DNA from: Bacteroidales bacterium
Lineage (GTDB): Bacteria > Bacteroidota > Bacteroidia > Bacteroidales > Marinilabiliaceae
NCBI GenBank assembly: GCA_024401395.1
Contig: JAKSLD010000001.1
Location: 124,001 to 188,000 of the forward strand
DNA length: 64,000 nt
Direction of reading: 5' to 3'
Shown in pieces: positions 1 to 64,000 of the stretch; position 1 is the stretch's first letter; each line of letters starts with the position of its first letter. Position numbers and translations under genes: made by a program. The notes beneath the pieces were generated by a model. It worked only from the letters and a program-made list of their open reading frames with translations, was not told the DNA's origin and did not search any database.

Positions 1-27
1 ATCTCACTAGTAAAAAATCAGAAACTA

Positions 28-57
28 TTGCAAACTAATGCCAATTTACTATATTTG
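28..57 (+). promoter_or_regulatory. Promoter of the small lipoprotein gene
   Basis: A TATATTTG at 50-57 fits the Bacteroidetes -7 consensus TAnnTTTG, and a TTG at 28-30 sits 19 bases upstream as a -33 element. Transcription would start near 62-66, inside the left arm of the inverted repeat that flanks the gene, leaving a leader of about 90 bases. Confidence 0.55.
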
Positions 58-60
58 CAA

Positions 61-826
61 ATCTAGAACGACAAGCTGAGGGTTGATATATAATTCGTCA
101 TCAATTTGTTACGTCATGTAATTCACATTTATGTCAAAAAAATTAGCTTAAAGTTATGCTAAACCGTTTATTGTTATTAGCATTTTCTGTGTTAGTCGTC
201 TCATGTGATTACGCAGAAACAGAAGAGATCTTGTCTATGTCAAACTCTTCTGCAGAATTAGTATCAGCTAAAATAGATTATTCATCTACTTTAGCAATGA
301 TTGAAATAGGTGATCAAATCTATCTACCAGGAGACACATCAATTCTAGGTGCACCCCTTAAGGGTCCTTATTACAAAAACAATCAAGAGCTTATCGATGA
401 AGTTTTCATCGATGAAAGCGAAATAGCTCTATTAAATGCGAAGGATTATCTTAGCAAGATAAAAGTAAATTATTCACCATATTTTGGGGAATCAGATATT
501 AGAATTATTGTATTTGCATTTCAGCTAATCAAGGTTATTAATTCTCTTGAGAATGGCAATCTATTAAAAGATAATTTACTTCTCAAGGGAGCAAAAGTTA
601 ACAACTTAGTAGAGTATTATGCATGGAGTGTTAAACTAGGCAATGAAAAATATGACCCAGCTTACCACACATCAGCCAAACTTTACGAAGAAACACTAAG
701 AGCCACAGACAAGTGGACCGAAAGACTATACAGACTATACAGGCCATACAAGTAATTGTTAAAAACGCTACAAAGAGGATGACATAAAAACATTTGATTA
801 TTTCATTTTCTTTTGTCGTTCTAGAT
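61..826. repeat. Perfect 14-bp inverted repeat pair bracketing a lipoprotein gene
   Basis: ATCTAGAACGACAA at 61-74 recurs as its exact reverse complement TTGTCGTTCTAGAT at 813-826. The arms enclose only the lipoprotein gene and its leader. The promoter lies just outside the left arm and a strong terminator just outside the right arm. No target-site duplication and no recombinase are visible nearby. The arms could be sites for DNA inversion, the ends of a small non-autonomous element, or protein-binding sites. Confidence 0.6.
156..755 (+). CDS. Small lipoprotein of unknown function
   Basis: The 199-residue product starts with a lipoprotein signal peptide: a hydrophobic stretch from about residue 4 to 15, then the lipobox VVSC with Cys17. 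It is therefore expected to be tethered to a membrane facing the periplasm or cell surface. The mature part is mixed in charge, has no second membrane segment, and carries no motif I recognise. The gene stands alone, with its own promoter upstream, a 17-bp-stem terminator downstream, and 14-bp inverted repeats on both sides. Its base composition is more AT-rich than that of neighbouring genes, which would fit acquisition as a cassette. Function is unknown; only the lipoprotein call is well supported. Confidence 0.75.
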   Translation: MLNRLLLLAFSVLVVSCDYAETEEILSMSNSSAELVSAKIDYSSTLAMIEIGDQIYLPGDTSILGAPLKGPYYKNNQELIDEVFIDESEIALLNAKDYLSKIKVNYSPYFGESDIRIIVFAFQLIKVINSLENGNLLKDNLLLKGAKVNNLVEYYAWSVKLGNEKYDPAYHTSAKLYEETLRATDKWTERLYRLYRPYK

Positions 827-834
827 AAACAACA

Positions 835-877
835 GAAGGGTGACTAAAAGTCTATTAGATACTTTTAGTCACCCTTC
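835..877. terminator. Strong terminator hairpin, probably bidirectional
   Basis: A 17-bp perfect stem (arms 835-851 and 861-877, starting GAAGGGTGACTAAAAGT) closes a 9-base loop. It lies between the small lipoprotein gene on the plus strand and the DUF4302 gene on the minus strand, which converge. The tail is only moderately T-rich. Confidence 0.7.
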
Positions 878-926
878 TTCGAATTTAAATATATCTTCAA
901 CAATAACCAATGTCTAGCTACAAACG

Positions 927-965
927 AAAAAAACGAAGGGCAAGACGTCTCGTCTTAACCCTTCG
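927..965 (-). terminator. Terminator of the minus-strand SusC/SusD operon
   Basis: Read on the minus strand, CGAAGGG (959-965) pairs with CCCTTCG (934-940), with a further inner AAGACG/CGTCTT stem. A run of seven T residues follows (A tract at 927-933 on the plus strand). It sits just past the stop of the DUF4302 gene. Confidence 0.8.
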
Positions 966-1005
966 CCAATTAACTATAACTTATATACCTCTATTAACTA
1001 TACTA

Positions 1006-2274
1006 TTACTGCTCCTTACATAGATCGAAAGGACCATACATAGGCTCAATAGTAAGAATCATCTGATCTCCACTTGGAGTTGTCAGTGTTGCATATGATG
1101 GATTCTGTAAATCATCTATCTCTACTGTAAAGGTATCCCACGCAGGATAGAAGAAATATTTAAATGGAGTACTCCACAAACTTGCTGTGAAAGAATCATA
1201 AGAATACGCTTCCAATGCTATAACATTTCCAGAAGTTTCATAAGAATACGCTAAATAACCAGAATATGATTCACCTTCAGACTCTCCCTCGTAGTTCATA
1301 AATGCATAACCCTGAGCGAAATCAAGATATGCATCAGTAATATCAAATTCATTTGGAACCAAGAAGTTTACGTACGCTGTATACCAGTATTGAAGCATAC
1401 CTGTTGACATCAAATTGTCAGACATATACCATGTATTATTCATGAATACATCCATAGTATTTAGATACTTCTCAATTACAAAGCCATCCTTGCTAACGAA
1501 CTTCTTTCCATCCCACGTGAGTTCGGATACAGACTTTCCTGCAATTTCCTGAGTTTCAAAGAACTTGATACCAGTAGTCGTAAACACGAAAGGAATATCA
1601 CCGCTAATTACCTCGTCACCTTGCTCATACTCATATGAAAGCACTTGGTCCGACATTGAATAAATAACTGACGTCGTCTCAGTAATTTCTGTTATATAAG
1701 AAAGGCTCTGAGATTCTTCTTGTACCTTGCTTATCTGCATCAAATACTCCTCAGCTGTAGTCTTCAGTGGATACATCTCAGCTACAGAGCCAGTCTTTGT
1801 ACCCTTCAAAACTACCTTCTCTGATGTACAAGAGATAATGCTGAAGTCGAAATCACCCTCATAACCGTCGCCCTTACCAGCACCGTGGTCATAAGAAGGA
1901 TCACTCAAATAGTGGAGCACCTCATTGTATGTGTCAAATGAGAGTGTCATACCATCAGTATGGCAAATCTGATAAAGGCTGTTTGTTGTATACGAACCCT
2001 TTGAGTCAGTAGCATAGTCAGCTGTTACATCTACAGTGCCGTTAGCGTTAAACTTGCAGGCAACAACAAAACCACCGTACAGCTGATAAGAACTTGGATA
2101 ATACTCCATTACCCAACCATTCTGAGCACCAGTAAGAATATCATTATATGCCTTAGCTGTCGCGTCAGCGCGAAGCGTAGCTGGCTGGTCAAAAATCTCA
2201 TCCTCCTCTACTGCACAAGATGTAAATACTGTGCAGGCTACAAAGAGCGATGCTATAATATGTTTTAGATTCAT
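1006..2274 (-). CDS. DUF4302 family lipoprotein
   Basis: This 422-residue protein has a lipoprotein signal (lipobox FTSC, Cys20), so it is probably on the outer-membrane surface or inner leaflet. The segment just after the signal, including NGWVMEYYPSS and a GGF...FNANGTV stretch at about residues 52-82, is the N-terminal hallmark of the DUF4302 family. That family is found in Bacteroidetes beside SusC/SusD pairs. It is the last gene of a four-gene operon (SusC, SusD, metallopeptidase, DUF4302), with a 22-base gap to its upstream neighbour and a terminator after it. A ligand-binding surface lipoprotein is the likely role by analogy with other SusE/F-position proteins, but no ligand can be inferred. 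The family call is firm, the role is not. Confidence 0.8.
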   Translation of the reverse strand: MNLKHIIASLFVACTVFTSCAVEEDEIFDQPATLRADATAKAYNDILTGAQNGWVMEYYPSSYQLYGGFVVACKFNANGTVDVTADYATDSKGSYTTNSLYQICHTDGMTLSFDTYNEVLHYLSDPSYDHGAGKGDGYEGDFDFSIISCTSEKVVLKGTKTGSVAEMYPLKTTAEEYLMQISKVQEESQSLSYITEITETTSVIYSMSDQVLSYEYEQGDEVISGDIPFVFTTTGIKFFETQEIAGKSVSELTWDGKKFVSKDGFVIEKYLNTMDVFMNNTWYMSDNLMSTGMLQYWYTAYVNFLVPNEFDITDAYLDFAQGYAFMNYEGESEGESYSGYLAYSYETSGNVIALEAYSYDSFTASLWSTPFKYFFYPAWDTFTVEIDDLQNPSYATLTTPSGDQMILTIEPMYGPFDLCKEQ

Positions 2275-2296
2275 CTTTCTTGTAGTTTAAGGTTTA

Positions 2297-3187
2297 TTAA
2301 TTCAATGTAGTAAGATCAAGATCATAAACCTGGTCGCACTTCTCGAGCACCTTAGCTCTCAATACATCCAAATCAATGCTCCAAGAACCCTTGAGGTAAT
2401 CTCTTACGATATCAAGCTTCTGCTGAATAAGTGACGCACCTTTAGCACCAGCAATCTCCATCTGAGCATCCCACCACTCCTGTGGATGTGTGACGTAGTT
2501 AGACAATGTCTCTACGAAATCCTCACGGAACTCATTCGAGGCGTATGGAGTGATAAAGCCCATCTGCAAAGCCTGCTCATCCTCAACATTAACCCAAGAT
2601 GTACTCTGGTAATCCGAAGGAGTAATCAAGTTAAAGTCAGTTGTGTAGTTCTTTGTCTGATGAAGAATGTGAGCGAACTCATGGTGCATTGTGTGGAAAT
2701 ACCAATAGTTGAGGAAATCAATATCGATATTATTGTAATCAAGATTATTTACATTGTAAAGTGTAATCTTGACACCACCCTCGGCAGTACCGAGAACTAT
2801 CTCACCCTTTGAGTTGTATGCAGGCGAACCTACAAGAGTAATAACCTTTGGACAGTATGTCTTGATAAACTCGTCACCAGCAATCTCCTTATATACATCA
2901 AGCCAGAGGAACTTAGTCAACTTAGCCAATGCAATAGACTTGTCCAATGCTGCAGGAGCCAAGTTGTACTGATTATCTGTCTCCTTGTCTGTATAACGAT
3001 ACTGGAACTCAATGTTGTATGTATCGACATAGTTCTTCTTAAGCCACTTGTCAAAGTCGTTCTCTGTCTTAGTGACTTTTGAGAAGATGCTTTCGCCGTC
3101 AATATCATCTTCGTCACATGCAGTGAAGCCCAGCGTAACTGCACATGCAAGAAGTGCTATATATTTTGCTTTCATGTGAAACTTCAT
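2297..3187 (-). CDS. Putative zinc metallopeptidase lipoprotein (SusCD-associated)
   Basis: The 296-residue product has a lipobox FTAC ahead of an Asp/Glu-rich linker and is expected at the cell surface. The central motif HHEFAHILHQ (about residues 168-177) contains a gluzincin-type HExxH, with the two His as zinc ligands and the Glu as catalytic base. It matches the Bacteroidetes family annotated as putative zinc-binding metallopeptidase found next to SusD genes. It lies between SusD and the DUF4302 lipoprotein in one minus-strand operon. Proteolysis of host or dietary protein, or release of a bound nutrient, are both possible. A second in-frame ATG at 3173-3175 gives a more typical lipoprotein start (MKAKYIALL) and may be the true one. 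Confidence 0.82.
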   Translation of the reverse strand: MKFHMKAKYIALLACAVTLGFTACDEDDIDGESIFSKVTKTENDFDKWLKKNYVDTYNIEFQYRYTDKETDNQYNLAPAALDKSIALAKLTKFLWLDVYKEIAGDEFIKTYCPKVITLVGSPAYNSKGEIVLGTAEGGVKITLYNVNNLDYNNIDIDFLNYWYFHTMHHEFAHILHQTKNYTTDFNLITPSDYQSTSWVNVEDEQALQMGFITPYASNEFREDFVETLSNYVTHPQEWWDAQMEIAGAKGASLIQQKLDIVRDYLKGSWSIDLDVLRAKVLEKCDQVYDLDLTTLN

Positions 3188-3203
3188 TTTGTTATTAACA
3201 ACA

Positions 3204-4760
3204 TTATTTACGTGGGTTTGGCTTCAAACCTGCAACGATTACATCCTGTGGCAACTGGAATGCTCTACGAGGATCGTCAACAGTAAGCACGTCAACACTC
3301 TGACCTTCTCTGTTGTGGTATACAACAATACCCCAACGCTTGATGTCGAGCCATCTCATACCCTCATGGAGAGTCTCGATACGACGGAGGTGGAGAAGAC
3401 ACTGTACCAACAACTCATTCTCAGGAGCGTAAGTGAAGCCCTGTGGATGTACCTCATTGTTGATGTAATGCTCCTCAAACTTAGTCTTATATGGGATATC
3501 ACCATAAACTTTCTTGATATCGTCAAGTGTCACATCCTGAGTAAGTATTGTATTAGCCTGCAACCAGATGTTGATATCCGAAAGATAACCATCTGTATTG
3601 TCCTGCAAAAGACGAGCCTCAGCACGTGTGAGCAATGTCTCGTTTGTTGAGAAAGGAATTGTCACGATACGACGATAACCGATACCATTTACCTTATCAG
3701 TGTACTCGAAGTCGGCGTAGATCTTAGACATACAAAGCTTCTGTTGATAACCCCAGCAAGAACCTGCACAGTAAAGATTAGCATTTGGTTTACCCCACAA
3801 CATAACAGTACCTGACATACCTGGACGAGCAATCTCAGGAGCGAATACCTGCTGATAGTTACAACCATATCTGAGACCCAAGCTATAAGGACCACCCCAG
3901 TAACCCCAAGAGCTACCTGCTGTAGTCATCAAAAGGTTTGCAGCCTCAGATGGACTTCTGTACATATTGCAACGGTCAGAATAGTTACCGCTCTGCGCTA
4001 TTGTTGCCCAATCACGCATTACAGCAGCAGGGTCAGCACCGAGTGCCTTAGTAGCATATTCCTCAGCCTTAGCCCACTTCTGATAGTAGAGGTTGAAACG
4101 AGCTGCGAAAGCGTAAGCAGACTTCTTTGTAAAGTGATACTTAGGAGCAGCGTGGAGGTCGTCCTTAACATAAGGAAGGGCTGCCTCGATATCGGCATCA
4201 ATCTTCTGATACAACTCAGCAAGAGTACCACGAGTATAAGTTGGCGATACCTCTGTCTCAGGAGCAATAGAATATGGAAGACCTAGCTCATTGTTTGCTG
4301 TCTGTGGGTTGTATGCCATACAGAATGTATTGGCAAGAAGGAAATGACCGTATGCACGGCAGAGAAGAGCCTCTGCCTTCTGCGCTGAAAGGTCCTCACT
4401 TGTAGAAAGGTTGCTGATTGCGTCAAGTACCTGATTGGCAGTAGCAACTCTGATGTAGCATTCGTTCCAATAACTCTTAGGTGAGTCATTAGCCTCGTCA
4501 GTGATATCCTCCCAGAGGTAAGACTCCTCCTGAACCTTCTGAGCAACATCATACTGAGAACCGTTATCCATTGTGTTATCGCTGGCAAACTCATGGATAG
4601 CAATAGCACAATCTGTAGGATAAGCCGCAACAAGTAGCGAAGTGATTTTGTCTACAGTATCTAGCTCAGCACGGTTATCTGGCATCTCGTCAAGAAAATC
4701 ATCGCAACTAACGAATGCCGAACCTAGCAAAAGCGCTGAAAGTAAATATTTCGTTTTCAT
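3204..4760 (-). CDS. SusD/RagB family surface nutrient-binding lipoprotein
   Basis: The 518-residue protein begins with a signal ending in the lipobox FVSC and the DDFLDEMP sequence typical of SusD/RagB N-termini. The family folds into paired TPR helices that cap a SusC barrel and capture ligand for it. The C-terminal part carries a typical late SusD signature (LHEGMRWLDIKRWGI, near residue 470), and length is normal. It follows its SusC partner by 22 bases and precedes the metallopeptidase gene by 16. The substrate is not evident. The accompanying peptidase, with no glycoside hydrolase nearby, hints at a peptide or protein-linked ligand rather than a polysaccharide. Confidence 0.92.
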   Translation of the reverse strand: MKTKYLLSALLLGSAFVSCDDFLDEMPDNRAELDTVDKITSLLVAAYPTDCAIAIHEFASDNTMDNGSQYDVAQKVQEESYLWEDITDEANDSPKSYWNECYIRVATANQVLDAISNLSTSEDLSAQKAEALLCRAYGHFLLANTFCMAYNPQTANNELGLPYSIAPETEVSPTYTRGTLAELYQKIDADIEAALPYVKDDLHAAPKYHFTKKSAYAFAARFNLYYQKWAKAEEYATKALGADPAAVMRDWATIAQSGNYSDRCNMYRSPSEAANLLMTTAGSSWGYWGGPYSLGLRYGCNYQQVFAPEIARPGMSGTVMLWGKPNANLYCAGSCWGYQQKLCMSKIYADFEYTDKVNGIGYRRIVTIPFSTNETLLTRAEARLLQDNTDGYLSDINIWLQANTILTQDVTLDDIKKVYGDIPYKTKFEEHYINNEVHPQGFTYAPENELLVQCLLHLRRIETLHEGMRWLDIKRWGIVVYHNREGQSVDVLTVDDPRRAFQLPQDVIVAGLKPNPRK

Positions 4761-4782
4761 TATATAGTCTATATTAATGATT

Positions 4783-7700
4783 TTACAAGCCTACGCGAAG
4801 TGTACATGTGAACTGCTTTGGAGTTGGAGCTGCAACACCACCAGCATTGAAGAACTCAGGATCCTGACCGTTGAGCTTGTCATCAGCATAGATGAGGAAG
4901 AGGTTTGTAGCCTGGAGCTTCACAGAAAGGTCTGTCATAGTCAACTTCTCACATATTGCTTTAGGGAACTGGTATGCGAGAGAAATCTCCTTCATACGTA
5001 CGAAATCGCCCTTAGCAACACGTGCTGTAGAATAGTTGTAAGCGTTGTAAGCGTATCTCAAATATGAATCATTTGTATTCATACGCTTTGTAGCGATAAC
5101 TGGGATATCTGTCTTGTTCTCATCACCAGAAACAGTCCAACGATTCTTGAACTCACGTGGTGTAGACTGCAAGTCAGTGTATCTAGCACTGAATACAGGA
5201 TCGAGACGGATTACATTGCCACCAGAGTATGTGATGAATACGTTAAGCTTCAAGCCCTTCCAAGTAAATGCGTTACCGAATGAACCAGACCATGTTGGAT
5301 CTGTAGGACCCTCATATACAAGGTGGTCTTTCTTTACACGCTCCTGGAAGAAGATATCACTTACTGTCAACTCACCCTCTTCGTTGATGAATGTTGGGAG
5401 ACCATCCTCGTTCAAGCCCTTGAAGTCCATAGAGTAGAGGCTTCGTACAGGAGAACCCTTCTGTGTAAAACCAGCACCTGTAATCATATCAATTACGCGA
5501 GAGTTCGAGTCGAATCTTGTAACCTCTGTCTCTGTCTTAGAGAAGATGAAGTCTGTAGTCCAACGGAAATCCTCTGTCTTGATATTTGTTGTAGAGAGTG
5601 TAAACTCGATACCGTGGCTCTCCATGTTAGCTACGTTAGCATACTTGTCGATCTGACCGCCGATACCCATCGTAGTGATTTTACCGATAAGGTCGAAGTT
5701 CTTTCTCTTATACCAGTCGAAATCCAAGTTGATTCTGTTACCGATGAAGCCCAATGAAGCGCCCAAGTTGAGCTCGTGCTTCTTCTCGTATGTGAGTTCG
5801 CTATTCTCGAGGTCGTATATTTCAAGACCACTCTCTGCTGTATTTGTAGAAGGTCTCCAAGGGTTATAAGCTTGGATAACGACACGAGAGTTTGTTACGT
5901 TAGAAGGACCGCGGTCACCAGTCAATGAGTAAGAACCCTTCAAAGTAGCTGTGCTGAGGATATCCTGATTATTGAACCATTCCTCCTCATGAGCATTCCA
6001 TGCCAAAGATACGTTCCAAGTAGGCAACCAACGAGCCTGACGGCTCTTACCGAGGCGGTTAGTACCCTCGTAACGAACTGTACCATTCACTGTATACTTA
6101 CCCATGAAAGAGTATGTACCTGTAGCGAAGAAAGCCTGAGCACGAACACGTGTCTCATCTACTGTGAAGTAGTCTGTATTCTCCTCCTTAGCCTGCTTGA
6201 AGTACTCATACTGATAAGCTGCGAGCATACCCATCTCGTACTGCATACCAACACCATTGAACCATGTCTTCTTACGGTCAGCAGCATTGAGTTCCATACC
6301 ACCGAAGAAGTTAACGATATGCATATCATTGAAGCTATCGTTGTATGTTACAGTGGCACGAACGTCCCAAGAGTTCATGGTGTACTTTGTCTCCTTGTAG
6401 AAACCACCACGCTCCAAAACTGAGATTGGCAATGAGTTTACATCGTCTGGGTTCTTATACAACCAGCTGTTATTGTCACGCATTGTAGCGTCGTCCATTG
6501 CGCGGAATGCCATAGCCTGGTTAGAATAGTCCTTAATCTCATGAGCCTGAGTAGAACCAGAATACTTATAAGCAACCAAACCAGACAACTCGATCTTAGA
6601 GACAGGCTTAACCTTCAACTCGCCCTGGAACTTCATATCAAGAACATTGAACTTCATGTAGTTGTTCTCCAACTCGTTCAAGATATTGAAGTCGGCATAG
6701 TTTCTCTTGTAATATGCATTTGGATCAAGTGCGCGAGAAGTATTCAAAGAATAAGAGTATGGGTTGATATCGAAATCACGCTTAACCTCACCATATACCG
6801 CGTCGACATCCTGACCGAGTGTACCAGGAGCCTCCTGCTTACGATAAGCACCGTTACCGATTAAGTTCAATGACACATACTTGTTGATATTGTACAATGC
6901 ATTGAGGTTCATTGTGAAACGGCTAACCTTACTCTTCTTGTACCATCCTGGGTCAGACATCAAAGACATTGATGTATAGTAAGATGCCTTATCTGTACCA
7001 GAAGTCATTGAGATAGCATGCGAGTGAGATACTGTATTGTTGAACAAGAGGTCGAACCAGTCAGTATTTCTCATCTCACACTCCTGGAGGTATGCGTTCT
7101 TAGCCTCCTCAGTGTTAGCCAACTCATACTTACCTGTAGAAGGATTGTAAGTGTTGATCAATCTGTACATACGGCCATATACACCGCTATCGCTCTTTCT
7201 CATAACGTCGCTGAAGTTGAGGTAACCAGCGTGCTCCAACTCACGGTAGACATCCATCTGCTCCTGAGAGTTCATGATGTTAAAGTTACGGTAGCTAGGC
7301 TTGAGACGGTATGTATACTCGCCTGTATAAGAGATATGGTTTGTACCAGCCTTACCTTTCTTTGTTGTTACAACGATCACACCTGCCATAGCGCGTGCAC
7401 CGTAGATAGAAGTAGCGGAACCATCCTTCAAGATCTGGAAGCTCTCGATATCATCAGAGTTCAAACCAGCGATTACTGAAGAAATCAAAGTCTCGGCATC
7501 ACCCTTAGAGAGGTCATCAGCGCTTACCTCAGTAACATCCTCCATGATTACACCATCTACAACCCAGAGAGGCTTAGAAGAACCATAGATTGAAGTAGCA
7601 CCACGGACACGGATCTTAGGAGCTGTACCGAAAGTACCAGATACGTTCTGAACGCTCACACCAGCTGCACGACCTTCGAGGGCACGAGAGATCTCAGGTA

Positions 7701-8103
7701 CACCATCGAGCATTACGTCCTGTGCTGAAAGTTTTGTTGTGGCACCAGTAAAGAGACGCTTGTCCATAACATGCATACCTGTTACGACAACCTCCTCGAG
7801 TTCCTCAGAATCTGTCTTCATAGTAACATTGTACACAGAAGTCTGAGCATTAAGGGCAATTTCACTATCAGCGAAACCTACGAAACGCACAACGATTGCT
7901 TCTGCGTTCTGAGGCACTGTAAGTGTGAAGTTACCATCAAAATCAGTAATTGTTCCGGTAGTCGTACCTTTTACCACTACCGAGGCTCCTGGGATAGGAA
8001 GCCCATCGTCTCCAATGACGTTACCCTTAATTGTCCTAGACTGTGCGAACACCAGCATACAATTAAGCGCCAACAGAGACAAAAGAACCATCAGTTTTTT
8101 CAT
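4783..8103 (-). CDS. SusC/RagA family TonB-dependent outer-membrane transporter
   Basis: The open frame extends upstream to 8247, but the ATG at 8101-8103 starts a normal signal peptide (MKKLMVLLSLLALN, cleavage after VFA-Q), giving 1,106 residues, the usual SusC size. A carboxypeptidase-D regulatory-like domain follows (GLPIPGASVVVKGTTTG, about residues 30-110). Next comes a TonB-box-like LEEVVVTGM, a plug with the IRVRGATSIYG and LWVVDGV signatures, and a long beta-barrel ending in an aromatic-poor VGL. It imports ligand captured by the adjacent SusD using TonB energy. It is the first gene of the operon, with a promoter at 8214-8243. Confidence 0.92.
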   Translation of the reverse strand: MKKLMVLLSLLALNCMLVFAQSRTIKGNVIGDDGLPIPGASVVVKGTTTGTITDFDGNFTLTVPQNAEAIVVRFVGFADSEIALNAQTSVYNVTMKTDSEELEEVVVTGMHVMDKRLFTGATTKLSAQDVMLDGVPEISRALEGRAAGVSVQNVSGTFGTAPKIRVRGATSIYGSSKPLWVVDGVIMEDVTEVSADDLSKGDAETLISSVIAGLNSDDIESFQILKDGSATSIYGARAMAGVIVVTTKKGKAGTNHISYTGEYTYRLKPSYRNFNIMNSQEQMDVYRELEHAGYLNFSDVMRKSDSGVYGRMYRLINTYNPSTGKYELANTEEAKNAYLQECEMRNTDWFDLLFNNTVSHSHAISMTSGTDKASYYTSMSLMSDPGWYKKSKVSRFTMNLNALYNINKYVSLNLIGNGAYRKQEAPGTLGQDVDAVYGEVKRDFDINPYSYSLNTSRALDPNAYYKRNYADFNILNELENNYMKFNVLDMKFQGELKVKPVSKIELSGLVAYKYSGSTQAHEIKDYSNQAMAFRAMDDATMRDNNSWLYKNPDDVNSLPISVLERGGFYKETKYTMNSWDVRATVTYNDSFNDMHIVNFFGGMELNAADRKKTWFNGVGMQYEMGMLAAYQYEYFKQAKEENTDYFTVDETRVRAQAFFATGTYSFMGKYTVNGTVRYEGTNRLGKSRQARWLPTWNVSLAWNAHEEEWFNNQDILSTATLKGSYSLTGDRGPSNVTNSRVVIQAYNPWRPSTNTAESGLEIYDLENSELTYEKKHELNLGASLGFIGNRINLDFDWYKRKNFDLIGKITTMGIGGQIDKYANVANMESHGIEFTLSTTNIKTEDFRWTTDFIFSKTETEVTRFDSNSRVIDMITGAGFTQKGSPVRSLYSMDFKGLNEDGLPTFINEEGELTVSDIFFQERVKKDHLVYEGPTDPTWSGSFGNAFTWKGLKLNVFITYSGGNVIRLDPVFSARYTDLQSTPREFKNRWTVSGDENKTDIPVIATKRMNTNDSYLRYAYNAYNYSTARVAKGDFVRMKEISLAYQFPKAICEKLTMTDLSVKLQATNLFLIYADDKLNGQDPEFFNAGGVAAPTPKQFTCTLRVGL

Positions 8104-8213
8104 CCTGTTTGATAAATTAAGAGAATTATTTTCGTAAATAGTGTAACTATTCACAACACTAAAAATAAGAGGTTTTATATGTTCCCACACAAAAGTATAT
8201 GGAATACATGATG

Positions 8214-8243
8214 CAAAGATACACTCAATATTACGAATACAAA
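8214..8243 (-). promoter_or_regulatory. Promoter of the first SusC operon
   Basis: On the minus strand TATCTTTG (plus positions 8214-8221) fits TAnnTTTG and TTTG (8240-8243) sits 18 bases upstream. Transcription would begin near 8207, giving a leader of about 100 bases before the ATG at 8103. This also supports the internal start chosen for the SusC gene, because the longer reading frame would begin upstream of the promoter box. Confidence 0.6.
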
Positions 8244-8364
8244 GCAAAGCACGCTATTTTTATATTATTTTAACCCGAACATATACCTTTTTCGGCTACT
8301 ACCCCCCTTTTTAACTAACAGTTTCTAAGAATAAATACCACTTTTGCTTAATAACTCTCACTTT

Positions 8365-8731
8365 GGAATGCGTACATTCTATGAGACTACATCATAGTCG
8401 GAATACCAAGGCTAGTCTCGGGCTACACTCGGTCTACTCTCGGAGAAGACCCTTGTTCATCGCAATTTTTTTTATTGTGAAGTGTATTTCTACGTCCTAT
8501 CTGTGTCTTACGTGCGTCCGTTCTGCGTCCGATGAAGTACCTTGTTCATCGTAATTTTTTTATTGCGAAGTGTATTCCTGTGTACTATCTGTGTCTTACG
8601 TGCGTCCGTTCTGCGTCCGATGAAGTACATTGTTCATCGTAATTTTTTTATTGCGAAGTGTATTCCTGTGTACTATGTGAGTCCTATCTGTATCCTATGA
8701 GGTACCTTGTTCATCGCAGTTTTTTTAATTG
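8365..8731. repeat. Tandem hairpin plus 11-bp repeat array, locus 1
   Basis: The 594-base gap between the divergent SusC and transporter genes holds no gene, only this array. A block beginning CCTTGTTCATCGCA, followed by a T tract, starts at 8451, 8540, 8628 (first bases CATTGTTC) and 8705. Unit lengths are 89, 88 and 77 bp, plus a 27-bp partial unit. Within each unit the TTCA and TGAA arms pair around the T tract. The rest breaks into degenerate 11-mers such as TGTGTCTTACG, TGCGTCCGTTC and TGCGTCCGATG. Upstream of the first block, 11-mers such as TAGTCTCGGGC and TACACTCGGTC continue back to about 8365. The same family recurs at 26483-26811 and 41931-42046. Confidence 0.85.
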
Positions 8732-8841
8732 GGGGCAAAAGAAAGAACAGCAGCCGAGCACACTATTCTGGCGCCAAAACGAGAAATAACAATATTATTT
8801 CGTAATTTTACCAGCCGTAAACAATACAAAGCGAAAGACAA

Positions 8842-10167
8842 ATGAAGCGAGAAGGTTTCAATAGTAAAGTAGGTGCAATAGCGGCTGCGGCAGGATCGGC
8901 TGTCGGCCTTGGCAATATCTGGCGTTTCCCGTATGTAACGGGAGAAAACGGCGGTGCTGCATTTCTGCTGTTATACATCTTCTTTATGGCCATCATAGCG
9001 TTACCGGTATTGATGTCAGAGTTCTCCATTGGGCGTATGACAGGCAAACCAGTGACAGAAGCATTCAGGAGTCTATCTCCAAAGGGGTATTGGTATTGCA
9101 TTGGTTTTTCCGGTGTGGTATGCGCCTTTGTCATAATGTCGTTCTACAACGTCGTAGCCGGTTGGACCATGTATTATGTATACCTCTCAGTCACCGGCAG
9201 GCTTCAAGGTCTAAATCCAGAAGAGGTATCTCAGACATTTGAGCATACGATGACCGACCCATTGATATCCATATTCTGGATGATCATAATGCTATCACTC
9301 ACCGGGTATGTAGTAGCCAGAGGCGTATCGAAAGGCATAGAGAAGTACAGCAAGATACTCATGCCGGTACTATTGATTCTCATCATAGTAGTCTGCATCC
9401 GCTCGATAACACTAGACACAGAGAACAAAGGCATAGCGTTTCTTTTGGCGCCTGACTTCAGTAAGATATCAATGAAATCGGTCCTTGAGGCATTAGGGCA
9501 GGCATTCTTCTCGCTCAGCCTTGGCATGGGCACTATGACGACCTACGGATCGTACATTTCCAAGAAGCAGAATCTACCAAAGAGTGCAGTCAGTGTAGCG
9601 ATGATAGACTTTTTCATTGCGTTCCTAGCCGGACTAATGATATTCCCTTGTGCCTTTGCGTGCGGAGTCAACCCAGGCAGCGGTCCGGGACTGGTATTTG
9701 AGACACTGCCTAATGTATTCAACCAGATGCCGATGGGATACCTCATCAGCGTGGTATTCTTCCTACTGCTGGTTGTAGCGGCAGTCACATCATCCATATC
9801 GATGCTTGAGGTACTGGTAGATTTCATGATATCGAAATATAACATGAAGCGTCCACGCGCTACGGTAGTAGCAGTATCACTGACGATTCTTCTTGGCATA
9901 GGGTGTGCGACATTCTCACCTATGCTAGACTTCTTCGATAATCTGTCAGCCAATGTATTGTTGCCATTAGGCGGATTCTTCATCATACTCTGCGTTCCAG
10001 TCTGCATCGGTGCGAAGAGAATGCGTGCAGAGATGGAAGCGCACGGTGGCAAATTCAAGTTGTTCCCTGCATTCTACTTCCTTGCAAAGTGGGTAGCACC
10101 TTGGGCAATATTATTCATATTCATATCAAAGATGCTATCCTGGATGGGCATAGAACTATTCAATTAA
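8842..10167 (+). CDS. Sodium-dependent transporter, neurotransmitter:sodium symporter (NSS/SNF) family
   Basis: The 441-residue polytopic protein has the family signature at its start: GAIAAAAGSAVGLGNIWRFP is the unwound first transmembrane helix that binds sodium and substrate, followed by GENGGAAFLL. About 11 to 12 hydrophobic segments can be traced, the usual number for bacterial LeuT/MhsT-like members. These carriers take up amino acids or related solutes across the inner membrane with sodium. The substrate cannot be read from the sequence. The start ATG directly precedes the conserved KREGFNSK. A weak -7-like TAATTTTA lies at 8803-8810. The helix-hairpin-helix gene follows by 40 bases on the same strand, without an intervening terminator. 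Confidence 0.92.
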   Translation: MKREGFNSKVGAIAAAAGSAVGLGNIWRFPYVTGENGGAAFLLLYIFFMAIIALPVLMSEFSIGRMTGKPVTEAFRSLSPKGYWYCIGFSGVVCAFVIMSFYNVVAGWTMYYVYLSVTGRLQGLNPEEVSQTFEHTMTDPLISIFWMIIMLSLTGYVVARGVSKGIEKYSKILMPVLLILIIVVCIRSITLDTENKGIAFLLAPDFSKISMKSVLEALGQAFFSLSLGMGTMTTYGSYISKKQNLPKSAVSVAMIDFFIAFLAGLMIFPCAFACGVNPGSGPGLVFETLPNVFNQMPMGYLISVVFFLLLVVAAVTSSISMLEVLVDFMISKYNMKRPRATVVAVSLTILLGIGCATFSPMLDFFDNLSANVLLPLGGFFIILCVPVCIGAKRMRAEMEAHGGKFKLFPAFYFLAKWVAPWAILFIFISKMLSWMGIELFN

Positions 10168-10207
10168 CCATATAAAATCAGACAATCAGGCTCAAGACAA
10201 ACACTCA

Positions 10208-11266
10208 ATGAAACAGTTTCGCCCACTCTTTCGCTCCACAGTGAACTATTGGCTCATTGTATCTATGGGAGCTATCATTACCCTATTGGTATGGAAATAT
10301 CTATACCAACAGTCTCCTATGCGCGACAATCAGATCGTGGTAGAATACGAGACAGAAGACAGTCCCACCTCGGACACGCTGCATATCAATTATGCCAATG
10401 CGACAGAACTATCGAGATTCGGGTTACGTCCGAATGTGATAGTCAACATACTGAAATACCGTGATACTGGAGGAAGCATAAAAGACGAAGACCATCTGCT
10501 AAAAATCAGAGGGATAGACACAGCGCTAGTCAGAGAGAAAGGCAATCTGATAGCATACAACAGGCCATTATCCGTCAAGAGACAATATTACGAACCCAAG
10601 GAAAGGTTCAGAGAGCCCAGACAACACTACAAGCCCAGCAGGCGGATAAGCCTATATTATACATCAGAAGACAGCCTGGCGGCTCTTGGCATCAAGAGGC
10701 AGATAATAGACTCCATAGTAGCATACAGGAGAAGGTATATAATGAATGGAAGCATTACGCTAGACAGCCTGCTAGAGATGGCACCAACAAATTTCGCACA
10801 GGCAATGAGCGGACATATATCGCCACGTAAAAATTGGGAAAGAGACACGACAAAGCAGAAGAGAGAAGAAAAACGGATATACGTCAATGTCAATACTGCG
10901 ACAGAAAAAGAGCTATGCGAGATAGTGGGCATAGGAGAAAAGACGGCACGGCAGATAATAGAACGCAGAGCAAAACTGGGAGGATTTGTAGACAAAAGGC
11001 AGTTGGCAGAAATCAAGTATATAGACTCAGCGCGATATGCACAGATAGAAGAACAGGTATATGTATCCACAGCATCAATAAGGCGACTGAAGATAAACGA
11101 AGCCACAAAAGAAGAAGTGCTGGGACATCCATATATGCGCAAAGAACTAGGCAGACAACTTCTAAGGCTTCGGTACAGACACAAAAAATTAAGTCGTGAT
11201 ATGGTCATCCAGGAACTGAACGACACACATCACGACCAATGGTTATTGGAATACCTAGAATTCTAG
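10208..11266 (+). CDS. Membrane-anchored helix-hairpin-helix (ComEA-like) protein
   Basis: The 352-residue protein has one transmembrane helix near the N-terminus (YWLIVSMGAIITLLVW, about residues 14-30) and a soluble remainder with four helix-hairpin-helix-like segments. The clearest is VNVNTATEKELCEIVGIG (about residues 225-245), the ComEA-type motif that binds DNA backbone non-specifically. The others begin near INYANATELS (about 60), YYTSEDSLAALG (about 150) and LKINEATKEEV (about 297). Four copies and one anchor suggest a DNA-binding protein outside the inner membrane, perhaps in DNA uptake, but no other competence gene is near. It converges on rnr with only 14 bases between the stops. 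Confidence 0.8.
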   Translation: MKQFRPLFRSTVNYWLIVSMGAIITLLVWKYLYQQSPMRDNQIVVEYETEDSPTSDTLHINYANATELSRFGLRPNVIVNILKYRDTGGSIKDEDHLLKIRGIDTALVREKGNLIAYNRPLSVKRQYYEPKERFREPRQHYKPSRRISLYYTSEDSLAALGIKRQIIDSIVAYRRRYIMNGSITLDSLLEMAPTNFAQAMSGHISPRKNWERDTTKQKREEKRIYVNVNTATEKELCEIVGIGEKTARQIIERRAKLGGFVDKRQLAEIKYIDSARYAQIEEQVYVSTASIRRLKINEATKEEVLGHPYMRKELGRQLLRLRYRHKKLSRDMVIQELNDTHHDQWLLEYLEF

Positions 11267-11269
11267 GTA
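11252..11269. other. 18-bp perfect palindrome at a convergent gene junction
   Basis: TACCTAGAATTCTAGGTA spans the TAG stop of the helix-hairpin-helix gene and lies 11 bases before the end of rnr. It has no loop, so it is a poor terminator; it may bind a dimeric protein or be chance. Confidence 0.5.
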
Positions 11270-11280
11270 AAGATAAGGCA

Positions 11281-13740
11281 CTATTTATTTCTGCCCTTGC
11301 GAGAGCCGCCATGCTTACCCTTAGCATTCTTGGCACCCTTGCCCTTACCCTTGCTCTTTGAGCCCTTATCCTTTTTAGCCTTCTTCATCACGCTCTTAGG
11401 AGGGATGGCGCTACCGCGTCTTCTCTTCTTTCTACCCTCTGCATCCTCATCAGTATAGACAAGGTGGCGCTGGTTGCAAGGCAAAGGAAGACCAGCCTCA
11501 CGAGCCTTCTTGTTCTGTAACTCAACATCCCTAAGTGGGGTACCAGCAAGAACGAAGTCGAGCTGCTTCTTCTCAAGATTAGCATTTGCGATACGGATAG
11601 TAATCTTCTGACCGATCTGATACTTCTTCTTAGTGTTCTTACCTATTACACAATAGTTATCCTCGTCGAAGAAATACTGGTCATCCTCCATATCGTGGAG
11701 AGAGACCATACCCTCGCACTTTGTCTCGTCTATTTCAACATAAATACCCCAATCAGTAACGCCAGAGATAGTACCTACATAATCCTCGCCTACGTGATCG
11801 AGCATAAACTCCACCTGCTTATATTTTATAGACTCACGCTCGGCATCGGCAGCCATAACCTCCTGATCGGAACAATGCTTACACATCTCCTCGTACTTAT
11901 CACCATTAGCGCTTCTGCCGCCGTGGAGATAAGAGTGGAGCAAACGGTGAACCATCATATCAGGATAACGACGAATAGGAGAAGTAAAATGGGTATAGTA
12001 GTCAAACGCAAGACCATAGTGACCGATATTATTAGTCGTATAAATAGCCTTGGCCATAGTGCGGACAGCCAGAGTCTCCACCAAATCCTGCTCCCCCTTA
12101 CCCTTAACCTCGTGAAGGACACGGTTTACGGCATTGTATATCTCCTCACCCTTCTTAGGCATTGCCTCGTAGCCAAACTTCTTAACGAACTTAGCAAAGC
12201 GCTTGTACTTATCCTCGTTAGGTTGGTCGTGGATACGATATACGAAAGTCTTAGGCGAACGCTTTCTGCCACTGACATTAATCTTATCCATACCAATATG
12301 AGTAGCTACAGTCTTATTAGCGAGAAGCATAAACTCCTCGACGAGCATATTAGACTCCTTAGCCTCCTTGAAGTAGATGCTGACAGGCTTGCCGTCCTCA
12401 TCAATCTTGAAACGGACCTCCTGACGTTCGAAGCCGATAGCGCCTTCGGCAAATCTCTTAGCCCTCATTTTCTGGGCAAGGTCATTAAGGATAAGCAACT
12501 CGCTCTTGAAATCGCCATCCTCACCCTCTATTCGAGCCTGAGCCTCCTCGTATGTGAAACGACGATCGGAACGGATAACGGTTTTCGCGATATGGTAATC
12601 CTTGACTTCAGCCTCCTCATTGATTTCGAATATTACAGAGTAAGTCAGCTTCTCCTCATCTGGGCGCAATGAACACAGGAAATTAGACAATCTCTCTGGG
12701 AGCATTGGAATAGTACGGTCGACCAGATATACAGATGTTGCTCTATTGTATCCCTCCTCGTCGATTTTGGTACCTGGGGTAACATAATGAGTCACATCGG
12801 CAATATGGACACCCACCTCATAGAGACCTTTCTTTATCTGACGGATAGAGATAGCATCGTCAAAGTCCTTTGCATCTGCAGGGTCGATAGTAAAGGTGGT
12901 AACGTCGCGCATATCCTCACGCTTGGATATCTCCTCTGGAGTGATACCTGGATCAATCTTCTCAGCCAACTCAGCCACATCCTCTGGATAAGAATAAGGC
13001 AAATCGAACTGAGCGAGGATAGCGTGCATCTCGGTATGATTATTACCAGCATCGCCAAGCACGTCTATGATTTCACCCTCTGGGCATTCTTCTGGGTCGG
13101 ACCACTTGGTAATCCTTGCTACGGCCTTCTGCCCATCCTTGGCATCCTTCAACTTATTCAAAGGAATGAACATATTTCTACCGCCAAGAGTCTTGAGGTC
13201 CATAATAAGGTATGCACCACTAGTATGCATCTCGACCAGACCTACAAACTGCTCATGTGCACGCTTGATGACGCGAACAACCTTACCCTCTGCGCCTTTA
13301 CCATTACGGCCTTTCTTGGTAAGTACAATTTCTACGATATCATTATCAAGAGCCAAACCGCAGTCGCCATGAGGAATAAAAACATCCTCCTCTTTCGGAC
13401 CTTGATTCTCCCTAGTAACGAAAGCAAAACCTTTAGAAGTAGATGAGAACCTACCAACTATGCCATTTGCTCCAGCAGTCTCTCTTGTCACATATTTGAA
13501 CAAGCCCGGAGTAGGTTGTTCAATTTTACCTCTCTCTGCCAAAGCCAAAAGAATATTCTGAACGTTGACACGCTCATCTTTATCCGTAATACCAAGGTCT
13601 TCAGCTATATCCTTATAGTTGGCCTCCTTACCCATACGGTCGTACAAGGCTGTCAATATCTGCTTACTGAGCTTCTTATTCTTCTTTAGAGCCTCCTCCT
13701 GAGCCTCTATCTCCTCCATTGTATATTCGACTTTCTCCAT
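11281..13740 (-). CDS. rnr: Ribonuclease R
   Basis: The 819-residue exoribonuclease degrades structured RNA 3' to 5' in the cytoplasm. In order it has an N-terminal winged-helix-like region (about 20-85), cold-shock/OB domains (about 90-230) and the RNB catalytic domain (about 270-600). The metal-binding DPADAKDFDD motif contains Asp286, Asp292, Asp294 and Asp295. An S1 domain follows (GTISGVTDWGIYVEID, about 655-735), then a Lys/Ser/Gly-rich basic tail typical of RNase R rather than RNase II. Length is normal. It lies 12 bases after the hybrid regulator on the same strand, with no promoter room between them, so co-transcription is likely. Confidence 0.96.
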   Translation of the reverse strand: MEKVEYTMEEIEAQEEALKKNKKLSKQILTALYDRMGKEANYKDIAEDLGITDKDERVNVQNILLALAERGKIEQPTPGLFKYVTRETAGANGIVGRFSSTSKGFAFVTRENQGPKEEDVFIPHGDCGLALDNDIVEIVLTKKGRNGKGAEGKVVRVIKRAHEQFVGLVEMHTSGAYLIMDLKTLGGRNMFIPLNKLKDAKDGQKAVARITKWSDPEECPEGEIIDVLGDAGNNHTEMHAILAQFDLPYSYPEDVAELAEKIDPGITPEEISKREDMRDVTTFTIDPADAKDFDDAISIRQIKKGLYEVGVHIADVTHYVTPGTKIDEEGYNRATSVYLVDRTIPMLPERLSNFLCSLRPDEEKLTYSVIFEINEEAEVKDYHIAKTVIRSDRRFTYEEAQARIEGEDGDFKSELLILNDLAQKMRAKRFAEGAIGFERQEVRFKIDEDGKPVSIYFKEAKESNMLVEEFMLLANKTVATHIGMDKINVSGRKRSPKTFVYRIHDQPNEDKYKRFAKFVKKFGYEAMPKKGEEIYNAVNRVLHEVKGKGEQDLVETLAVRTMAKAIYTTNNIGHYGLAFDYYTHFTSPIRRYPDMMVHRLLHSYLHGGRSANGDKYEEMCKHCSDQEVMAADAERESIKYKQVEFMLDHVGEDYVGTISGVTDWGIYVEIDETKCEGMVSLHDMEDDQYFFDEDNYCVIGKNTKKKYQIGQKITIRIANANLEKKQLDFVLAGTPLRDVELQNKKAREAGLPLPCNQRHLVYTDEDAEGRKKRRRGSAIPPKSVMKKAKKDKGSKSKGKGKGAKNAKGKHGGSRKGRNK

Positions 13741-13752
13741 ATCTATATACGT

Positions 13753-16700
13753 TTAGTTGTTATTGTTATTGTTATTATCTGCATTAAATAATCTTTCTAT
13801 ATCCGCATCAAGGTTATCTGTTGCGAATTTTTCCTTAGGCTGAGCCTCCTCGTGTCCCTGTTCAAAGAATACTGTAGGGGTACAACCGTAGAATTTAGTG
13901 AAGCAACGGGTAAAATACTTAGGGTCGTTAAAACCGACTTCGTATGCCACCTGCGCTATGTTCAGATACTTTTTATCCTTACAAGCCAAGAGCATCTTCT
14001 TAGCTACATTGAGTCTATATGTCCTCAATATAGTACCTGGAGTATAGCCGATGACATCCTGCAACTTCTTATTGAGCATAGATTTACTGCACCCCAAATC
14101 TCTAGCCAGATTATCGATCAGATAATCGGCATCGCTATAATTATTGCGGATCAACTCCAGTGCCCTGCGTACGAATTGGTCTGTATCTGATTCTTGTACG
14201 ATATTCAAGTCATTTGGGTCCAACGTATTGATGAATTTCTTCTGGTCAGTACGTCGCGAATCCATAATACCATTGATGCGGGCCATAAGCATATCCTCGT
14301 CGAATGGCTTCTGCATATAACTCTCCACACCTACCTGATAGCTCTTGGTTCTGTATTCATCACTGACTTGAGCAGTCATAACCAGAATAGGAATATGTGA
14401 ATAGGCGAAATTATGCTTGACTTTATTAATAAACTCCAAGCCATCCATGACAGGCATCATCAAGTCGCAGATAATGAAATCAACCTCGGTCTTTGTCAAT
14501 TGGGCTAAACCCTCAAGACCATCGCCTGCTTCAACGACATTATAATGCTCCTCAACAATAGAACGGATATATTTTCGCATATCCTTGTTATCCTCGACAA
14601 TGAGAATTGTCATCTTTGATGCCACTATCTGCTCATCATCATCTTCGTCAGCTGCATCTACATTCTCTACATCTTCCTCCTGGTCATCGTTGAGTATCTC
14701 TATAGGCAGCACAACTCGCATAGTACAGCCCCCACGATGATTGTTCTTGGCCTTAATACTGCCACCCTGCGCATCCACAAGACATTTGCAGACATACAAG
14801 CCAATACCTGTACCAGCCTGACCGTATATTGGATATTGCTTATGATTCTCTGCCTGATAGTACCTGTCAAATATCTTTTCTATCTCGCCCTCTGGTATGC
14901 CATCACCATTGTCCTCCACTGCGACATACAACTTATCTCCGTATATAGTGAGGTAGAAATTAATGACACCACCCTCATGAGTATATTTCACTGCATTGCC
15001 CAACAGATTGGTGAGCATCTTGCTCATGGCATCATTGTCGAACTTCACTACATCGTGATCTATCCTGATGTAGCTGTTCAATGTGATACCCCTATCAGAA
15101 GCATATACAGTAAAAGGTGTTATCAGATCGTGCATGAAAGGACGTATACGGGTCGATTTCGGCTTCAACTCGATATCCCCACTTTCCACCTTTCGGAAGT
15201 CCATCAGCTGATTGACCAACTGCAACAGATATCTCGAATTTCTGTCACAGTAGTTCAACTGCTCTATCACCTGAGGATTAGTAGACAACTTCAACGCCTT
15301 CTGAATCGGGCCCATAATCAAGGTTATAGGGGTACGCAACTCATGACTGACATTGGTAAAGAACTGCAGCTTATCCTGAGACAGTTTCTCTATGCGTGCA
15401 GACATCTCTTGAAGTCTCTCATTCTGCTGCTTTATCTGATTATTCTGATCGGCCAGGACGATATTCTGATTAGCCAACTCCGAGGTACGCTGCTCGACCA
15501 TATTGTTAAGCATTCTCTTCTGCTCTTTCAATGTCTTGGTACGCAGCATATATATAAGATGTATGATAAGGCCCAGTATAACCAAAAGAATAACAGTAAA
15601 CCACCAGGTCTTATAGAATGATGGAATAACTATTATCTCCAACACCGTATCAGCACTCCAATGCGACTTCCCGTTATCGCATCTCACTCTCAATATATAC
15701 TCTCCTGGCGAAAGATTAGTATAAAATGCCGAATGTGATTCTCCAGTAGCCATATGCCAATGGGTATCAAACCCATCAAGCTTATATTGATACCTTAACG
15801 CATCTGTATTGATATATTGCAATGCAGAGAAAAGCACTTCTACCGACTTTGTACTCTCGTGCACCTTAACAGTCTTCCAATAGCCTTCATTATCTGTCAA
15901 ACGCTCTCCGCTGACAATAATATCTGTTACTATAGGCGAGTGTATTGTACTTTCATCGGTCTTCTGGTGTAATTTCTGCTTCAGCATCGTCAATCCTGAC
16001 GGAGTGCCGAAATACATACTGCCATCTCTCTTACTCTTGTAAGCAGCATTCCAATAGTAACTGTCAGAGAGCAATCCGTGCTCTATGGTGTAATTCACGA
16101 ACGATTCGGTCTTTGGGTCGAATTCCGACAAACCGAAATTGGTCGAAAGCCACAACATTCCGTTATCAGCATCCTCGAGTACACCTCTTACACTATTATT
16201 GCAGAGGCCATCCTCTGTGGTATACGTCTTAAACTCGTAGTCGTCTCCCTTCTTTGTTACTTTAGTCAGACCATAACCATTTGTTCCCACATATATTGTC
16301 CCGTCCGAAGCCTCCATGATGTATGTAACACGAGGTTTGAGCGATGAGCGTGGGTCGTCTAGCTTATGGGTAATAAAACGATATTGCAAATCGCCTTTCT
16401 GATAACTCTTCAAATCCACAATAAGTAGTCCCTCAGATGTTCCCATCCATAGATTACCGCGACTATCTATCATAGACCCCAAAGCACCGACTAGATTCTC
16501 TAGTACCGGGTCTTTCTCGAATGGTGCATATATCTGACCGTCCTTAATAAATCGGATATTCACAACCGAACCTACCCACACTCCATCATTGATAGGGTCG
16601 TATTCTATGGCTCCTATATACTCATTTCCCTTCCCATAACGCGCTATTACCGGTGCATTAGACTGATTAGCATCTACGACACAGACTCCTCCGCCCCATG

Positions 16701-18051
16701 TTCCTACCCACAGGTGATTCTTGTTATCAATCTTCAAGGCGCTGACGGCATTGTGTGGCAAATTATGGTTTGCTACCGTAAATGTTTCGAACTTATTCAC
16801 GGTCGGCCTCTTCCTGTTCAAGCCGCCCTCTATGACTCCTACCCATAAATTGCCGTTCTTATCTTCTTCCAACGCGTTCACAGGGAAAGGAGGCAGTCCG
16901 CCCTGATGTTCTGACGAGGTATAATTCCTGACTGATAGTTCTATGGGTCTTATTACATCTATACCGCAAATCTCCGTTCCCAACCATATATCGTTCCCAT
17001 CAACCATCATACAGTTGATGAAATCTGATGAAAGGAATGTCTTACCCCCTATATTATCGTGGAGTTCTTGCGACAATACTCTCTCGAAGGAATCGGTATA
17101 TGGATCATACACATTGATACCTCTAAGTGTTGATATGATGATTCTTCCACTGGCTGTCTTTACTACATCTGTAATTCTGTCCTGACTAAGTGATGTCGGA
17201 TTTGTAGCTGAATATCGGTAACGCTTCACAGTATTCTGCATACTGCCAGAAATCGCACCGACTCTGAATATACCATTCAGTGTGCCAATCCACAATTCGT
17301 TCTGATCTTGGAATATCGCAGTAATCTCATTCCCCTCTTCTATGGCGCATTGCAGTTCAACTGGCTCCAACCTTATCTCGTCTCCCTGAATAGTTGCCTT
17401 CTGAAGTGTATTGCCAGTAGCAACGGTCAACTGATTTTTGACTATTGCCAACGATGTGATGTTCTTGTCTAGTTTTACCGACAGTATGTCATTAGCCTTA
17501 TTACCCGACTTTACGTCTACAGATTTTATCGCATATAATGTATTCAACGACGAATACCACAGTACCGAACCGTCTACCGACAGCTTTGTATAGTATGGAT
17601 CATCGTGTAATGCCTTTACCTCTTCGTCTCCAAATATCTCTTTTGTTATTACTCGCATACTCAGGGCATCCACAACATCAACGCCCATATCTGTAAGCAC
17701 CCATACCCTACCCAATAGGTCTGGTACTACCTGTCTGACGAAATTACTCTTTATCGAGGATGTCTGAACGTCTAGTGTACGGAACGAGTAGCCATCATAC
17801 CTCGCTAATCCACCGCCTTCGGTAGCTACCCACACAAATCCCATGGCATCTTTACACAACGCATCTACGAAACTACCTCGTAATCCCTGTCGCATACCAA
17901 GATTATTGATAGTGGTCTTTTCTACAAAGCGCTCCTGAGCCAACATCTTCTGCTGTCCCCAGAGCATCGTCGATACCAATATCAACGTAACAATTCTACT
18001 CATATACTTATGTGCAATAGCTATACTGTTCATATATGCTAAATTATACAA
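13753..18051 (-). CDS. Hybrid two-component system sensor/regulator (HTCS), AraC type
   Basis: This single 1,432-residue chain combines sensor and regulator. It has a signal or anchor helix (about 17-38), a large periplasmic sensor of Reg_prop beta-propeller repeats (motifs such as LWVGTWGGGV and NLWMGTSEGLL), a Y_Y_Y domain (about 720-800) and a transmembrane helix (about 805-830). The histidine kinase follows, with His903 in VSHELRTPI, N box NLLGNAVKYT and G box EDNGDGIPEG. The receiver has Asp1196 in ICDLMMP, and the end is an AraC-type helix-turn-helix domain (about 1310-1415). Such proteins sense oligosaccharides and switch on glycan-use loci. No glycan locus is adjacent, so the target is unknown. 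The protein ends in seven asparagines. Confidence 0.95.
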   Translation of the reverse strand: MYNLAYMNSIAIAHKYMSRIVTLILVSTMLWGQQKMLAQERFVEKTTINNLGMRQGLRGSFVDALCKDAMGFVWVATEGGGLARYDGYSFRTLDVQTSSIKSNFVRQVVPDLLGRVWVLTDMGVDVVDALSMRVITKEIFGDEEVKALHDDPYYTKLSVDGSVLWYSSLNTLYAIKSVDVKSGNKANDILSVKLDKNITSLAIVKNQLTVATGNTLQKATIQGDEIRLEPVELQCAIEEGNEITAIFQDQNELWIGTLNGIFRVGAISGSMQNTVKRYRYSATNPTSLSQDRITDVVKTASGRIIISTLRGINVYDPYTDSFERVLSQELHDNIGGKTFLSSDFINCMMVDGNDIWLGTEICGIDVIRPIELSVRNYTSSEHQGGLPPFPVNALEEDKNGNLWVGVIEGGLNRKRPTVNKFETFTVANHNLPHNAVSALKIDNKNHLWVGTWGGGVCVVDANQSNAPVIARYGKGNEYIGAIEYDPINDGVWVGSVVNIRFIKDGQIYAPFEKDPVLENLVGALGSMIDSRGNLWMGTSEGLLIVDLKSYQKGDLQYRFITHKLDDPRSSLKPRVTYIMEASDGTIYVGTNGYGLTKVTKKGDDYEFKTYTTEDGLCNNSVRGVLEDADNGMLWLSTNFGLSEFDPKTESFVNYTIEHGLLSDSYYWNAAYKSKRDGSMYFGTPSGLTMLKQKLHQKTDESTIHSPIVTDIIVSGERLTDNEGYWKTVKVHESTKSVEVLFSALQYINTDALRYQYKLDGFDTHWHMATGESHSAFYTNLSPGEYILRVRCDNGKSHWSADTVLEIIVIPSFYKTWWFTVILLVILGLIIHLIYMLRTKTLKEQKRMLNNMVEQRTSELANQNIVLADQNNQIKQQNERLQEMSARIEKLSQDKLQFFTNVSHELRTPITLIMGPIQKALKLSTNPQVIEQLNYCDRNSRYLLQLVNQLMDFRKVESGDIELKPKSTRIRPFMHDLITPFTVYASDRGITLNSYIRIDHDVVKFDNDAMSKMLTNLLGNAVKYTHEGGVINFYLTIYGDKLYVAVEDNGDGIPEGEIEKIFDRYYQAENHKQYPIYGQAGTGIGLYVCKCLVDAQGGSIKAKNNHRGGCTMRVVLPIEILNDDQEEDVENVDAADEDDDEQIVASKMTILIVEDNKDMRKYIRSIVEEHYNVVEAGDGLEGLAQLTKTEVDFIICDLMMPVMDGLEFINKVKHNFAYSHIPILVMTAQVSDEYRTKSYQVGVESYMQKPFDEDMLMARINGIMDSRRTDQKKFINTLDPNDLNIVQESDTDQFVRRALELIRNNYSDADYLIDNLARDLGCSKSMLNKKLQDVIGYTPGTILRTYRLNVAKKMLLACKDKKYLNIAQVAYEVGFNDPKYFTRCFTKFYGCTPTVFFEQGHEEAQPKEKFATDNLDADIERLFNADNNNNNNN
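13756..13776. repeat. Hexanucleotide microsatellite encoding a poly-asparagine tail
   Basis: Alternating GTT and ATT triplets just before the stop encode seven Asn at the C-terminus of the hybrid regulator. The run could expand or contract in 3-base or 6-base steps without a frameshift. It is after the AraC domain, so any effect on function is probably small. Confidence 0.8.
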
Positions 18052-18065
18052 ATCTTAGTGCAAAA

Positions 18066-18098
18066 ACAAAAAAGAGACGCACATTTCTGTACGTCTCT
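18066..18098 (-). terminator. Terminator after the TPR protein gene
   Basis: On the minus strand AGAGACG (18092-18098) pairs with CGTCTCT (18073-18079), followed by a T-rich tail (A tract ending at 18073 on the plus strand). It separates the TPR gene from the hybrid regulator downstream, so the regulator probably has its own promoter in the short gap before 18051. Confidence 0.75.
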
Positions 18099-18123
18099 CC
18101 TAATATCTGATACCTGATTTCTA

Positions 18124-19491
18124 TTAGTGTGCTCTTACTGTTGTAGACTCACCAATGAAACCGCCTACTGTATAAGACTGACCAACATTCACACCGTGCA
18201 TGAAGAGGTCCTCCTTATTTGGGAAGTACTGTGAGTACTGACGGATAAGCTCTGTAGCTTGCTTCTGTACGCGCTCGCTGCTGTCTACTGCCTTTGCCTT
18301 TGAGAACTTATCAACAGCTACCCAGTAACCTGCTCTCTTCTCCCAGTCCTCAGAACCTACAAGCTTAGAACCCATAGCGTAGATACGACCGAGCATCAAG
18401 TATGGGTCGCCCCAGTTGTCGCGAAGCTTGATAGCGCTGTAAGCAGCTGCCTTAGCGTTAGAGAACTTCTCTGATGAGAGATATACTGCAGAAAGCTCAA
18501 GATAGTAGAGTGCCTTGTCCTCATCGCTCTCTCCCAACTCAATAGCTTGGTTGTAGTATTGAACCGACTTCTCAAGGTCATTTCTCTTCATGTACATCTT
18601 TGCAAGACCGCGAGCCGAACCAGCTGCTGGCTCAATAGAATGCATATTCTCTGATGTTGCATAGTAGAGGTCTGTCTCTGAGCCATCATCTGTCTTGCCA
18701 AGAAGCTTGTTGATGAGCTTCAACCAGTCAAGATTACCCTTGTTAGCCTCGAGTTGTGGACCAAAGATCTTCACGATTGTCTCTGTGTCAGCAGCACCAG
18801 ATGCTGCAAAACGTGTCTCAATCTGTGCCTTTGTATCTTCAATAGCCTGAGCATTCTTTTCTGTCTTGACCTTATCAAGCTCCTTCATAATGTCAGAAGC
18901 AGCCAAATATACCTTAACTACCTGCTCTGCATCTACTTCCTTTGCCTTGTACAAATCTACTGTTGTCTCAATGTACTTTGCTGGGAATGCAGCCTGAATT
19001 GTCTTTGGATCTCCCTTCAACGATGCAGCCAAAAGTTCTACAGCCTCTTTCTGTGTAGCAGCATCATTCTTGAATGACAACATATCCAATGCACGCATAC
19101 CCTGGAGATATGTTGTAGGATAGTTCTTGTTGTCACCATAATACTTCATGCGCTGGTCGTAGCACTTGAGAAGCATATCATAAAGCTCTGCCTTCTTTGC
19201 AGCATCTTTCTCTGACTTCATCAACGCTTTGAGCATTGTAACGCCATTGCTGTAAAGGTTTGACTTTGTACCATAGAACAAAGGTGCCTCGTTGAACAAT
19301 ATGAGCCAGTCGTTGTATGCTTCTGCATAGTTTTTCATCTTGTAAGCATCTGAATAACGAACGCTAGCCAATACTACTCGTACACTATCCTCACCATGGC
19401 CATAACGCGATCCATCGTCGACGCCCTTTTGTGCAAATGCTGTAGTTGCCATCATGAGCAAACCACATGCCATCAAAATGCTCTTTTTCAT
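18124..19491 (-). CDS. Periplasmic tetratricopeptide-repeat protein
   Basis: The 455-residue product has a classical signal peptide (MKKSILMACGLLMMATTAFA, cleavage before Gln21) and no lipobox, so it is probably soluble in the periplasm. The mature protein is mostly helical. TPR-like pairs are clearest near the C-terminus (MYMKRNDLEKSVQYYNQAIE and the repeat after it, about residues 301-360). Related TPR proteins are common single-copy genes in Bacteroidales with no settled role; the fold implies protein-protein contacts. It is downstream of coaX on the same strand with a 75-base gap and has its own terminator. No enzymatic motif is visible. Confidence 0.75.
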   Translation of the reverse strand: MKKSILMACGLLMMATTAFAQKGVDDGSRYGHGEDSVRVVLASVRYSDAYKMKNYAEAYNDWLILFNEAPLFYGTKSNLYSNGVTMLKALMKSEKDAAKKAELYDMLLKCYDQRMKYYGDNKNYPTTYLQGMRALDMLSFKNDAATQKEAVELLAASLKGDPKTIQAAFPAKYIETTVDLYKAKEVDAEQVVKVYLAASDIMKELDKVKTEKNAQAIEDTKAQIETRFAASGAADTETIVKIFGPQLEANKGNLDWLKLINKLLGKTDDGSETDLYYATSENMHSIEPAAGSARGLAKMYMKRNDLEKSVQYYNQAIELGESDEDKALYYLELSAVYLSSEKFSNAKAAAYSAIKLRDNWGDPYLMLGRIYAMGSKLVGSEDWEKRAGYWVAVDKFSKAKAVDSSERVQKQATELIRQYSQYFPNKEDLFMHGVNVGQSYTVGGFIGESTTVRAH

Positions 19492-19566
19492 CGCTATATT
19501 TGTTTACTGTTTATTACTCTAGTTATTTGTACTAAAACTGCTACCCAAAAACCATGCCAAACTGCA

Positions 19567-20358
19567 TCACATACACTTACTGTTCCAGTCGTCAATGTAC
19601 GCCAAACCTCTCAGCACTAAGTTTTCGGGTGCAAAAGTGCAATTTTTTGTTGAACTATGAAAATAAATACTATCTCCACCTGTCAAAACAAGCAATATTT
19701 TTTTCTTCGACTTTTCTTCCAATTCTCTCTTATATCCCTCTATCTCAAGTCTTACGCCTTGCATCACACCTTCTTTTATCGCTTGTTCTGTATTCTTTCC
19801 TAATGTAATTTTTTTACATTTATCACCACTTTCCAACTCTACTAATGGCAATTTTGAGGTGTAATCATTCAATGCCTTGAAGCGTAACCTCATCCCTGGC
19901 GATATATTTCCTCCCTTGAATGTATTGCTGTCTGCATCATAATAATCCAACGTAATGGCGGTTCCCATATCCACAACCAGCATGTTCCTCTTCCCATATA
20001 GTGCTATCGCTCCCGCAACGGCCGCTACTCTGTCGGGTCCTAATGTCTCTTTTGTCTTATACCCGACCTTGAAGGGCAGCTTGTCTGTACCTCTCAGAAT
20101 ATAGGTGTCATATCCGCGAAACAATGGCATCAGATCGTCTAGTCTCTTCGACACGGAGGAGATGCATATTTTATTTTTTTGCGATGAACCGCTACGCTCA
20201 TAGGACGCTCCCACTACGCTCCCTATACTCAGCAACTCTTCAAACACTACCTTTTCTTCCCCCATTTTCACAACTCTCTGCTCTTCCAATACACCTCCTT
20301 CCGACCAACACACTTTGGTCGAACTGTTCCCTATATCTATCAGCAATGTCTTATTCAT
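19567..20358 (-). CDS. coaX: Type III pantothenate kinase
   Basis: The enzyme phosphorylates pantothenate in the first committed step of coenzyme A synthesis. The ATG at 20356-20358 gives 263 residues beginning MNKTLLIDIGNSSTK, the type III phosphate-binding motif; the frame is open further upstream but adds no conserved sequence. LGPDRVAAVAGA (about 110) and VVDMGTAITLDYYD (about 130), followed by GGNISPGMRLRFKAL, are the other hallmark motifs with the catalytic and base-binding Asp residues. A segment near residues 42-62 (GSVVGASYERSGSSQKN) is unusually polar, and its DNA resembles the dispersed 11-bp repeat family. It is divergent from queC. Confidence 0.93.
   Translation of the reverse strand: MNKTLLIDIGNSSTKVCWSEGGVLEEQRVVKMGEEKVVFEELLSIGSVVGASYERSGSSQKNKICISSVSKRLDDLMPLFRGYDTYILRGTDKLPFKVGYKTKETLGPDRVAAVAGAIALYGKRNMLVVDMGTAITLDYYDADSNTFKGGNISPGMRLRFKALNDYTSKLPLVELESGDKCKKITLGKNTEQAIKEGVMQGVRLEIEGYKRELEEKSKKKILLVLTGGDSIYFHSSTKNCTFAPENLVLRGLAYIDDWNSKCM
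20170..20236. repeat. Possible remnant of the hairpin/11-bp repeat inside coaX
   Basis: Within the coaX frame the plus strand reads a T tract, then TGCGATGAAC, the same ten bases found in the core of the 26.5-kb array. This is followed by 11-base-spaced GACGCTCCC and TACGCTCCC blocks. The array cores have an A tract rather than a T tract at this place, so the match is partial. It would explain a polar loop between the first beta-strands and the ISSV strand of the kinase. Confidence 0.35.
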
Positions 20359-20419
20359 AATAAATGTCAAAGTAAAGCATTTATTCTCAATTATCAATTC
20401 TCTGTTGTCAAATTATCCC

Positions 20420-20427
20420 TACCTTTG
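20420..20427 (+). promoter_or_regulatory. -7 promoter box of the queCEF operon
   Basis: TACCTTTG matches TAnnTTTG exactly. A TTTG at the usual distance upstream is not present, so only the -7 element is clear. Transcription would start at about 20431-20434, exactly where the riboswitch-like hairpin begins. Confidence 0.6.
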
Positions 20428-20431
20428 CCCC

Positions 20432-20468
20432 CGACAGTTCGAAAACTCCTGTCGTTAAACAAAACTAA
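20432..20468 (+). promoter_or_regulatory. Candidate preQ1-I riboswitch in the queC leader
   Basis: A 6-bp stem, CGACAG (20432-20437) with CTGTCG (20449-20454), closes the loop TTCGAAAACTC. The tail TTAAACAAAACTA follows, and the queC ATG is at 20471. A short stem, a loop starting TTCG and ending in ACYCC, and an A-rich tail ending in AACTA are the features of class I preQ1 aptamers. These fold as an H-type pseudoknot that buries preQ1. AGTT at the stem-loop junction can pair with AACT in the tail. It precedes a queuosine-precursor operon, the classic target of this riboswitch. Regulation would be translational, since the tail abuts the start codon and no terminator follows. Confidence 0.65.
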
Positions 20469-20470
20469 TC

Positions 20471-21148
20471 ATGACATCTAAAGCTGTAGTACTTCTTTCC
20501 GGTGGACTCGATTCCACCACAGCACTCTATCTAGCCAAACATGACGGCCACGAAGTGCATGCAATATCTTTTGATTATGGCCAACGCCATAGCCGCGAAC
20601 TTGAATCGGCTCGCCGCGTAGCTGAAAAGGTCGGCGTAGCTAGCCATCAGGTAGTTAGCCTTAATCTGGCTAAATGGGGAGGGTCTTCTCTTACCGACAA
20701 GAGCATGACTGTAGAGGATGGCGACGTGAACCGTACCGACATCCCCCTTACCTATGTTCCTGCCCGAAATATGGTATTTCTGTCAGTAGCAGCCTCTATG
20801 GCTGAAGCTATAGGAGCTCAACATATATATATCGGTGTGAGTCAGGTCGACTATTCTGGCTATGTTGATTGCCGCAAGGTCTTCATAGACGCTATGGAGG
20901 AGGCTATCAACCAGGGTACTGTTATGGGTGCCGAACATGGTAAGCGCATCAAGATTCACGCTCCTTTTATGTTTATGACCAAGGCAGAGGAGATAAAGCT
21001 AGGCGTCGAACTGGGTGTGGATTTCTCTCTCACTTGGAGTTGCTACCGCGGCGGAATTCGCCCTTGTGGCACTTGCGACAGTTGTCTCCTTCGCGCCAAA
21101 GCTTTTGCCGAGGCAGGCGTCGAGGATACTAGTCTCAAAGCTCAATAA
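20471..21148 (+). CDS. queC: 7-cyano-7-deazaguanine (preQ0) synthase
   Basis: The 225-residue cytoplasmic enzyme uses ATP and ammonia to turn 7-carboxy-7-deazaguanine into preQ0. The N-terminal [14 protein letters not shown] contains the PP-loop SGGxDS that binds [14 protein letters not shown] and the C-terminal zinc site of four cysteines in [16 protein letters not shown] are the other hallmarks. Length is normal. It is the first gene of a queC-queE-queF operon; queE follows by 35 bases. The start ATG lies three bases past the end of the candidate riboswitch tail. queD and the GTP cyclohydrolase step are not in this window. Confidence 0.97.
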
Positions 21149-21183
21149 TCACTGACTATCATTTTATACACAAACATTTATAT

Positions 21184-21990
21184 ATGAATATTAATCTTTC
21201 AAGAGAGGGAGTATTCCCTCTGGTAGACGACAGCGGCATGGCGTCTACAGGGTGGACCTTCCCAGGAACCATCCAAGGCGAGGGGAAGCTTTGCGGAGTC
21301 CCTTCTATTTTCGTCAGAACTCAAGGGTGTAACTTGCGTTGTTCTTGGAAAAACAGCATGGGCGAGACTGTCCCTTGCGATACTGCTCACACATGGAGCG
21401 AAAACGGAGGTTATACTGTCGATGCTAAGAAGCTGGCGGATAGTATTTACCAGCATTGCAGTTCTTCTAATATCCGCCATATCGTAGTAACTGGAGGAGA
21501 ACCGATGCTGCAGAGTGAGGGAACAGAGGAATTGTTGAAATACCTCCAGAAGTGGTATGGACTCCACACTACTTTGGAGACCAATAGTACTATATTCAAT
21601 TCTCAGATAATGTACTCTACAGTTCTTTTGAGCATATCTCCCAAACTTGGTATGGTTAATATGTCTGATAAGGAATATGCAGAAATCGTAGCCGAGAATA
21701 TCAACCACTTGCACATGAACATGAGGCGTATGGTACAGCTGAAGTTTGTCGTATCCCAACTGTCAGATGACGAGAGAATACGCTCTTTCGTGGAAATGGT
21801 CGACGAGAGGTCTCAGACTTTCTGCTCTCGATTCCACCCTACAGAGGACGTACTTGTTATGCCGATGGGAGCGACAAGGGAGGAGTTGAGTCTCAATGCC
21901 CCTATTGCTGCTGAACTTGCTGTCAAAAACGGATGGCGCTATACACCTCGACTTCACGTTGATTTGTGGAACAATAAAGAACGAACCTGA
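21184..21990 (+). CDS. queE: 7-carboxy-7-deazaguanine synthase (radical SAM)
   Basis: The 268-residue radical SAM enzyme contracts 6-carboxytetrahydropterin to 7-carboxy-7-deazaguanine. TIQGEGKLCGVPSIFVRTQG leads into the cluster motif. That motif is not the usual CxxxCxxC: it reads CNLRCSW, then nine extra residues, then PCDT, so the last two cysteines are 11 residues apart. The CNLRCxW...CDT framing is otherwise intact, and VVTGGEPMLQ provides the SAM-binding GGEP. A QueE subtype with a split cluster motif fits better than a broken gene, because the rest is conserved and the gene is between queC and queF. Its stop overlaps the queF start (TGATG). Confidence 0.93.
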   Translation: MNINLSREGVFPLVDDSGMASTGWTFPGTIQGEGKLCGVPSIFVRTQGCNLRCSWKNSMGETVPCDTAHTWSENGGYTVDAKKLADSIYQHCSSSNIRHIVVTGGEPMLQSEGTEELLKYLQKWYGLHTTLETNSTIFNSQIMYSTVLLSISPKLGMVNMSDKEYAEIVAENINHLHMNMRRMVQLKFVVSQLSDDERIRSFVEMVDERSQTFCSRFHPTEDVLVMPMGATREELSLNAPIAAELAVKNGWRYTPRLHVDLWNNKERT

Positions 21991-22904
21991 TGACTGAATC
22001 ACAACCCATCGAGGCAACTCTTCTAGGGAAGCGTACTGAATACCCAAAACAGTACGCCCCTGAAATTCTTGTCGCCGTACCTCGCCGCCTCAACCGAGAG
22101 ATATATAGCATCGACGACAACAATCTCCCTTTCGTCGGCGCTGACGCATGGCACGCCTACGAACTTTCCTGGCTTAACCACCGGGGAGTCCCTTCTACTG
22201 GCGTCCTCAAAATCGTATATCCTTGCAATTCCGAATGTATAGTTGAGTCTAAGAGCCTGAAACTTTACCTCAACTCTTTCAATATGCACCGCACACAACC
22301 GTCTGAGGACAATGGCTATAAGGAGATATCGGAGACTATTGCCCAAGATTTGTCTAAGGTCATGGGCAAAGAGGTCTCTGTCCATATCCATTCGAATACG
22401 GCATACAATAACGCTGACAATCCGTTCTCGGAATATCAGCTTCTGGAAGATATGCCCGAATGTCAGGATATCGAGGCGAATATCTACACTGAGGACCCTT
22501 CTATTCTTTCAGCCGACACCCGTATAGCACTAGACGGCAATAAAAGCAAGTATAATTTTGCTTCTCACCTTCTGCGATCTAATTGCAAGATTACTCATCA
22601 GCCCGACTGGGGGTCTATCTTTATCTCTTTCACTCCAAATGCTGAAGGTTTGATTCCATCTCCCCAGGCTTTACTGAAATACATAATCTCTCTCCGTGGA
22701 GAAAACCATTTCCACGAGGAAATATGCGAGATGGTCTACGTCCGACTTCAACGTATCTTCAAGCCTGCTGATCTTGCTGTAACTTGCATCTACACTCGCC
22801 GAGGTGGTATAGATATCTGTCCTTCCAGAGCTAGTAGCCCGGCTCTCTTGCCTGAGCAATTACTACGAAGTGAGACGATTATACAAAAATTAGCACGACA
22901 ATAA
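21990..22904 (+). CDS. queF: NADPH-dependent preQ0 reductase, long form
   Basis: The 304-residue enzyme reduces the nitrile of preQ0 to the amine of preQ1. It is the long, two-domain form as in Escherichia coli rather than the short Bacillus form. The N-terminal half has the YELSWLNHRG and ESKSLKLYLNSFN signature for the family. The C-terminal half carries the catalytic nucleophile Cys199 and proton donor Asp206 in SNCKITHQPDWGS, then the RRGGIDICPSR motif. Coupled translation with queE is likely because their codons overlap by one base. Together with queC and queE it completes preQ1 synthesis from 6-carboxytetrahydropterin. Confidence 0.96.
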   Translation: MTESQPIEATLLGKRTEYPKQYAPEILVAVPRRLNREIYSIDDNNLPFVGADAWHAYELSWLNHRGVPSTGVLKIVYPCNSECIVESKSLKLYLNSFNMHRTQPSEDNGYKEISETIAQDLSKVMGKEVSVHIHSNTAYNNADNPFSEYQLLEDMPECQDIEANIYTEDPSILSADTRIALDGNKSKYNFASHLLRSNCKITHQPDWGSIFISFTPNAEGLIPSPQALLKYIISLRGENHFHEEICEMVYVRLQRIFKPADLAVTCIYTRRGGIDICPSRASSPALLPEQLLRSETIIQKLARQ

Positions 22905-22915
22905 CGTCTAATTAT

Positions 22916-22947
22916 TTGGTCATCTGCAGAATATACCATACCTTTGC
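22916..22947 (+). promoter_or_regulatory. Promoter of rpsU
   Basis: TTTG at 22916-22919 and TACCTTTG at 22940-22947, 20 bases apart, are a full Bacteroidetes -33/-7 pair. They give rpsU its own transcript, starting near 22953, independent of queF. Confidence 0.75.
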
Positions 22948-23001
22948 ATCCGCTTAAAGGCAAAAATTTCGAAATAAAAAAACAACAAGTAAAACAAAAT
23001 C

Positions 23002-23196
23002 ATGATTGTAGTACCTATTAAGGAGGGCGAGAACATCGAGCGCGCTCTCAAGAAGTTTAAGAGAAAGTTCGAGAAGACAGGTGTAATGCGTGAGCTTCGC
23101 AACCGTCAGGCATTCACAAAGGAGTCTGTAACAAAGCGTATCGCACACGAGAAGGCTGTATACGTAGCTCAGCTCCGTCGCAACGAGGAGGAGTAA
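23002..23196 (+). CDS. rpsU: 30S ribosomal protein S21
   Basis: This 64-residue basic protein (MIVVPIKEGENIERALKKFK, then a KFEKTGVMRELRNRQAF stretch) is a full-length bS21 of the small ribosomal subunit. In Bacteroidota bS21 helps hold the anti-Shine-Dalgarno end of 16S rRNA, which fits the absence of Shine-Dalgarno sequences before genes here. It is monocistronic, with a strong promoter and a strong terminator. Confidence 0.97.
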   Translation: MIVVPIKEGENIERALKKFKRKFEKTGVMRELRNRQAFTKESVTKRIAHEKAVYVAQLRRNEEE

Positions 23197-23305
23197 TCCA
23201 CCACGTTTAACAAGAGAGTATCATAAAGTTCGTGAAAGGAGGGATGAATCTACAATACTAGTCAGCTAGATTGACCTTATTAAAGAACTATAAGATAAAA
23301 AATAA

Positions 23306-23345
23306 CCCCCATTAGGCAGCGCTTAATGGGGGCTCTTGTTTTCTA
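23306..23345. terminator. Bidirectional terminator between rpsU and the propeller lipoprotein
   Basis: CCCCCATTA (23306-23314) pairs with TAATGGGGG (23324-23332), followed by a T-rich tail on the plus strand. On the minus strand the hairpin is followed by TTATTTTTT. It therefore can end both rpsU and the convergent minus-strand gene. Confidence 0.85.
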
Positions 23346-23356
23346 TATTGATTCTC

Positions 23357-24817
23357 CTATTTTATCGTCACTTGTATTCTCTTGTCTGAATATAATTCTT
23401 CAATGAATGGTCTGATGTCAAGCTCAACTTTCTCCAATGTAAAGTCTGGAGTATTGTACGCCTGTATCATATTCTCGTAATACTCTTTTGGATTATACTG
23501 TGGCAACAGGAATGCCTTGGTCGAATTGCCCTCATCGTCTACATGAGTAATAAATATTCTGTTGGTTACTCCATCTAATCTGCGACTGCAGAATACTATC
23601 CATTTTGAGTTTACCGACCAGTTGTGGTAGCTTTCTGCTCCGTCTGAATTGGCATTCTTCAAAAGCTTCCTCTCTCCAGTAGCAATATTCATAAGCCAAA
23701 GTTCTGATTCTGGATGGTTCAATGGGAAAACACCGAAGTCAGCTTCAGAATACAATAGCCACTTGCCATCGTATGATGGTCTAGGATGTGTAATGGATTT
23801 ACCCTCAGCCGAAGCCTTTATCAATGTGTCTGCCACATTTGCTGTATGTCCTGTCTCTTCATCAAAATCTATCACGCATAGGTCATATCTTATCTTGTCG
23901 CACTCTTCAGGACCTCTATATGCCTTCGATGTACAGTAATATATCTTCTTTCCGTCTGCCGAGAATACTGGATACGACTCAAAATCTTCTGTCTGTATAG
24001 CAGGTGTCAGCACCAACTGATTTGTCCTTACATCTAAAACCAAGGCGTCTGATGCTTTGTCAAACACCTCTATAAATTTATGATTGCTCTCATTAAAACA
24101 TTGGTGTATCAGATTTAATGAGTACGCAATATAATTACCAGAAGGATGCCAATAAGGATACATGCAGTTCGCAATAGTGGAATCTGTAACTGTATTCAGT
24201 AACTTGCGCTGTCCGTCTACCTGTACTAACGTTGCACCATGCACGCCTCTGAAATGTATCTGCATCTGCCTTGGATCTGTTCTGTTCGATACATGGCAGT
24301 TCATACACTCTCCCGGAGCCGACCTATGATCTATTATTGCCTCTTCTTCGTATGTATGTATATCTCTCTGATAAATACCGATGTCACTGAACACTTCATA
24401 GCCTGGAGCAATTCTTCTGTATGTCAATCCATATTCTCCTAACTCGTCTGCACTGACGCTTATTTCAAATGGCTTGTACTTTACCCAGTTGCCATCTTTC
24501 TTTGCATAGACATCATAAACAAGAACTCCTCCCTTATTCTTTTCTGTCAACTCTCCCCATTCTTCTATATCAAACACTGCCCAATCACCGCTTCCTGACA
24601 TCTCTCCTCCAATACTACCCTTTACGTCTACCCACACTTTCTCTGCTCCATCAACATTGAAGTTCAATGGCGCAATTCTCGCTGGAATAGTGACTCCTGC
24701 ATAATCTGGAAATATCGGAGCCTCCACTTCCAGTTTCTCATACTCTGAAGGTCGAGATGCACACCCTACTGCCGCGAAGAATAGTGCCAGACTGATTATA
24801 TATATGCTGATTCTCAT
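23357..24817 (-). CDS. TolB-like beta-propeller lipoprotein with one CxxCH haem motif
   Basis: The 486-residue protein has a lipobox (AAVGC, Cys19), so it is a periplasmic or surface lipoprotein. After an N-terminal beta-rich region there is a single c-type haem motif, CMNCH (171-175). Repeats of the PD40/TolB propeller type follow, each with a phrase like YPVFSADGKKIYYC or PRPSYDGKWLLYS. Related Bacteroidetes proteins are annotated as PD40 or cytochrome-biogenesis-like, without a tested role. It is downstream of a DUF6057 membrane protein with a 14-base gap, so they are probably one unit. A role in binding an outer-surface ligand with a redox centre is conceivable, but no electron partner is nearby. 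Confidence 0.75.
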   Translation of the reverse strand: MRISIYIISLALFFAAVGCASRPSEYEKLEVEAPIFPDYAGVTIPARIAPLNFNVDGAEKVWVDVKGSIGGEMSGSGDWAVFDIEEWGELTEKNKGGVLVYDVYAKKDGNWVKYKPFEISVSADELGEYGLTYRRIAPGYEVFSDIGIYQRDIHTYEEEAIIDHRSAPGECMNCHVSNRTDPRQMQIHFRGVHGATLVQVDGQRKLLNTVTDSTIANCMYPYWHPSGNYIAYSLNLIHQCFNESNHKFIEVFDKASDALVLDVRTNQLVLTPAIQTEDFESYPVFSADGKKIYYCTSKAYRGPEECDKIRYDLCVIDFDEETGHTANVADTLIKASAEGKSITHPRPSYDGKWLLYSEADFGVFPLNHPESELWLMNIATGERKLLKNANSDGAESYHNWSVNSKWIVFCSRRLDGVTNRIFITHVDDEGNSTKAFLLPQYNPKEYYENMIQAYNTPDFTLEKVELDIRPFIEELYSDKRIQVTIK

Positions 24818-24831
24818 CTTTTTCTAATGTC

Positions 24832-26355
24832 TTACTTTCTCAGTTCGTAATACTCATTGAATTTATCCATATCTCTATTCAGAAGCATACAGGCTAGAGC
24901 ATAGTCTAATGCCAGTTTATTCTCTTTGCAATGATCATACAATCTGTACAACATCATGTCCATATCCGAGAAACTGTTCAACTCTTGGTCTGCAAACTGA
25001 TACTTCCTTAATTTCCCCCACACTGGATGAGCATCAACCTTAGCATCATCATACAAATATGTCGTGGCGTCTTTTGCCCAATCCGAATAAAACAACGTTG
25101 CGCGTAATCTCTTGAGATATTTCTCTGCTACATCGTATCTGTGATTTACGATATACCCCTCAGCAACTCGCTGTGAAAACCGACAGCTCTTTCTCCTGTT
25201 ATCTATCGCCTCTTGCAGGTCATAATTATATCTCAACGCAGCATTTATCAACCCGACATGATAACAAGCCTCTGCTGTAATGGTACAGGCAACCATATTT
25301 CTGTCAAATCTGCTTATCAACCCGTCTTGTCCGCACTGATAATACGCAAACATATTATCTAACAGCTGGCCTTTCATACCCAATGCCAGATTGACTGCAG
25401 TGCAAGACATTGGGGTCTGTGGCATACCCATCTTCGCAGTATTCAAGACAGCATTCCAACGCTGATTTCTTACCATGTAGTCAAGTTTCAACTGCTGCCA
25501 TATCATTGGCGAATATTGATTGGTAGTCCAATACCCTAGCGCTAACGCACAAAGTACTTCAACTGCTGATATGACTACATATTTCAACTTCGACAACGCA
25601 AGAACCAATATTGGTATCACAACTACCGACACGGCTATCCAATGCTGCATACTCGGAGTGACAAATCTCTCTCTGTAATTATTCACTCCGTATAAAATAT
25701 CGTGCATAGTATACCTGACCATATAGCTTCTGGTAGCAACAAACACTGATAATGCAACTACTATTATATGGACTACCGCGAAAATCAGGTTTCGCTTCGT
25801 TACCCCACCTTTGACCAAATCATATACCAATGAAAGTATCGCATATACAAACACCCCATACCCTGTCATCCAATATACCAACGGGATAAGTGCCACCTGT
25901 ACATATTCTCTATGCTTCTCAATAGCTGCATAACCCCATACGCATAATAATGCTATTATAAGTGTCACCAGATATGTAGGCATCACTCCTGGGTCGCTCA
26001 TATATGACACCATAAGCAATGAGGGCAGTAGACTTATAGCATAATGCCTATTGTCTTTCTCTCCACATAATCTGTAAGATATAAGCCATACTGATAATTG
26101 GAGTCCGACGAGCAGTAATGCCATCACTAACGCACCGCTCCAGGTATAATAGAAAAACTGAACGAGAAATTCTGCCACATAATCCGCTACTCCTCCTGCT
26201 ACCGATAATCGTAGCGCCATATAGTCGCCCGTAAACAAAAACATCTGGTACTGTTCCTGAAACGACAGCCACTCTGGATGAATCCTCATCCAAAACACCA
26301 TCGCGAATGCACCGAGCAACGTGGACAATAAAACTCTGTATATAATTGATTTCAT
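24832..26355 (-). CDS. DUF6057 family polytopic membrane protein
   Basis: The 507-residue protein starts with a hydrophobic helix and WMRIHPEWLSFQEQYQMF, the family's characteristic N-terminus. About ten further transmembrane segments run to about residue 275, then a soluble, helix-rich C-terminal half (about 280-507) with TPR-like spacing. It is an inner-membrane protein of unknown function. It is the promoter-proximal partner of the haem-motif propeller lipoprotein. A -7-like box (CAAATATA on the plus strand at 26413-26420, reading TATATTTG on the minus strand) could drive both. The repeat array at 26.5 kb lies directly upstream. Confidence 0.75.
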   Translation of the reverse strand: MKSIIYRVLLSTLLGAFAMVFWMRIHPEWLSFQEQYQMFLFTGDYMALRLSVAGGVADYVAEFLVQFFYYTWSGALVMALLLVGLQLSVWLISYRLCGEKDNRHYAISLLPSLLMVSYMSDPGVMPTYLVTLIIALLCVWGYAAIEKHREYVQVALIPLVYWMTGYGVFVYAILSLVYDLVKGGVTKRNLIFAVVHIIVVALSVFVATRSYMVRYTMHDILYGVNNYRERFVTPSMQHWIAVSVVVIPILVLALSKLKYVVISAVEVLCALALGYWTTNQYSPMIWQQLKLDYMVRNQRWNAVLNTAKMGMPQTPMSCTAVNLALGMKGQLLDNMFAYYQCGQDGLISRFDRNMVACTITAEACYHVGLINAALRYNYDLQEAIDNRRKSCRFSQRVAEGYIVNHRYDVAEKYLKRLRATLFYSDWAKDATTYLYDDAKVDAHPVWGKLRKYQFADQELNSFSDMDMMLYRLYDHCKENKLALDYALACMLLNRDMDKFNEYYELRK

Positions 26356-26412
26356 ATCAATACTTATCTGACACTAGCTAACATAAATGGACTACCACTT
26401 TGTTTATATCCG

Positions 26413-26420
26413 CAAATATA
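26413..26420 (-). promoter_or_regulatory. -7 promoter box of the DUF6057 gene
   Basis: TATATTTG on the minus strand matches TAnnTTTG and lies about 60 bases before the start codon at 26355. No clear -33 element is seen at the usual distance. Confidence 0.45.
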
Positions 26421-26482
26421 GTCAATCCAACCCACATTAAATTACGACCACAACAAATTACCCCAGAAACAACTCTCTCTAT

Positions 26483-26811
26483 AAAAAAATTACGATGAAC
26501 AAGGTACTTCATCGGACGCAGATTGGACGCACGTAGGACACAGATAGGACACAGGAATACCCTTCACAATAAAAAAACTGCGATGAACAAGGAACTACAC
26601 AGGATACAGACACGACCCATAAAGGACATAGAAATAACCTTCACAATAAAAAAACTGCGATGAACAAGGAACTACATAGGATACAGACACGACCCATAAA
26701 GGACACAGAAATAACTTTCACAATAAAAAAACTGCGATGAACAAGGGTGCTCTCTATGACTAGCAAGGGACTAACGTAAGACAAACATATGACTAGCGGC
26801 TAACCGACAAA
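26483..26811. repeat. Tandem hairpin plus 11-bp repeat array, locus 2
   Basis: This array fills most of the gene-free 532 bases between the DUF6057 gene and the GH10 gene. An A tract plus CTGCGATGAACAAGG (first copy TTACGATGAACAAGG) begins at 26483, 26571, 26648 and 26725, giving periods of 88, 77 and 77 bp, the same sizes as at 8.4 kb. Relative to the 8.4-kb array it is in the opposite orientation. Between cores lie 11-mers such as GACGCAGATTG, GACGCACGTAG, GACACAGATAG and GATACAGACAC. After the last core the 11-mers ACTAGCAAGGG, ACTAACGTAAG and ACAAACATATG continue to about 26811. Confidence 0.85.
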
Positions 26812-26813
26812 AC

Positions 26814-26864
26814 AAAAAAACCGCGACAGAACGATGGAGAGAGGTAGCCATCGTGCTAGCGCGG
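26814..26864 (-). terminator. Terminator of the xylan operon
   Basis: Read on the minus strand, CCGCG pairs with CGCGG (26860-26864 with 26821-26825), and an inner ACGATGG/CCATCGT stem (26831-26837 with 26848-26854) pairs fully. Seven T residues follow (A tract 26814-26820). It is 24 bases after the GH10 stop. Confidence 0.8.
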
Positions 26865-26887
26865 AAATCACAGAAAAAAGATCTTTA

Positions 26888-29674
26888 TTACTTCACAGGT
26901 GAAGTATATGTCTTACCTTGGAGACCTTCAGCCCATCCAGCATAAGCTGGCATACGTGTATTATGATCCTCAGACCAGAGACCACCGATTGTCTTGTGTC
27001 TCCAGCTCTTAGCTGCTGGTGCGTCTGTGATACACCATTGAGTAATACCGTACTGCTGAGCAGCAGGAACGTTCTCCATATATGCCTTAACGATGAAGTT
27101 GTAGAACTCAGCCAACTTCTGCTTCTGCTCGTATGTAAGCTCGCCCTCAAGTTCCTCGTTATTTGCATTCTTATAGCACATATCAAGCTCTGATACACGA
27201 ACCAACTTGCCTGAAGAAGCCATAATCTTGAACATCTCAACGATTCGGTTCTCCTGCCATGCTTGAGCCTCAGCGTTTTCGCTATAGCTTACGTGCATCT
27301 GGCTGCCGATACCATCGATCTTAGCGCCTGCCTTCTCCCATTCAGGGATCCAGTACTTAACGTATGACTTAACCTTCTTCAAGTCATCCCATGTAGACTC
27401 AAGGTTGTAGTCGTTAACGAAGAGCTTAAGGTCGTTAGGGTTAGTGCCCTCGATTTCAGCATAAGCCTTACGAGCTGCCTTTTCAGCGATAACAACGTAG
27501 TCGATGTTACCGAGGTAATCCTGCCAGAAGAAGTCTGCATCATTGCCATTTGCAGTCTGAAGGTCATAATAACCGTCACCTACATTACCGCCACCTGAAA
27601 CAGCCTCATTAACAAGATCCCAAGCCTTAACCTTACCGTTTGTAGCCTTGATCATACCGTTGATCCACTTATCCATAGCCCAAGTCAAAGTATCCTTCTT
27701 CTCCTCTGCAGTCAATGGAATAAATGGTGCTACTGGAACCTCTGGCTCCTCAGTAAGTTCCTCACACTCCCATGCGATATCGTCGAAGTAGTAATTATTT
27801 GCCTCTGCGAACTCGTTCAAGTTAAATGCGATAGTATGCATACCCTTGCCAGCACACTCAGCAGGAATTGCACCTTCCCAAACGAATGTCTGCCATTCTG
27901 TAGTGAAGTTTACATCTCCAATAGCTTGCCAGTGAATATATGCGCCTGCATCTGCATGGCACTGTGTAGATGCCTTTGCAGGCTTATCAGCCTTGTAACG
28001 GAATGAAATCTTACACTTCTCACCACCATCAAATACAGCGATAGGTGTATTAATCCAGAACTGCGAATCCCATGCGTACTCAACCATAGCACCAGCATGA
28101 ACAACAATACACTTGCCGCCCTTGCCGTCGTCTGCCAAGTTCGCAGCTGAAGCCTCTGCTACAGCACCACGATCCTCCTTTACGATAAAACCTGACATAT
28201 CATCACCTTCGCAACCGTAGTTTGGAACAAGGGTATGACGCTCTGAACCTGCAGACCATACAACATTCTTGAACATATAGTCATTAGCACCCTCAAACTC
28301 ATTCAAGTTGAATGCAATTGACTGCATATCCTTACCATCACACTCAGAAGGAATCGTAAACTCCTTTGTGAATGTCTGCCATTCTGTCGTGAAGTTCACA
28401 TCTCCAATAGCTGCCCAGTGAATATAACCGCCAGGAGCCGCATGACACTGTGTAGATGCCTTTGCATCTGTAGTTGCCTTGTAATCGAATGAGATATATG
28501 CCTTCTCACCTGCAGTCCACTTATACTCTGATGTAATGAAGAACTGGTTATCCCATGCGTCTGCTACCTTTGCTGTAGCATGAACTACGTATGCGCCATT
28601 CTCAATAGGAGCGTTTACGTCATCAGCGCCATGGACACGAGCAATAAGATTTGAAGACTCTGCTGTTCCGTCACAATTGCTGAGCTTGTTCTCGAATGCA
28701 GTATATGTAGGATATACCACACCAGCCTTCAAGTAACCGCCTTTATTAGCTGTTATGTATGGTGACTTAGCGTCAGATGTTTTATCGACAACCAGCCATG
28801 CATAGTCAATTGAAGCGGAATTACCACCTGGCTGCATTACGACATTGCACTTGTCACCCTTTACGCCAGTGAACTTAGCAGAGTACTCACCCCACTCTGT
28901 TCCTATAGTAATCTGAGAAGAAGCTTGTTCGCCTTCTCCCCAACCCCAACCCATGTTGACGTTGAATGTTGCTGATTGAGAAGCCTTCGCATATACTGTG
29001 ACTGTATACTCTTCGCCAGCACTTGTATCGATACCATCAGCAGCAAAATACTGATACCATCCAGCATCAGCAGGTTTCGCTGTCATCATCAAACCTTGTG
29101 AAAAGTCTGGCGTGTAACCCATAACATAGAATGGGAATGCACCATACTTTCTATAGTCTATACCATAAAGTGTACCTTCTGGGAAGGCAACTGCTTCTGG
29201 GCCTTCTGGCTCTCCTGTCCAGTTTGGATCTGGCTTATCTGCAAGAAGCGAATTCAACCATGTAGTAGGTTGCTGAGAGTGCCAAGCCAATGTGTGACCG
29301 AAAACAGTAAGACCACTTTCTTCTGCTGCCTCTACGAAAGCCTGCACGGTACCGAAATCCATGTTACCTTCATTATTGACAACAGATGCCATTTTCATAG
29401 CGTTACCAGCAACGATTTCGTCGAAGTTACTCTTAGCTACCATAGACAAGAGACCGCCATTATTGAACTCGGCTGCTTCGAGAGCTGCACCAACCTTGAA
29501 GTTTGGCAACTTTGCGCGATCAACATATTCCTTAAGAGGAGCGTAATCGTTCAAGTAATCGTACATTGCCAAATCCTTAGGCTTCTCTACAATATATTTC
29601 TGATCGATCTCATCAGCACAGGAAGCCACGAGGGCTCCCATTGCCAATGCAGTTATATATAAACTGTATTTCAT
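26888..29674 (-). CDS. GH10 endo-xylanase lipoprotein with carbohydrate-binding modules inserted in the catalytic domain
   Basis: The 928-residue enzyme has a lipobox (VASC, Cys19) and is expected on the cell surface, where it cuts xylan chains. The GH10 barrel is split. Its first part (about 47-145) includes FGHTLAWHSQQP. Then about 500 residues of jelly-roll modules intervene: one at about 185-300 and two similar ones at about 324-480 and 486-640. The barrel resumes at about 652. The acid/base is Glu690 in WDLVNEAV and the nucleophile Glu829 in VRVSELD, both present. The inserted modules resemble CBM4/9/22-type binding domains. This is the Xyn10 layout known from xylan loci of Prevotella and Bacteroides, where the insert binds xylan. 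It is the last gene of the operon. Confidence 0.93.
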   Translation of the reverse strand: MKYSLYITALAMGALVASCADEIDQKYIVEKPKDLAMYDYLNDYAPLKEYVDRAKLPNFKVGAALEAAEFNNGGLLSMVAKSNFDEIVAGNAMKMASVVNNEGNMDFGTVQAFVEAAEESGLTVFGHTLAWHSQQPTTWLNSLLADKPDPNWTGEPEGPEAVAFPEGTLYGIDYRKYGAFPFYVMGYTPDFSQGLMMTAKPADAGWYQYFAADGIDTSAGEEYTVTVYAKASQSATFNVNMGWGWGEGEQASSQITIGTEWGEYSAKFTGVKGDKCNVVMQPGGNSASIDYAWLVVDKTSDAKSPYITANKGGYLKAGVVYPTYTAFENKLSNCDGTAESSNLIARVHGADDVNAPIENGAYVVHATAKVADAWDNQFFITSEYKWTAGEKAYISFDYKATTDAKASTQCHAAPGGYIHWAAIGDVNFTTEWQTFTKEFTIPSECDGKDMQSIAFNLNEFEGANDYMFKNVVWSAGSERHTLVPNYGCEGDDMSGFIVKEDRGAVAEASAANLADDGKGGKCIVVHAGAMVEYAWDSQFWINTPIAVFDGGEKCKISFRYKADKPAKASTQCHADAGAYIHWQAIGDVNFTTEWQTFVWEGAIPAECAGKGMHTIAFNLNEFAEANNYYFDDIAWECEELTEEPEVPVAPFIPLTAEEKKDTLTWAMDKWINGMIKATNGKVKAWDLVNEAVSGGGNVGDGYYDLQTANGNDADFFWQDYLGNIDYVVIAEKAARKAYAEIEGTNPNDLKLFVNDYNLESTWDDLKKVKSYVKYWIPEWEKAGAKIDGIGSQMHVSYSENAEAQAWQENRIVEMFKIMASSGKLVRVSELDMCYKNANNEELEGELTYEQKQKLAEFYNFIVKAYMENVPAAQQYGITQWCITDAPAAKSWRHKTIGGLWSEDHNTRMPAYAGWAEGLQGKTYTSPVK
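27757..28705 (-). repeat. Tandem duplication of a carbohydrate-binding module
   Basis: The second and third inserted modules of the xylanase share long identical stretches, such as KASTQCHA and GDVNFTTEWQTF, at a constant offset of 486 bases (162 codons). DNA similarity is high too, for example near 27893 and 28379, so the duplication looks fairly recent or is kept alike by gene conversion. Confidence 0.85.
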
Positions 29675-29695
29675 TGCTTAAGAATTATTAGATTA

Positions 29696-30745
29696 TTATT
29701 CTGCAACATATTTAACATCAAGCTCCTCAAGCTTTACACCACTACGGATCCAAACGAGGCTTTCGTCACATGACAAAGTGTTGTCACCGCTAGCGAGTGT
29801 GTAGTTGAGTGTAAGATGGTCACGATCTTTGTTGCCCCATGCCTTCTTGGCACCATTTGGTGTGAACACACCATTACCAGTTGCTGTTACGCCATCGGTA
29901 AGTGATGATACTTTACATGCGTCACCCTCAAAGGTAAGAAGAAGCTCACATTTGATTTGAGTGCCATTTACAGTGTGATCTACAGCATACTTAACGGTAT
30001 TCATAGACATTGACACTGTGTTACACTCCTTACCATCAACAACTGGATCAAAATGGCCCTCAAACTTAGCATCAGACTCAGCTGGAATCTGAACAGCAGC
30101 AGCACCATTCAATGCATATTTGCCACAACGTGAGAAGAATGCATCATACTTGTTCTTATACTTTACACAGTAAAGAACATAGTCCTTTGGTGTTACCTTC
30201 CAAGCATCGACATCTGTACGAGATGGAGCAGCGCTACCATCATATTCGCCAGCAAGAATGCGGTCTGCACCAGTCTGATTCTTCATTACAAGAGGAATCA
30301 CATAAGTGTTAGCTACAGAAGCTGGATCTGCGAAGAAAGCATCTGCAAGCTGAACCTCTACTGAACCTGTCTGCTTGCCCTTGAAAGCAATCTGATTGCT
30401 AGAAAGATTATAATAATTAGATGGCATAGCCTTTACAGCCTCACCAGTAGCCGCACTAACGAGGTTATTGCAGAGGGATTCATCAACTGCAACATCGATT
30501 GTTATGTTACGACCTTTGTATGCGCCACCCATTGTTGCTGATATCAAACACTTGTGCTCCTTGTCAAGAGTTGTGTCATACTCATCAGAACCCAATACAA
30601 TAGTACGAACTGGAGTCTGATATGGGAAGTATACAGAAACACCACCCTCATAGTCAGGGAAGTCGATATCCTGATTCTCACAAGACACTAGCGACAAAGT
30701 TGCCGCAGACATTGCAAGAGCTATCAGTTTGTTATTTAGTTTCAT
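29696..30745 (-). CDS. Surface glycan-binding lipoprotein (XusE position, DUF1735-like)
   Basis: The 349-residue protein has a lipobox (SLVSC, Cys22) followed by an acidic linker. The N-terminal half fits the BT_3987-like DUF1735 domain of surface lipoproteins (VYFPYQTPVRTIVLG, then an YNLSSNQIAFKGKQTGSVEV stretch). The C-terminal half is beta-rich with no catalytic motif. It lies between the second SusD and the GH10 gene, the position of xusE in characterised xylan loci. Its likely job is holding xylan at the surface. It is 21 bases upstream of the xylanase, and the gap to SusD contains a hairpin that may set relative expression. Confidence 0.8.
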   Translation of the reverse strand: MKLNNKLIALAMSAATLSLVSCENQDIDFPDYEGGVSVYFPYQTPVRTIVLGSDEYDTTLDKEHKCLISATMGGAYKGRNITIDVAVDESLCNNLVSAATGEAVKAMPSNYYNLSSNQIAFKGKQTGSVEVQLADAFFADPASVANTYVIPLVMKNQTGADRILAGEYDGSAAPSRTDVDAWKVTPKDYVLYCVKYKNKYDAFFSRCGKYALNGAAAVQIPAESDAKFEGHFDPVVDGKECNTVSMSMNTVKYAVDHTVNGTQIKCELLLTFEGDACKVSSLTDGVTATGNGVFTPNGAKKAWGNKDRDHLTLNYTLASGDNTLSCDESLVWIRSGVKLEELDVKYVAE

Positions 30746-30791
30746 CTTCTTTTTTCTGTTTAAAAGTGAGTTCTATATTATTTATTAGCTC

Positions 30792-30819
30792 GGTGAGTAA
30801 TCGTTATATAGGACTCACC
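30792..30819 (-). other. Intercistronic hairpin in the xylan operon
   Basis: GGTGAGT (30792-30798) and ACTCACC (30813-30819) form a 7-bp stem with a 14-base loop in the 91-base gap after the second SusD gene. No T run follows on the minus strand, so it is more likely an RNA stability or processing element than a terminator. Confidence 0.5.
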
Positions 30820-30836
30820 TTTGTTTCTACTATATA

Positions 30837-32618
30837 TTACCAACCCTGATTCTGCTCGAGTGCAGAGAACTTCTGACATTCGCCGTAAGGAATAGGGCCA
30901 TAATACTGGTAATCTGCGAAATCACGTGAATCAACATCGAAATACTCGTATGTATACTCACCATTAGCAGCAGTAATCTTCACGCCACGTGCTGGCTCGT
31001 TAAGCTTGCTGAGATCAACCTTCCAACGACGCAAATCCCAGAATCTCTTGTTCTCGAAAGCGAACTCAAGACGACGCTCGTTGCGGATAAGCTCGCGCAT
31101 AGCATCCTTGTTATCCTTAATGCTCTCAAGATACTCATCGTTTTCGATACCAAGTGCACGATTACGGATAGCTTTGATTACGTCATAAGCGCTCATGCCA
31201 TTGCCACCGTCAGCTGTTGGACCATAAGCCTCATTTGCAGCCTCAGCATAGCCAAGGAACAACTCTGTGAAACGAATACGTGGTGTATAACGCTTCTGTG
31301 TAGTAGCATTTGAAGAGTTACAGTTAACATCTGCACGAGTGAGCTTTCGCAAATAATAACCAGTACGTGTAGAATACTCGTTCTCCTTGTTAAGACCGTC
31401 CTTTGTTGTAGAGTTGACAGTCATATCTATCTCTGTATCCTGTACACCTTGCTTAGCGCCATTGTAAAGAATAGCAGCATAGAAACGTGGATCACGACCT
31501 ACGTATGGATTCTTTGGATCATAACCAGACTTAGCATCTGTGATAGGATAACCATTTGCCATAGGATAAGCATCAACAAGGTTCTGTGTTGGATTAACAC
31601 GACCCTTACCGAACAATGATGGTGGGAAGTTATCCATCTCGATATCATTGTTCTGAGCGTTACCACTACGCCAAAGAATCTCTTTAGGATTTGCATCAGA
31701 AGCCAACTTATCAATATCGGCTGTATTGGCGAACCAAGTGTGACCTGTTGGGTCCAAACCTGCGATACCACCTACTGTTGACTTAAGTACATCAGCAAGA
31801 GACTTAGCAGCCTGAGCATATGTCACACCTGACTCTGCGTAAGCAGGGCTGGCAGACATAAGGTCCATCTGAGCACGGATAGCACCGATGATAGCTGCAT
31901 CAATCTTACCCTTATGGTGGCTACCGAAAGCACGGTTGTACTCACTCATTGTAGCACCAATTGACTTATACTTTGCAGGAACCTGATCCTCAGAATTGAT
32001 ATCACCGAAATGATCAGGAAGAAGCGAAAGTGCCATATCAAAGTCCTCATTAATCTTAGCAATTGTCTGAGCATATGTCAAACGTGCCTGATTAAAGTTG
32101 CTGGTAGCATCCTCAGAAGCAGTGTGATATGGAACACCCATAAGAGTGCTGCCTACATAACCCGCATGAACCTGAAGGAGGTAGAAATGATACATACCAC
32201 GCATAGCATAGCATGAACCCTTCATCTGGTCATTGAAAAGTGTATTTAGAGTTGGGGTAGACGCCCAAGCAACATCATCACACTGCTCAAGAAGAAGGTT
32301 AACATACTGAATAGCATGATAACAGTTTCTCCAACGAGACACTGGGTTAGAGTTGCTAGTCCATGAACCACCAGCCATCTGACGGTAGCTGTTTGATGCT
32401 ATGTTAGATACAGCATCATCTGTTGCAAGGTCAGTGTTTGGAGTACCATCGTATGGCAGAAGAACGTAGGCGTTACCTAGCAATCCCATAGCCATAGAAG
32501 GGTCTGAATGAATGGATGTGATGTCCATTGTGTTCTCAATTGCTGGCTCGAATACGTCATCACACGCAACGAGGGCAGAACCAAGCATCACAGCCAATAT
32601 GAAATTTTTGCTTTTCAT
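30837..32618 (-). CDS. SusD/RagB family lipoprotein, second of the xylan locus (XusD-like)
   Basis: The 593-residue protein starts with a lipoprotein signal (LVAC, then DDVFEPAIEN) and has SusD architecture: helical TPR-like N-terminal region and the late signature LIRNERRLEFAFENKRFWDL (about 510-530). It would cap the upstream SusC, whose stop is only 14 bases away. In xylan loci of this layout the second SusC/SusD pair works with the first to capture and import xylo-oligosaccharides. It has its own downstream spacer with a hairpin. Confidence 0.92.
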   Translation of the reverse strand: MKSKNFILAVMLGSALVACDDVFEPAIENTMDITSIHSDPSMAMGLLGNAYVLLPYDGTPNTDLATDDAVSNIASNSYRQMAGGSWTSNSNPVSRWRNCYHAIQYVNLLLEQCDDVAWASTPTLNTLFNDQMKGSCYAMRGMYHFYLLQVHAGYVGSTLMGVPYHTASEDATSNFNQARLTYAQTIAKINEDFDMALSLLPDHFGDINSEDQVPAKYKSIGATMSEYNRAFGSHHKGKIDAAIIGAIRAQMDLMSASPAYAESGVTYAQAAKSLADVLKSTVGGIAGLDPTGHTWFANTADIDKLASDANPKEILWRSGNAQNNDIEMDNFPPSLFGKGRVNPTQNLVDAYPMANGYPITDAKSGYDPKNPYVGRDPRFYAAILYNGAKQGVQDTEIDMTVNSTTKDGLNKENEYSTRTGYYLRKLTRADVNCNSSNATTQKRYTPRIRFTELFLGYAEAANEAYGPTADGGNGMSAYDVIKAIRNRALGIENDEYLESIKDNKDAMRELIRNERRLEFAFENKRFWDLRRWKVDLSKLNEPARGVKITAANGEYTYEYFDVDSRDFADYQYYGPIPYGECQKFSALEQNQGW

Positions 32619-32632
32619 AATTCTCTAATTAA

Positions 32633-35449
32633 TTAGAATGTAACCTTTACACCAAGATTATAGAAACGAGACTGTGGTGCGCTACCAACATTCATCTCCA
32701 TATACTCACGCTCCTTAGATATTGTAAGAAGGTTTGAACCGCTTACGTATACCTGAGCCTCATGAAGAATCTTGTTACCCTCAAACAATGTCGATGGGAA
32801 GTCGTATGTAAGCTGAACCTTAGACAAACGGAATACATTGTTCTTGAATGTCCAGAAATCAGACGATGCCGTATTGTTTGAAGCTGTAGAAGTTGTCAAA
32901 CGTGGCAATGTTGCTGAGGATGCTGTCTCCTTTGTCCATGTCTCGCGAGCCATTACTGAATACTTGTCGTCACCTGACATATTGTAGTATGTTGTGTTCT
33001 TTGAATTCAAGCCACCAGCAACACCCCAACCTGTAGCGAAGAGTGTGAAGCCCTTGTACTTAGCTGTCAAACCGATACCATACTCAAATGGAGAATCCCA
33101 ACGACCAAGCTCAATAGTATCCTTCTCGTCGATCTTACCATCACCATTCTGATCCTTATACTTGAGATCACCTGGCTTAATAGTAGACTGACCGAAGTAT
33201 GTCTGAGATGGTGAGTTCTTAATCTCATCTTCTGACTGGAAGAAACCAAGGCACTCATAACCCCACATACCATTGATGAACTTACCCTGACGCTTCTGGT
33301 AGTCGAACTCTACTGTACTATCATCACGCTTGGTAGCCTCATTTGTTGTCAACATACCTGTGACAGTAGCATTAAGTTGAACCTCACCGATATTCTTGTT
33401 ATACCCGAGAGCGAACTCAATACCCTTACGAAGGTTCTCGTTGTAGTTGATGTATGGGATGAATGATGAGTTAGGATAGTATGACATCATGTACTCTGGC
33501 ATTGTTGTACCTGAAGTGATGATAAGACCCTCCTGACTGTTGCGGAATGCAGACAAATCAAAAGTGAACATATTGTTGAGAATACCACCCTTCAAGCCTA
33601 CAGCGATTTCCTTGTTTCTGATGAAATCGAGGTCATCATTTGCACCGAGTTTAGATACTGTAGACTGCTGGCTCTGGTCGGTCCATGCCCACCAAGCGCC
33701 ATCCAAAGTATAGGTACCTACATACATACTGTAGCTCTCGATATCTGTATCGTTAGCAAGGTTACTTGCGCTGACACTCAATGTCAAGTTATTGAACAAG
33801 CCATCCTCAAGGAACGACTCCTTAGCCAAGTTCCAACCGAGAGAAACCGATGGAGAGAAAGCATTACGGTGACCCTCTGCCAATTTTGCAGTGTGAACAA
33901 CTGATGCTGAAGCATCAAGGAAGTAACGCTTTGCAAAATCATAATGCAAGTTGAGGCCGAGGCTGGCATCACTCTCAGAGTGATACTGACCTGTAACTCT
34001 GTACTGGAAACCGCGGGCAAGAACAACACCACCGATACTATGGTCATCGAAAGAACGATCATAGTTGAAACGTGCGTCGAAAGCATAAGTCTGGTCACTA
34101 GCGCGAGCTGAAATATTTGTTTCACCTGAGTGAACGTCCTGTGTACCTGTATCCTTGAAACCTATGATAACATCCTTACCATTGTAGTTTGACCAGATTG
34201 GATCAAATGCCTTGTAGGTATCATGCATTGACTCGTTATACTCAGTTGCAAAGTCCATAGCAAACTGTGTATGGAAAGACAAGCCCTCAGCGAGTGGAGA
34301 GAGATCTATATCAAGACCTGTCTCGAACTGCAACTTACGGTAATGTGAAGTAGACTCACCCGAAACATACAAGTCAGCGATTGCATTTGTACGCTCCTCC
34401 TCCAAATTTGAACCTACGATAAACTGACCGTTTATGATGTTGTTTGATGCTGCAATTTCAGCAAGTGCACCTGATGCATTCTCATCAACATACTTTGTAG
34501 GAATAAATGGAGAAAAACGGTTTGGACGGAAGGTCGCTGCTGCATTCCAGAAATTGTTGCTAGCGCTATAACCGCCACCACGGTAGAATGTGATGTTAGC
34601 ATCTACATAGCTCTTGATGTAGTCAGAGATGTTGATATCAACATTACCACGTACATTGAAACGGTCAGTATAGCTATCCTTAGCCTTACCTACCTTGAAG
34701 TAAGAACCCTCACGGTAGTAGCTGATGTTTGTATAGTACTGAGCACGATCACTACCGCCTTCAATCTCTGCTGTTACATCAGATCTGTTGTAAGTCTTCT
34801 TGATGTAATCAGAAGAGTAGAAGTTAACATTTGGATAACGGTATGGATTGTTACCAGAACCATAGTTATAGATATCTGTTGCTGAATACAATGGATCTAG
34901 GCCATCATTCTTACGAGCCTGGTTGTAGAGTGTCATATACTCTGCAGAACCAACATACTCTGGATAAGATATTGCAACATTAACACCTGTATTAACACGA
35001 GCCTTGATGCTGATATCACCTTGCTTACCACGCTTTGTAGTAATCAACAAAGCACCCTTAGATGCATGGCTACCGTAAAGTGCTACTGCAGCACCACCCT
35101 TGAGGAATGAGATAGACTCAATCTCATCAGCCTTGATATTATTTACTGGACGAGGCACACCATCAATGAAAACGATGTATGAACCACCCCATGTTGCTGT
35201 ACCGCCTGGGACGAATGCGTCAAGGTCTGTCAATGGATATGACATATAATCCTTCTCGACAACCTCCTTGTAGTTGACTGATGCTGCACCAACCAGAACG
35301 TCACTAGCTGCTGCCTCGCGGTAAGCCAACTGCACCTTCGACTGCTGCACGAGAGTATCGGCCACAGCTGACTCTTCTTGAGCTGTTGCCATCGTCGCAT
35401 TTGCAGCGCATAAAGCTGCTACGAGATATTTATATTTATTGTAATTCAT
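32633..35449 (-). CDS. SusC family TonB-dependent transporter lacking the N-terminal regulatory domain (XusC-like)
   Basis: The 938-residue protein has a signal peptide ending ATAQ and then goes quickly to a plug-like domain (IVFIDGVPRPVNNIKADEIE, then SISFLKGGAAVALYG). The CarboxypepD-like domain seen at the start of the two other SusC proteins here is missing, and the chain is over 100 residues shorter than they are. The beta-barrel is complete to the C-terminal KVTF, ending in the aromatic residue typical of outer-membrane barrels. It would import xylo-oligosaccharides with the next SusD. It follows the first SusD by 24 bases. Confidence 0.92.
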   Translation of the reverse strand: MNYNKYKYLVAALCAANATMATAQEESAVADTLVQQSKVQLAYREAAASDVLVGAASVNYKEVVEKDYMSYPLTDLDAFVPGGTATWGGSYIVFIDGVPRPVNNIKADEIESISFLKGGAAVALYGSHASKGALLITTKRGKQGDISIKARVNTGVNVAISYPEYVGSAEYMTLYNQARKNDGLDPLYSATDIYNYGSGNNPYRYPNVNFYSSDYIKKTYNRSDVTAEIEGGSDRAQYYTNISYYREGSYFKVGKAKDSYTDRFNVRGNVDINISDYIKSYVDANITFYRGGGYSASNNFWNAAATFRPNRFSPFIPTKYVDENASGALAEIAASNNIINGQFIVGSNLEEERTNAIADLYVSGESTSHYRKLQFETGLDIDLSPLAEGLSFHTQFAMDFATEYNESMHDTYKAFDPIWSNYNGKDVIIGFKDTGTQDVHSGETNISARASDQTYAFDARFNYDRSFDDHSIGGVVLARGFQYRVTGQYHSESDASLGLNLHYDFAKRYFLDASASVVHTAKLAEGHRNAFSPSVSLGWNLAKESFLEDGLFNNLTLSVSASNLANDTDIESYSMYVGTYTLDGAWWAWTDQSQQSTVSKLGANDDLDFIRNKEIAVGLKGGILNNMFTFDLSAFRNSQEGLIITSGTTMPEYMMSYYPNSSFIPYINYNENLRKGIEFALGYNKNIGEVQLNATVTGMLTTNEATKRDDSTVEFDYQKRQGKFINGMWGYECLGFFQSEDEIKNSPSQTYFGQSTIKPGDLKYKDQNGDGKIDEKDTIELGRWDSPFEYGIGLTAKYKGFTLFATGWGVAGGLNSKNTTYYNMSGDDKYSVMARETWTKETASSATLPRLTTSTASNNTASSDFWTFKNNVFRLSKVQLTYDFPSTLFEGNKILHEAQVYVSGSNLLTISKEREYMEMNVGSAPQSRFYNLGVKVTF

Positions 35450-35473
35450 AATCTCTACTATGTGAAGTCGTTA

Positions 35474-37474
35474 TTACCAACCTGGATTCTGAGCGAAGTC
35501 TTCATAGATGTATACTTCACTCTCAAGTATTGGGAACCAATAGTGCTTTGCACTGAAGTTACGTGTAAGAATCTTCTCCTCACGCCAGTTCTTTACCTCA
35601 GCCTCACGAGGGTCCTGATCGTTCTTCTCATACCAACTATTATCATTCACACGAGTAAACTCCTGCGATGTCTTATTAGTGTATGGAGCCTCTGTCAAGA
35701 GCAACCAACGCTGAAGGTCATTGAAACGGAAACCTTCGAATGCAAGCTCACAAGCGCGCTCACGACGAACCTCGTCCATGAAAGCATTCTTGTTACTAGT
35801 ATACTTAGCATTAACGTGACCAGCACCAACACGGTCGCGGAGTGTGTTGATAGCATCCTCAGCTGTAAGAGAACTTGATGAAGCCTTATATGAAGCACCT
35901 CCAGCAGCTGCACCAGCCTCAGCATACATCAGGTATACATCAGCGAGACGCATATATGGCAAATAGCTTCTGAAACCAGTACCCCAGTCGTCTGTTACCT
36001 TATCTACCTTGTTACCTGTGTGAGGAACAAGTTTCTGACAGAAGTAACCTGTACGGCTACCGCTTGTTACATCACGCATAACACCACCTGTTGCGAGAGT
36101 AGCATACTTCTGGTTCTCAAAACCTGTTGGAGTACCATTAATATACATCTCACCGTCAAATACGATATCATGGTAGAAACGTGGGTCACGGTTCTTGAAT
36201 GGATGTGTTGGATCGAAACCACTCTCAGGGTTAACCTTCAACTCTCCGTTCTCAACGATGTAAGCAGGCTCACCATTCGCCATACCGTAAGCATAGTTTA
36301 CATAGTTTGCTGTTGGCATCTGAACCATAGCGCCAAAGAACAAACCATCGACATTAGAGCCCCAGCTTGTAGCGAAACCCCAACGAGCATCATTTGGCTG
36401 ATCGAACTGAGAACCTCTCATCATTGCCTCTACAGTACCAGGCTGCTTGAAGCCTTGCTTGATTGTGTAGAAAATGTCGGAATAGTTCGAGTTTGTTGTC
36501 GCTGTACGATCGTGATTGTAAAGTGCATTGAAATCCTCAGCGTCATAATACTCAGCAAGTTGATAAGGAGCAACACCTGATTCTGACTGCTCAATTACCT
36601 TACCAAGAATCTCAGCAGCCTGCTTTGCATAGCCTTCATTATAAGCGTATGTCTTAGCGCCACCTGTCTGAGCACCATTCTCAGCAAGAGGACTTGCTGC
36701 CCAAAGGAGAACCTTACCTGCGTAAGCAAGAGCTGTAGCCTTTGTGATACGAAGACCATTCTTACCGAGAGTATTCTTACCTACTGTTGTCTTATCCCAG
36801 TTGTCTGGCAAAAGTTCAGCAGCTGCCTTGAAGTCATCTGCAGCCTTCAATGCACACTCCTGGAAAGAGAGTCGTGGATCTCTAAGCACCTCAGATGCAC
36901 CTGGCACACGCTCGAGGTATGGAAGACCACCGAACCAAACCATCAACTCCTCATACCACCAACCGCGGAAGAACAAAAGCTGACCCTTAATCAAGTCGCG
37001 CTCCTCCTTTGTTGCATTGATCATGAGATCCATATTCTCGAGACCGAGATTGGCCTTACGGATACAATACCAAGAATCGTTCCAGATATGGTGGTTGAAA
37101 CGGCCGTTACTGTTCTTATCACTTGCACCATAAAGGTAGCTAAGGTTACCACCCCAAGCAGTGTAGTATGCCTTGAAGTCACCCTTATCCATCTGTGGTG
37201 TTACATAGAAGTCAGCATTATTTGCTGAAAGAATCTCATCTTCACCCCAGTTGAATGTTGTATTCCAGTAGTTTGTTGTCTTGTGAGGTATACAGTTGTA
37301 TATCTGCTCAACAAAGCCCTGGAAGTTATTGAAGTCCTTTAACGCCTCTTCGAGAGTCAAGTCTGACTCTGGCTCCTTATCAAGGTAATCCTCACACGAT
37401 GTGAGACTACCAAGAGCGAAAGCTGCTGTCAAAGCGACGAATAATGATTTATATATACTTTTCATTGCTTGCAT
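35474..37474 (-). CDS. SusD/RagB family lipoprotein, first of the xylan locus (XusB-like)
   Basis: The 666-residue protein has a lipobox (SLTSC) followed by EDYLDKEPESDLTLEEAL, the standard SusD N-terminus. The late signature MDEVRRERACELAFEGFRFN lies near residue 570. It is larger than many SusD proteins but in the range seen for xylan-locus members. Its ATG overlaps the stop of the upstream SusC (TAATG), so translation is probably coupled. A second ATG three codons later is an equally plausible start. As SusD partner it would bind xylan chains at the mouth of the barrel. Confidence 0.93.
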   Translation of the reverse strand: MQAMKSIYKSLFVALTAAFALGSLTSCEDYLDKEPESDLTLEEALKDFNNFQGFVEQIYNCIPHKTTNYWNTTFNWGEDEILSANNADFYVTPQMDKGDFKAYYTAWGGNLSYLYGASDKNSNGRFNHHIWNDSWYCIRKANLGLENMDLMINATKEERDLIKGQLLFFRGWWYEELMVWFGGLPYLERVPGASEVLRDPRLSFQECALKAADDFKAAAELLPDNWDKTTVGKNTLGKNGLRITKATALAYAGKVLLWAASPLAENGAQTGGAKTYAYNEGYAKQAAEILGKVIEQSESGVAPYQLAEYYDAEDFNALYNHDRTATTNSNYSDIFYTIKQGFKQPGTVEAMMRGSQFDQPNDARWGFATSWGSNVDGLFFGAMVQMPTANYVNYAYGMANGEPAYIVENGELKVNPESGFDPTHPFKNRDPRFYHDIVFDGEMYINGTPTGFENQKYATLATGGVMRDVTSGSRTGYFCQKLVPHTGNKVDKVTDDWGTGFRSYLPYMRLADVYLMYAEAGAAAGGASYKASSSSLTAEDAINTLRDRVGAGHVNAKYTSNKNAFMDEVRRERACELAFEGFRFNDLQRWLLLTEAPYTNKTSQEFTRVNDNSWYEKNDQDPREAEVKNWREEKILTRNFSAKHYWFPILESEVYIYEDFAQNPGW

Positions 37475-40400
37475 TATAATGAGAATCTCAAACCGAAATT
37501 AACACGCTTAACTGTTGGATACTGACCCTGGTTTGAAGCACCTGCGAAGTTTGACTCACGGTCATCAGGCATCTTTGTCCATACCCAAAGGTTGTTACCA
37601 CCGACGAAGATCTTAACATCTTTGAATGTAGCGCTACCAGCTTCAATCTTCTTGAATGTATATGAAAGTTCTGTATTCTTCAAACGGAAATAAGAACCAT
37701 CATACCAGTTCTGTGTACCAGTTGTATACTGTTGTGAACCCCATCTTGGAGTTACGACTTCAGCACCCTTGTGGTCATCTGACCACCATGTACCTGTATC
37801 GTATACGTTGTTAAGCTGGTTGCCGAATGATGTAAGACCAACCTCACGAGATACATTGCTTACGCCATAGAACTGAACATTGAAACTCCAACCATTCCAG
37901 TCTGTTCCCAATGTCACGTTGTATGTATTCTGAGGAATACCTGAGTAGCCCCAAGGCGCATTATCGTTCTGGTCTACCTTACCATCACCATTGAAGTCAA
38001 CTACATAATAGTCGCCTGGCAACTTATCCTGATCATTTACATCATACTTTGGACTTGCATAAATGTCGTCGTATGTCTGCATGAAATCCTTGCTGATAAG
38101 AGTTCTTGTCTGACCAATTGAATAGCCTGCTCTCTTACGATAAGATGCGAGAAGCTGAGCATCGTCAACCTTCTTAATAGTATTCTCAGCATGAGTATAG
38201 TTCATGTTTGACCATACGCGAACGCCATTATCGAATACCTTATTAAGACGCAACTCAATTTCGTAACCCTTGTTGTCAATTTTACCAATGTTGGCAGCTA
38301 CTGCAGGTTGACCGAAATATGCTGGTGTAGCGCGTTCACTTGCTGTGACATACACATCAGAACGCTTATCCTTAAAGAAATCAACACTACCGGCAATGAG
38401 GCCATCGAGGAAAGAGTAGTCGAGACCGAAGTTCAACTTACGAACTACCTCCCAGTGAGTATCTGCGTTACCAACGGTTCCTTCTTTGTACCAGTCGTAG
38501 CCGCTACGGTCACCATTGTTTTCACCCATGATTGTAGTACCACCTGTCTCAATCTTTGTCTGAAATGCGAAACGAGGAGCAGCAACATCATCACCAATTT
38601 CACCGTATGATACACGCAACTTCAACAAGTCGATAATCTTCTTCTCCTTGAGGCTAGCCATGAAAGGCTCCTCTATGATAGACCAACCAAGAGCGCCAGA
38701 GTGGAAGAGATCCATTCGGTAATCTTTAGAGAACTTCTCTGTACCGTTGTAGGCACCGTTGTACTCAATAAAGTACTTTGATGCGAAGTCGTATGTCAAA
38801 CGGTATACAAAGTCCTGACGATAAGAAGGGATCTTATAACCGCCCATATCCCAAACTGTATTGCTAGAATACATCTGCTGGCGTTGGAACAAGCCCATCG
38901 CTGTGAGATTATGAACATCGTTGAACTTGTTACCATAGAACACCTGGAACTGATAGTTCAAGTTACGCTTTACGTAGTTAGCAGAACCGCCACCTGTTGT
39001 CCAACGGATACCAGCAGCATAGTCAAACTGGTTGTATCTCTCTGTATTCTGCTGCAAAGTAACCTTACCTGTATAAGGATCAATCCACTTACGTTGTGGA
39101 TCATGGTAAAGGTCTGAAATCTCGTAAGCAGAATTGCTGAAGTTGTTATCCCAAGAAATTGATGCACGGAAAGTCAAACCCTCGAGAAGCATCTTCAAAT
39201 CCTGCTCCAATACGAAGTCGGATGAAATAGATGTCTCTACTGTCTTTGTGATACCGCCGAGAGCAATACCCTCTGGAGAGTTTGATACATTTGCCTTCTG
39301 TGGGTAATAACCCCAAGTACCATCAGAGTACTTATAAAGGAATACGTCTGGAGCAATATTATACGCACCAGCCCACTTCTGAGCAAGACCCCAGTCACCA
39401 ATATTACCTACACCACCAAGATTAGACTTCTTGATACCTGTTGAGCCAGCGAGACCAACCTTGAATACAGTAGTAGGAGTCAAGTTGAAGTCAAGGTTTG
39501 AACGGAGACTGATCTTGTTAAAGCCAAAACCAGCCTTATAGCCACGGTCTGAATCAAACTGCTTGAACATATCGCCTTCGTTTATATAGTCTGCAGCAGC
39601 AAAGTAACGAACGAACTTTGTACCACCAGATACGTTCACATTAGCCTTGTAAGCCATAGCACGCTTTCTGAAGAGTTCATCCTGCCAGTCTACATTTGCG
39701 AAACGCTCCTTCTGCTCCAAAGATGTCTGATTGCGATACATATCGATAAATGCCTGAGAGTTCACCATCTCCCATGCAGCTGGATTTACATTCATCTCAT
39801 GCTCAATAGCAACGTTGCGCGCCATGAGAGCATCGTATGAATCAAGCTTACCTGGAAGTTTTGAAACCATCTTCATGATAGCCTCACCAGAAACATTTAC
39901 CTGAGCCCTACCCTCCTTACCACGCTTTGTTGTAATGAGGATTACACCATTGGCACCCTTCACACCATATACGGCAGTAGCAGATGCATCCTTAAGTACA
40001 GAGATTGTAGCAACAGATGACATATCTACAGAACTCATCTTACGCTCGATACCATCGACGAGTACGAGAGGATCTGTAAAATTCATAGTACTTTGACCAC
40101 GAATAACGATCCTAGGCTCTTCCTCACCTGGCATACCAGTACTCTGGTAAGTAACAACACCTGGGAGGTTACCTGTCAATGCTGCACCGATATCTGAAAT
40201 ACCTGCTGCGCGTTCAAGAACTTCGCCTGTTGTTTGGGTAATCGCACCAACGACTGATGCTTTTTTCTGTTGTCCATAACCTACGACAATGAGCTCTTCC
40301 AATTCTTGAGAAGAGTCATCCATCTTCACGTCGTAGACAGTTTGTCCAGCAGCTACTGTTATGTTCTTGTTATCGAAACCGATAAACGAAAACTCAACAT

Positions 40401-40641
40401 TAGCACCAACTGGAACTGATAGGGAATAGTTACCGTCGAAATCAGTTACGGTACCGATTGTGGTACCACTAACAACAACTGATACGCCTGGAAGTATTTC
40501 TCCAGTACCATCGACTACTTTTCCTTTGATGGTTACTTTATTCTGAGCCATTGCTACTGCAGCCACTCCTAGAGCAACTACACAGAACGCAGCAAAACGG
40601 CGACGAATAGTGCTAAACCATCCTTCATTTAGTCTTTGCAT
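37474..40641 (-). CDS. SusC family TonB-dependent transporter, first gene of the xylan locus (XusA-like)
   Basis: The 1,055-residue protein has a longer basic N-terminus before the signal helix (FAAFCVVALGVAAVAMAQ). Then come a CarboxypepD-like domain (GEILPGVSVVVSGTTIGTV, about 45-110), the TonB-box region ELEELIVVGYGQ, and a plug with IVIRGQSTMNF and LVLVDGIERKM. The barrel ends NFGLRFSL. It opens a six-gene operon in the order SusC, SusD, SusC, SusD, surface lipoprotein, GH10 xylanase. That is the gene order of the core xylan locus described in Prevotella bryantii and xylanolytic Bacteroides. No hybrid regulator gene is adjacent. Confidence 0.94.
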   Translation of the reverse strand: MQRLNEGWFSTIRRRFAAFCVVALGVAAVAMAQNKVTIKGKVVDGTGEILPGVSVVVSGTTIGTVTDFDGNYSLSVPVGANVEFSFIGFDNKNITVAAGQTVYDVKMDDSSQELEELIVVGYGQQKKASVVGAITQTTGEVLERAAGISDIGAALTGNLPGVVTYQSTGMPGEEEPRIVIRGQSTMNFTDPLVLVDGIERKMSSVDMSSVATISVLKDASATAVYGVKGANGVILITTKRGKEGRAQVNVSGEAIMKMVSKLPGKLDSYDALMARNVAIEHEMNVNPAAWEMVNSQAFIDMYRNQTSLEQKERFANVDWQDELFRKRAMAYKANVNVSGGTKFVRYFAAADYINEGDMFKQFDSDRGYKAGFGFNKISLRSNLDFNLTPTTVFKVGLAGSTGIKKSNLGGVGNIGDWGLAQKWAGAYNIAPDVFLYKYSDGTWGYYPQKANVSNSPEGIALGGITKTVETSISSDFVLEQDLKMLLEGLTFRASISWDNNFSNSAYEISDLYHDPQRKWIDPYTGKVTLQQNTERYNQFDYAAGIRWTTGGGSANYVKRNLNYQFQVFYGNKFNDVHNLTAMGLFQRQQMYSSNTVWDMGGYKIPSYRQDFVYRLTYDFASKYFIEYNGAYNGTEKFSKDYRMDLFHSGALGWSIIEEPFMASLKEKKIIDLLKLRVSYGEIGDDVAAPRFAFQTKIETGGTTIMGENNGDRSGYDWYKEGTVGNADTHWEVVRKLNFGLDYSFLDGLIAGSVDFFKDKRSDVYVTASERATPAYFGQPAVAANIGKIDNKGYEIELRLNKVFDNGVRVWSNMNYTHAENTIKKVDDAQLLASYRKRAGYSIGQTRTLISKDFMQTYDDIYASPKYDVNDQDKLPGDYYVVDFNGDGKVDQNDNAPWGYSGIPQNTYNVTLGTDWNGWSFNVQFYGVSNVSREVGLTSFGNQLNNVYDTGTWWSDDHKGAEVVTPRWGSQQYTTGTQNWYDGSYFRLKNTELSYTFKKIEAGSATFKDVKIFVGGNNLWVWTKMPDDRESNFAGASNQGQYPTVKRVNFGLRFSL

Positions 40642-41204
40642 AGTTTTTGTTTGATGATTATTCAGAGGTTATTTTTGTTAGTTAATTGTTTTTGTCCTCC
40701 GAAACCACAAGATAACCCCCTTCACACTTGCGTTTCGTCGGCTTTTTTCTGTTCTTTTTTAGTTCTTATTCTTTTTGCTAGCTCGATTATTAGGTCCTCA
40801 ACAATATTTTTATCGGGTACAAAGTTCGCTACTTTACCCGTAACCCCTTTTCACGTACGTTACCATTTGTTTTCTATTCGTTAACTAATGTGAATTATAC
40901 AGCTTCATGAGTACAACTTTTTACAAAACGAAAATTCAGCTGTATATCAAACGATTAAGAATCTTTCATGTAACGTACGGAAAAGAATTATGATACGCAC
41001 AAATAAAAATTAGCTAACACAAAGCACATTCTAAAAACAAAACTAAACACATATCAGCATCCTTACCGATCGCCTAAAGCAAAAAATACACACGTTATTA
41101 CCTATGTTAAAATATATTTACTACCTTTGCGCCGCTTTGGTGAAATCAGGTATAGACTATATCGGTCACTCAGCACATACAATTAGTCAAAAATTACTTA
41201 TACA
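40642..41204. other. Divergent control region between the xylan operon and the ompH-like gene
   Basis: These 563 bases hold no gene. The half near 40641 is T-rich on the plus strand. TATACAGCT (40896-40904) and AGCTGTATA (40938-40946) form a widely spaced inverted repeat that could be a regulator site for the xylan operon. A TAGTTTTG on the minus strand (41038-41045) is a possible but distant -7 box for that operon. The plus-strand promoter of the ompH-like gene is listed separately. Confidence 0.4.
41122..41129 (+). promoter_or_regulatory. -7 promoter box of the ompH-like gene
   Basis: TACCTTTG matches TAnnTTTG and is the same octamer as before queC and rpsU. Transcription would start near 41136, about 70 bases before the ATG. 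A -33 TTTG is not obvious. Confidence 0.6.
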
Positions 41205-41843
41205 ATGAAGAATATCTTTAAGTCACTTGGAGTAGGTCTCGTTGCTGGACTTATCTTCACGGCTTGTGCCAATCAGGCACCACAGCAGGCAGCAGTTTTG
41301 GCTGGCAACTCTGGATGCAATGTTGCATTCGTAAATGTTGACAGCTTGATGAGAAACTACAAGCTTGCCATCAAACTCAGCGATCAGATGATGGACAAGA
41401 GAGAGTCGGCAGAGGCTTCATTCCGTCAGAAAGTAAACGAACTCCAGACAGCATTTAACGCAAAGGCACAGGCATTCCAGGCAAACGCAGAGGATTTCCA
41501 GCGCAAGGTACAGTACAACTCTTTCACATCACTCGAGCGAGCTCAGGAAGCACAGGCTAAGCTCCAGAAGGAACAGCAAAAGCTTCAGGAGAAGGAACAG
41601 GAGTACCAGAAGGAGATGCAGGTTCTCGACGCAAAGCTCTCACAGGAGTTGGCAGAACTCGAGGCTAGCCTCAGCAAGCAGCTTAACGATACTCTTTCAA
41701 ATTTCCTCAAGGAGTATGCAAACGGCCGCTACAGCCTCATCATCGCTAACAGCGTAATGAACAACAATGTTCTCTACAGCGCTCCAGGCGTAGATATCAC
41801 AGAAGATGTTATCAACATCCTCAACAAGCGCTACAAGGAATAA
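41205..41843 (+). CDS. OmpH/Skp-family lipoprotein
   Basis: The 212-residue product has a signal ending in the lipobox FTAC (Cys20), then AFVNVDSLMRNYKLA, the OmpH/Skp N-terminal strand. A long coiled coil rich in Glu, Gln and Lys follows (about residues 60-165), and then a closing alpha/beta segment ending ILNKRYKE. Skp-type chaperones are trimers that hold unfolded outer-membrane proteins in the periplasm. Most are soluble; this one appears lipid-anchored, as in some Bacteroidales paralogues. It is monocistronic, with promoter and terminator both visible. Confidence 0.87.
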   Translation: MKNIFKSLGVGLVAGLIFTACANQAPQQAAVLAGNSGCNVAFVNVDSLMRNYKLAIKLSDQMMDKRESAEASFRQKVNELQTAFNAKAQAFQANAEDFQRKVQYNSFTSLERAQEAQAKLQKEQQKLQEKEQEYQKEMQVLDAKLSQELAELEASLSKQLNDTLSNFLKEYANGRYSLIIANSVMNNNVLYSAPGVDITEDVINILNKRYKE

Positions 41844-41870
41844 TCGATATTAACATTATAGCTCACAAAA

Positions 41871-41906
41871 AGAGGCTGTGTCAAAATACCGACACAGCCT
41901 CTTTTC
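41871..41906 (+). terminator. Terminator of the ompH-like gene
   Basis: AGAGGCTGTGTC (41871-41882) pairs perfectly with GACACAGCCTCT (41891-41902) and is followed by TTTTCT. Confidence 0.9.
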
Positions 41907-41930
41907 TATTTCCTCTATACCTGACATTAT

Positions 41931-42046
41931 TCCTGTTGCGTTTTATAAAAAACTGCGAGCAACAAGGACACTCTATATAGGCAGCATATAGGCATCATAG
42001 GACCTCAATACGACCTGCAAAGGCTCAGACATCTACGTTCTCATTT
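41931..42046. repeat. Hairpin plus 11-bp repeat element, locus 3
   Basis: This single unit lies in the 561-base gap after the ompH-like gene. The core on the plus strand is an A tract, then CTGCGAGCAACAAGG (ending near 41967). It has a longer complementary arm upstream: GTTGC (41935-41939) pairs with GCAAC. The following 11-mers include ATAGGCAGCAT, ATAGGCATCAT, AGGACCTCAAT and ACGACCTGCAA. A more eroded copy may follow at 42092-42140, where ACAAT, an A tract and ATTGT repeat the same layout. Between this and 42244 nothing else is seen. Confidence 0.7.
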
Positions 42047-42243
42047 TCAGCGACTAAAGCTGCCATTATTCCAGAGCAAAAACTTTTCTCCTTGTAACAT
42101 AGACAATAAAAAACATTGTAATACAGACAATTAGACAACTATCTCTCATTCTGCTCATACTCTCTAAAAAATCACAAATGACACAAAATCAAATGTATTT
42201 GTAACGAACGAGAAAACCCGTTAGACAAATAATGCTGAACTTT

Positions 42244-42326
42244 GCATCAGTAACAACAATAGTTGTGTGCATAGACTAACTAAATATTCGCGTTAAGGCT
42301 GCGTTGGGAAACGGAGCCTTTTTTTA
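42244..42326 (+). ncRNA. Candidate small RNA or leader ending in an intrinsic terminator
   Basis: An ACAAC/GTTGT hairpin with flanking TGCA/TGCA pairing (about 42244-42272) is followed by a linker and a terminator. In the terminator AAGGCT (42295-42300) pairs with AGCCTT, with inner CGTT/AACG, and seven T residues follow. The terminator ends about 80 bases before the 5'-nucleotidase start, so it cannot end an upstream gene; the ompH-like gene has its own. A GAACTTTG close to the -7 consensus lies just upstream. It could be a free small RNA or an attenuator for the downstream gene. Confidence 0.4.
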
Positions 42327-42404
42327 TGTCTTTTCGCCAGAAATCGTGTAACATTCCATCTCTTGATATCGTAAAAGCACCATCGAAACATAGCATATGC
42401 TTCT

Positions 42405-44117
42405 ATGAAAAAACGCTTCAATACGATAACAACTGCACTTATCAGTTGTCTGGTTCTACTATGTGCCTGTGCTCCGACAGAGACTACTGTCGAGCTCATC
42501 TGCACTACAGATATACACGGCTCGCTATTCCCATATAATTACATAACTGGGCAACCAACCAAGCATAGCCTTGCTCAAGTAGCAACATATATAGAGCAAG
42601 TACGTGACACATCCGATAATGTGATCCTAGTCGATGCAGGAGATATGCTTCAAGGCACACCCGCAGTATATTACTACAATTTTGTAGACACCGTATCAAA
42701 CCATGTGCTTGCAGACATATATAATTATATGCAATACGACGCTGTATGCGTTGGCAACCACGACATAGAGACTGGCCACAACGTCTACGACAAGGTATTC
42801 GCCCAAATGAAAATGCCTGTCCTAGCTGGCAATGCCATATACAAGGACAGTGGGGACCCATATTTCAAGCCATATACCATTATCGAAAGAGGAGGACGAC
42901 GTATAGCTATTATTGGACTCATCACTCCTCACATCCCATTCTGGCTTCAGGAGAAATATTGGGAAGGCATGGATTTCGAAGATATGATCGAGTCGGCCCA
43001 AAAATGGATGGACTACGTCAAGAAAAACGAAAAGCCAGATGCCGTAATTGGTCTTTTCCACTCTGGATATGACTACACCTATGGCAATCAGACGGCAGAC
43101 ACATACAAGAATGAAAACGCCTCCCTCTTGGTTGGCGAACGAGTAGAAGGATTCGACTGCATCATTATAGGTCACGATCATAGATATTATACACCTATGC
43201 TCACAAGTCCGTCAGGCCATAAGCTGCCACTCGTCGACACTGGCACCGCCGCCCACAAACTGGGACACCTGACATTGCACTTCAACGGTAACGAGAGACC
43301 AAAAATCGATGTACGAACAGTAGTTGCAGAAGACTTGAAGCCTTCGGACAAATACATGGCCGAATTCGAACCACAGGAGAAAGCCATCAGAGAATACTCA
43401 TCGCAGATAGTCGGTACTATCAAGGAAGACATATACTCCAACAAAGCCCTATTCGGCAGTTGCAAGTTCATGGACATCCTCCACCGCACCATGATGAAGC
43501 ACGCCGAAGCCGACATCAGCTTCACTGCCCCTTTACGCCTTAATGCCAATATAGAAAAGGGTGATTTGACAGTGGGAGATATGTTCAACCTCTACAAATT
43601 CGAGAATACACTGAACTCCATCAGAATGACAGGCGACGAAGTCAGACGTTATCTGGAATACAGCTACAACAAATGGATAAGCAACCCATCTGAAACAGGA
43701 CATATCCTTTTACTTGACGAACAGAACCGCATCAAGCACGAGTTTTTCAACTTTGACGCAGCTGCGGGCATCAGATACACTGTCAATCCTTTCAAGCCTT
43801 TCGGAGAGAGAGTAGAAATCCTCTCAATGATGAACGGCGCTCCATTTGACCTAAAAAAGACGTATATTATAGCGATTAACAGCTACCGCTTCAATGGCGG
43901 CGGCGGTCATCTCACTCAAGGTCTAGGCTGGAGCAAAGAAGAAATCGACAAACGACTGGTAAAATGTATCCTGAAAGACCTGCGTGGACTAACGCTTGAA
44001 GACCTTCAAGAAAAAGAAGATATCGAGATACCTTCATACAAGAACTGGAAATTCGTTCCAGAGTCAAGCGTGAAGGCCTATATCGAGATAGACAACGAAT
44101 TAATCAAGAAAGAATAA
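42405..44117 (+). CDS. 5'-nucleotidase/UDP-sugar hydrolase-type metallophosphoesterase lipoprotein
   Basis: The 570-residue protein has a lipobox (LLCAC) and acts outside the inner membrane. The catalytic domain has all family metal-binding blocks in order: TTDIHGSLF (about 35), DAGDMLQG (about 76), VGNHDIE (about 117) and IGHDHRYY (about 256). The C-terminal nucleotide-binding domain (about 330-540) ends with NSYRFNGGGGH, the adenine-stacking loop region. Such enzymes release nucleosides and phosphate from nucleotides or split UDP-sugars for salvage. The exact substrate is unclear. It precedes the AsmA-like gene by 19 bases on the same strand. Confidence 0.9.
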   Translation: MKKRFNTITTALISCLVLLCACAPTETTVELICTTDIHGSLFPYNYITGQPTKHSLAQVATYIEQVRDTSDNVILVDAGDMLQGTPAVYYYNFVDTVSNHVLADIYNYMQYDAVCVGNHDIETGHNVYDKVFAQMKMPVLAGNAIYKDSGDPYFKPYTIIERGGRRIAIIGLITPHIPFWLQEKYWEGMDFEDMIESAQKWMDYVKKNEKPDAVIGLFHSGYDYTYGNQTADTYKNENASLLVGERVEGFDCIIIGHDHRYYTPMLTSPSGHKLPLVDTGTAAHKLGHLTLHFNGNERPKIDVRTVVAEDLKPSDKYMAEFEPQEKAIREYSSQIVGTIKEDIYSNKALFGSCKFMDILHRTMMKHAEADISFTAPLRLNANIEKGDLTVGDMFNLYKFENTLNSIRMTGDEVRRYLEYSYNKWISNPSETGHILLLDEQNRIKHEFFNFDAAAGIRYTVNPFKPFGERVEILSMMNGAPFDLKKTYIIAINSYRFNGGGGHLTQGLGWSKEEIDKRLVKCILKDLRGLTLEDLQEKEDIEIPSYKNWKFVPESSVKAYIEIDNELIKKE

Positions 44118-44136
44118 CAACATAGAACACCCTGCA

Positions 44137-46665
44137 ATGAAAAAATTACTCAAAGTCATTGGATCTATCCTACTAGGATTAGTAGCAATAGTATTTATCG
44201 TTCCTTTTGCTTTCAGCGACAAGATCGAGGGCATCGCAAAAGAGAAGATCAGCGAATTCACACAAGAGAAAGTTGCTGTGGACTGGGACGGCTTTTCGCT
44301 TTCCATCTTCAGCAGTTTCCCTGATTTGCGCGCAGGTTTGAGCGACCTTCTCGTCAAGACTAAAGGTAATTTCGAGAGCGACACGTTGCTGTACGTAAAG
44401 AAATTCAAGGCAGACATTGATGTCTGGGAGGCTATCAGCGGCAATATAAAAGTCAACGAGCTTATCCTCGACAATCCTATTGCCCGTGGCATTATCGGAA
44501 CTGACAGTATCGCCAACTGGGATGTAATGACTGCCGACACAACATCTATCGAAGAGCCAGTCGACACTACATCTGCACCATTAGTACTAAATCTAAAGCG
44601 CATCTCTGTCACAGATGCTGATTTGGCTTACATTGACCATACTGCACCGATGGCAGCTCACGTAAAAGGTCTGGACCTCGAGCTCAGCGGCGACTTTGTA
44701 AAGGATGTTGCTAATCTCAAGCTCGCGCTTGACATCAAATCGCTCAACTTCTGGATGGACAAGACATCCCTCCTCAAGAACGCAAGCGTAGATTTTGATG
44801 CTATCATCAACGCCGACCTGAACAACAATAAATACTCCTTCGAGGAGAATACCCTCAATTTTGCAGGCATTCCATTGGCATTTGACGGTTACGTTCAGCT
44901 TCTCGACGATTCTGCTATAGAAACAGACCTCAAGCTTCAGGCAAAAGAGACACAGTTCAGTACTATATGGTCGCTCATTCCTGAGGCATACGTCAAGAGC
45001 GTCGAAGGACTACAGACCAAGGGAGCATTTGACCTATATGTCATAGCTAAGGGCATCTATAAGGATATGGAGAATATTCCAGCCATTGACGCAGCGTTGA
45101 AAATCAATGATGCCAGTGTCAAGTATCCTGACCTCCCAAAGACATTGAACAATATCAACGTCGACGTAACAATCAACAACCCTAGCGGCTCTGCCGACTT
45201 GACTACCGTTGACGTCAACAAGTTCCACTTCGATTTAGGCAGCAACCCATTTGAAGCAAAACTAAACCTAGTAAAGCCTATTTCCAACCCTACGTTCAAT
45301 GCTTCAGTTATTGGCAAGATTGACCTTGGCTCTCTTAAGGATGCAATACCTCTCGACAGCATGAACATAACAGGTCTTGTTGACGCAAACCTCAACGTTG
45401 CATCAGACATGAAGGCAATTGAGTCAGAAGACTACGAGAAAGTTATTGCTAACGGTACATTAGCTCTCAACAAGTTCCATTTCGAAGGCTCAGCACTGCC
45501 AAACGGAGTTGATGTAGAAAAGGCAAAGCTTGACTTCTCACCTGCTCAATTAATACTCGACCCACTCGACGTAAAATTAGGCAAGAGCGATTTCAGTGTA
45601 AAGGGAGCTGTCAAGGATTACCTTCCATACATTCTCAAGGATGGCACAATCAAAGGCAACATACAGTTAAAGAGTACCCTAATAGATGCCAACGAGCTTA
45701 TGGCTCTGACAAGCTCAGACACAACAGCCGTTGCTGAAGTTGACACGACAGCAGCAGAAGTAGTATTGATTCCTAAGAATATCAATTTCGCTTTCAATAC
45801 CGAAATCGGCACTATCCTGTACGACAAACTCACTATGAAGAACGTACGTGGCGCCATTGCAGTCAAAGATGGCATTGCAGACATGAGCAACCTCAAGATT
45901 GACATGTGCGACGGTACCATTGCCCTCAACGGCAAATACAATACAGCCAAAGAATCTCATCCGTTTATTAACATGAAGATTGACATGAACGACGTTGAGA
46001 TCAACAAGCTGACAAACTCCTTCTCTACCATAGACTCACTTTTGCCTATTGCTCAAAAAGCCCACGGCAAAGTCACAATCGGTCTTGACATCGTAGCAGA
46101 TATTGACAGCACTATGTCGCCAATCATGAAGTCGATCCAAGGAAAGGGTTCACTTGCGTCTGAGTCACTCGGCATGAAAGACACCGATTTTCAAAAGAAA
46201 GTCACCAAGATTCTCTACGACGACAAGTGGAACAACATGGTATTTAACGATTTCGGGCTCAAATTCAACATCAAAGACGGCAATATAGTAGTTGACCCAT
46301 TCAAGTTGAAGCTCTTCGGCAAACAGGCCCAATTCAGCGGACAGCAAGGTCTTGACCAAACTATGGCATACTTGCTGGATATTCCAACTTCCCGTGAAGA
46401 CCTTGCCAAGATTATCCAGAAAGCCGGCATCAGTGCTGGCACTTGGAGCAAGGGTGATGATATTCCACTTGGCATTTCAATCGGCGGCACGCTCACAGAC
46501 CCAGACGTATCAATCGACCTTGACGCAGCTAAAAAAGCCATCGTTGGAGAAGTCAAGGATCAGGTAGTCGACAAAGCCGTAGACATCGTCAAAGACAAAC
46601 TCAAGGACAATGAGCAAGTCCAAAAAGCTGCCGACAAACTAAAGAACCTATTCAAGAAGAAATAA
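44137..46665 (+). CDS. AsmA-family protein
   Basis: The 842-residue protein has one N-terminal transmembrane helix (KVIGSILLGLVAIVFIVPFA, about 6-25) and a long periplasmic part built of beta-rich repeats. The opening sequence VDWDGFSLSIFSSFPDLRAG (about 48-67) and repeated amphipathic segments of the LxLxxxxLDANL type are typical of AsmA proteins. These form bridge-like grooves thought to move phospholipid between the two membranes. It ends in a Lys-rich helix. It shares a transcription unit with the nucleotidase lipoprotein and is followed by a strong terminator. Substrate and direction are not shown by sequence. Confidence 0.88.
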   Translation: MKKLLKVIGSILLGLVAIVFIVPFAFSDKIEGIAKEKISEFTQEKVAVDWDGFSLSIFSSFPDLRAGLSDLLVKTKGNFESDTLLYVKKFKADIDVWEAISGNIKVNELILDNPIARGIIGTDSIANWDVMTADTTSIEEPVDTTSAPLVLNLKRISVTDADLAYIDHTAPMAAHVKGLDLELSGDFVKDVANLKLALDIKSLNFWMDKTSLLKNASVDFDAIINADLNNNKYSFEENTLNFAGIPLAFDGYVQLLDDSAIETDLKLQAKETQFSTIWSLIPEAYVKSVEGLQTKGAFDLYVIAKGIYKDMENIPAIDAALKINDASVKYPDLPKTLNNINVDVTINNPSGSADLTTVDVNKFHFDLGSNPFEAKLNLVKPISNPTFNASVIGKIDLGSLKDAIPLDSMNITGLVDANLNVASDMKAIESEDYEKVIANGTLALNKFHFEGSALPNGVDVEKAKLDFSPAQLILDPLDVKLGKSDFSVKGAVKDYLPYILKDGTIKGNIQLKSTLIDANELMALTSSDTTAVAEVDTTAAEVVLIPKNINFAFNTEIGTILYDKLTMKNVRGAIAVKDGIADMSNLKIDMCDGTIALNGKYNTAKESHPFINMKIDMNDVEINKLTNSFSTIDSLLPIAQKAHGKVTIGLDIVADIDSTMSPIMKSIQGKGSLASESLGMKDTDFQKKVTKILYDDKWNNMVFNDFGLKFNIKDGNIVVDPFKLKLFGKQAQFSGQQGLDQTMAYLLDIPTSREDLAKIIQKAGISAGTWSKGDDIPLGISIGGTLTDPDVSIDLDAAKKAIVGEVKDQVVDKAVDIVKDKLKDNEQVQKAADKLKNLFKKK

Positions 46666-46678
46666 AACAGACGGCAAG

Positions 46679-46716
46679 GAGGGTGTGTCAATTCCGACAC
46701 ACCCTCTTCTTTTTTA
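46679..46716 (+). terminator. Terminator of the AsmA-family gene
   Basis: GAGGGTGTGTC (46679-46689) pairs perfectly with GACACACCCTC (46696-46706), followed by a T-rich run. Confidence 0.92.
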
Positions 46717-46854
46717 CTATCTCCACGAAGTGTTGAATAAGCTAAATACACCGGATAGGGATGTATCCAAAAGACAGTGTTTGACATAAGCAAATTGGGT
46801 ATCAACATATACGATGCAAAGTTACTATGTTCCCAAACGGCGCTGTCCCGTTCT

Positions 46855-46914
46855 GGCGCGATTTGGCGCGATTGCGCACGATTTGGCGCGATTGCGCACG
46901 ATTTGGCGCGATTT
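46855..46914. repeat. Degenerate 10-bp GC-rich tandem repeat
   Basis: Six contiguous 10-mers alternate between GGCGCGATTT, GGCGCGATTG and CGCACGATTT, giving a 20-bp higher-order period. The island is GC-rich in AT-rich surroundings. It lies in the gene-free 530 bases between the AsmA-family gene and porP, which otherwise holds two copies of GCAAAGTTA (around 46816 and 47012) and the hairpin at 47106. Confidence 0.85.
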
Positions 46915-47105
46915 GTATTTTGTTGTCAACTTATTTCAGGAAATACAGATTTATGGATTTACTTAGATAACCAGAAGATAATTTAGTTTGTCGATAAAGT
47001 GCAAAGTTATGTCTGTATTAAGGGAGCGTTAAGGATGTGTTAAGAGAGGTATAAGCAAAAGATACAAGAGAGTTATCTAAAGTTTTATTGTTGCAGCCAT
47101 TGCAA

Positions 47106-47147
47106 AGAGTGCGTATCAAGACAACCTTGACACGCACTCTATTTTTT
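47106..47147 (+). terminator. Orphan terminator-like hairpin between the AsmA-family and porP genes
   Basis: AGAGTGCG (47106-47113) pairs with CGCACTCT (47133-47140), with a further TCAAG/CTTGA inner stem, and T residues follow on the plus strand. The plus-strand gene upstream already has a terminator 400 bases earlier. It may end an unrecognised small transcript or serve the convergent porP gene, whose minus-strand side lacks a T run. Confidence 0.55.
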
Positions 47148-47195
47148 GTTGACACCCTATAAATACTCGGGAAATGCAATAAGTTGACAGACCGT

Positions 47196-48278
47196 TTACT
47201 TTCTGATACCCACTCTCTTTGCATGTTTCTTAGAAGACTTAGCATTATAGCTATAGCCCATAATAGGCTCAGAACATGGAACAGGTTTCATCTTGTAAGA
47301 GCGTTTCTTCACATTAGGAGGTATAATACGGTATATGCACGATATTTCATGTGCACCATTGCCGAATGTAGAGAGGTCGCTGATAGACATATCATAAGAA
47401 TAACCCACGCGAAGCGGACCGACATTAATACCTATAGTCGGTATAATTGCATCTCTATTAGACAACTCCTCTGCCACATTGAAGAACAATCCACGGTAAG
47501 AAACACCTATCTCGATAGGTGCATAATACCAGAAAGCACTCAACTCCAACTGATTGTATGAATACTGGTGCTTGTAATTCATGGCGAGAGTCACCGTCTT
47601 AGGCTCACTACCCCTGTACGAGGGTTCGTAAGTGAAACGATATCCAGCAAATACGGTCGTTTTCAGCCCTATTTTTTGAGAAACATCCGTAAATGAAGCA
47701 TCAGGCTGTATAAGGTGATCGAAGGCAACGCCAGCCCAGAAATCGTCATTATAGGCCATGACACCTGTTGCCGCATCTATACGACTCTTACGCGTGCGCT
47801 CAATTTCCATACTAGACCCGCCAGGAGTGAAGTGACCATCAGATGTAATATCAGTAAAAGAGACCATCTTGCTCTGATCCAACTTACGCTGACCGAACTG
47901 AAAGGACAAACCCGGTCGGATGAAGATATCTGCTCCTATAGAGAACTCATACGCATAAAGGAGAGACACATCGTGATCCACTACAAGACCCTTGCCCTCA
48001 TTATCGCATTGCCACATCAATCCGAAGCCGCTATTGAAATCCTCGAAGAAATTATCAACGGATATTGCATAATTCTGGAACACGTTCCCGATACCTGGCC
48101 ACTGATTACGGTAGTTCAACCCGATACGAGTACCGTTTGTCAGACCAGTAAACGACGGGCTGATATACATAGGAGCCTCATACGTCTGAGAGTAGGATAC
48201 ATCCTGAGCCGAAGCTCTGGATGTCCCGAAACTCAGCAGTATTATGACTATAAATAATATTCTATTTATATTCCTCAT
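47196..48278 (-). CDS. PorP/SprF family type IX secretion membrane protein
   Basis: The 360-residue protein begins at the ATG at 48276-48278 (MRNINRILFIVIILLSFG, cleavage after SAQ); a GTG three codons upstream is also open. QDVSYSQTYEAPMYISPSFTGL is the family's N-terminal signature, and the rest is an outer-membrane barrel of about fourteen strands. PorP/SprF proteins are encoded next to large surface proteins with a type B C-terminal signal and help export and anchor them. It is 11 bases after the giant adhesin gene on the same strand, fitting a dedicated partner. Confidence 0.92.
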   Translation of the reverse strand: MRNINRILFIVIILLSFGTSRASAQDVSYSQTYEAPMYISPSFTGLTNGTRIGLNYRNQWPGIGNVFQNYAISVDNFFEDFNSGFGLMWQCDNEGKGLVVDHDVSLLYAYEFSIGADIFIRPGLSFQFGQRKLDQSKMVSFTDITSDGHFTPGGSSMEIERTRKSRIDAATGVMAYNDDFWAGVAFDHLIQPDASFTDVSQKIGLKTTVFAGYRFTYEPSYRGSEPKTVTLAMNYKHQYSYNQLELSAFWYYAPIEIGVSYRGLFFNVAEELSNRDAIIPTIGINVGPLRVGYSYDMSISDLSTFGNGAHEISCIYRIIPPNVKKRSYKMKPVPCSEPIMGYSYNAKSSKKHAKRVGIRK

Positions 48279-48289
48279 AAAGGCCACTA

Positions 48290-51200
48290 TTACTTAACAA
48301 TCAACACCTGACCCGACTTATCGTATCCCTTGCCACTCGTATATTGACCTCGGGCAACCCAGACATAGATTCCAGCCGGAGCAAGACCACCATTAAACTT
48401 ACCATCCCAACCATTATTGATATCATCGGTCTCGAATACCTTCTGACCCCAACGGTTGAATATCTCAAGATGGAATGTCTCCACATCCTGATAAACTGGT
48501 CGGAACGTTGCGTTGACGCTAAAGATACTATTATTTCCTGTAATATCCTCACGTGGAGCAAAACTATTAGGGAATACTATGAAGCCACCTCGACGAGCCT
48601 CAATGAAATTCTCCTTAGTAGTATCATTCTCACAACCGAATTCATTCCAAACGCGGAGCGATACAGTATACTGTCCTGACCTATCGTACTGGTAAGATGG
48701 GTTCTTATCCGTACTTGTACTACCATCACCGAACGACCACAGATACTTAGTAGCATCAACACTATGGTTGACGAAGTATACCTTATCGTCAGGCAAGTAG
48801 AGCAACTGAGGAGCAGCATCGAAGCTTGCCACTGGATGATCGTACGACTCAACGAATCTTGAGAATGTCGATACCTTACCCTCTGGTCCAGGAACTCGTA
48901 ATATTACTTCATACGTACCTGGGAGCAAATAGGTATGGGTTGGGTTACGAATTGTTGATGTCGTACCATCGCCGAAGTCCCAATGATATTCAGATGCTTC
49001 TGTCGATTCGTCTGTAAATCTTACAGTTAATGGGAAGCAACCATTCTCAACATCCATTGTAAATCCAGCCACAGGTATTGTCTTATAAACAATACTTACC
49101 TCATCAAATACCTCGCAATCGTCAGTCTTTATAGTCCAACGGAAAGTATTCACGCCACGATTCAAACCAGTTACCAGAGTATGGTAATCAGTAGAATCCT
49201 TGAAGTGGATATCCTTCGAAGAACCCAGATATGTCCAGTAGCCGGTAAGCTTACCAGGGTTACCAGCATTGAGAATATACTCATCTTGGTAAGTGATATC
49301 ATTCTCACCAGCGTATGGATCAGCTTTCTGGCAGTATACGACAATATCGCTCTCTGTGATACAGTTGCCGTAACTAATTGTCCATCGGAAGATATTCTCA
49401 CCATATCCGAGGTTTATAACCTCTGTCTTGGCATCTGTTGAATCCACCAATTCGCCTTCGCCCTGCAGCAATCTCCACTGACCGACACCGATACTTGGCT
49501 CATTAGCATTCATGAATGTGTTGTTCTTACAACGTATCATATCATCACCAGCCTTAGCCATATCAGGTATCAAATTCCATACACTAACGGTGTCGATGCT
49601 CTGGCACTTGAATGATGCACCATCGTAAGTGCCGATATTCTCAATTACCCAGAGGAACTTATTCTCACCGAATATCAAGTTACAAACCTCAGTCTTAGGA
49701 TCGATAGGATTAGCGAACGACTGGTTACCCAAAGCATCGTTCAACGAACCAGAGACAACCTCCCAGTGACCTTTACCAATAATAGGAGTATTAGCGTCCA
49801 GTACGCGGCAATCACTACAATCCTTATCATCAGGTCCGGCATCTGAGTTCGTCGGTGTGAAGTTCGTCAACGTTATCCTATCCGACTCTGCACACATACC
49901 ATTCACACTAACCTTCCATTCGAGAGTTGTTCTACCGTAAGCGAGGTTAGAAATCTTAGTACGAGGCGATGTAGGATCTTCGATCTTACCACCACCCTCT
50001 TCTACGATGGTCCATATACCATTACCATAGGTAGGAGTTACTGCCTTAAGTTCGAAATCATTAGAACAGATAGCCTCGTCAGTACCAGCCTGAGGTGTAT
50101 CCGGCTTATTGTTCTGGATATGGACATCATCAGACAAGATACAGGTCAATGTATCGTAATGCTCAGCACCATTCTCGTCAAGGCCCACCATAAAGGCCGT
50201 CTTCTGAGTTACCTTCCAACGGAATACATTCTCGCCCTTACCGAGATCCACGTAAGAACGAGGATTATACTTATCCTTAAACTCAGCCTTACCCATGATT
50301 ACTTCCCACTCGCCTATGCCGACCTCTGGCTTGTAAGCATCAAGAGTTGTGAAATCAGAACACAACGTCTGCAAACCGCCAGCATTAGGTATACTTGGCT
50401 TACCATTAGTAATAACCACCTCATCGAAGTCGGTACAACCCTTATAAGAAGTAGTCCAGCGGAGGATGTTCTTACCTCTAGCCAGGTTAGTAATCTTAGT
50501 ATTTGGATTATTCGGCTCTGCGAATATACCTGCACTAGCAGCACCGATAATACTCCAGCTACCCACTGCATAACCAGGATCATTAGCCTGAAGCACAGTC
50601 TTGTCGTCACAAATCTGCTGATCGACGCCTGCGCTGGCTTTTACCTTATTGTACTCTATCGTAACGTCGGCAGTAGATACGCAAGTCACAGCTTCCTTGT
50701 AGACACGTGTAACAGTCCAACGGTAACGGTTACCATTCTTATTGAACGGCACATTACGTACTGGTGTTGATGGTTGATCAGGGAATACAATCGTACCGCC
50801 GCCTTCTGCGATATCCCAGTGACCACGCTCTACGAAGTCGCCTGTTCCATCAATAGCAAGTTCGCCTGCCGAGAGAATCGTTGCATCCACATCGCACAAC
50901 TGCTGGAAGCCACCTGTAATCTTAGCTGGTGTCGCCATATTATTGATAACGACAACAGAATCGACAGATGGGCAATCGAGATAGTTGACAGTCCAGAGAA
51001 GTACATTTCGACCATTACCAAGGTTACGAACCATAGTATGAGGGTCTATTGGATTATCGAATGAGCCACGACCCTCACCAGCCTTGATAGACCAGCGGCC
51101 AACACCTGGATTAGGATTGTTAGCTGTCAATTGTACACTATCTGTACAAAGAGGAGCCACATCACCAGCCTCAGACTTGATATAGATATTATCAAGAACC

Positions 51201-54200
51201 ACCTCATCAGAAGTCATACACTCCTCATTCTTGATTACCCAGCGGAATCTGTTCTTACCGAATGCAAGCCCCTTGACAGTCAGAGTCTGATTCTCAGTAC
51301 CATCGTTTCTGTGGAGTACCACACGATCCACGTATGGGTTATCCGTGTCAGTAGTATCAGGGTTCATAAATCTACCACCACCTTCGATGAGTTCCCAGTA
51401 TGCCTCAGTAAAGTACATTGGCTTATTACCTGAAAGAATACTTGTAGAACCGCAGACAGTCAGTGGAGTATCAGGTCCAGCATCAGCCTCAGATGGCTGA
51501 TTGTTAATGACTTTCACCTTAGCCTCTGAGTTACACAAGCCACCCTTCTCTGTCTCGATACGCCAGATCAATGTATTTTCGCCCTGACCGAGGTCGTAAG
51601 CATAGTTATCAATGAACTTAGCAGAACCGCCACTAGCAACCAACCAGTAACCTGTACCATAAGTAGGAGAGTTAGGGTTAAGTTGGATTGAACCGTCACA
51701 AGTAGTGAGGACACTATCCTGACCAACGACGGTAGCTCTATCTGCCATATCATTCTTGATTGTTATAGTATCTGTACTTGCGCAGACACCATTTGTGATA
51801 CGGTAGATGAATGAGTTCTCACCCTGCATGAGATTTTCAACTACAGGACAACGCTGATTTCGCGGATTAACACCTGCAGGCAAGCCCTCAGCAGAGAATG
51901 AACAACCACCTGATATGAGGTTCCACTCTACGAAGCTTTCGACATGTTGAACAGAACCGTCGATCTTAACGATATCATATGGGCGCTCCTTAGGTTCATT
52001 ACCCTGGAGGTCGAACTCATAAGAACATATTGTACGGTCTTCGCCAGCGTAGGCATCTGTTACAGTAAGGTTCCAGATTTCAACGCTATCTCTCATCACA
52101 CCACTGTTGTATGTGATAGACCACTCGAACAAGTTCTTACCCTGTTTCAAACCTCGTACCCATGTTCTAGGATTAGAGACATCATCAAACTGTCCACCGC
52201 CTTCGATTACTCTCCAACGACCGATACCGTTAAATGGACCATTTGCGCTAAGTTTATAGACATCACCACAGAGGTTATAGACATTATCGCCAGCCTCAGC
52301 TGCTGTCACACTGCCGAATGTGATATTAACATCGTCTGATATCTCACAACCCTTGTTACGTACAGTCCAACGGAAAGTAGAAGTACCTTGCGCGAGATGA
52401 GTAATCTGCGCATTTGGATTATGAACTTCACTTTCATCAATATGTCCGCCACCCATAACGAGAGACCAAGAACCTTGACCGAATCCATCAGCAACAGCTA
52501 TAGCAGCCATTGTCGTGTGGTTGGCAGTAAGATCAGTCTGGTCTGGACCGGCGAACTCATTAGAAAGATCAGATACAAGCTTAGGAGTATTGTTACTTAT
52601 AATAATAGTATCGCTCGATACGCAATGACCATTATTTGTAGTAACCGACCAAACGAGGTAATTGTCACCATACTGGAGGCCACCGACGTTTGTCCTGACG
52701 TTTGTAGGATCGCTGAATGTGAACTGACCCTTGCCAGCAACACCAGTCCACTCACCTGACCAAAGACCGTTAATATTAGGCACCTTAGCCACTACCTCAG
52801 TCTGAGGAGAACATACAGGGAAGTCACGACCAGCATCCACCTCGAAGCCATTATTCATGACGATCAAGTTAGCGTAAGACGAACAACCACCTTCGTTGCT
52901 TGAAATAGTCCATCTGAGGACGTTTTTGCCTCTAGCAAAGTTTCTAGCTGCTGATCTTGGATCGGTCAAGTCATCAATATCTGCATGACCCTCAACAACT
53001 CTCCACTCAGCATGTTCGAACTTAGGATTGATTGAATTACCAGTCAAAGTTGTCTCACCATCACAAACAGTCTGATCTGCCTCAACAGTAGCAGGTGTCA
53101 CTGCATTATTGGTAATGATAACATCATCACTGCTTACACAACCCTCTTGGGTAATAGTCCAAGTGAACTTGTTCTTGCCACGTCCGAGATCAGTTACCCT
53201 AGCCATAGGGCTTGACATATTGTCAATAGTAGCATCACTCGCCTTGTCGCTTCTGTCGTACGTCCAATGACCTTCACAACCATAAGGTACTCTTGAAGCA
53301 TTGAAAGTATAAGTACCATCACATGATGTATCATCCTTACCTGCATCGACGGTCAATTGAGCATTGAAGATATTGACAGTTACCACGCTCTTGCAAGAGC
53401 CATTCTTTATAGTATATCTGAATATGTTATCACCATTCGTCAAATCGGTAATATGAATCTCTTGAGAATGGATATCACTAATAGTCGAGCCACCAGAGAC
53501 ACGCTCCCATTCAGCATACTGATCAGCAAAAATAGCCTTTGACACATCGCTGCCTCGTAGAGTTACCTCTGTGCCGCAGACTACATATCTATATGCTGTC
53601 TCCTGACCTTCTCTATCCAGTGAGTACATATCAGGCGTAACCAGTCTTGCGCTCGACTCACCAGGATTAACTTCCACTGTAGCAAGATCTGGTTGACTAT
53701 TGATGAATGTCACGTCAGCAGAACTTACGCAACCATTCTGATCAATAGACCATCTGATTGTATTCTCGCCCTGCTTCAGGTTGGTCAACATTGTTGTCGA
53801 CTCATTTGCATTCTCAAATTCGCCCTTACCGACTATAGACCAAGTACCCTTAGCTCCTCGAGGCACAATAGTACCCGTAACCTCAGTCGTACCATCACAT
53901 ATCAAGCCATTGCCTGCCTGAGCATAGATGTTCAACTTATTGTTTCGTATGATAACCTCATCACTCATTGAGCATCCCTTAGCTGTAGTTACAGTCCAAG
54001 AGAAGATATTATCGCCTTGTGACAGATTATTCACCTTACATACGGCCGACTTACTGTCTCCCTCAAAATCAGAACCGCCATGTACTCTGGTCCAGTATCC
54101 TGTCTCTCCGTCGTTAAGAACTGTTGCTACCAACTCATATTCATCACCACAGATATTCTTATCGTCACCCGCATTAACAACAGGCTTTGGATTAACCTCG

Positions 54201-57200
54201 ACATTGAGTTCCTTAGACCAGTCACCCTCACCACAAGTGTTGACACCTCTTACTCGGATTCTACCATTAATGTGGGTAATAGTCTCAGCAACTTCAACTA
54301 CAATACTTGATGTCTCCTTGCCGTAGACTACCGACATCCCATGAGGCAAATCCCATTCGTAGGTAGCGGCGTACTTAATCTGGTCTATAGAGAGGTGAAT
54401 ACTCTTCTCTCCCTGACAGAAGAGAGCGCTTTCCATCTCAACATTTCTGACCTTGATGCCGGTCTCTGGTGTTGCTGGCAAGTAGTTTACAGAGATCAAC
54501 TTCTCTCTCATCTGACTCTCACCGCAATCACTCAACGCCATTACACCAAGAATACCACCCTTGAAGTCTTTGCTCACATCGACTGTGATATTTGTCGAAC
54601 CATCGCCTGCACTTATTGTCATGCCTTCTGGCAATATCCATTGATATCCATTAGCATTCTCAACAGGTGCGATAGAGAACATAACGCCCTCCTCACCCTG
54701 ACATACAAAGTCTTCAAGATGCATCTTGTCACTCTTTATCTCTCCAGGTATTCCTGGCAACTGCTTAACAGCCACTGTCACTACGCCATCAACAACAGCA
54801 GGAGAACAGCCCTTAGAGTCAACGCAACCTCCAATACGGTAATCTGTCGTTACCTTTGGAGATACCTTCGCCGTCACGATGCCGTTTTCATCAGGTGTCA
54901 CATTCACAAGGGTCTGCGTCACTTCTATTTCATCCTTCATGTAGAAGTATGTGATAATATATGGAGCAGTTCCACCCTTCACTGTAAACTCGAGTTCTGC
55001 CTCTTCATTGCTGCATATTGTTTGTGATCCATGAATCTTGATAGTTGGCAATGAGTTAACCTCAACACTTGCCTTACCTGTCAGATCAGCTTCAATAGAA
55101 CGGCAATAAGCATCATTCAAAGAAACAAGGGTAAGTTCAGATAAGCCCGACTCTGTTGGATAATAAGAGAATACGTATGGGCTCTCTGTAATATTACTAT
55201 ACTCGAAATTATTTCTGCCGTCGGTAACTACTACATTCCATGGTGTTGCATCAGCATTAGTAATATCTATCGACGCCTGAATCTGCTCACCATAGCATAT
55301 AGAATTCTCACCGGTATAATCTCCATTGATGAATGCTCTTGGTCTAGGACGTACCTCTACGATCTCTGCCTCGGCATCGAACGTACCGCAGCCACAACCG
55401 TCTATTGCCTTGCAGTCCGCCTCGCTCTCAGCTATCGCTACTATTCTATAGGTAGCTGTCTTCAATGGATTGACTGCAAAAATGAACGGACTGGTTGTCA
55501 CTTTGTAAACCTTGTCTGTACTTGACATGTCATCCTGACGTATCGCTACATACAATGGCTTTTCTTCAGTAACCTTTGTCCAGTTGCTTACAACAAGTTT
55601 CAGTTCTCGTTCACTACCCTCACAGATATATGACTGGTCGGCATCAGAAACTACCTTCGACAATTCTACGTGTGCCTCTGGCTGCTTAACCATAATGGTA
55701 TCGGCTATCCAGCAGTCTGTATTCTTGTTGAAGATTCCGTCTCCATCGCTGTCATCCACAACCATAATCTGGTACTCGCCAGCAGCCATATCCGTGAATT
55801 CCTTGGTGCCATTGAAGTCTTTGTATGTATTCGAATAGTTGTTTCCTGATACTACAAGCATGTAGTTGTGCTTGTCATCAGCATCTTTCCTACCTCCAGC
55901 AACATCAATCTTGAATGAACCTGTAGCAGTACCATAGCAAGTAATTATCGAGCTTGACTCCCATGTCTTTGTGAGTGTCAATACATCAGGCTGCTTTATC
56001 TCTACTTCCTGACCGCCAGTGAAGTTCTCTGAAACGCAACGGTTGTTATTTGCATCAATAACCTCAATTCTGTATTTGCCAGCAGGTAGTCCTTCAACAT
56101 TCAACGAACTTAGGCCTACAACCTTCTCTATCTGAACACCGGATGCCTTCTGACAGATAATTGTGTATGGCATTACTCCTCCGTGAACATCAACGTCAAT
56201 AGTACCATTTGAATCACCATTACATGGAGTAATGTCAGTATGACTCACGATAGCGGTCAAATCAGCTTCAGGCTCTCCTACATAGATCTTGTCAATTACA
56301 ACCTGACAACCTGTAGCGCCTTCTTCTTCCTCCTGGTAATTCTCGTCTACCACTTCAAATCTGTAGTATCCTGTAGCCAGACCTATCACACGAGCACCAT
56401 TCTTGTCGTCAAGCTTAACGAGTTCTTTATTCTCATCATACTTGTACCATGTGTATGTATGACTGCCTGCACCACCTGATACTTGAACGGTAATCTCACC
56501 GGTCGACTGTCCTTTGATCTTAACGTCCACGATATTGCTTACCTCTGCCTTGAGCTTGTTGACTGGCTCCATAACTCTGATATCGCCTGAGTTTATCGAG
56601 CAACCCTTGGAATCTGATATCACTACTTGATATGTACCAGCCTTCAAGCCTTCAACTTTGCACTTGCCCTTTTCTGTCGATGTATTGACAAAACCTGTAT
56701 TCTCTCCAGACCAGTCGAATGTATAGCCACCTTGCTCAAAGCCGCCTATGACTTCTACTTCGATAGAACCGGTAGATTCATCTACACACTTTACATCTGT
56801 AGCTTGCACTGACTTAATCTCCAGTGGCCATTCTGAACCATCTACAAAGTAATGCTTGATTACTTCACAACCATACTTGTTGTCAGAAATAGTAACAGAA
56901 TACTGACCGCGTGTCAACTGTGGCTGAATAGCTGTTACACTGGTCTCACCTTCAGCTGATCTTGCTCTCTGCTTCTTCTCTAACGTATTGCAAGCACCAA
57001 CCCACTGTAGATTGTAGTCGCCTGAACCTCCAGCAATAGTCAACTTGATAGATCCGTTGTCATCTCCGGCACACTTCACATCCACAATCTTGTCTTCTAC
57101 AACTAGGTTGTGTGAACGTCCTACCAATATATCGCCTGTCAGGTATGTACATCCTGTTACATCATCAGTAACCACAAGGCTGTATGTTCCTGTCTTCAAG

Positions 57201-60200
57201 CCATCCTGACTAGCTGATGTCTGGTTCTCACCGGCGCCGTCTGCTGTGGTCCACTCATAGCTGTACTTGCCGGAACCGCCCTTGACCTTAATGTTGATAG
57301 CGCCATCAAGCATACCCTCACAAGTCTCAGGTACTATTGATGTTACCATAACATCAAGTGGAGTGAAGAATGTATACTCCTTGGTCAGGTAGCACATGTT
57401 TCTGCCTGCTGATGCATCTGTAACAGTTACTGTGTACTTTCCGCTTGTGATACTCTTCAAGCCTTCTGCTGACAATACAGGTTCGTTTTCAGTACCTGTA
57501 ATACCCGACTCTATCTTTGTTTCACCCGACCATACTATACTGTACTTAGCAGCGTTATCTCCAGCAGCAATATAACCGCCTTTCAGATGCTCTATAACCA
57601 ACTTATGACCTTCACCTTCACAGTGTGCATACTCATCGTCATCAGGATCTGCTACAAGTTCAAAGCTGATAGCATCTGGCTCTTTTACTTCGTATGTTCC
57701 GGTAGCGGTACATCCGTATGCATCTGTTACAGTTACAGTATAGTTGCCGCCCGCAAGACCGTATATAATCGACTGTGTAGATTCATTGCTCCATGCATAG
57801 CTGTATGGCGCTCTGCCACCTATTGGCTTCACGGTCACTCTACCGTCTGCCATACCATGACATGTCACATCTTTCTCTACCTTGCCGTCAAGAGTGAACT
57901 CCTTAGGCTGACGTACTTCAAATACTTCTGTCCTGCTGCAAGTCTTCTCTACAGCATCTGTAACCTCTACCTTGTAGAAGCCTGCCTTCAAGCCCGACTG
58001 TACTCGGTCTGTTTCTGTTACACCGCTCTCAGACAGTGACTTCGTACACTCCTTATCTGAGAATGCAGCCCACTTGTAAGTGTACTTGCCAGATCCACCC
58101 TCTACAATAGGAGATATAGATCCATTAGCACCATTGTAGCACTGGAGATGTGTAATATCAGCTCCCTTTATAGCCAACTCGTCGTTGATTGTAATGGTAC
58201 TGCTTACCATACAACCATTGACATCTGTCACCTCAAAGTAGTACATTCCGCCTCGGTCAGCATTCAATGTCCATGTCTTCTTGTAACCCTCAGTTGGAGA
58301 TGTCTCCTCTGTAAGCGTCAATGATGTTGCCCTGCCACTTACTATAGGCTTCTCGTAATCTTCAGCACCACCCTTGACGTCAAGTGTTACCTTTCTGCCA
58401 TAGGTCTTTGATGCATCACACTCTGTCAACTCATCCTTGAGCGCTATCTCAATAGGCTTCTCAATACCCTTAACTGTAAATGTCTCCTGATAGCTGCACT
58501 GTGTCTTGGCATCTGATATAGTCAATACATAGTTGCCTGGAGCCAATCCCGTGATATTGGCCTTGTCGCTAGTGAAGTTGCTGCCTACCCAAGAGTATGA
58601 AACCTCTGATATATCAGCCAATCCCTTGACTATTACTCCTGTAATGGCTCCGGTATTCTCACCATAGCAAGCCTGATTTGTAATAGTAGCCTCAAGGTCT
58701 AGTGTCTTCTGATTCTTCAATACGAACTCTCGGATAACGCTGCAATCCGTACGAGCTTCATCAGAATCCTTCACTGTTACTCGATATGTACCATCAGGAA
58801 GCGCAGTAGCATTCTGGTTGGTAGAGCCGACAGCAAGTTCTGTCCAAGAGTCATCTTTGGTCTTATCCTCTCCTGTCAATACCTCCCACTTGTATGTTAC
58901 ATCTCCATTGTTACCCTGAACTTCGATCTGTATCATACCATTGCTCAAGCCTTCACATGTTGGGTTCTGCTTCTCTACCTCTATAATATGTATATTATTC
59001 AAGGTAAATGTCTCAGACACGGTACGCTTGTCGTCTGTAGCTGATGAGTTAACGTCAATTACCTTGACAAGGTATGAACCTTCACCCATAGCACCAAGTT
59101 CCGTAGCAAATGTCTTCGAATCAAATGAATACTTATAGGTATTGTCACTTTCTTCTTTAGTACCACTCTGCTCTGTCACCTTCTTGCCATTTACATATAC
59201 AGCATACTTAGGTGTTCCTGTTTCTACTGTACCATTCTTGTATGGCAATGTACCACCTACGATATCGAATGTCATCCATCCGTCAGAATTCTCACAAGAG
59301 ATACCATACTTCAGATTCTCAATACCGAATGCGCTTGGCTCATTGACTGTCTTAGGCTCCTCCACCTTGAGACAGTTGTTGGCATCCTCAACGCTCACCT
59401 GATAGATGTCTGCCACGAGATCTGGAATGACTATCGTCGAATTGTATGTCTCAATAGTCTTCGAACTTGTCATGCCAGACAAACCACTGTAGGTAACTTT
59501 GTAAGGTTTCACACCTCCTGTAACCTGAACACGCAAGCTTCCGCTATTGTCTCCCTTGAATGTTGTCACGTCGAATGGAGTAACATCAACATCAATCTCA
59601 GCAGGCTGAGAAATAGTGAATGTCTGTTCATCCAGCTTACATGTCTTCAACACTTTGCCCTCAGCATCCTTATGGTTCTGACTGACGACTACAGTATACT
59701 TACCTGCCAACAAACCAACAACCTTGTTGCCGTTCATACCGGTCATTGAAGTTGGTTCAGGCTCACCTGTCAATTTTTCACTACTCCATGTGTATGTCGG
59801 ATTTGTTACGCCTGTAACTTCAAGAGTAATGCTGCCTGTTGCCTCTCCATAGCAGTATATATCCTCTGTCTTGACACTTACTATCTCTATCTTTTCGTAC
59901 GTATCAAGTTTCACATACTCTTGCAAGTAACAGCCCTTAGCATCTTCAGCATAGAACCTGTAGTTGCCGGTAGCCATATCCTTGAAGTCTTTGTAGATAT
60001 ACTTGCCACTCTCATCTGCAAATAGTTCTTTAGCCGCATCTACATTCTTGACAACCTTGTAGTATTGCTTCCCATCTTTCTCAAATGGCGTACCACCGCT
60101 GACTGTCAACTCAACACTTGCCTTCTGGTTGTCATAGCACTGCTTGTCAACCTGAGTAACGATGAATGAGAGAGGAGCATCTGGTTGCTTTATCTCAATA

Positions 60201-63200
60201 GTCTTTCTCTCTTGAGCCTGATTAGCATCTGTAACTACAATGGTATAAAGTCCTGCTTTCAACTGCGTGATAGGCCAGATACCTCCACCATAATCATCTG
60301 TCAACATCTCACCATTCATCGATATCGAGAATGGAGCCTTGCCACCCATTGTGTGAACTCTGATTCTGCCTGTTTCATCACCATAACAGTTAAGCTCGCC
60401 AAATTCAGCTGCGATATCAACCTCCAAAGCAGAATCATCAAGTATTGTCACAACTATAGGTTCAGCACAGTCCTTATTGGTAGCATCTGTTACCTTTAAT
60501 GTGTAGTCGCCCTTAGACAGGTCAAATATCTCACGACCCGTCTTAGTCTTGGTTTCATCGCCTTCATTCCAACTCCATGTGAATGCATACGGAGGTACAC
60601 CACCCTTGACTTCTGTTACTTTTATAGAACCTGTATTCTCTCCCTTCTTTATCAAATCTACCTTCTCAGTCTTAACCTCTATCTTATCATACTGGGTAAC
60701 TACAAACTCTTTCTGGGTAAGCTCATTGTCACAGCCATTTGCATCTCTAACCTTTAGAGTATAGGTACCAGCCTTCAGTTTCTCTCTCACAGGAACTATA
60801 GCTTCCTCTACCAACTTGCCTTCTTTAACTTCATACTCAAGCTCTCCCTTGCCGTTTTCTGCCATCTGGTCAGCATCAACCCACTCATAAGAGATCTTGA
60901 TAGCACCACCCTTAGTGTATCCACCAACTACCTTGGCTTTAATCACACCTTCTGCGCCACCATAGCACTCATTGTTGGTGATAGGATCTACCAACTTAAC
61001 CTCAAGTGGTATATCGGCTCCAACAACTTCTGTTGTTCCTACAGCTACACAACCTGTTATTAGGTCTGTAACTGTAACCTGATACTTACCCTTAGAAAGT
61101 GCCTTCTGTTGTGGATTGCCTTGTACAATGCCTGTTCCTGTTCCAGTCCAGTTGAAGTCGAAGTTCATGAAGTCCTTCACCTCCTTGTTGTCTCGGAATA
61201 TACGGAGAGAAATCTCACCGTCGTTAGAACCTACACACTTCTCATAGCCTTGCGACAATGTCACATTCAGTACCTTGTCCTCTGCTACGTGGAATCGTCT
61301 GCCGTATGAGTCTGCATCATCAGCGTCATCTGACTTCAATGTACAGAAACTGTCTACCTCTGTTGGAGCATCTGATTCTCCCGGTGCAGGGGTCACAGTT
61401 ACCTTACATTTATGCTCGTCTGTAATAGTCACAGCATAGTAACCTGCAACAAGACCAGCCTGAATAGCTCCGTTCTTGTTGTCAAGACCGCTGTTTTCTA
61501 TCTCTTCCGTTCCGGTAGCATCTTTATATGCTTTCCACTCATAGGTGTACTTGCCTTCTCCGCCACGTACCTTAACAAAGATTGAACCGTTTCTGCTGTC
61601 TGCACATGTCGTGTTCGAAACGTATGTCTCATCCATGTCTATGTACATCTTAGAACCGAAGTCAACTTCTTGTGTCTTGTAGCAAGCGGTATTGTTCTTG
61701 TCTCTAACGGTTACTGTATAATGTCCGGTCTTGCAGCCTTCCAATGTCCTGCCCTTATCTGTAGCTGTCACCGTAGGACCGTTCCAGATAATCTCAATCT
61801 TGGAATCATCGACATTTGAGGTTGCGTTCTCTGCATTATTCTTGTCTGCTGCGAACTTGATTTCTAACTTACCATTCTCACCCTTGCAGTCCACATCTGT
61901 CTTCACTAGTGTAAACTCAAGGTTCTGTGGATCTGTAAGTGTGAAGCTCTTCGACATCGTACAGCCGTTGGCATCCATCACAAGTACATAGTATGTACCT
62001 GCCTTGAGGTCTGTTACCTTCGATTGTCCTGTCTCTACCGACTCAGCGCCTGTATTCCACTTATATATATATGGAGCAGTTCCGCCAAGTAGGCTCTCGT
62101 CAATGCTTATCCAGCCGTTCGACATACCATAGCACTCTGGGTCATGTGTCTCACCCAATATATTGAGTGCCTTAGGCTCTGTTACCTCAAAATAGTCTTT
62201 CTCTCCTGTGCCAGGGAAAGTATAGTCGTGTGTGCAAGCGCCTGTTTCATCGCTCTGCTTGTCTGTAACTACAATACGGTACTTGCCTGCCTTGAGCTTC
62301 TTCGCATCTTGGGTTGTCACACCTATAGATTCCCACTTAGCAGCTTGAGCATCGTTGCCTTCTGATGCCGCCACTGCAGGAACATACTTCTGCCACTTGT
62401 ATGTGAAGTTCTGGAAGCCGCCAGTGAATGTTACATCAATAATACCAGTCTCTTCTCCATTGCACTTCACATTGAATATCTCTGCATCTGCCAACTCAAC
62501 TGGCTCTGGTATATACTCTGTCTCTACTGTCTTTGAACAGTTATTTGCATCAAGTATAGTCAATGTATATACACCACCACGAGTTACTCCTGTTACTCTG
62601 TATGAATTGTCCTCATCGAATACCTTCTTGGTATTATCTGGATTCTCTTGAGTAGGATCAGCCACATCCTTAGTCTCATAATACTTAGGATCCCAATCCT
62701 TTGTCAAATTGCCTGTCCATGTAAAGATGTACTTGTCTGTTGTACCTCGATTCTGACCTCCATATTGGCCGGATGTCTTACCAGCAGCATCTATAATTCT
62801 GATCTTTCTGCTTTCAGGATTGCAGATTTCATCTACAACAAGTTTGAAATCAAGTGGTGTAGCTGACTTAACTTCCCATCCTTCACTGGTCTTATAGCAT
62901 CCGTCAGCATCCTTCACTGTCAGATAGTATGTACCAGGTGCCAGGTTGCTGATGTTCTTTTCTGTACTTGTGAAGCCACCAACACCTCGCCACTCGTAAG
63001 TCAAAGTTGATTCGTCAACGTCGCCCGACACATTGATTGCTGGTCTGATAGATCCAGTATTGTTGCCCTCACAATCCTGATGTATGTACGAAGGCTCACC
63101 AAACTCAATATTCTTGGTATTATCAAGCTTGAACTCCTTGACTATATAGTTGCTGCCACTCAATTTACCATCGAACTTGTCTTGTCCTGCCTCGAATGTA

Positions 63201-64000
63201 TCAGTAATGGTAACCTTATAAACACCTGGCTTAAGGTTGCTGAGCGACTTAACGTTCTGTGGCAACTCTGGATTCTTTTCATCGAAATTTGGATACTCAG
63301 AATCCGCACCAAGGTCTATGCGCTCCCACTTGTATGTCAGCTTTCCTGTGTTACCAGTTACCTCTACAGCAATCTGACCATCACCCTCCATGCTTACACA
63401 TGATGGATTCTTGACCTCACTCTCCAATTGCATATCGGTAATAGTGAATGTCTTCTCATCCTGACACCGTTGCGTCGAATTAAGATCGGTAATGGTCAAG
63501 ACATAATTACCAGGCAAGATACGTTCATCCTTATCATCCTTATCACCCTTAGTCCAAGAGATAGTATACTTAGGAAGAGCATCAGCATCAGAGGTACGAG
63601 TATCTTCCAGTGTATATGTCTCGGTACGGTTAGATGCTCCTTCAGAACCTGTCAACACCGCCTGATAATGGAAATATTTCTTTCCATCACTTGATGCAAC
63701 TGAGACACCGCCCTCGATAGTCGCAGTAACGATACCTCTCGTAGAATAAGAATTATTCTCAAGATCATTATCTACAGCTAACTGATAAGACACGAGTGAT
63801 AAGTTGAGCGAAGATGGCTGCTTAATGGTCACCTTATAGAATGGCTCTGTAGTCTCCTCATATTTCTTAGACTCTTCGGTCTCTGTACTATCATGTTTAT
63901 AGAACTTCTGACATACACAACCATTAGCATCAGAGATGCGGAATTGATAAACATCATCAGCAGCCTTCAACCCATCGAATACATAGAATCCAGTTCTCGT
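48290..64000 (-). CDS. Giant SprB-like surface adhesin with type IX type-B sorting domain (5' end outside the window)
   Basis: The frame is open to the right edge, so the N-terminus and signal peptide are missing and more than 5,230 residues are visible. The order is about 27 SprB-type repeats (C-x-G-x-x-x-G-x-I ... GG ... YxYxW, then LxAGxYxVxVxDxxGC), an Ig-like transition, about 19 modules of a second kind (AGxDxxxC ... GxWxxxxGGG ... LxxGxNxFRWTI), two PKD domains (about 48,590-49,080; motifs YHWDFGDGTTS and YLWSFGDGSTS), and a C-terminal CHU_C/type B domain (FNRWGQKVFE ... WDGKFNG). Type IX secretion would carry it to the surface, with the adjacent PorP/SprF as partner. SprB drives gliding in flavobacteria; here adhesion is more likely. 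Confidence 0.93.
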   Translation of the reverse strand, partial: TRTGFYVFDGLKAADDVYQFRISDANGCVCQKFYKHDSTETEESKKYEETTEPFYKVTIKQPSSLNLSLVSYQLAVDNDLENNSYSTRGIVTATIEGGVSVASSDGKKYFHYQAVLTGSEGASNRTETYTLEDTRTSDADALPKYTISWTKGDKDDKDERILPGNYVLTITDLNSTQRCQDEKTFTITDMQLESEVKNPSCVSMEGDGQIAVEVTGNTGKLTYKWERIDLGADSEYPNFDEKNPELPQNVKSLSNLKPGVYKVTITDTFEAGQDKFDGKLSGSNYIVKEFKLDNTKNIEFGEPSYIHQDCEGNNTGSIRPAINVSGDVDESTLTYEWRGVGGFTSTEKNISNLAPGTYYLTVKDADGCYKTSEGWEVKSATPLDFKLVVDEICNPESRKIRIIDAAGKTSGQYGGQNRGTTDKYIFTWTGNLTKDWDPKYYETKDVADPTQENPDNTKKVFDEDNSYRVTGVTRGGVYTLTILDANNCSKTVETEYIPEPVELADAEIFNVKCNGEETGIIDVTFTGGFQNFTYKWQKYVPAVAASEGNDAQAAKWESIGVTTQDAKKLKAGKYRIVVTDKQSDETGACTHDYTFPGTGEKDYFEVTEPKALNILGETHDPECYGMSNGWISIDESLLGGTAPYIYKWNTGAESVETGQSKVTDLKAGTYYVLVMDANGCTMSKSFTLTDPQNLEFTLVKTDVDCKGENGKLEIKFAADKNNAENATSNVDDSKIEIIWNGPTVTATDKGRTLEGCKTGHYTVTVRDKNNTACYKTQEVDFGSKMYIDMDETYVSNTTCADSRNGSIFVKVRGGEGKYTYEWKAYKDATGTEEIENSGLDNKNGAIQAGLVAGYYAVTITDEHKCKVTVTPAPGESDAPTEVDSFCTLKSDDADDADSYGRRFHVAEDKVLNVTLSQGYEKCVGSNDGEISLRIFRDNKEVKDFMNFDFNWTGTGTGIVQGNPQQKALSKGKYQVTVTDLITGCVAVGTTEVVGADIPLEVKLVDPITNNECYGGAEGVIKAKVVGGYTKGGAIKISYEWVDADQMAENGKGELEYEVKEGKLVEEAIVPVREKLKAGTYTLKVRDANGCDNELTQKEFVVTQYDKIEVKTEKVDLIKKGENTGSIKVTEVKGGVPPYAFTWSWNEGDETKTKTGREIFDLSKGDYTLKVTDATNKDCAEPIVVTILDDSALEVDIAAEFGELNCYGDETGRIRVHTMGGKAPFSISMNGEMLTDDYGGGIWPITQLKAGLYTIVVTDANQAQERKTIEIKQPDAPLSFIVTQVDKQCYDNQKASVELTVSGGTPFEKDGKQYYKVVKNVDAAKELFADESGKYIYKDFKDMATGNYRFYAEDAKGCYLQEYVKLDTYEKIEIVSVKTEDIYCYGEATGSITLEVTGVTNPTYTWSSEKLTGEPEPTSMTGMNGNKVVGLLAGKYTVVVSQNHKDAEGKVLKTCKLDEQTFTISQPAEIDVDVTPFDVTTFKGDNSGSLRVQVTGGVKPYKVTYSGLSGMTSSKTIETYNSTIVIPDLVADIYQVSVEDANNCLKVEEPKTVNEPSAFGIENLKYGISCENSDGWMTFDIVGGTLPYKNGTVETGTPKYAVYVNGKKVTEQSGTKEESDNTYKYSFDSKTFATELGAMGEGSYLVKVIDVNSSATDDKRTVSETFTLNNIHIIEVEKQNPTCEGLSNGMIQIEVQGNNGDVTYKWEVLTGEDKTKDDSWTELAVGSTNQNATALPDGTYRVTVKDSDEARTDCSVIREFVLKNQKTLDLEATITNQACYGENTGAITGVIVKGLADISEVSYSWVGSNFTSDKANITGLAPGNYVLTISDAKTQCSYQETFTVKGIEKPIEIALKDELTECDASKTYGRKVTLDVKGGAEDYEKPIVSGRATSLTLTEETSPTEGYKKTWTLNADRGGMYYFEVTDVNGCMVSSTITINDELAIKGADITHLQCYNGANGSISPIVEGGSGKYTYKWAAFSDKECTKSLSESGVTETDRVQSGLKAGFYKVEVTDAVEKTCSRTEVFEVRQPKEFTLDGKVEKDVTCHGMADGRVTVKPIGGRAPYSYAWSNESTQSIIYGLAGGNYTVTVTDAYGCTATGTYEVKEPDAISFELVADPDDDEYAHCEGEGHKLVIEHLKGGYIAAGDNAAKYSIVWSGETKIESGITGTENEPVLSAEGLKSITSGKYTVTVTDASAGRNMCYLTKEYTFFTPLDVMVTSIVPETCEGMLDGAINIKVKGGSGKYSYEWTTADGAGENQTSASQDGLKTGTYSLVVTDDVTGCTYLTGDILVGRSHNLVVEDKIVDVKCAGDDNGSIKLTIAGGSGDYNLQWVGACNTLEKKQRARSAEGETSVTAIQPQLTRGQYSVTISDNKYGCEVIKHYFVDGSEWPLEIKSVQATDVKCVDESTGSIEVEVIGGFEQGGYTFDWSGENTGFVNTSTEKGKCKVEGLKAGTYQVVISDSKGCSINSGDIRVMEPVNKLKAEVSNIVDVKIKGQSTGEITVQVSGGAGSHTYTWYKYDENKELVKLDDKNGARVIGLATGYYRFEVVDENYQEEEEGATGCQVVIDKIYVGEPEADLTAIVSHTDITPCNGDSNGTIDVDVHGGVMPYTIICQKASGVQIEKVVGLSSLNVEGLPAGKYRIEVIDANNNRCVSENFTGGQEVEIKQPDVLTLTKTWESSSIITCYGTATGSFKIDVAGGRKDADDKHNYMLVVSGNNYSNTYKDFNGTKEFTDMAAGEYQIMVVDDSDGDGIFNKNTDCWIADTIMVKQPEAHVELSKVVSDADQSYICEGSERELKLVVSNWTKVTEEKPLYVAIRQDDMSSTDKVYKVTTSPFIFAVNPLKTATYRIVAIAESEADCKAIDGCGCGTFDAEAEIVEVRPRPRAFINGDYTGENSICYGEQIQASIDITNADATPWNVVVTDGRNNFEYSNITESPYVFSYYPTESGLSELTLVSLNDAYCRSIEADLTGKASVEVNSLPTIKIHGSQTICSNEEAELEFTVKGGTAPYIITYFYMKDEIEVTQTLVNVTPDENGIVTAKVSPKVTTDYRIGGCVDSKGCSPAVVDGVVTVAVKQLPGIPGEIKSDKMHLEDFVCQGEEGVMFSIAPVENANGYQWILPEGMTISAGDGSTNITVDVSKDFKGGILGVMALSDCGESQMREKLISVNYLPATPETGIKVRNVEMESALFCQGEKSIHLSIDQIKYAATYEWDLPHGMSVVYGKETSSIVVEVAETITHINGRIRVRGVNTCGEGDWSKELNVEVNPKPVVNAGDDKNICGDEYELVATVLNDGETGYWTRVHGGSDFEGDSKSAVCKVNNLSQGDNIFSWTVTTAKGCSMSDEVIIRNNKLNIYAQAGNGLICDGTTEVTGTIVPRGAKGTWSIVGKGEFENANESTTMLTNLKQGENTIRWSIDQNGCVSSADVTFINSQPDLATVEVNPGESSARLVTPDMYSLDREGQETAYRYVVCGTEVTLRGSDVSKAIFADQYAEWERVSGGSTISDIHSQEIHITDLTNGDNIFRYTIKNGSCKSVVTVNIFNAQLTVDAGKDDTSCDGTYTFNASRVPYGCEGHWTYDRSDKASDATIDNMSSPMARVTDLGRGKNKFTWTITQEGCVSSDDVIITNNAVTPATVEADQTVCDGETTLTGNSINPKFEHAEWRVVEGHADIDDLTDPRSAARNFARGKNVLRWTISSNEGGCSSYANLIVMNNGFEVDAGRDFPVCSPQTEVVAKVPNINGLWSGEWTGVAGKGQFTFSDPTNVRTNVGGLQYGDNYLVWSVTTNNGHCVSSDTIIISNNTPKLVSDLSNEFAGPDQTDLTANHTTMAAIAVADGFGQGSWSLVMGGGHIDESEVHNPNAQITHLAQGTSTFRWTVRNKGCEISDDVNITFGSVTAAEAGDNVYNLCGDVYKLSANGPFNGIGRWRVIEGGGQFDDVSNPRTWVRGLKQGKNLFEWSITYNSGVMRDSVEIWNLTVTDAYAGEDRTICSYEFDLQGNEPKERPYDIVKIDGSVQHVESFVEWNLISGGCSFSAEGLPAGVNPRNQRCPVVENLMQGENSFIYRITNGVCASTDTITIKNDMADRATVVGQDSVLTTCDGSIQLNPNSPTYGTGYWLVASGGSAKFIDNYAYDLGQGENTLIWRIETEKGGLCNSEAKVKVINNQPSEADAGPDTPLTVCGSTSILSGNKPMYFTEAYWELIEGGGRFMNPDTTDTDNPYVDRVVLHRNDGTENQTLTVKGLAFGKNRFRWVIKNEECMTSDEVVLDNIYIKSEAGDVAPLCTDSVQLTANNPNPGVGRWSIKAGEGRGSFDNPIDPHTMVRNLGNGRNVLLWTVNYLDCPSVDSVVVINNMATPAKITGGFQQLCDVDATILSAGELAIDGTGDFVERGHWDIAEGGGTIVFPDQPSTPVRNVPFNKNGNRYRWTVTRVYKEAVTCVSTADVTIEYNKVKASAGVDQQICDDKTVLQANDPGYAVGSWSIIGAASAGIFAEPNNPNTKITNLARGKNILRWTTSYKGCTDFDEVVITNGKPSIPNAGGLQTLCSDFTTLDAYKPEVGIGEWEVIMGKAEFKDKYNPRSYVDLGKGENVFRWKVTQKTAFMVGLDENGAEHYDTLTCILSDDVHIQNNKPDTPQAGTDEAICSNDFELKAVTPTYGNGIWTIVEEGGGKIEDPTSPRTKISNLAYGRTTLEWKVSVNGMCAESDRITLTNFTPTNSDAGPDDKDCSDCRVLDANTPIIGKGHWEVVSGSLNDALGNQSFANPIDPKTEVCNLIFGENKFLWVIENIGTYDGASFKCQSIDTVSVWNLIPDMAKAGDDMIRCKNNTFMNANEPSIGVGQWRLLQGEGELVDSTDAKTEVINLGYGENIFRWTISYGNCITESDIVVYCQKADPYAGENDITYQDEYILNAGNPGKLTGYWTYLGSSKDIHFKDSTDYHTLVTGLNRGVNTFRWTIKTDDCEVFDEVSIVYKTIPVAGFTMDVENGCFPLTVRFTDESTEASEYHWDFGDGTTSTIRNPTHTYLLPGTYEVILRVPGPEGKVSTFSRFVESYDHPVASFDAAPQLLYLPDDKVYFVNHSVDATKYLWSFGDGSTSTDKNPSYQYDRSGQYTVSLRVWNEFGCENDTTKENFIEARRGGFIVFPNSFAPREDITGNNSIFSVNATFRPVYQDVETFHLEIFNRWGQKVFETDDINNGWDGKFNGGLAPAGIYVWVARGQYTSGKGYDKSGQVLIVK
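49080..54190 (-). repeat. Block of about 19 Ig-like modules in the giant adhesin
   Basis: Each module of about 80-100 residues starts with AGxD or a variant and a single Cys, carries GxW in the middle, and ends with an FRWTI-like strand plus SSDxVxIxNN. One module (near 52,520-52,620, LSNEFAGPDQTDLTANHTT) has lost the Cys, and another near 49,300 (AGENDITYQDEYIL) has as well. Confidence 0.8.
55690..63430 (-). repeat. Block of about 27 SprB-type repeats in the giant adhesin
   Basis: Repeats of 80-110 residues share CxGxxxGxI at the start and a YxVxVTDxxGC end. Spacing and sequence vary a lot between copies, so they are old repeats, not a recent expansion. Several copies (for example VKTEKVDLIKKGENTGSI and VTPFDVTTFKGDNSGSL) replace the first Cys. 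Confidence 0.8.

Follow-up and report, generated by a model that had tools for sequence, protein, structure and literature searches.

Dispersed arrays of 11-bp repeats in a Bacteroidales genome and a linked family of small basic proteins

Three directional arrays of degenerate 11-bp units lie within a 64,000-nucleotide stretch of a Bacteroidales contig (the window), and similar arrays are dispersed through the genome from which it comes. A multicopy gene family specifying a small basic protein is linked to them, many of its members having an array directly upstream. We consider it probable that arrays and genes belong to a two-part mobile or selfish family, whose protein would bind DNA in 11-bp steps. 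One part would be the array, ending in the core TTGTTNNTCGY and a T tract, and the other the gene with an array directly upstream of many of its copies. In what follows G000 is the genome of the window, and G008, G010 and G011 are the other array-rich genomes of the same genus.

The coordinates of the arrays in the window and of the genes flanking the first of them (locus 1) are collected in Table 1. A preliminary description had placed four cores in locus 1, starting at 8451, 8540, 8628 and 8705 with spacings of 89, 88 and 77 bp, and these positions are exact; the core at 8628 [CATTGTTCATCG] differs by one base. It also had 11-mers running upstream of the first core, which is true of about four blocks (8409–8452) but not back to 8365. 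A search of the window with TTGTTCATCGNANTTTTTT, allowing up to three mismatches, returned nine matches against 0.18 expected, a number reached in none of 100 shuffles. In the second array the cores are preceded by 11-mers such as GTTTGTCTTAC GTTAGTCCCTT GCTAGTCATAG, and in the third approximately five 11-mers stand upstream of the GC-type core. For the symporter-like gene that locus 1 precedes, the 1.5 kb upstream contain no CA- or GC-type core in G008 or G010; in G011 the closest one is 1.3 kb off. Elsewhere in the window (46854–46915) there is a tandem repeat of the 20-bp unit CGATTTGGCGCGATTGCGCA, present in 2.8 copies at 100%.

Table 1. Arrays in the 64,000-nucleotide window, and genes flanking locus 1
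Feature	Position	Strand	Description
Locus 1 array	8409..8728	+	four 11-mers; three units (89, 88 and 77 bp); final core with its T tract
Core block 1, locus 1	8453..8463	+	TTGTTCATCGC, 11 bp, CA type
Core block 2, locus 1	8542..8552	+	TTGTTCATCGT, 11 bp
Core block 3, locus 1	8630..8640	+	TTGTTCATCGT, 11 bp
Core block 4, locus 1	8707..8717	+	TTGTTCATCGC, 11 bp, followed by AGTTTTTTTAA
Second array	26482..26800 (left end approximate)	-	four cores, spacings 77, 77 and 88
Third array	~41940..42022 (ends approximate)	-	GC-type core TTGTTGCTCGCAGTTTTTT at 41965-41947
SusC-like outer-membrane gene, other side of locus 1	4783..8103	-	context; named by reading, without family search
Sodium:solute symporter-like gene, downstream of locus 1	8842..10167	+	context; named by reading, without family search

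The core is itself an 11-mer, TTGTTNNTCGY, with AATTTTTTTAT after it. CA-type and GC-type cores (TTGTTCATCG and GGTTGCTCGC) represent the same 11-bp block in the same register, and this block is in register with the other 11-mers rather than a separate part, which corrects the preliminary description. Alignment of every exact TTGTTCATCG in the G000 loci fetched (123 cores) gave AGAGAAGTCCC-TTGTTCATCGT-AATTTTTTTAT, with weaker 11-mers upstream. The T-tract form follows 98 of these 123 cores, and several copies in G011 have an A tract in its place.

Autocorrelation at 11 bp, put forward in the preliminary description as a check on the repeat, was assessed over the 66 nt that precede the first core in each of 85 clusters in G000. 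Self-match at lag 11 was 0.443, compared with 0.261 in shuffled sequence (z = 28), and it was raised also at lags of 22, 33 and 44. Downstream of the cores self-match was weak (z = 3.5 at lag 11 and 5.0 at lag 22), and 117 spacers lacking a core gave z = 4.7 at lag 11. Fourier analysis of information content around the 123 cores did not single out 11, the strongest signal being at 10, and is not relied on here. Successive same-strand cores up to 250 bp apart, in loci from the four genomes, are spaced by exact multiples of 11 in 54 of 59 cases (31/34, 15/17, 6/6 and 2/2 by genome). The suggestion that units change in length by one 11-mer is borne out at one orthologous site, which measures 77 bp in G000 (L114) and 66 bp in G008 (L159), a difference of exactly one 11-mer. 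Since 11-mers adjoining in one array are more alike than those from different arrays (0.571 vs 0.390; 0 of 2000 permutations), the arrays probably grow by local duplication. With its many copies and whole-11-mer steps, the repeat thus agrees with its earlier portrayal as a composite of 11-mers belonging to no familiar named element. At another site (L111 in G000, L167 in G008) arrays occupy one shared intergenic spacer in reversed orientation.

The preliminary description stood to be refuted by a lack of further genomic copies, or of autocorrelation above that of shuffled sequence, and it withstood both checks: G000 contains 163 exact copies of the 12-mer CCTTGTTCATCG and none of its reversed control. 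The core sequence GTTNNTCGYARTTTTTT occurs 220 times in G000, 111 in G010, 76 in G008 and 26 in G011, and not at all in the 11 other same-genus genomes of the 15 compared. The arrays are intergenic: 82 of the 85 clusters in G000 fall outside called genes in sequence of which 84% is coding, according to rough gene calls from our own hexamer script. The placement of locus 1 between divergent operons holds there but is not general, divergent genes flanking 24 of the 85 clusters; 27 have neighbours oriented (-,-), 19 (+,+) and 11 (+,-), three lie within a called gene and one has no neighbour on one side. Array orientation relative to the neighbouring genes is mixed.

Most of the named records in which the core occurs are MAGs of Bacteroidales from horse faeces. 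Beyond related MAGs the core was matched in Synergistales (L027) and Symbiothrix (L033), and also in the MAG S22M_St_71. No match to 316 bases of locus 1 was found by blastn among plasmid and phage records. Viral contigs gave no occurrence of the core pattern, and a protein search of them produced 86 pattern stretches and no relative. The symporter-like proteins of the four array-rich genomes are 88–93% identical and the next genome stands at 75%, so by sequence the four are probably one clade; for this reason the co-distribution of arrays and genes described below counts as one event, and its counterpart in G005 and G006 as a second.

Two other repeats were seen beside the arrays in G000. A sequence with CTCCTGCGTCGCTTTCGT.AACCACCGCCTTCGGGGAT lies upstream of arrays or of an array remnant at L066, L067, L095 and L240, and looks like another dispersed element. 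A dispersed hairpin, approximately AAGAGGCTGTGTC..GACACAGCCTCTT, is found just downstream of arrays at L042, L046, L096, L099 and L111 and may constitute a repeated terminator family.

The linked genes, which lie outside the window, encode basic proteins of 142–186 amino acids. A search with a 159-aa member gave 29 matches in G000, 21 in G010, 17 in G008 and 10 in G011, some of them fragments, and three weak matches in the other 11 genomes of the genus. A profile of 41 rows returned 27, 20, 16 and 10 matches respectively, again with some fragments, together with weak distant matches in G005 (4), G006 (3) and G012 (1) and none in the other 64 of the 71 genomes of the taxonomic family. Arrays and genes are therefore found in the same genomes. 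In G012 the distant homologue is accompanied by neither of the two cores tested. Across the 41 rows 23 residues are invariant, mostly Arg, Lys, Trp and small residues; there is a nearly invariant Tyr, and D57 is the sole nearly invariant acidic residue. An invariant His is absent from eight of nine distant homologues, and no obvious catalytic set was recognized. In 14 pairs of our choosing, which include copies from different species, dN/dS was 0.04–0.22.

Homology searches did not assign the protein to a family. Pfam, queried with seven members, yielded no convincing match; a Defensin_3 match to one protein (18.3 bits against a cut-off of 18, over 17 residues) was judged spurious because the other family proteins lack it. 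None of six members reached a cut-off in NCBIfam, and PHROGs, likewise queried with six, returned weak matches only, the best being to phrog_10348, annotated as of unknown function [E = 0.0097, residues 1–47]. Four matches in a profile search of the PDB, led by an engineered TPR protein [E = 0.001], were taken as chance. C-terminal parts have apparently been swapped between clades (L058 vs L227 and L202 vs L201), with nucleotides matching to the stop codon, which suggests recombination among family copies.

From 73 matches we examined 43 distinct copies, the rest having not been fetched or having been dropped for sharing their last 60 residues; L241 and L199 were excluded from these counts as too distant or partial. 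A same-strand core lies within 330 nt upstream of the gene in 28 of the 43, an opposite-strand core upstream in four, a same-strand core downstream in one and an opposite-strand core downstream in none. By way of control, a core was found upstream of 2 of 25 genes in the window and of 48 of 405 genes in loci selected for arrays. Fifteen of the 43 copies have no same-strand upstream core. Within subfamilies the distance from core to ATG is fixed; in five copies, for example, the ATG stands 66 nt after the start of the match. Between core and ATG, 17 of the 28 have a TAnnTTTG site (1.7 expected by shuffling), which we take to be a promoter-like motif of Bacteroidetes. In CA-type gene copies (L194–L196, L205, L209, L217 and others) a shared GTAACCTT..CGTATAAG-like sequence is placed after the T tract and ahead of the start codon. 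Six core types, assigned in 28 labelled rows, can be placed on the protein tree with five changes, the fewest that six states allow, as is expected from physical linkage alone.

Array and gene also recur together as a unit. A 673-bp block of G000 comprising an array and a 159-aa ORF has counterparts in G008 and G010 that match it at 95% and are flanked on either side by sequence unrelated to G000, G008 and G010 being collinear with each other there (97%). The G000 site which matches the G008/G010 unit holds a decayed remnant in which core and N-terminal half are missing. The intact copy lies some 12 kb away on that contig, so local rearrangement could explain this L110-like case. Units with common array and gene and unrelated flanks include the pairs L230/L231, L232/L233 and L234/L235 in G000 and, between species, L110 vs L172/L181. 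In three of these four comparisons similarity stops at the stop codon, give or take a few bases; in L230/L231 it continues for some 130 bp beyond. No target-site duplication was seen by eye in L234/L235, and site comparisons gave no clean empty site. At L098/L179 the array is absent from G010, and at L207/L047 it is present in both genomes and the gene in G010 only; at both sites divergence of the flanks prevents exact borders from being drawn.

Another 11-bp core, GTACGTGTTTC, accompanies the distant homologues in G005 and G006. Its 15-letter form GARAGTACGTGTTTC is dispersed in these genomes (23 copies in G005, 10 in G006) and missing from the other 13 of the genus; a 17-letter form matched once in each. 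The gene-linked matches of the 15-letter form are not independent, since it was derived from upstream sequences already seen. Among eight homologues in the two genomes the second core lies upstream on the same strand in four and on the opposite strand in one; at L257/L288 of G005 it is upstream of the gene on the opposite strand. Ahead of the G005 copies stand different 11-mers that keep to the register (CTAYGGTATCC occurs five times in L289), and for 21 of the 23 the self-match is strong (z = 13.0 at lag 11, 9.5 at lag 22); in G006 the 11-bp period is not significant (z = 2.2, n = 10). In this second lineage core and 11-mers have changed, and the gene link and, in G005, the 11-bp step are kept. 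A third 11-bp motif, [CT]G[CT]GTCAGTGG, stands upstream of family genes without the usual core at L208 and L212 in G011, where 11-mer-like steps precede it, and at L239 in G000.

The persistence of an 11-bp step through unrelated sequences suggests a protein contacting one face of the DNA about once per turn, and the co-distributed basic protein would be the obvious candidate. The putative role in DNA architecture or protein binding inferred in the preliminary description is now backed by a gene family that shares the distribution of the arrays and often has one upstream. We suppose that the family protein nucleates at the core, binding helically phased 11-bp steps, and spreads from there along the array, where it would control its own promoter. 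The number of paralogues, their low dN/dS and the variable flanks would fit selfish multiplication. Array-plus-gene units would be selfish or mobile and make copies of themselves. Solo arrays, such as the three in the window, would be their non-autonomous derivatives, gaining or losing whole 11-mers in place. More tentatively, and with rather less confidence than in a mobile or selfish family as such, we might propose a new class of selfish element in which a small non-enzymatic protein nucleates at an 11-bp core and polymerises along a phased array, its lineages having swapped the core and kept the 11-bp step, and which spreads both as array-plus-gene units and as solo arrays changing by one 11-mer.

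The intergenic position of the arrays, their location upstream of the promoter-like sites of the gene copies, and the low dN/dS, copies from different species included, would also be consistent with a regulon, with the protein serving as a transcription or nucleoid factor and the arrays as its operators at many host promoters, under selection at the level of the host. Several arrays indeed occupy the same spacer in two species, although such shared sites are ascertainment-biased, most loci from these draft genomes, and both sets compared here, having been fetched by the core. We regard a regulon as unlikely. Its arrays would have to be reconciled with copy numbers which differ widely among related species and with the lack of a consistent orientation to neighbouring genes, and a selfish family better accommodates both the 10 to 27 matches to the protein family in each genome, many of which have arrays of their own, and the units with unrelated flanks.

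Should the small protein instead represent a new class of recombinase or transposase, cutting or joining DNA at the array, the arrays would be its ends. The units do have the array as their left end and for the most part finish on the right close to the stop codon, and their copy number, conserved coding sequence and conserved Arg, Lys, Trp and Tyr residues are what such an enzyme might show. Against this, there is a recognizable element on the left side only, a single acidic position is nearly invariant, the otherwise invariant His is lost from most distant homologues, and no convincing nuclease or recombinase match was obtained (the PHROGs endonuclease VII match of one protein has E = 0.058). 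We think an enzymatic function improbable.

The hairpin which the preliminary description saw in the core is no feature of the family, and a transcribed RNA element or an array of intrinsic terminators is accordingly very improbable: three of the 123 G000 cores pair an exact CGATGAA arm with TTCATCG ahead of the T tract, 6-of-7 pairing of the arms is near chance (29% vs 23% in shuffled sequence), a second possible stem, around the T tract, reaches twice its shuffled frequency though just 15% of cores (vs 7%), the window has no Rfam match at gathering score, and the A tracts of G011 do not fit a terminator.

Like the known classes of dispersed repeat, the arrays are intergenic, scattered and linked to a gene family, yet we give very little credence to their being REP/RAYT elements (REPtrons) or MITEs. 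REPs are described as palindromes of 20–40 bp that carry a GTAG or CGTC tag, those of the GTAG class going with HUH/tyrosine transposase genes (PMC3733652). The linked protein here has no transposase-family match, and the Y1_Tnp domain (PF01797) is absent from G000, G008 and G011 and matched once in G010. There is no family-wide palindrome of 20–40 bp and, around locus 1 (8100–9000), there are no inverted pairs of at least 12 nt, hence no terminal inverted repeats of a MITE. The resemblance to REP/RAYT lies in the many short dispersed repeats and a gene bearing the same repeat beside it (PMC3733652), whereas here the repeat is an 11-bp phased array without palindrome and the 10–27 matches per genome are to an unrelated protein. 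No description of the repeat was found in the literature searched, most subscription journals being outside its scope, and a query with the 10-letter core listed apparently unrelated matches.

Porphyromonas gingivalis likewise belongs to the Bacteroidales. Its BrickBuilt element is described as a minisatellite-MITE with a 23-bp unit, present in 19 copies in one strain, whose leader and tail hold small inverted repeats; the abstract does not mention a linked protein family (PMC4596501). Both elements have tandem direct repeats within a dispersed intergenic element. Unlike BrickBuilt as portrayed there, the arrays have degenerate 11-bp units, some 200 cores, a linked gene family and, at locus 1, no inverted ends.

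The closest precedent we found for binding in 11-bp steps is ParR/parC. It is reported that parC usually consists of direct repeats upstream of parM, that ParR of plasmid R1 needs at least two 11-bp repeats, and that this small protein binds them and the DNA wraps around it (PMC9426499). Here, too, 11-bp direct repeats form an array that precedes a gene. Unlike the partition locus, which as presented there is on a plasmid and accompanied by the actin-like ParM, the present arrays are dispersed on chromosomal contigs. ParR is a ribbon-helix-helix protein, whereas the protein considered here has no family match and is known from its sequence alone.

Neither part of the system fits a known family in the libraries searched, and it is in that sense categorically new, although its REPtron-like logic could be held to say otherwise. 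To our knowledge the combination of array and gene matches no known system. Array and protein are found together in two groups of species, in the second of them with a different core. Should the protein indeed bind in 11-bp steps, the family would offer a chromosomal, many-copy system for the recognition of phased arrays, a model for array growth by exact units, and a case of a small gene multiplying without a recognised transposase, and its dozens of natural protein-site pairs could serve for studying how DNA recognition changes.
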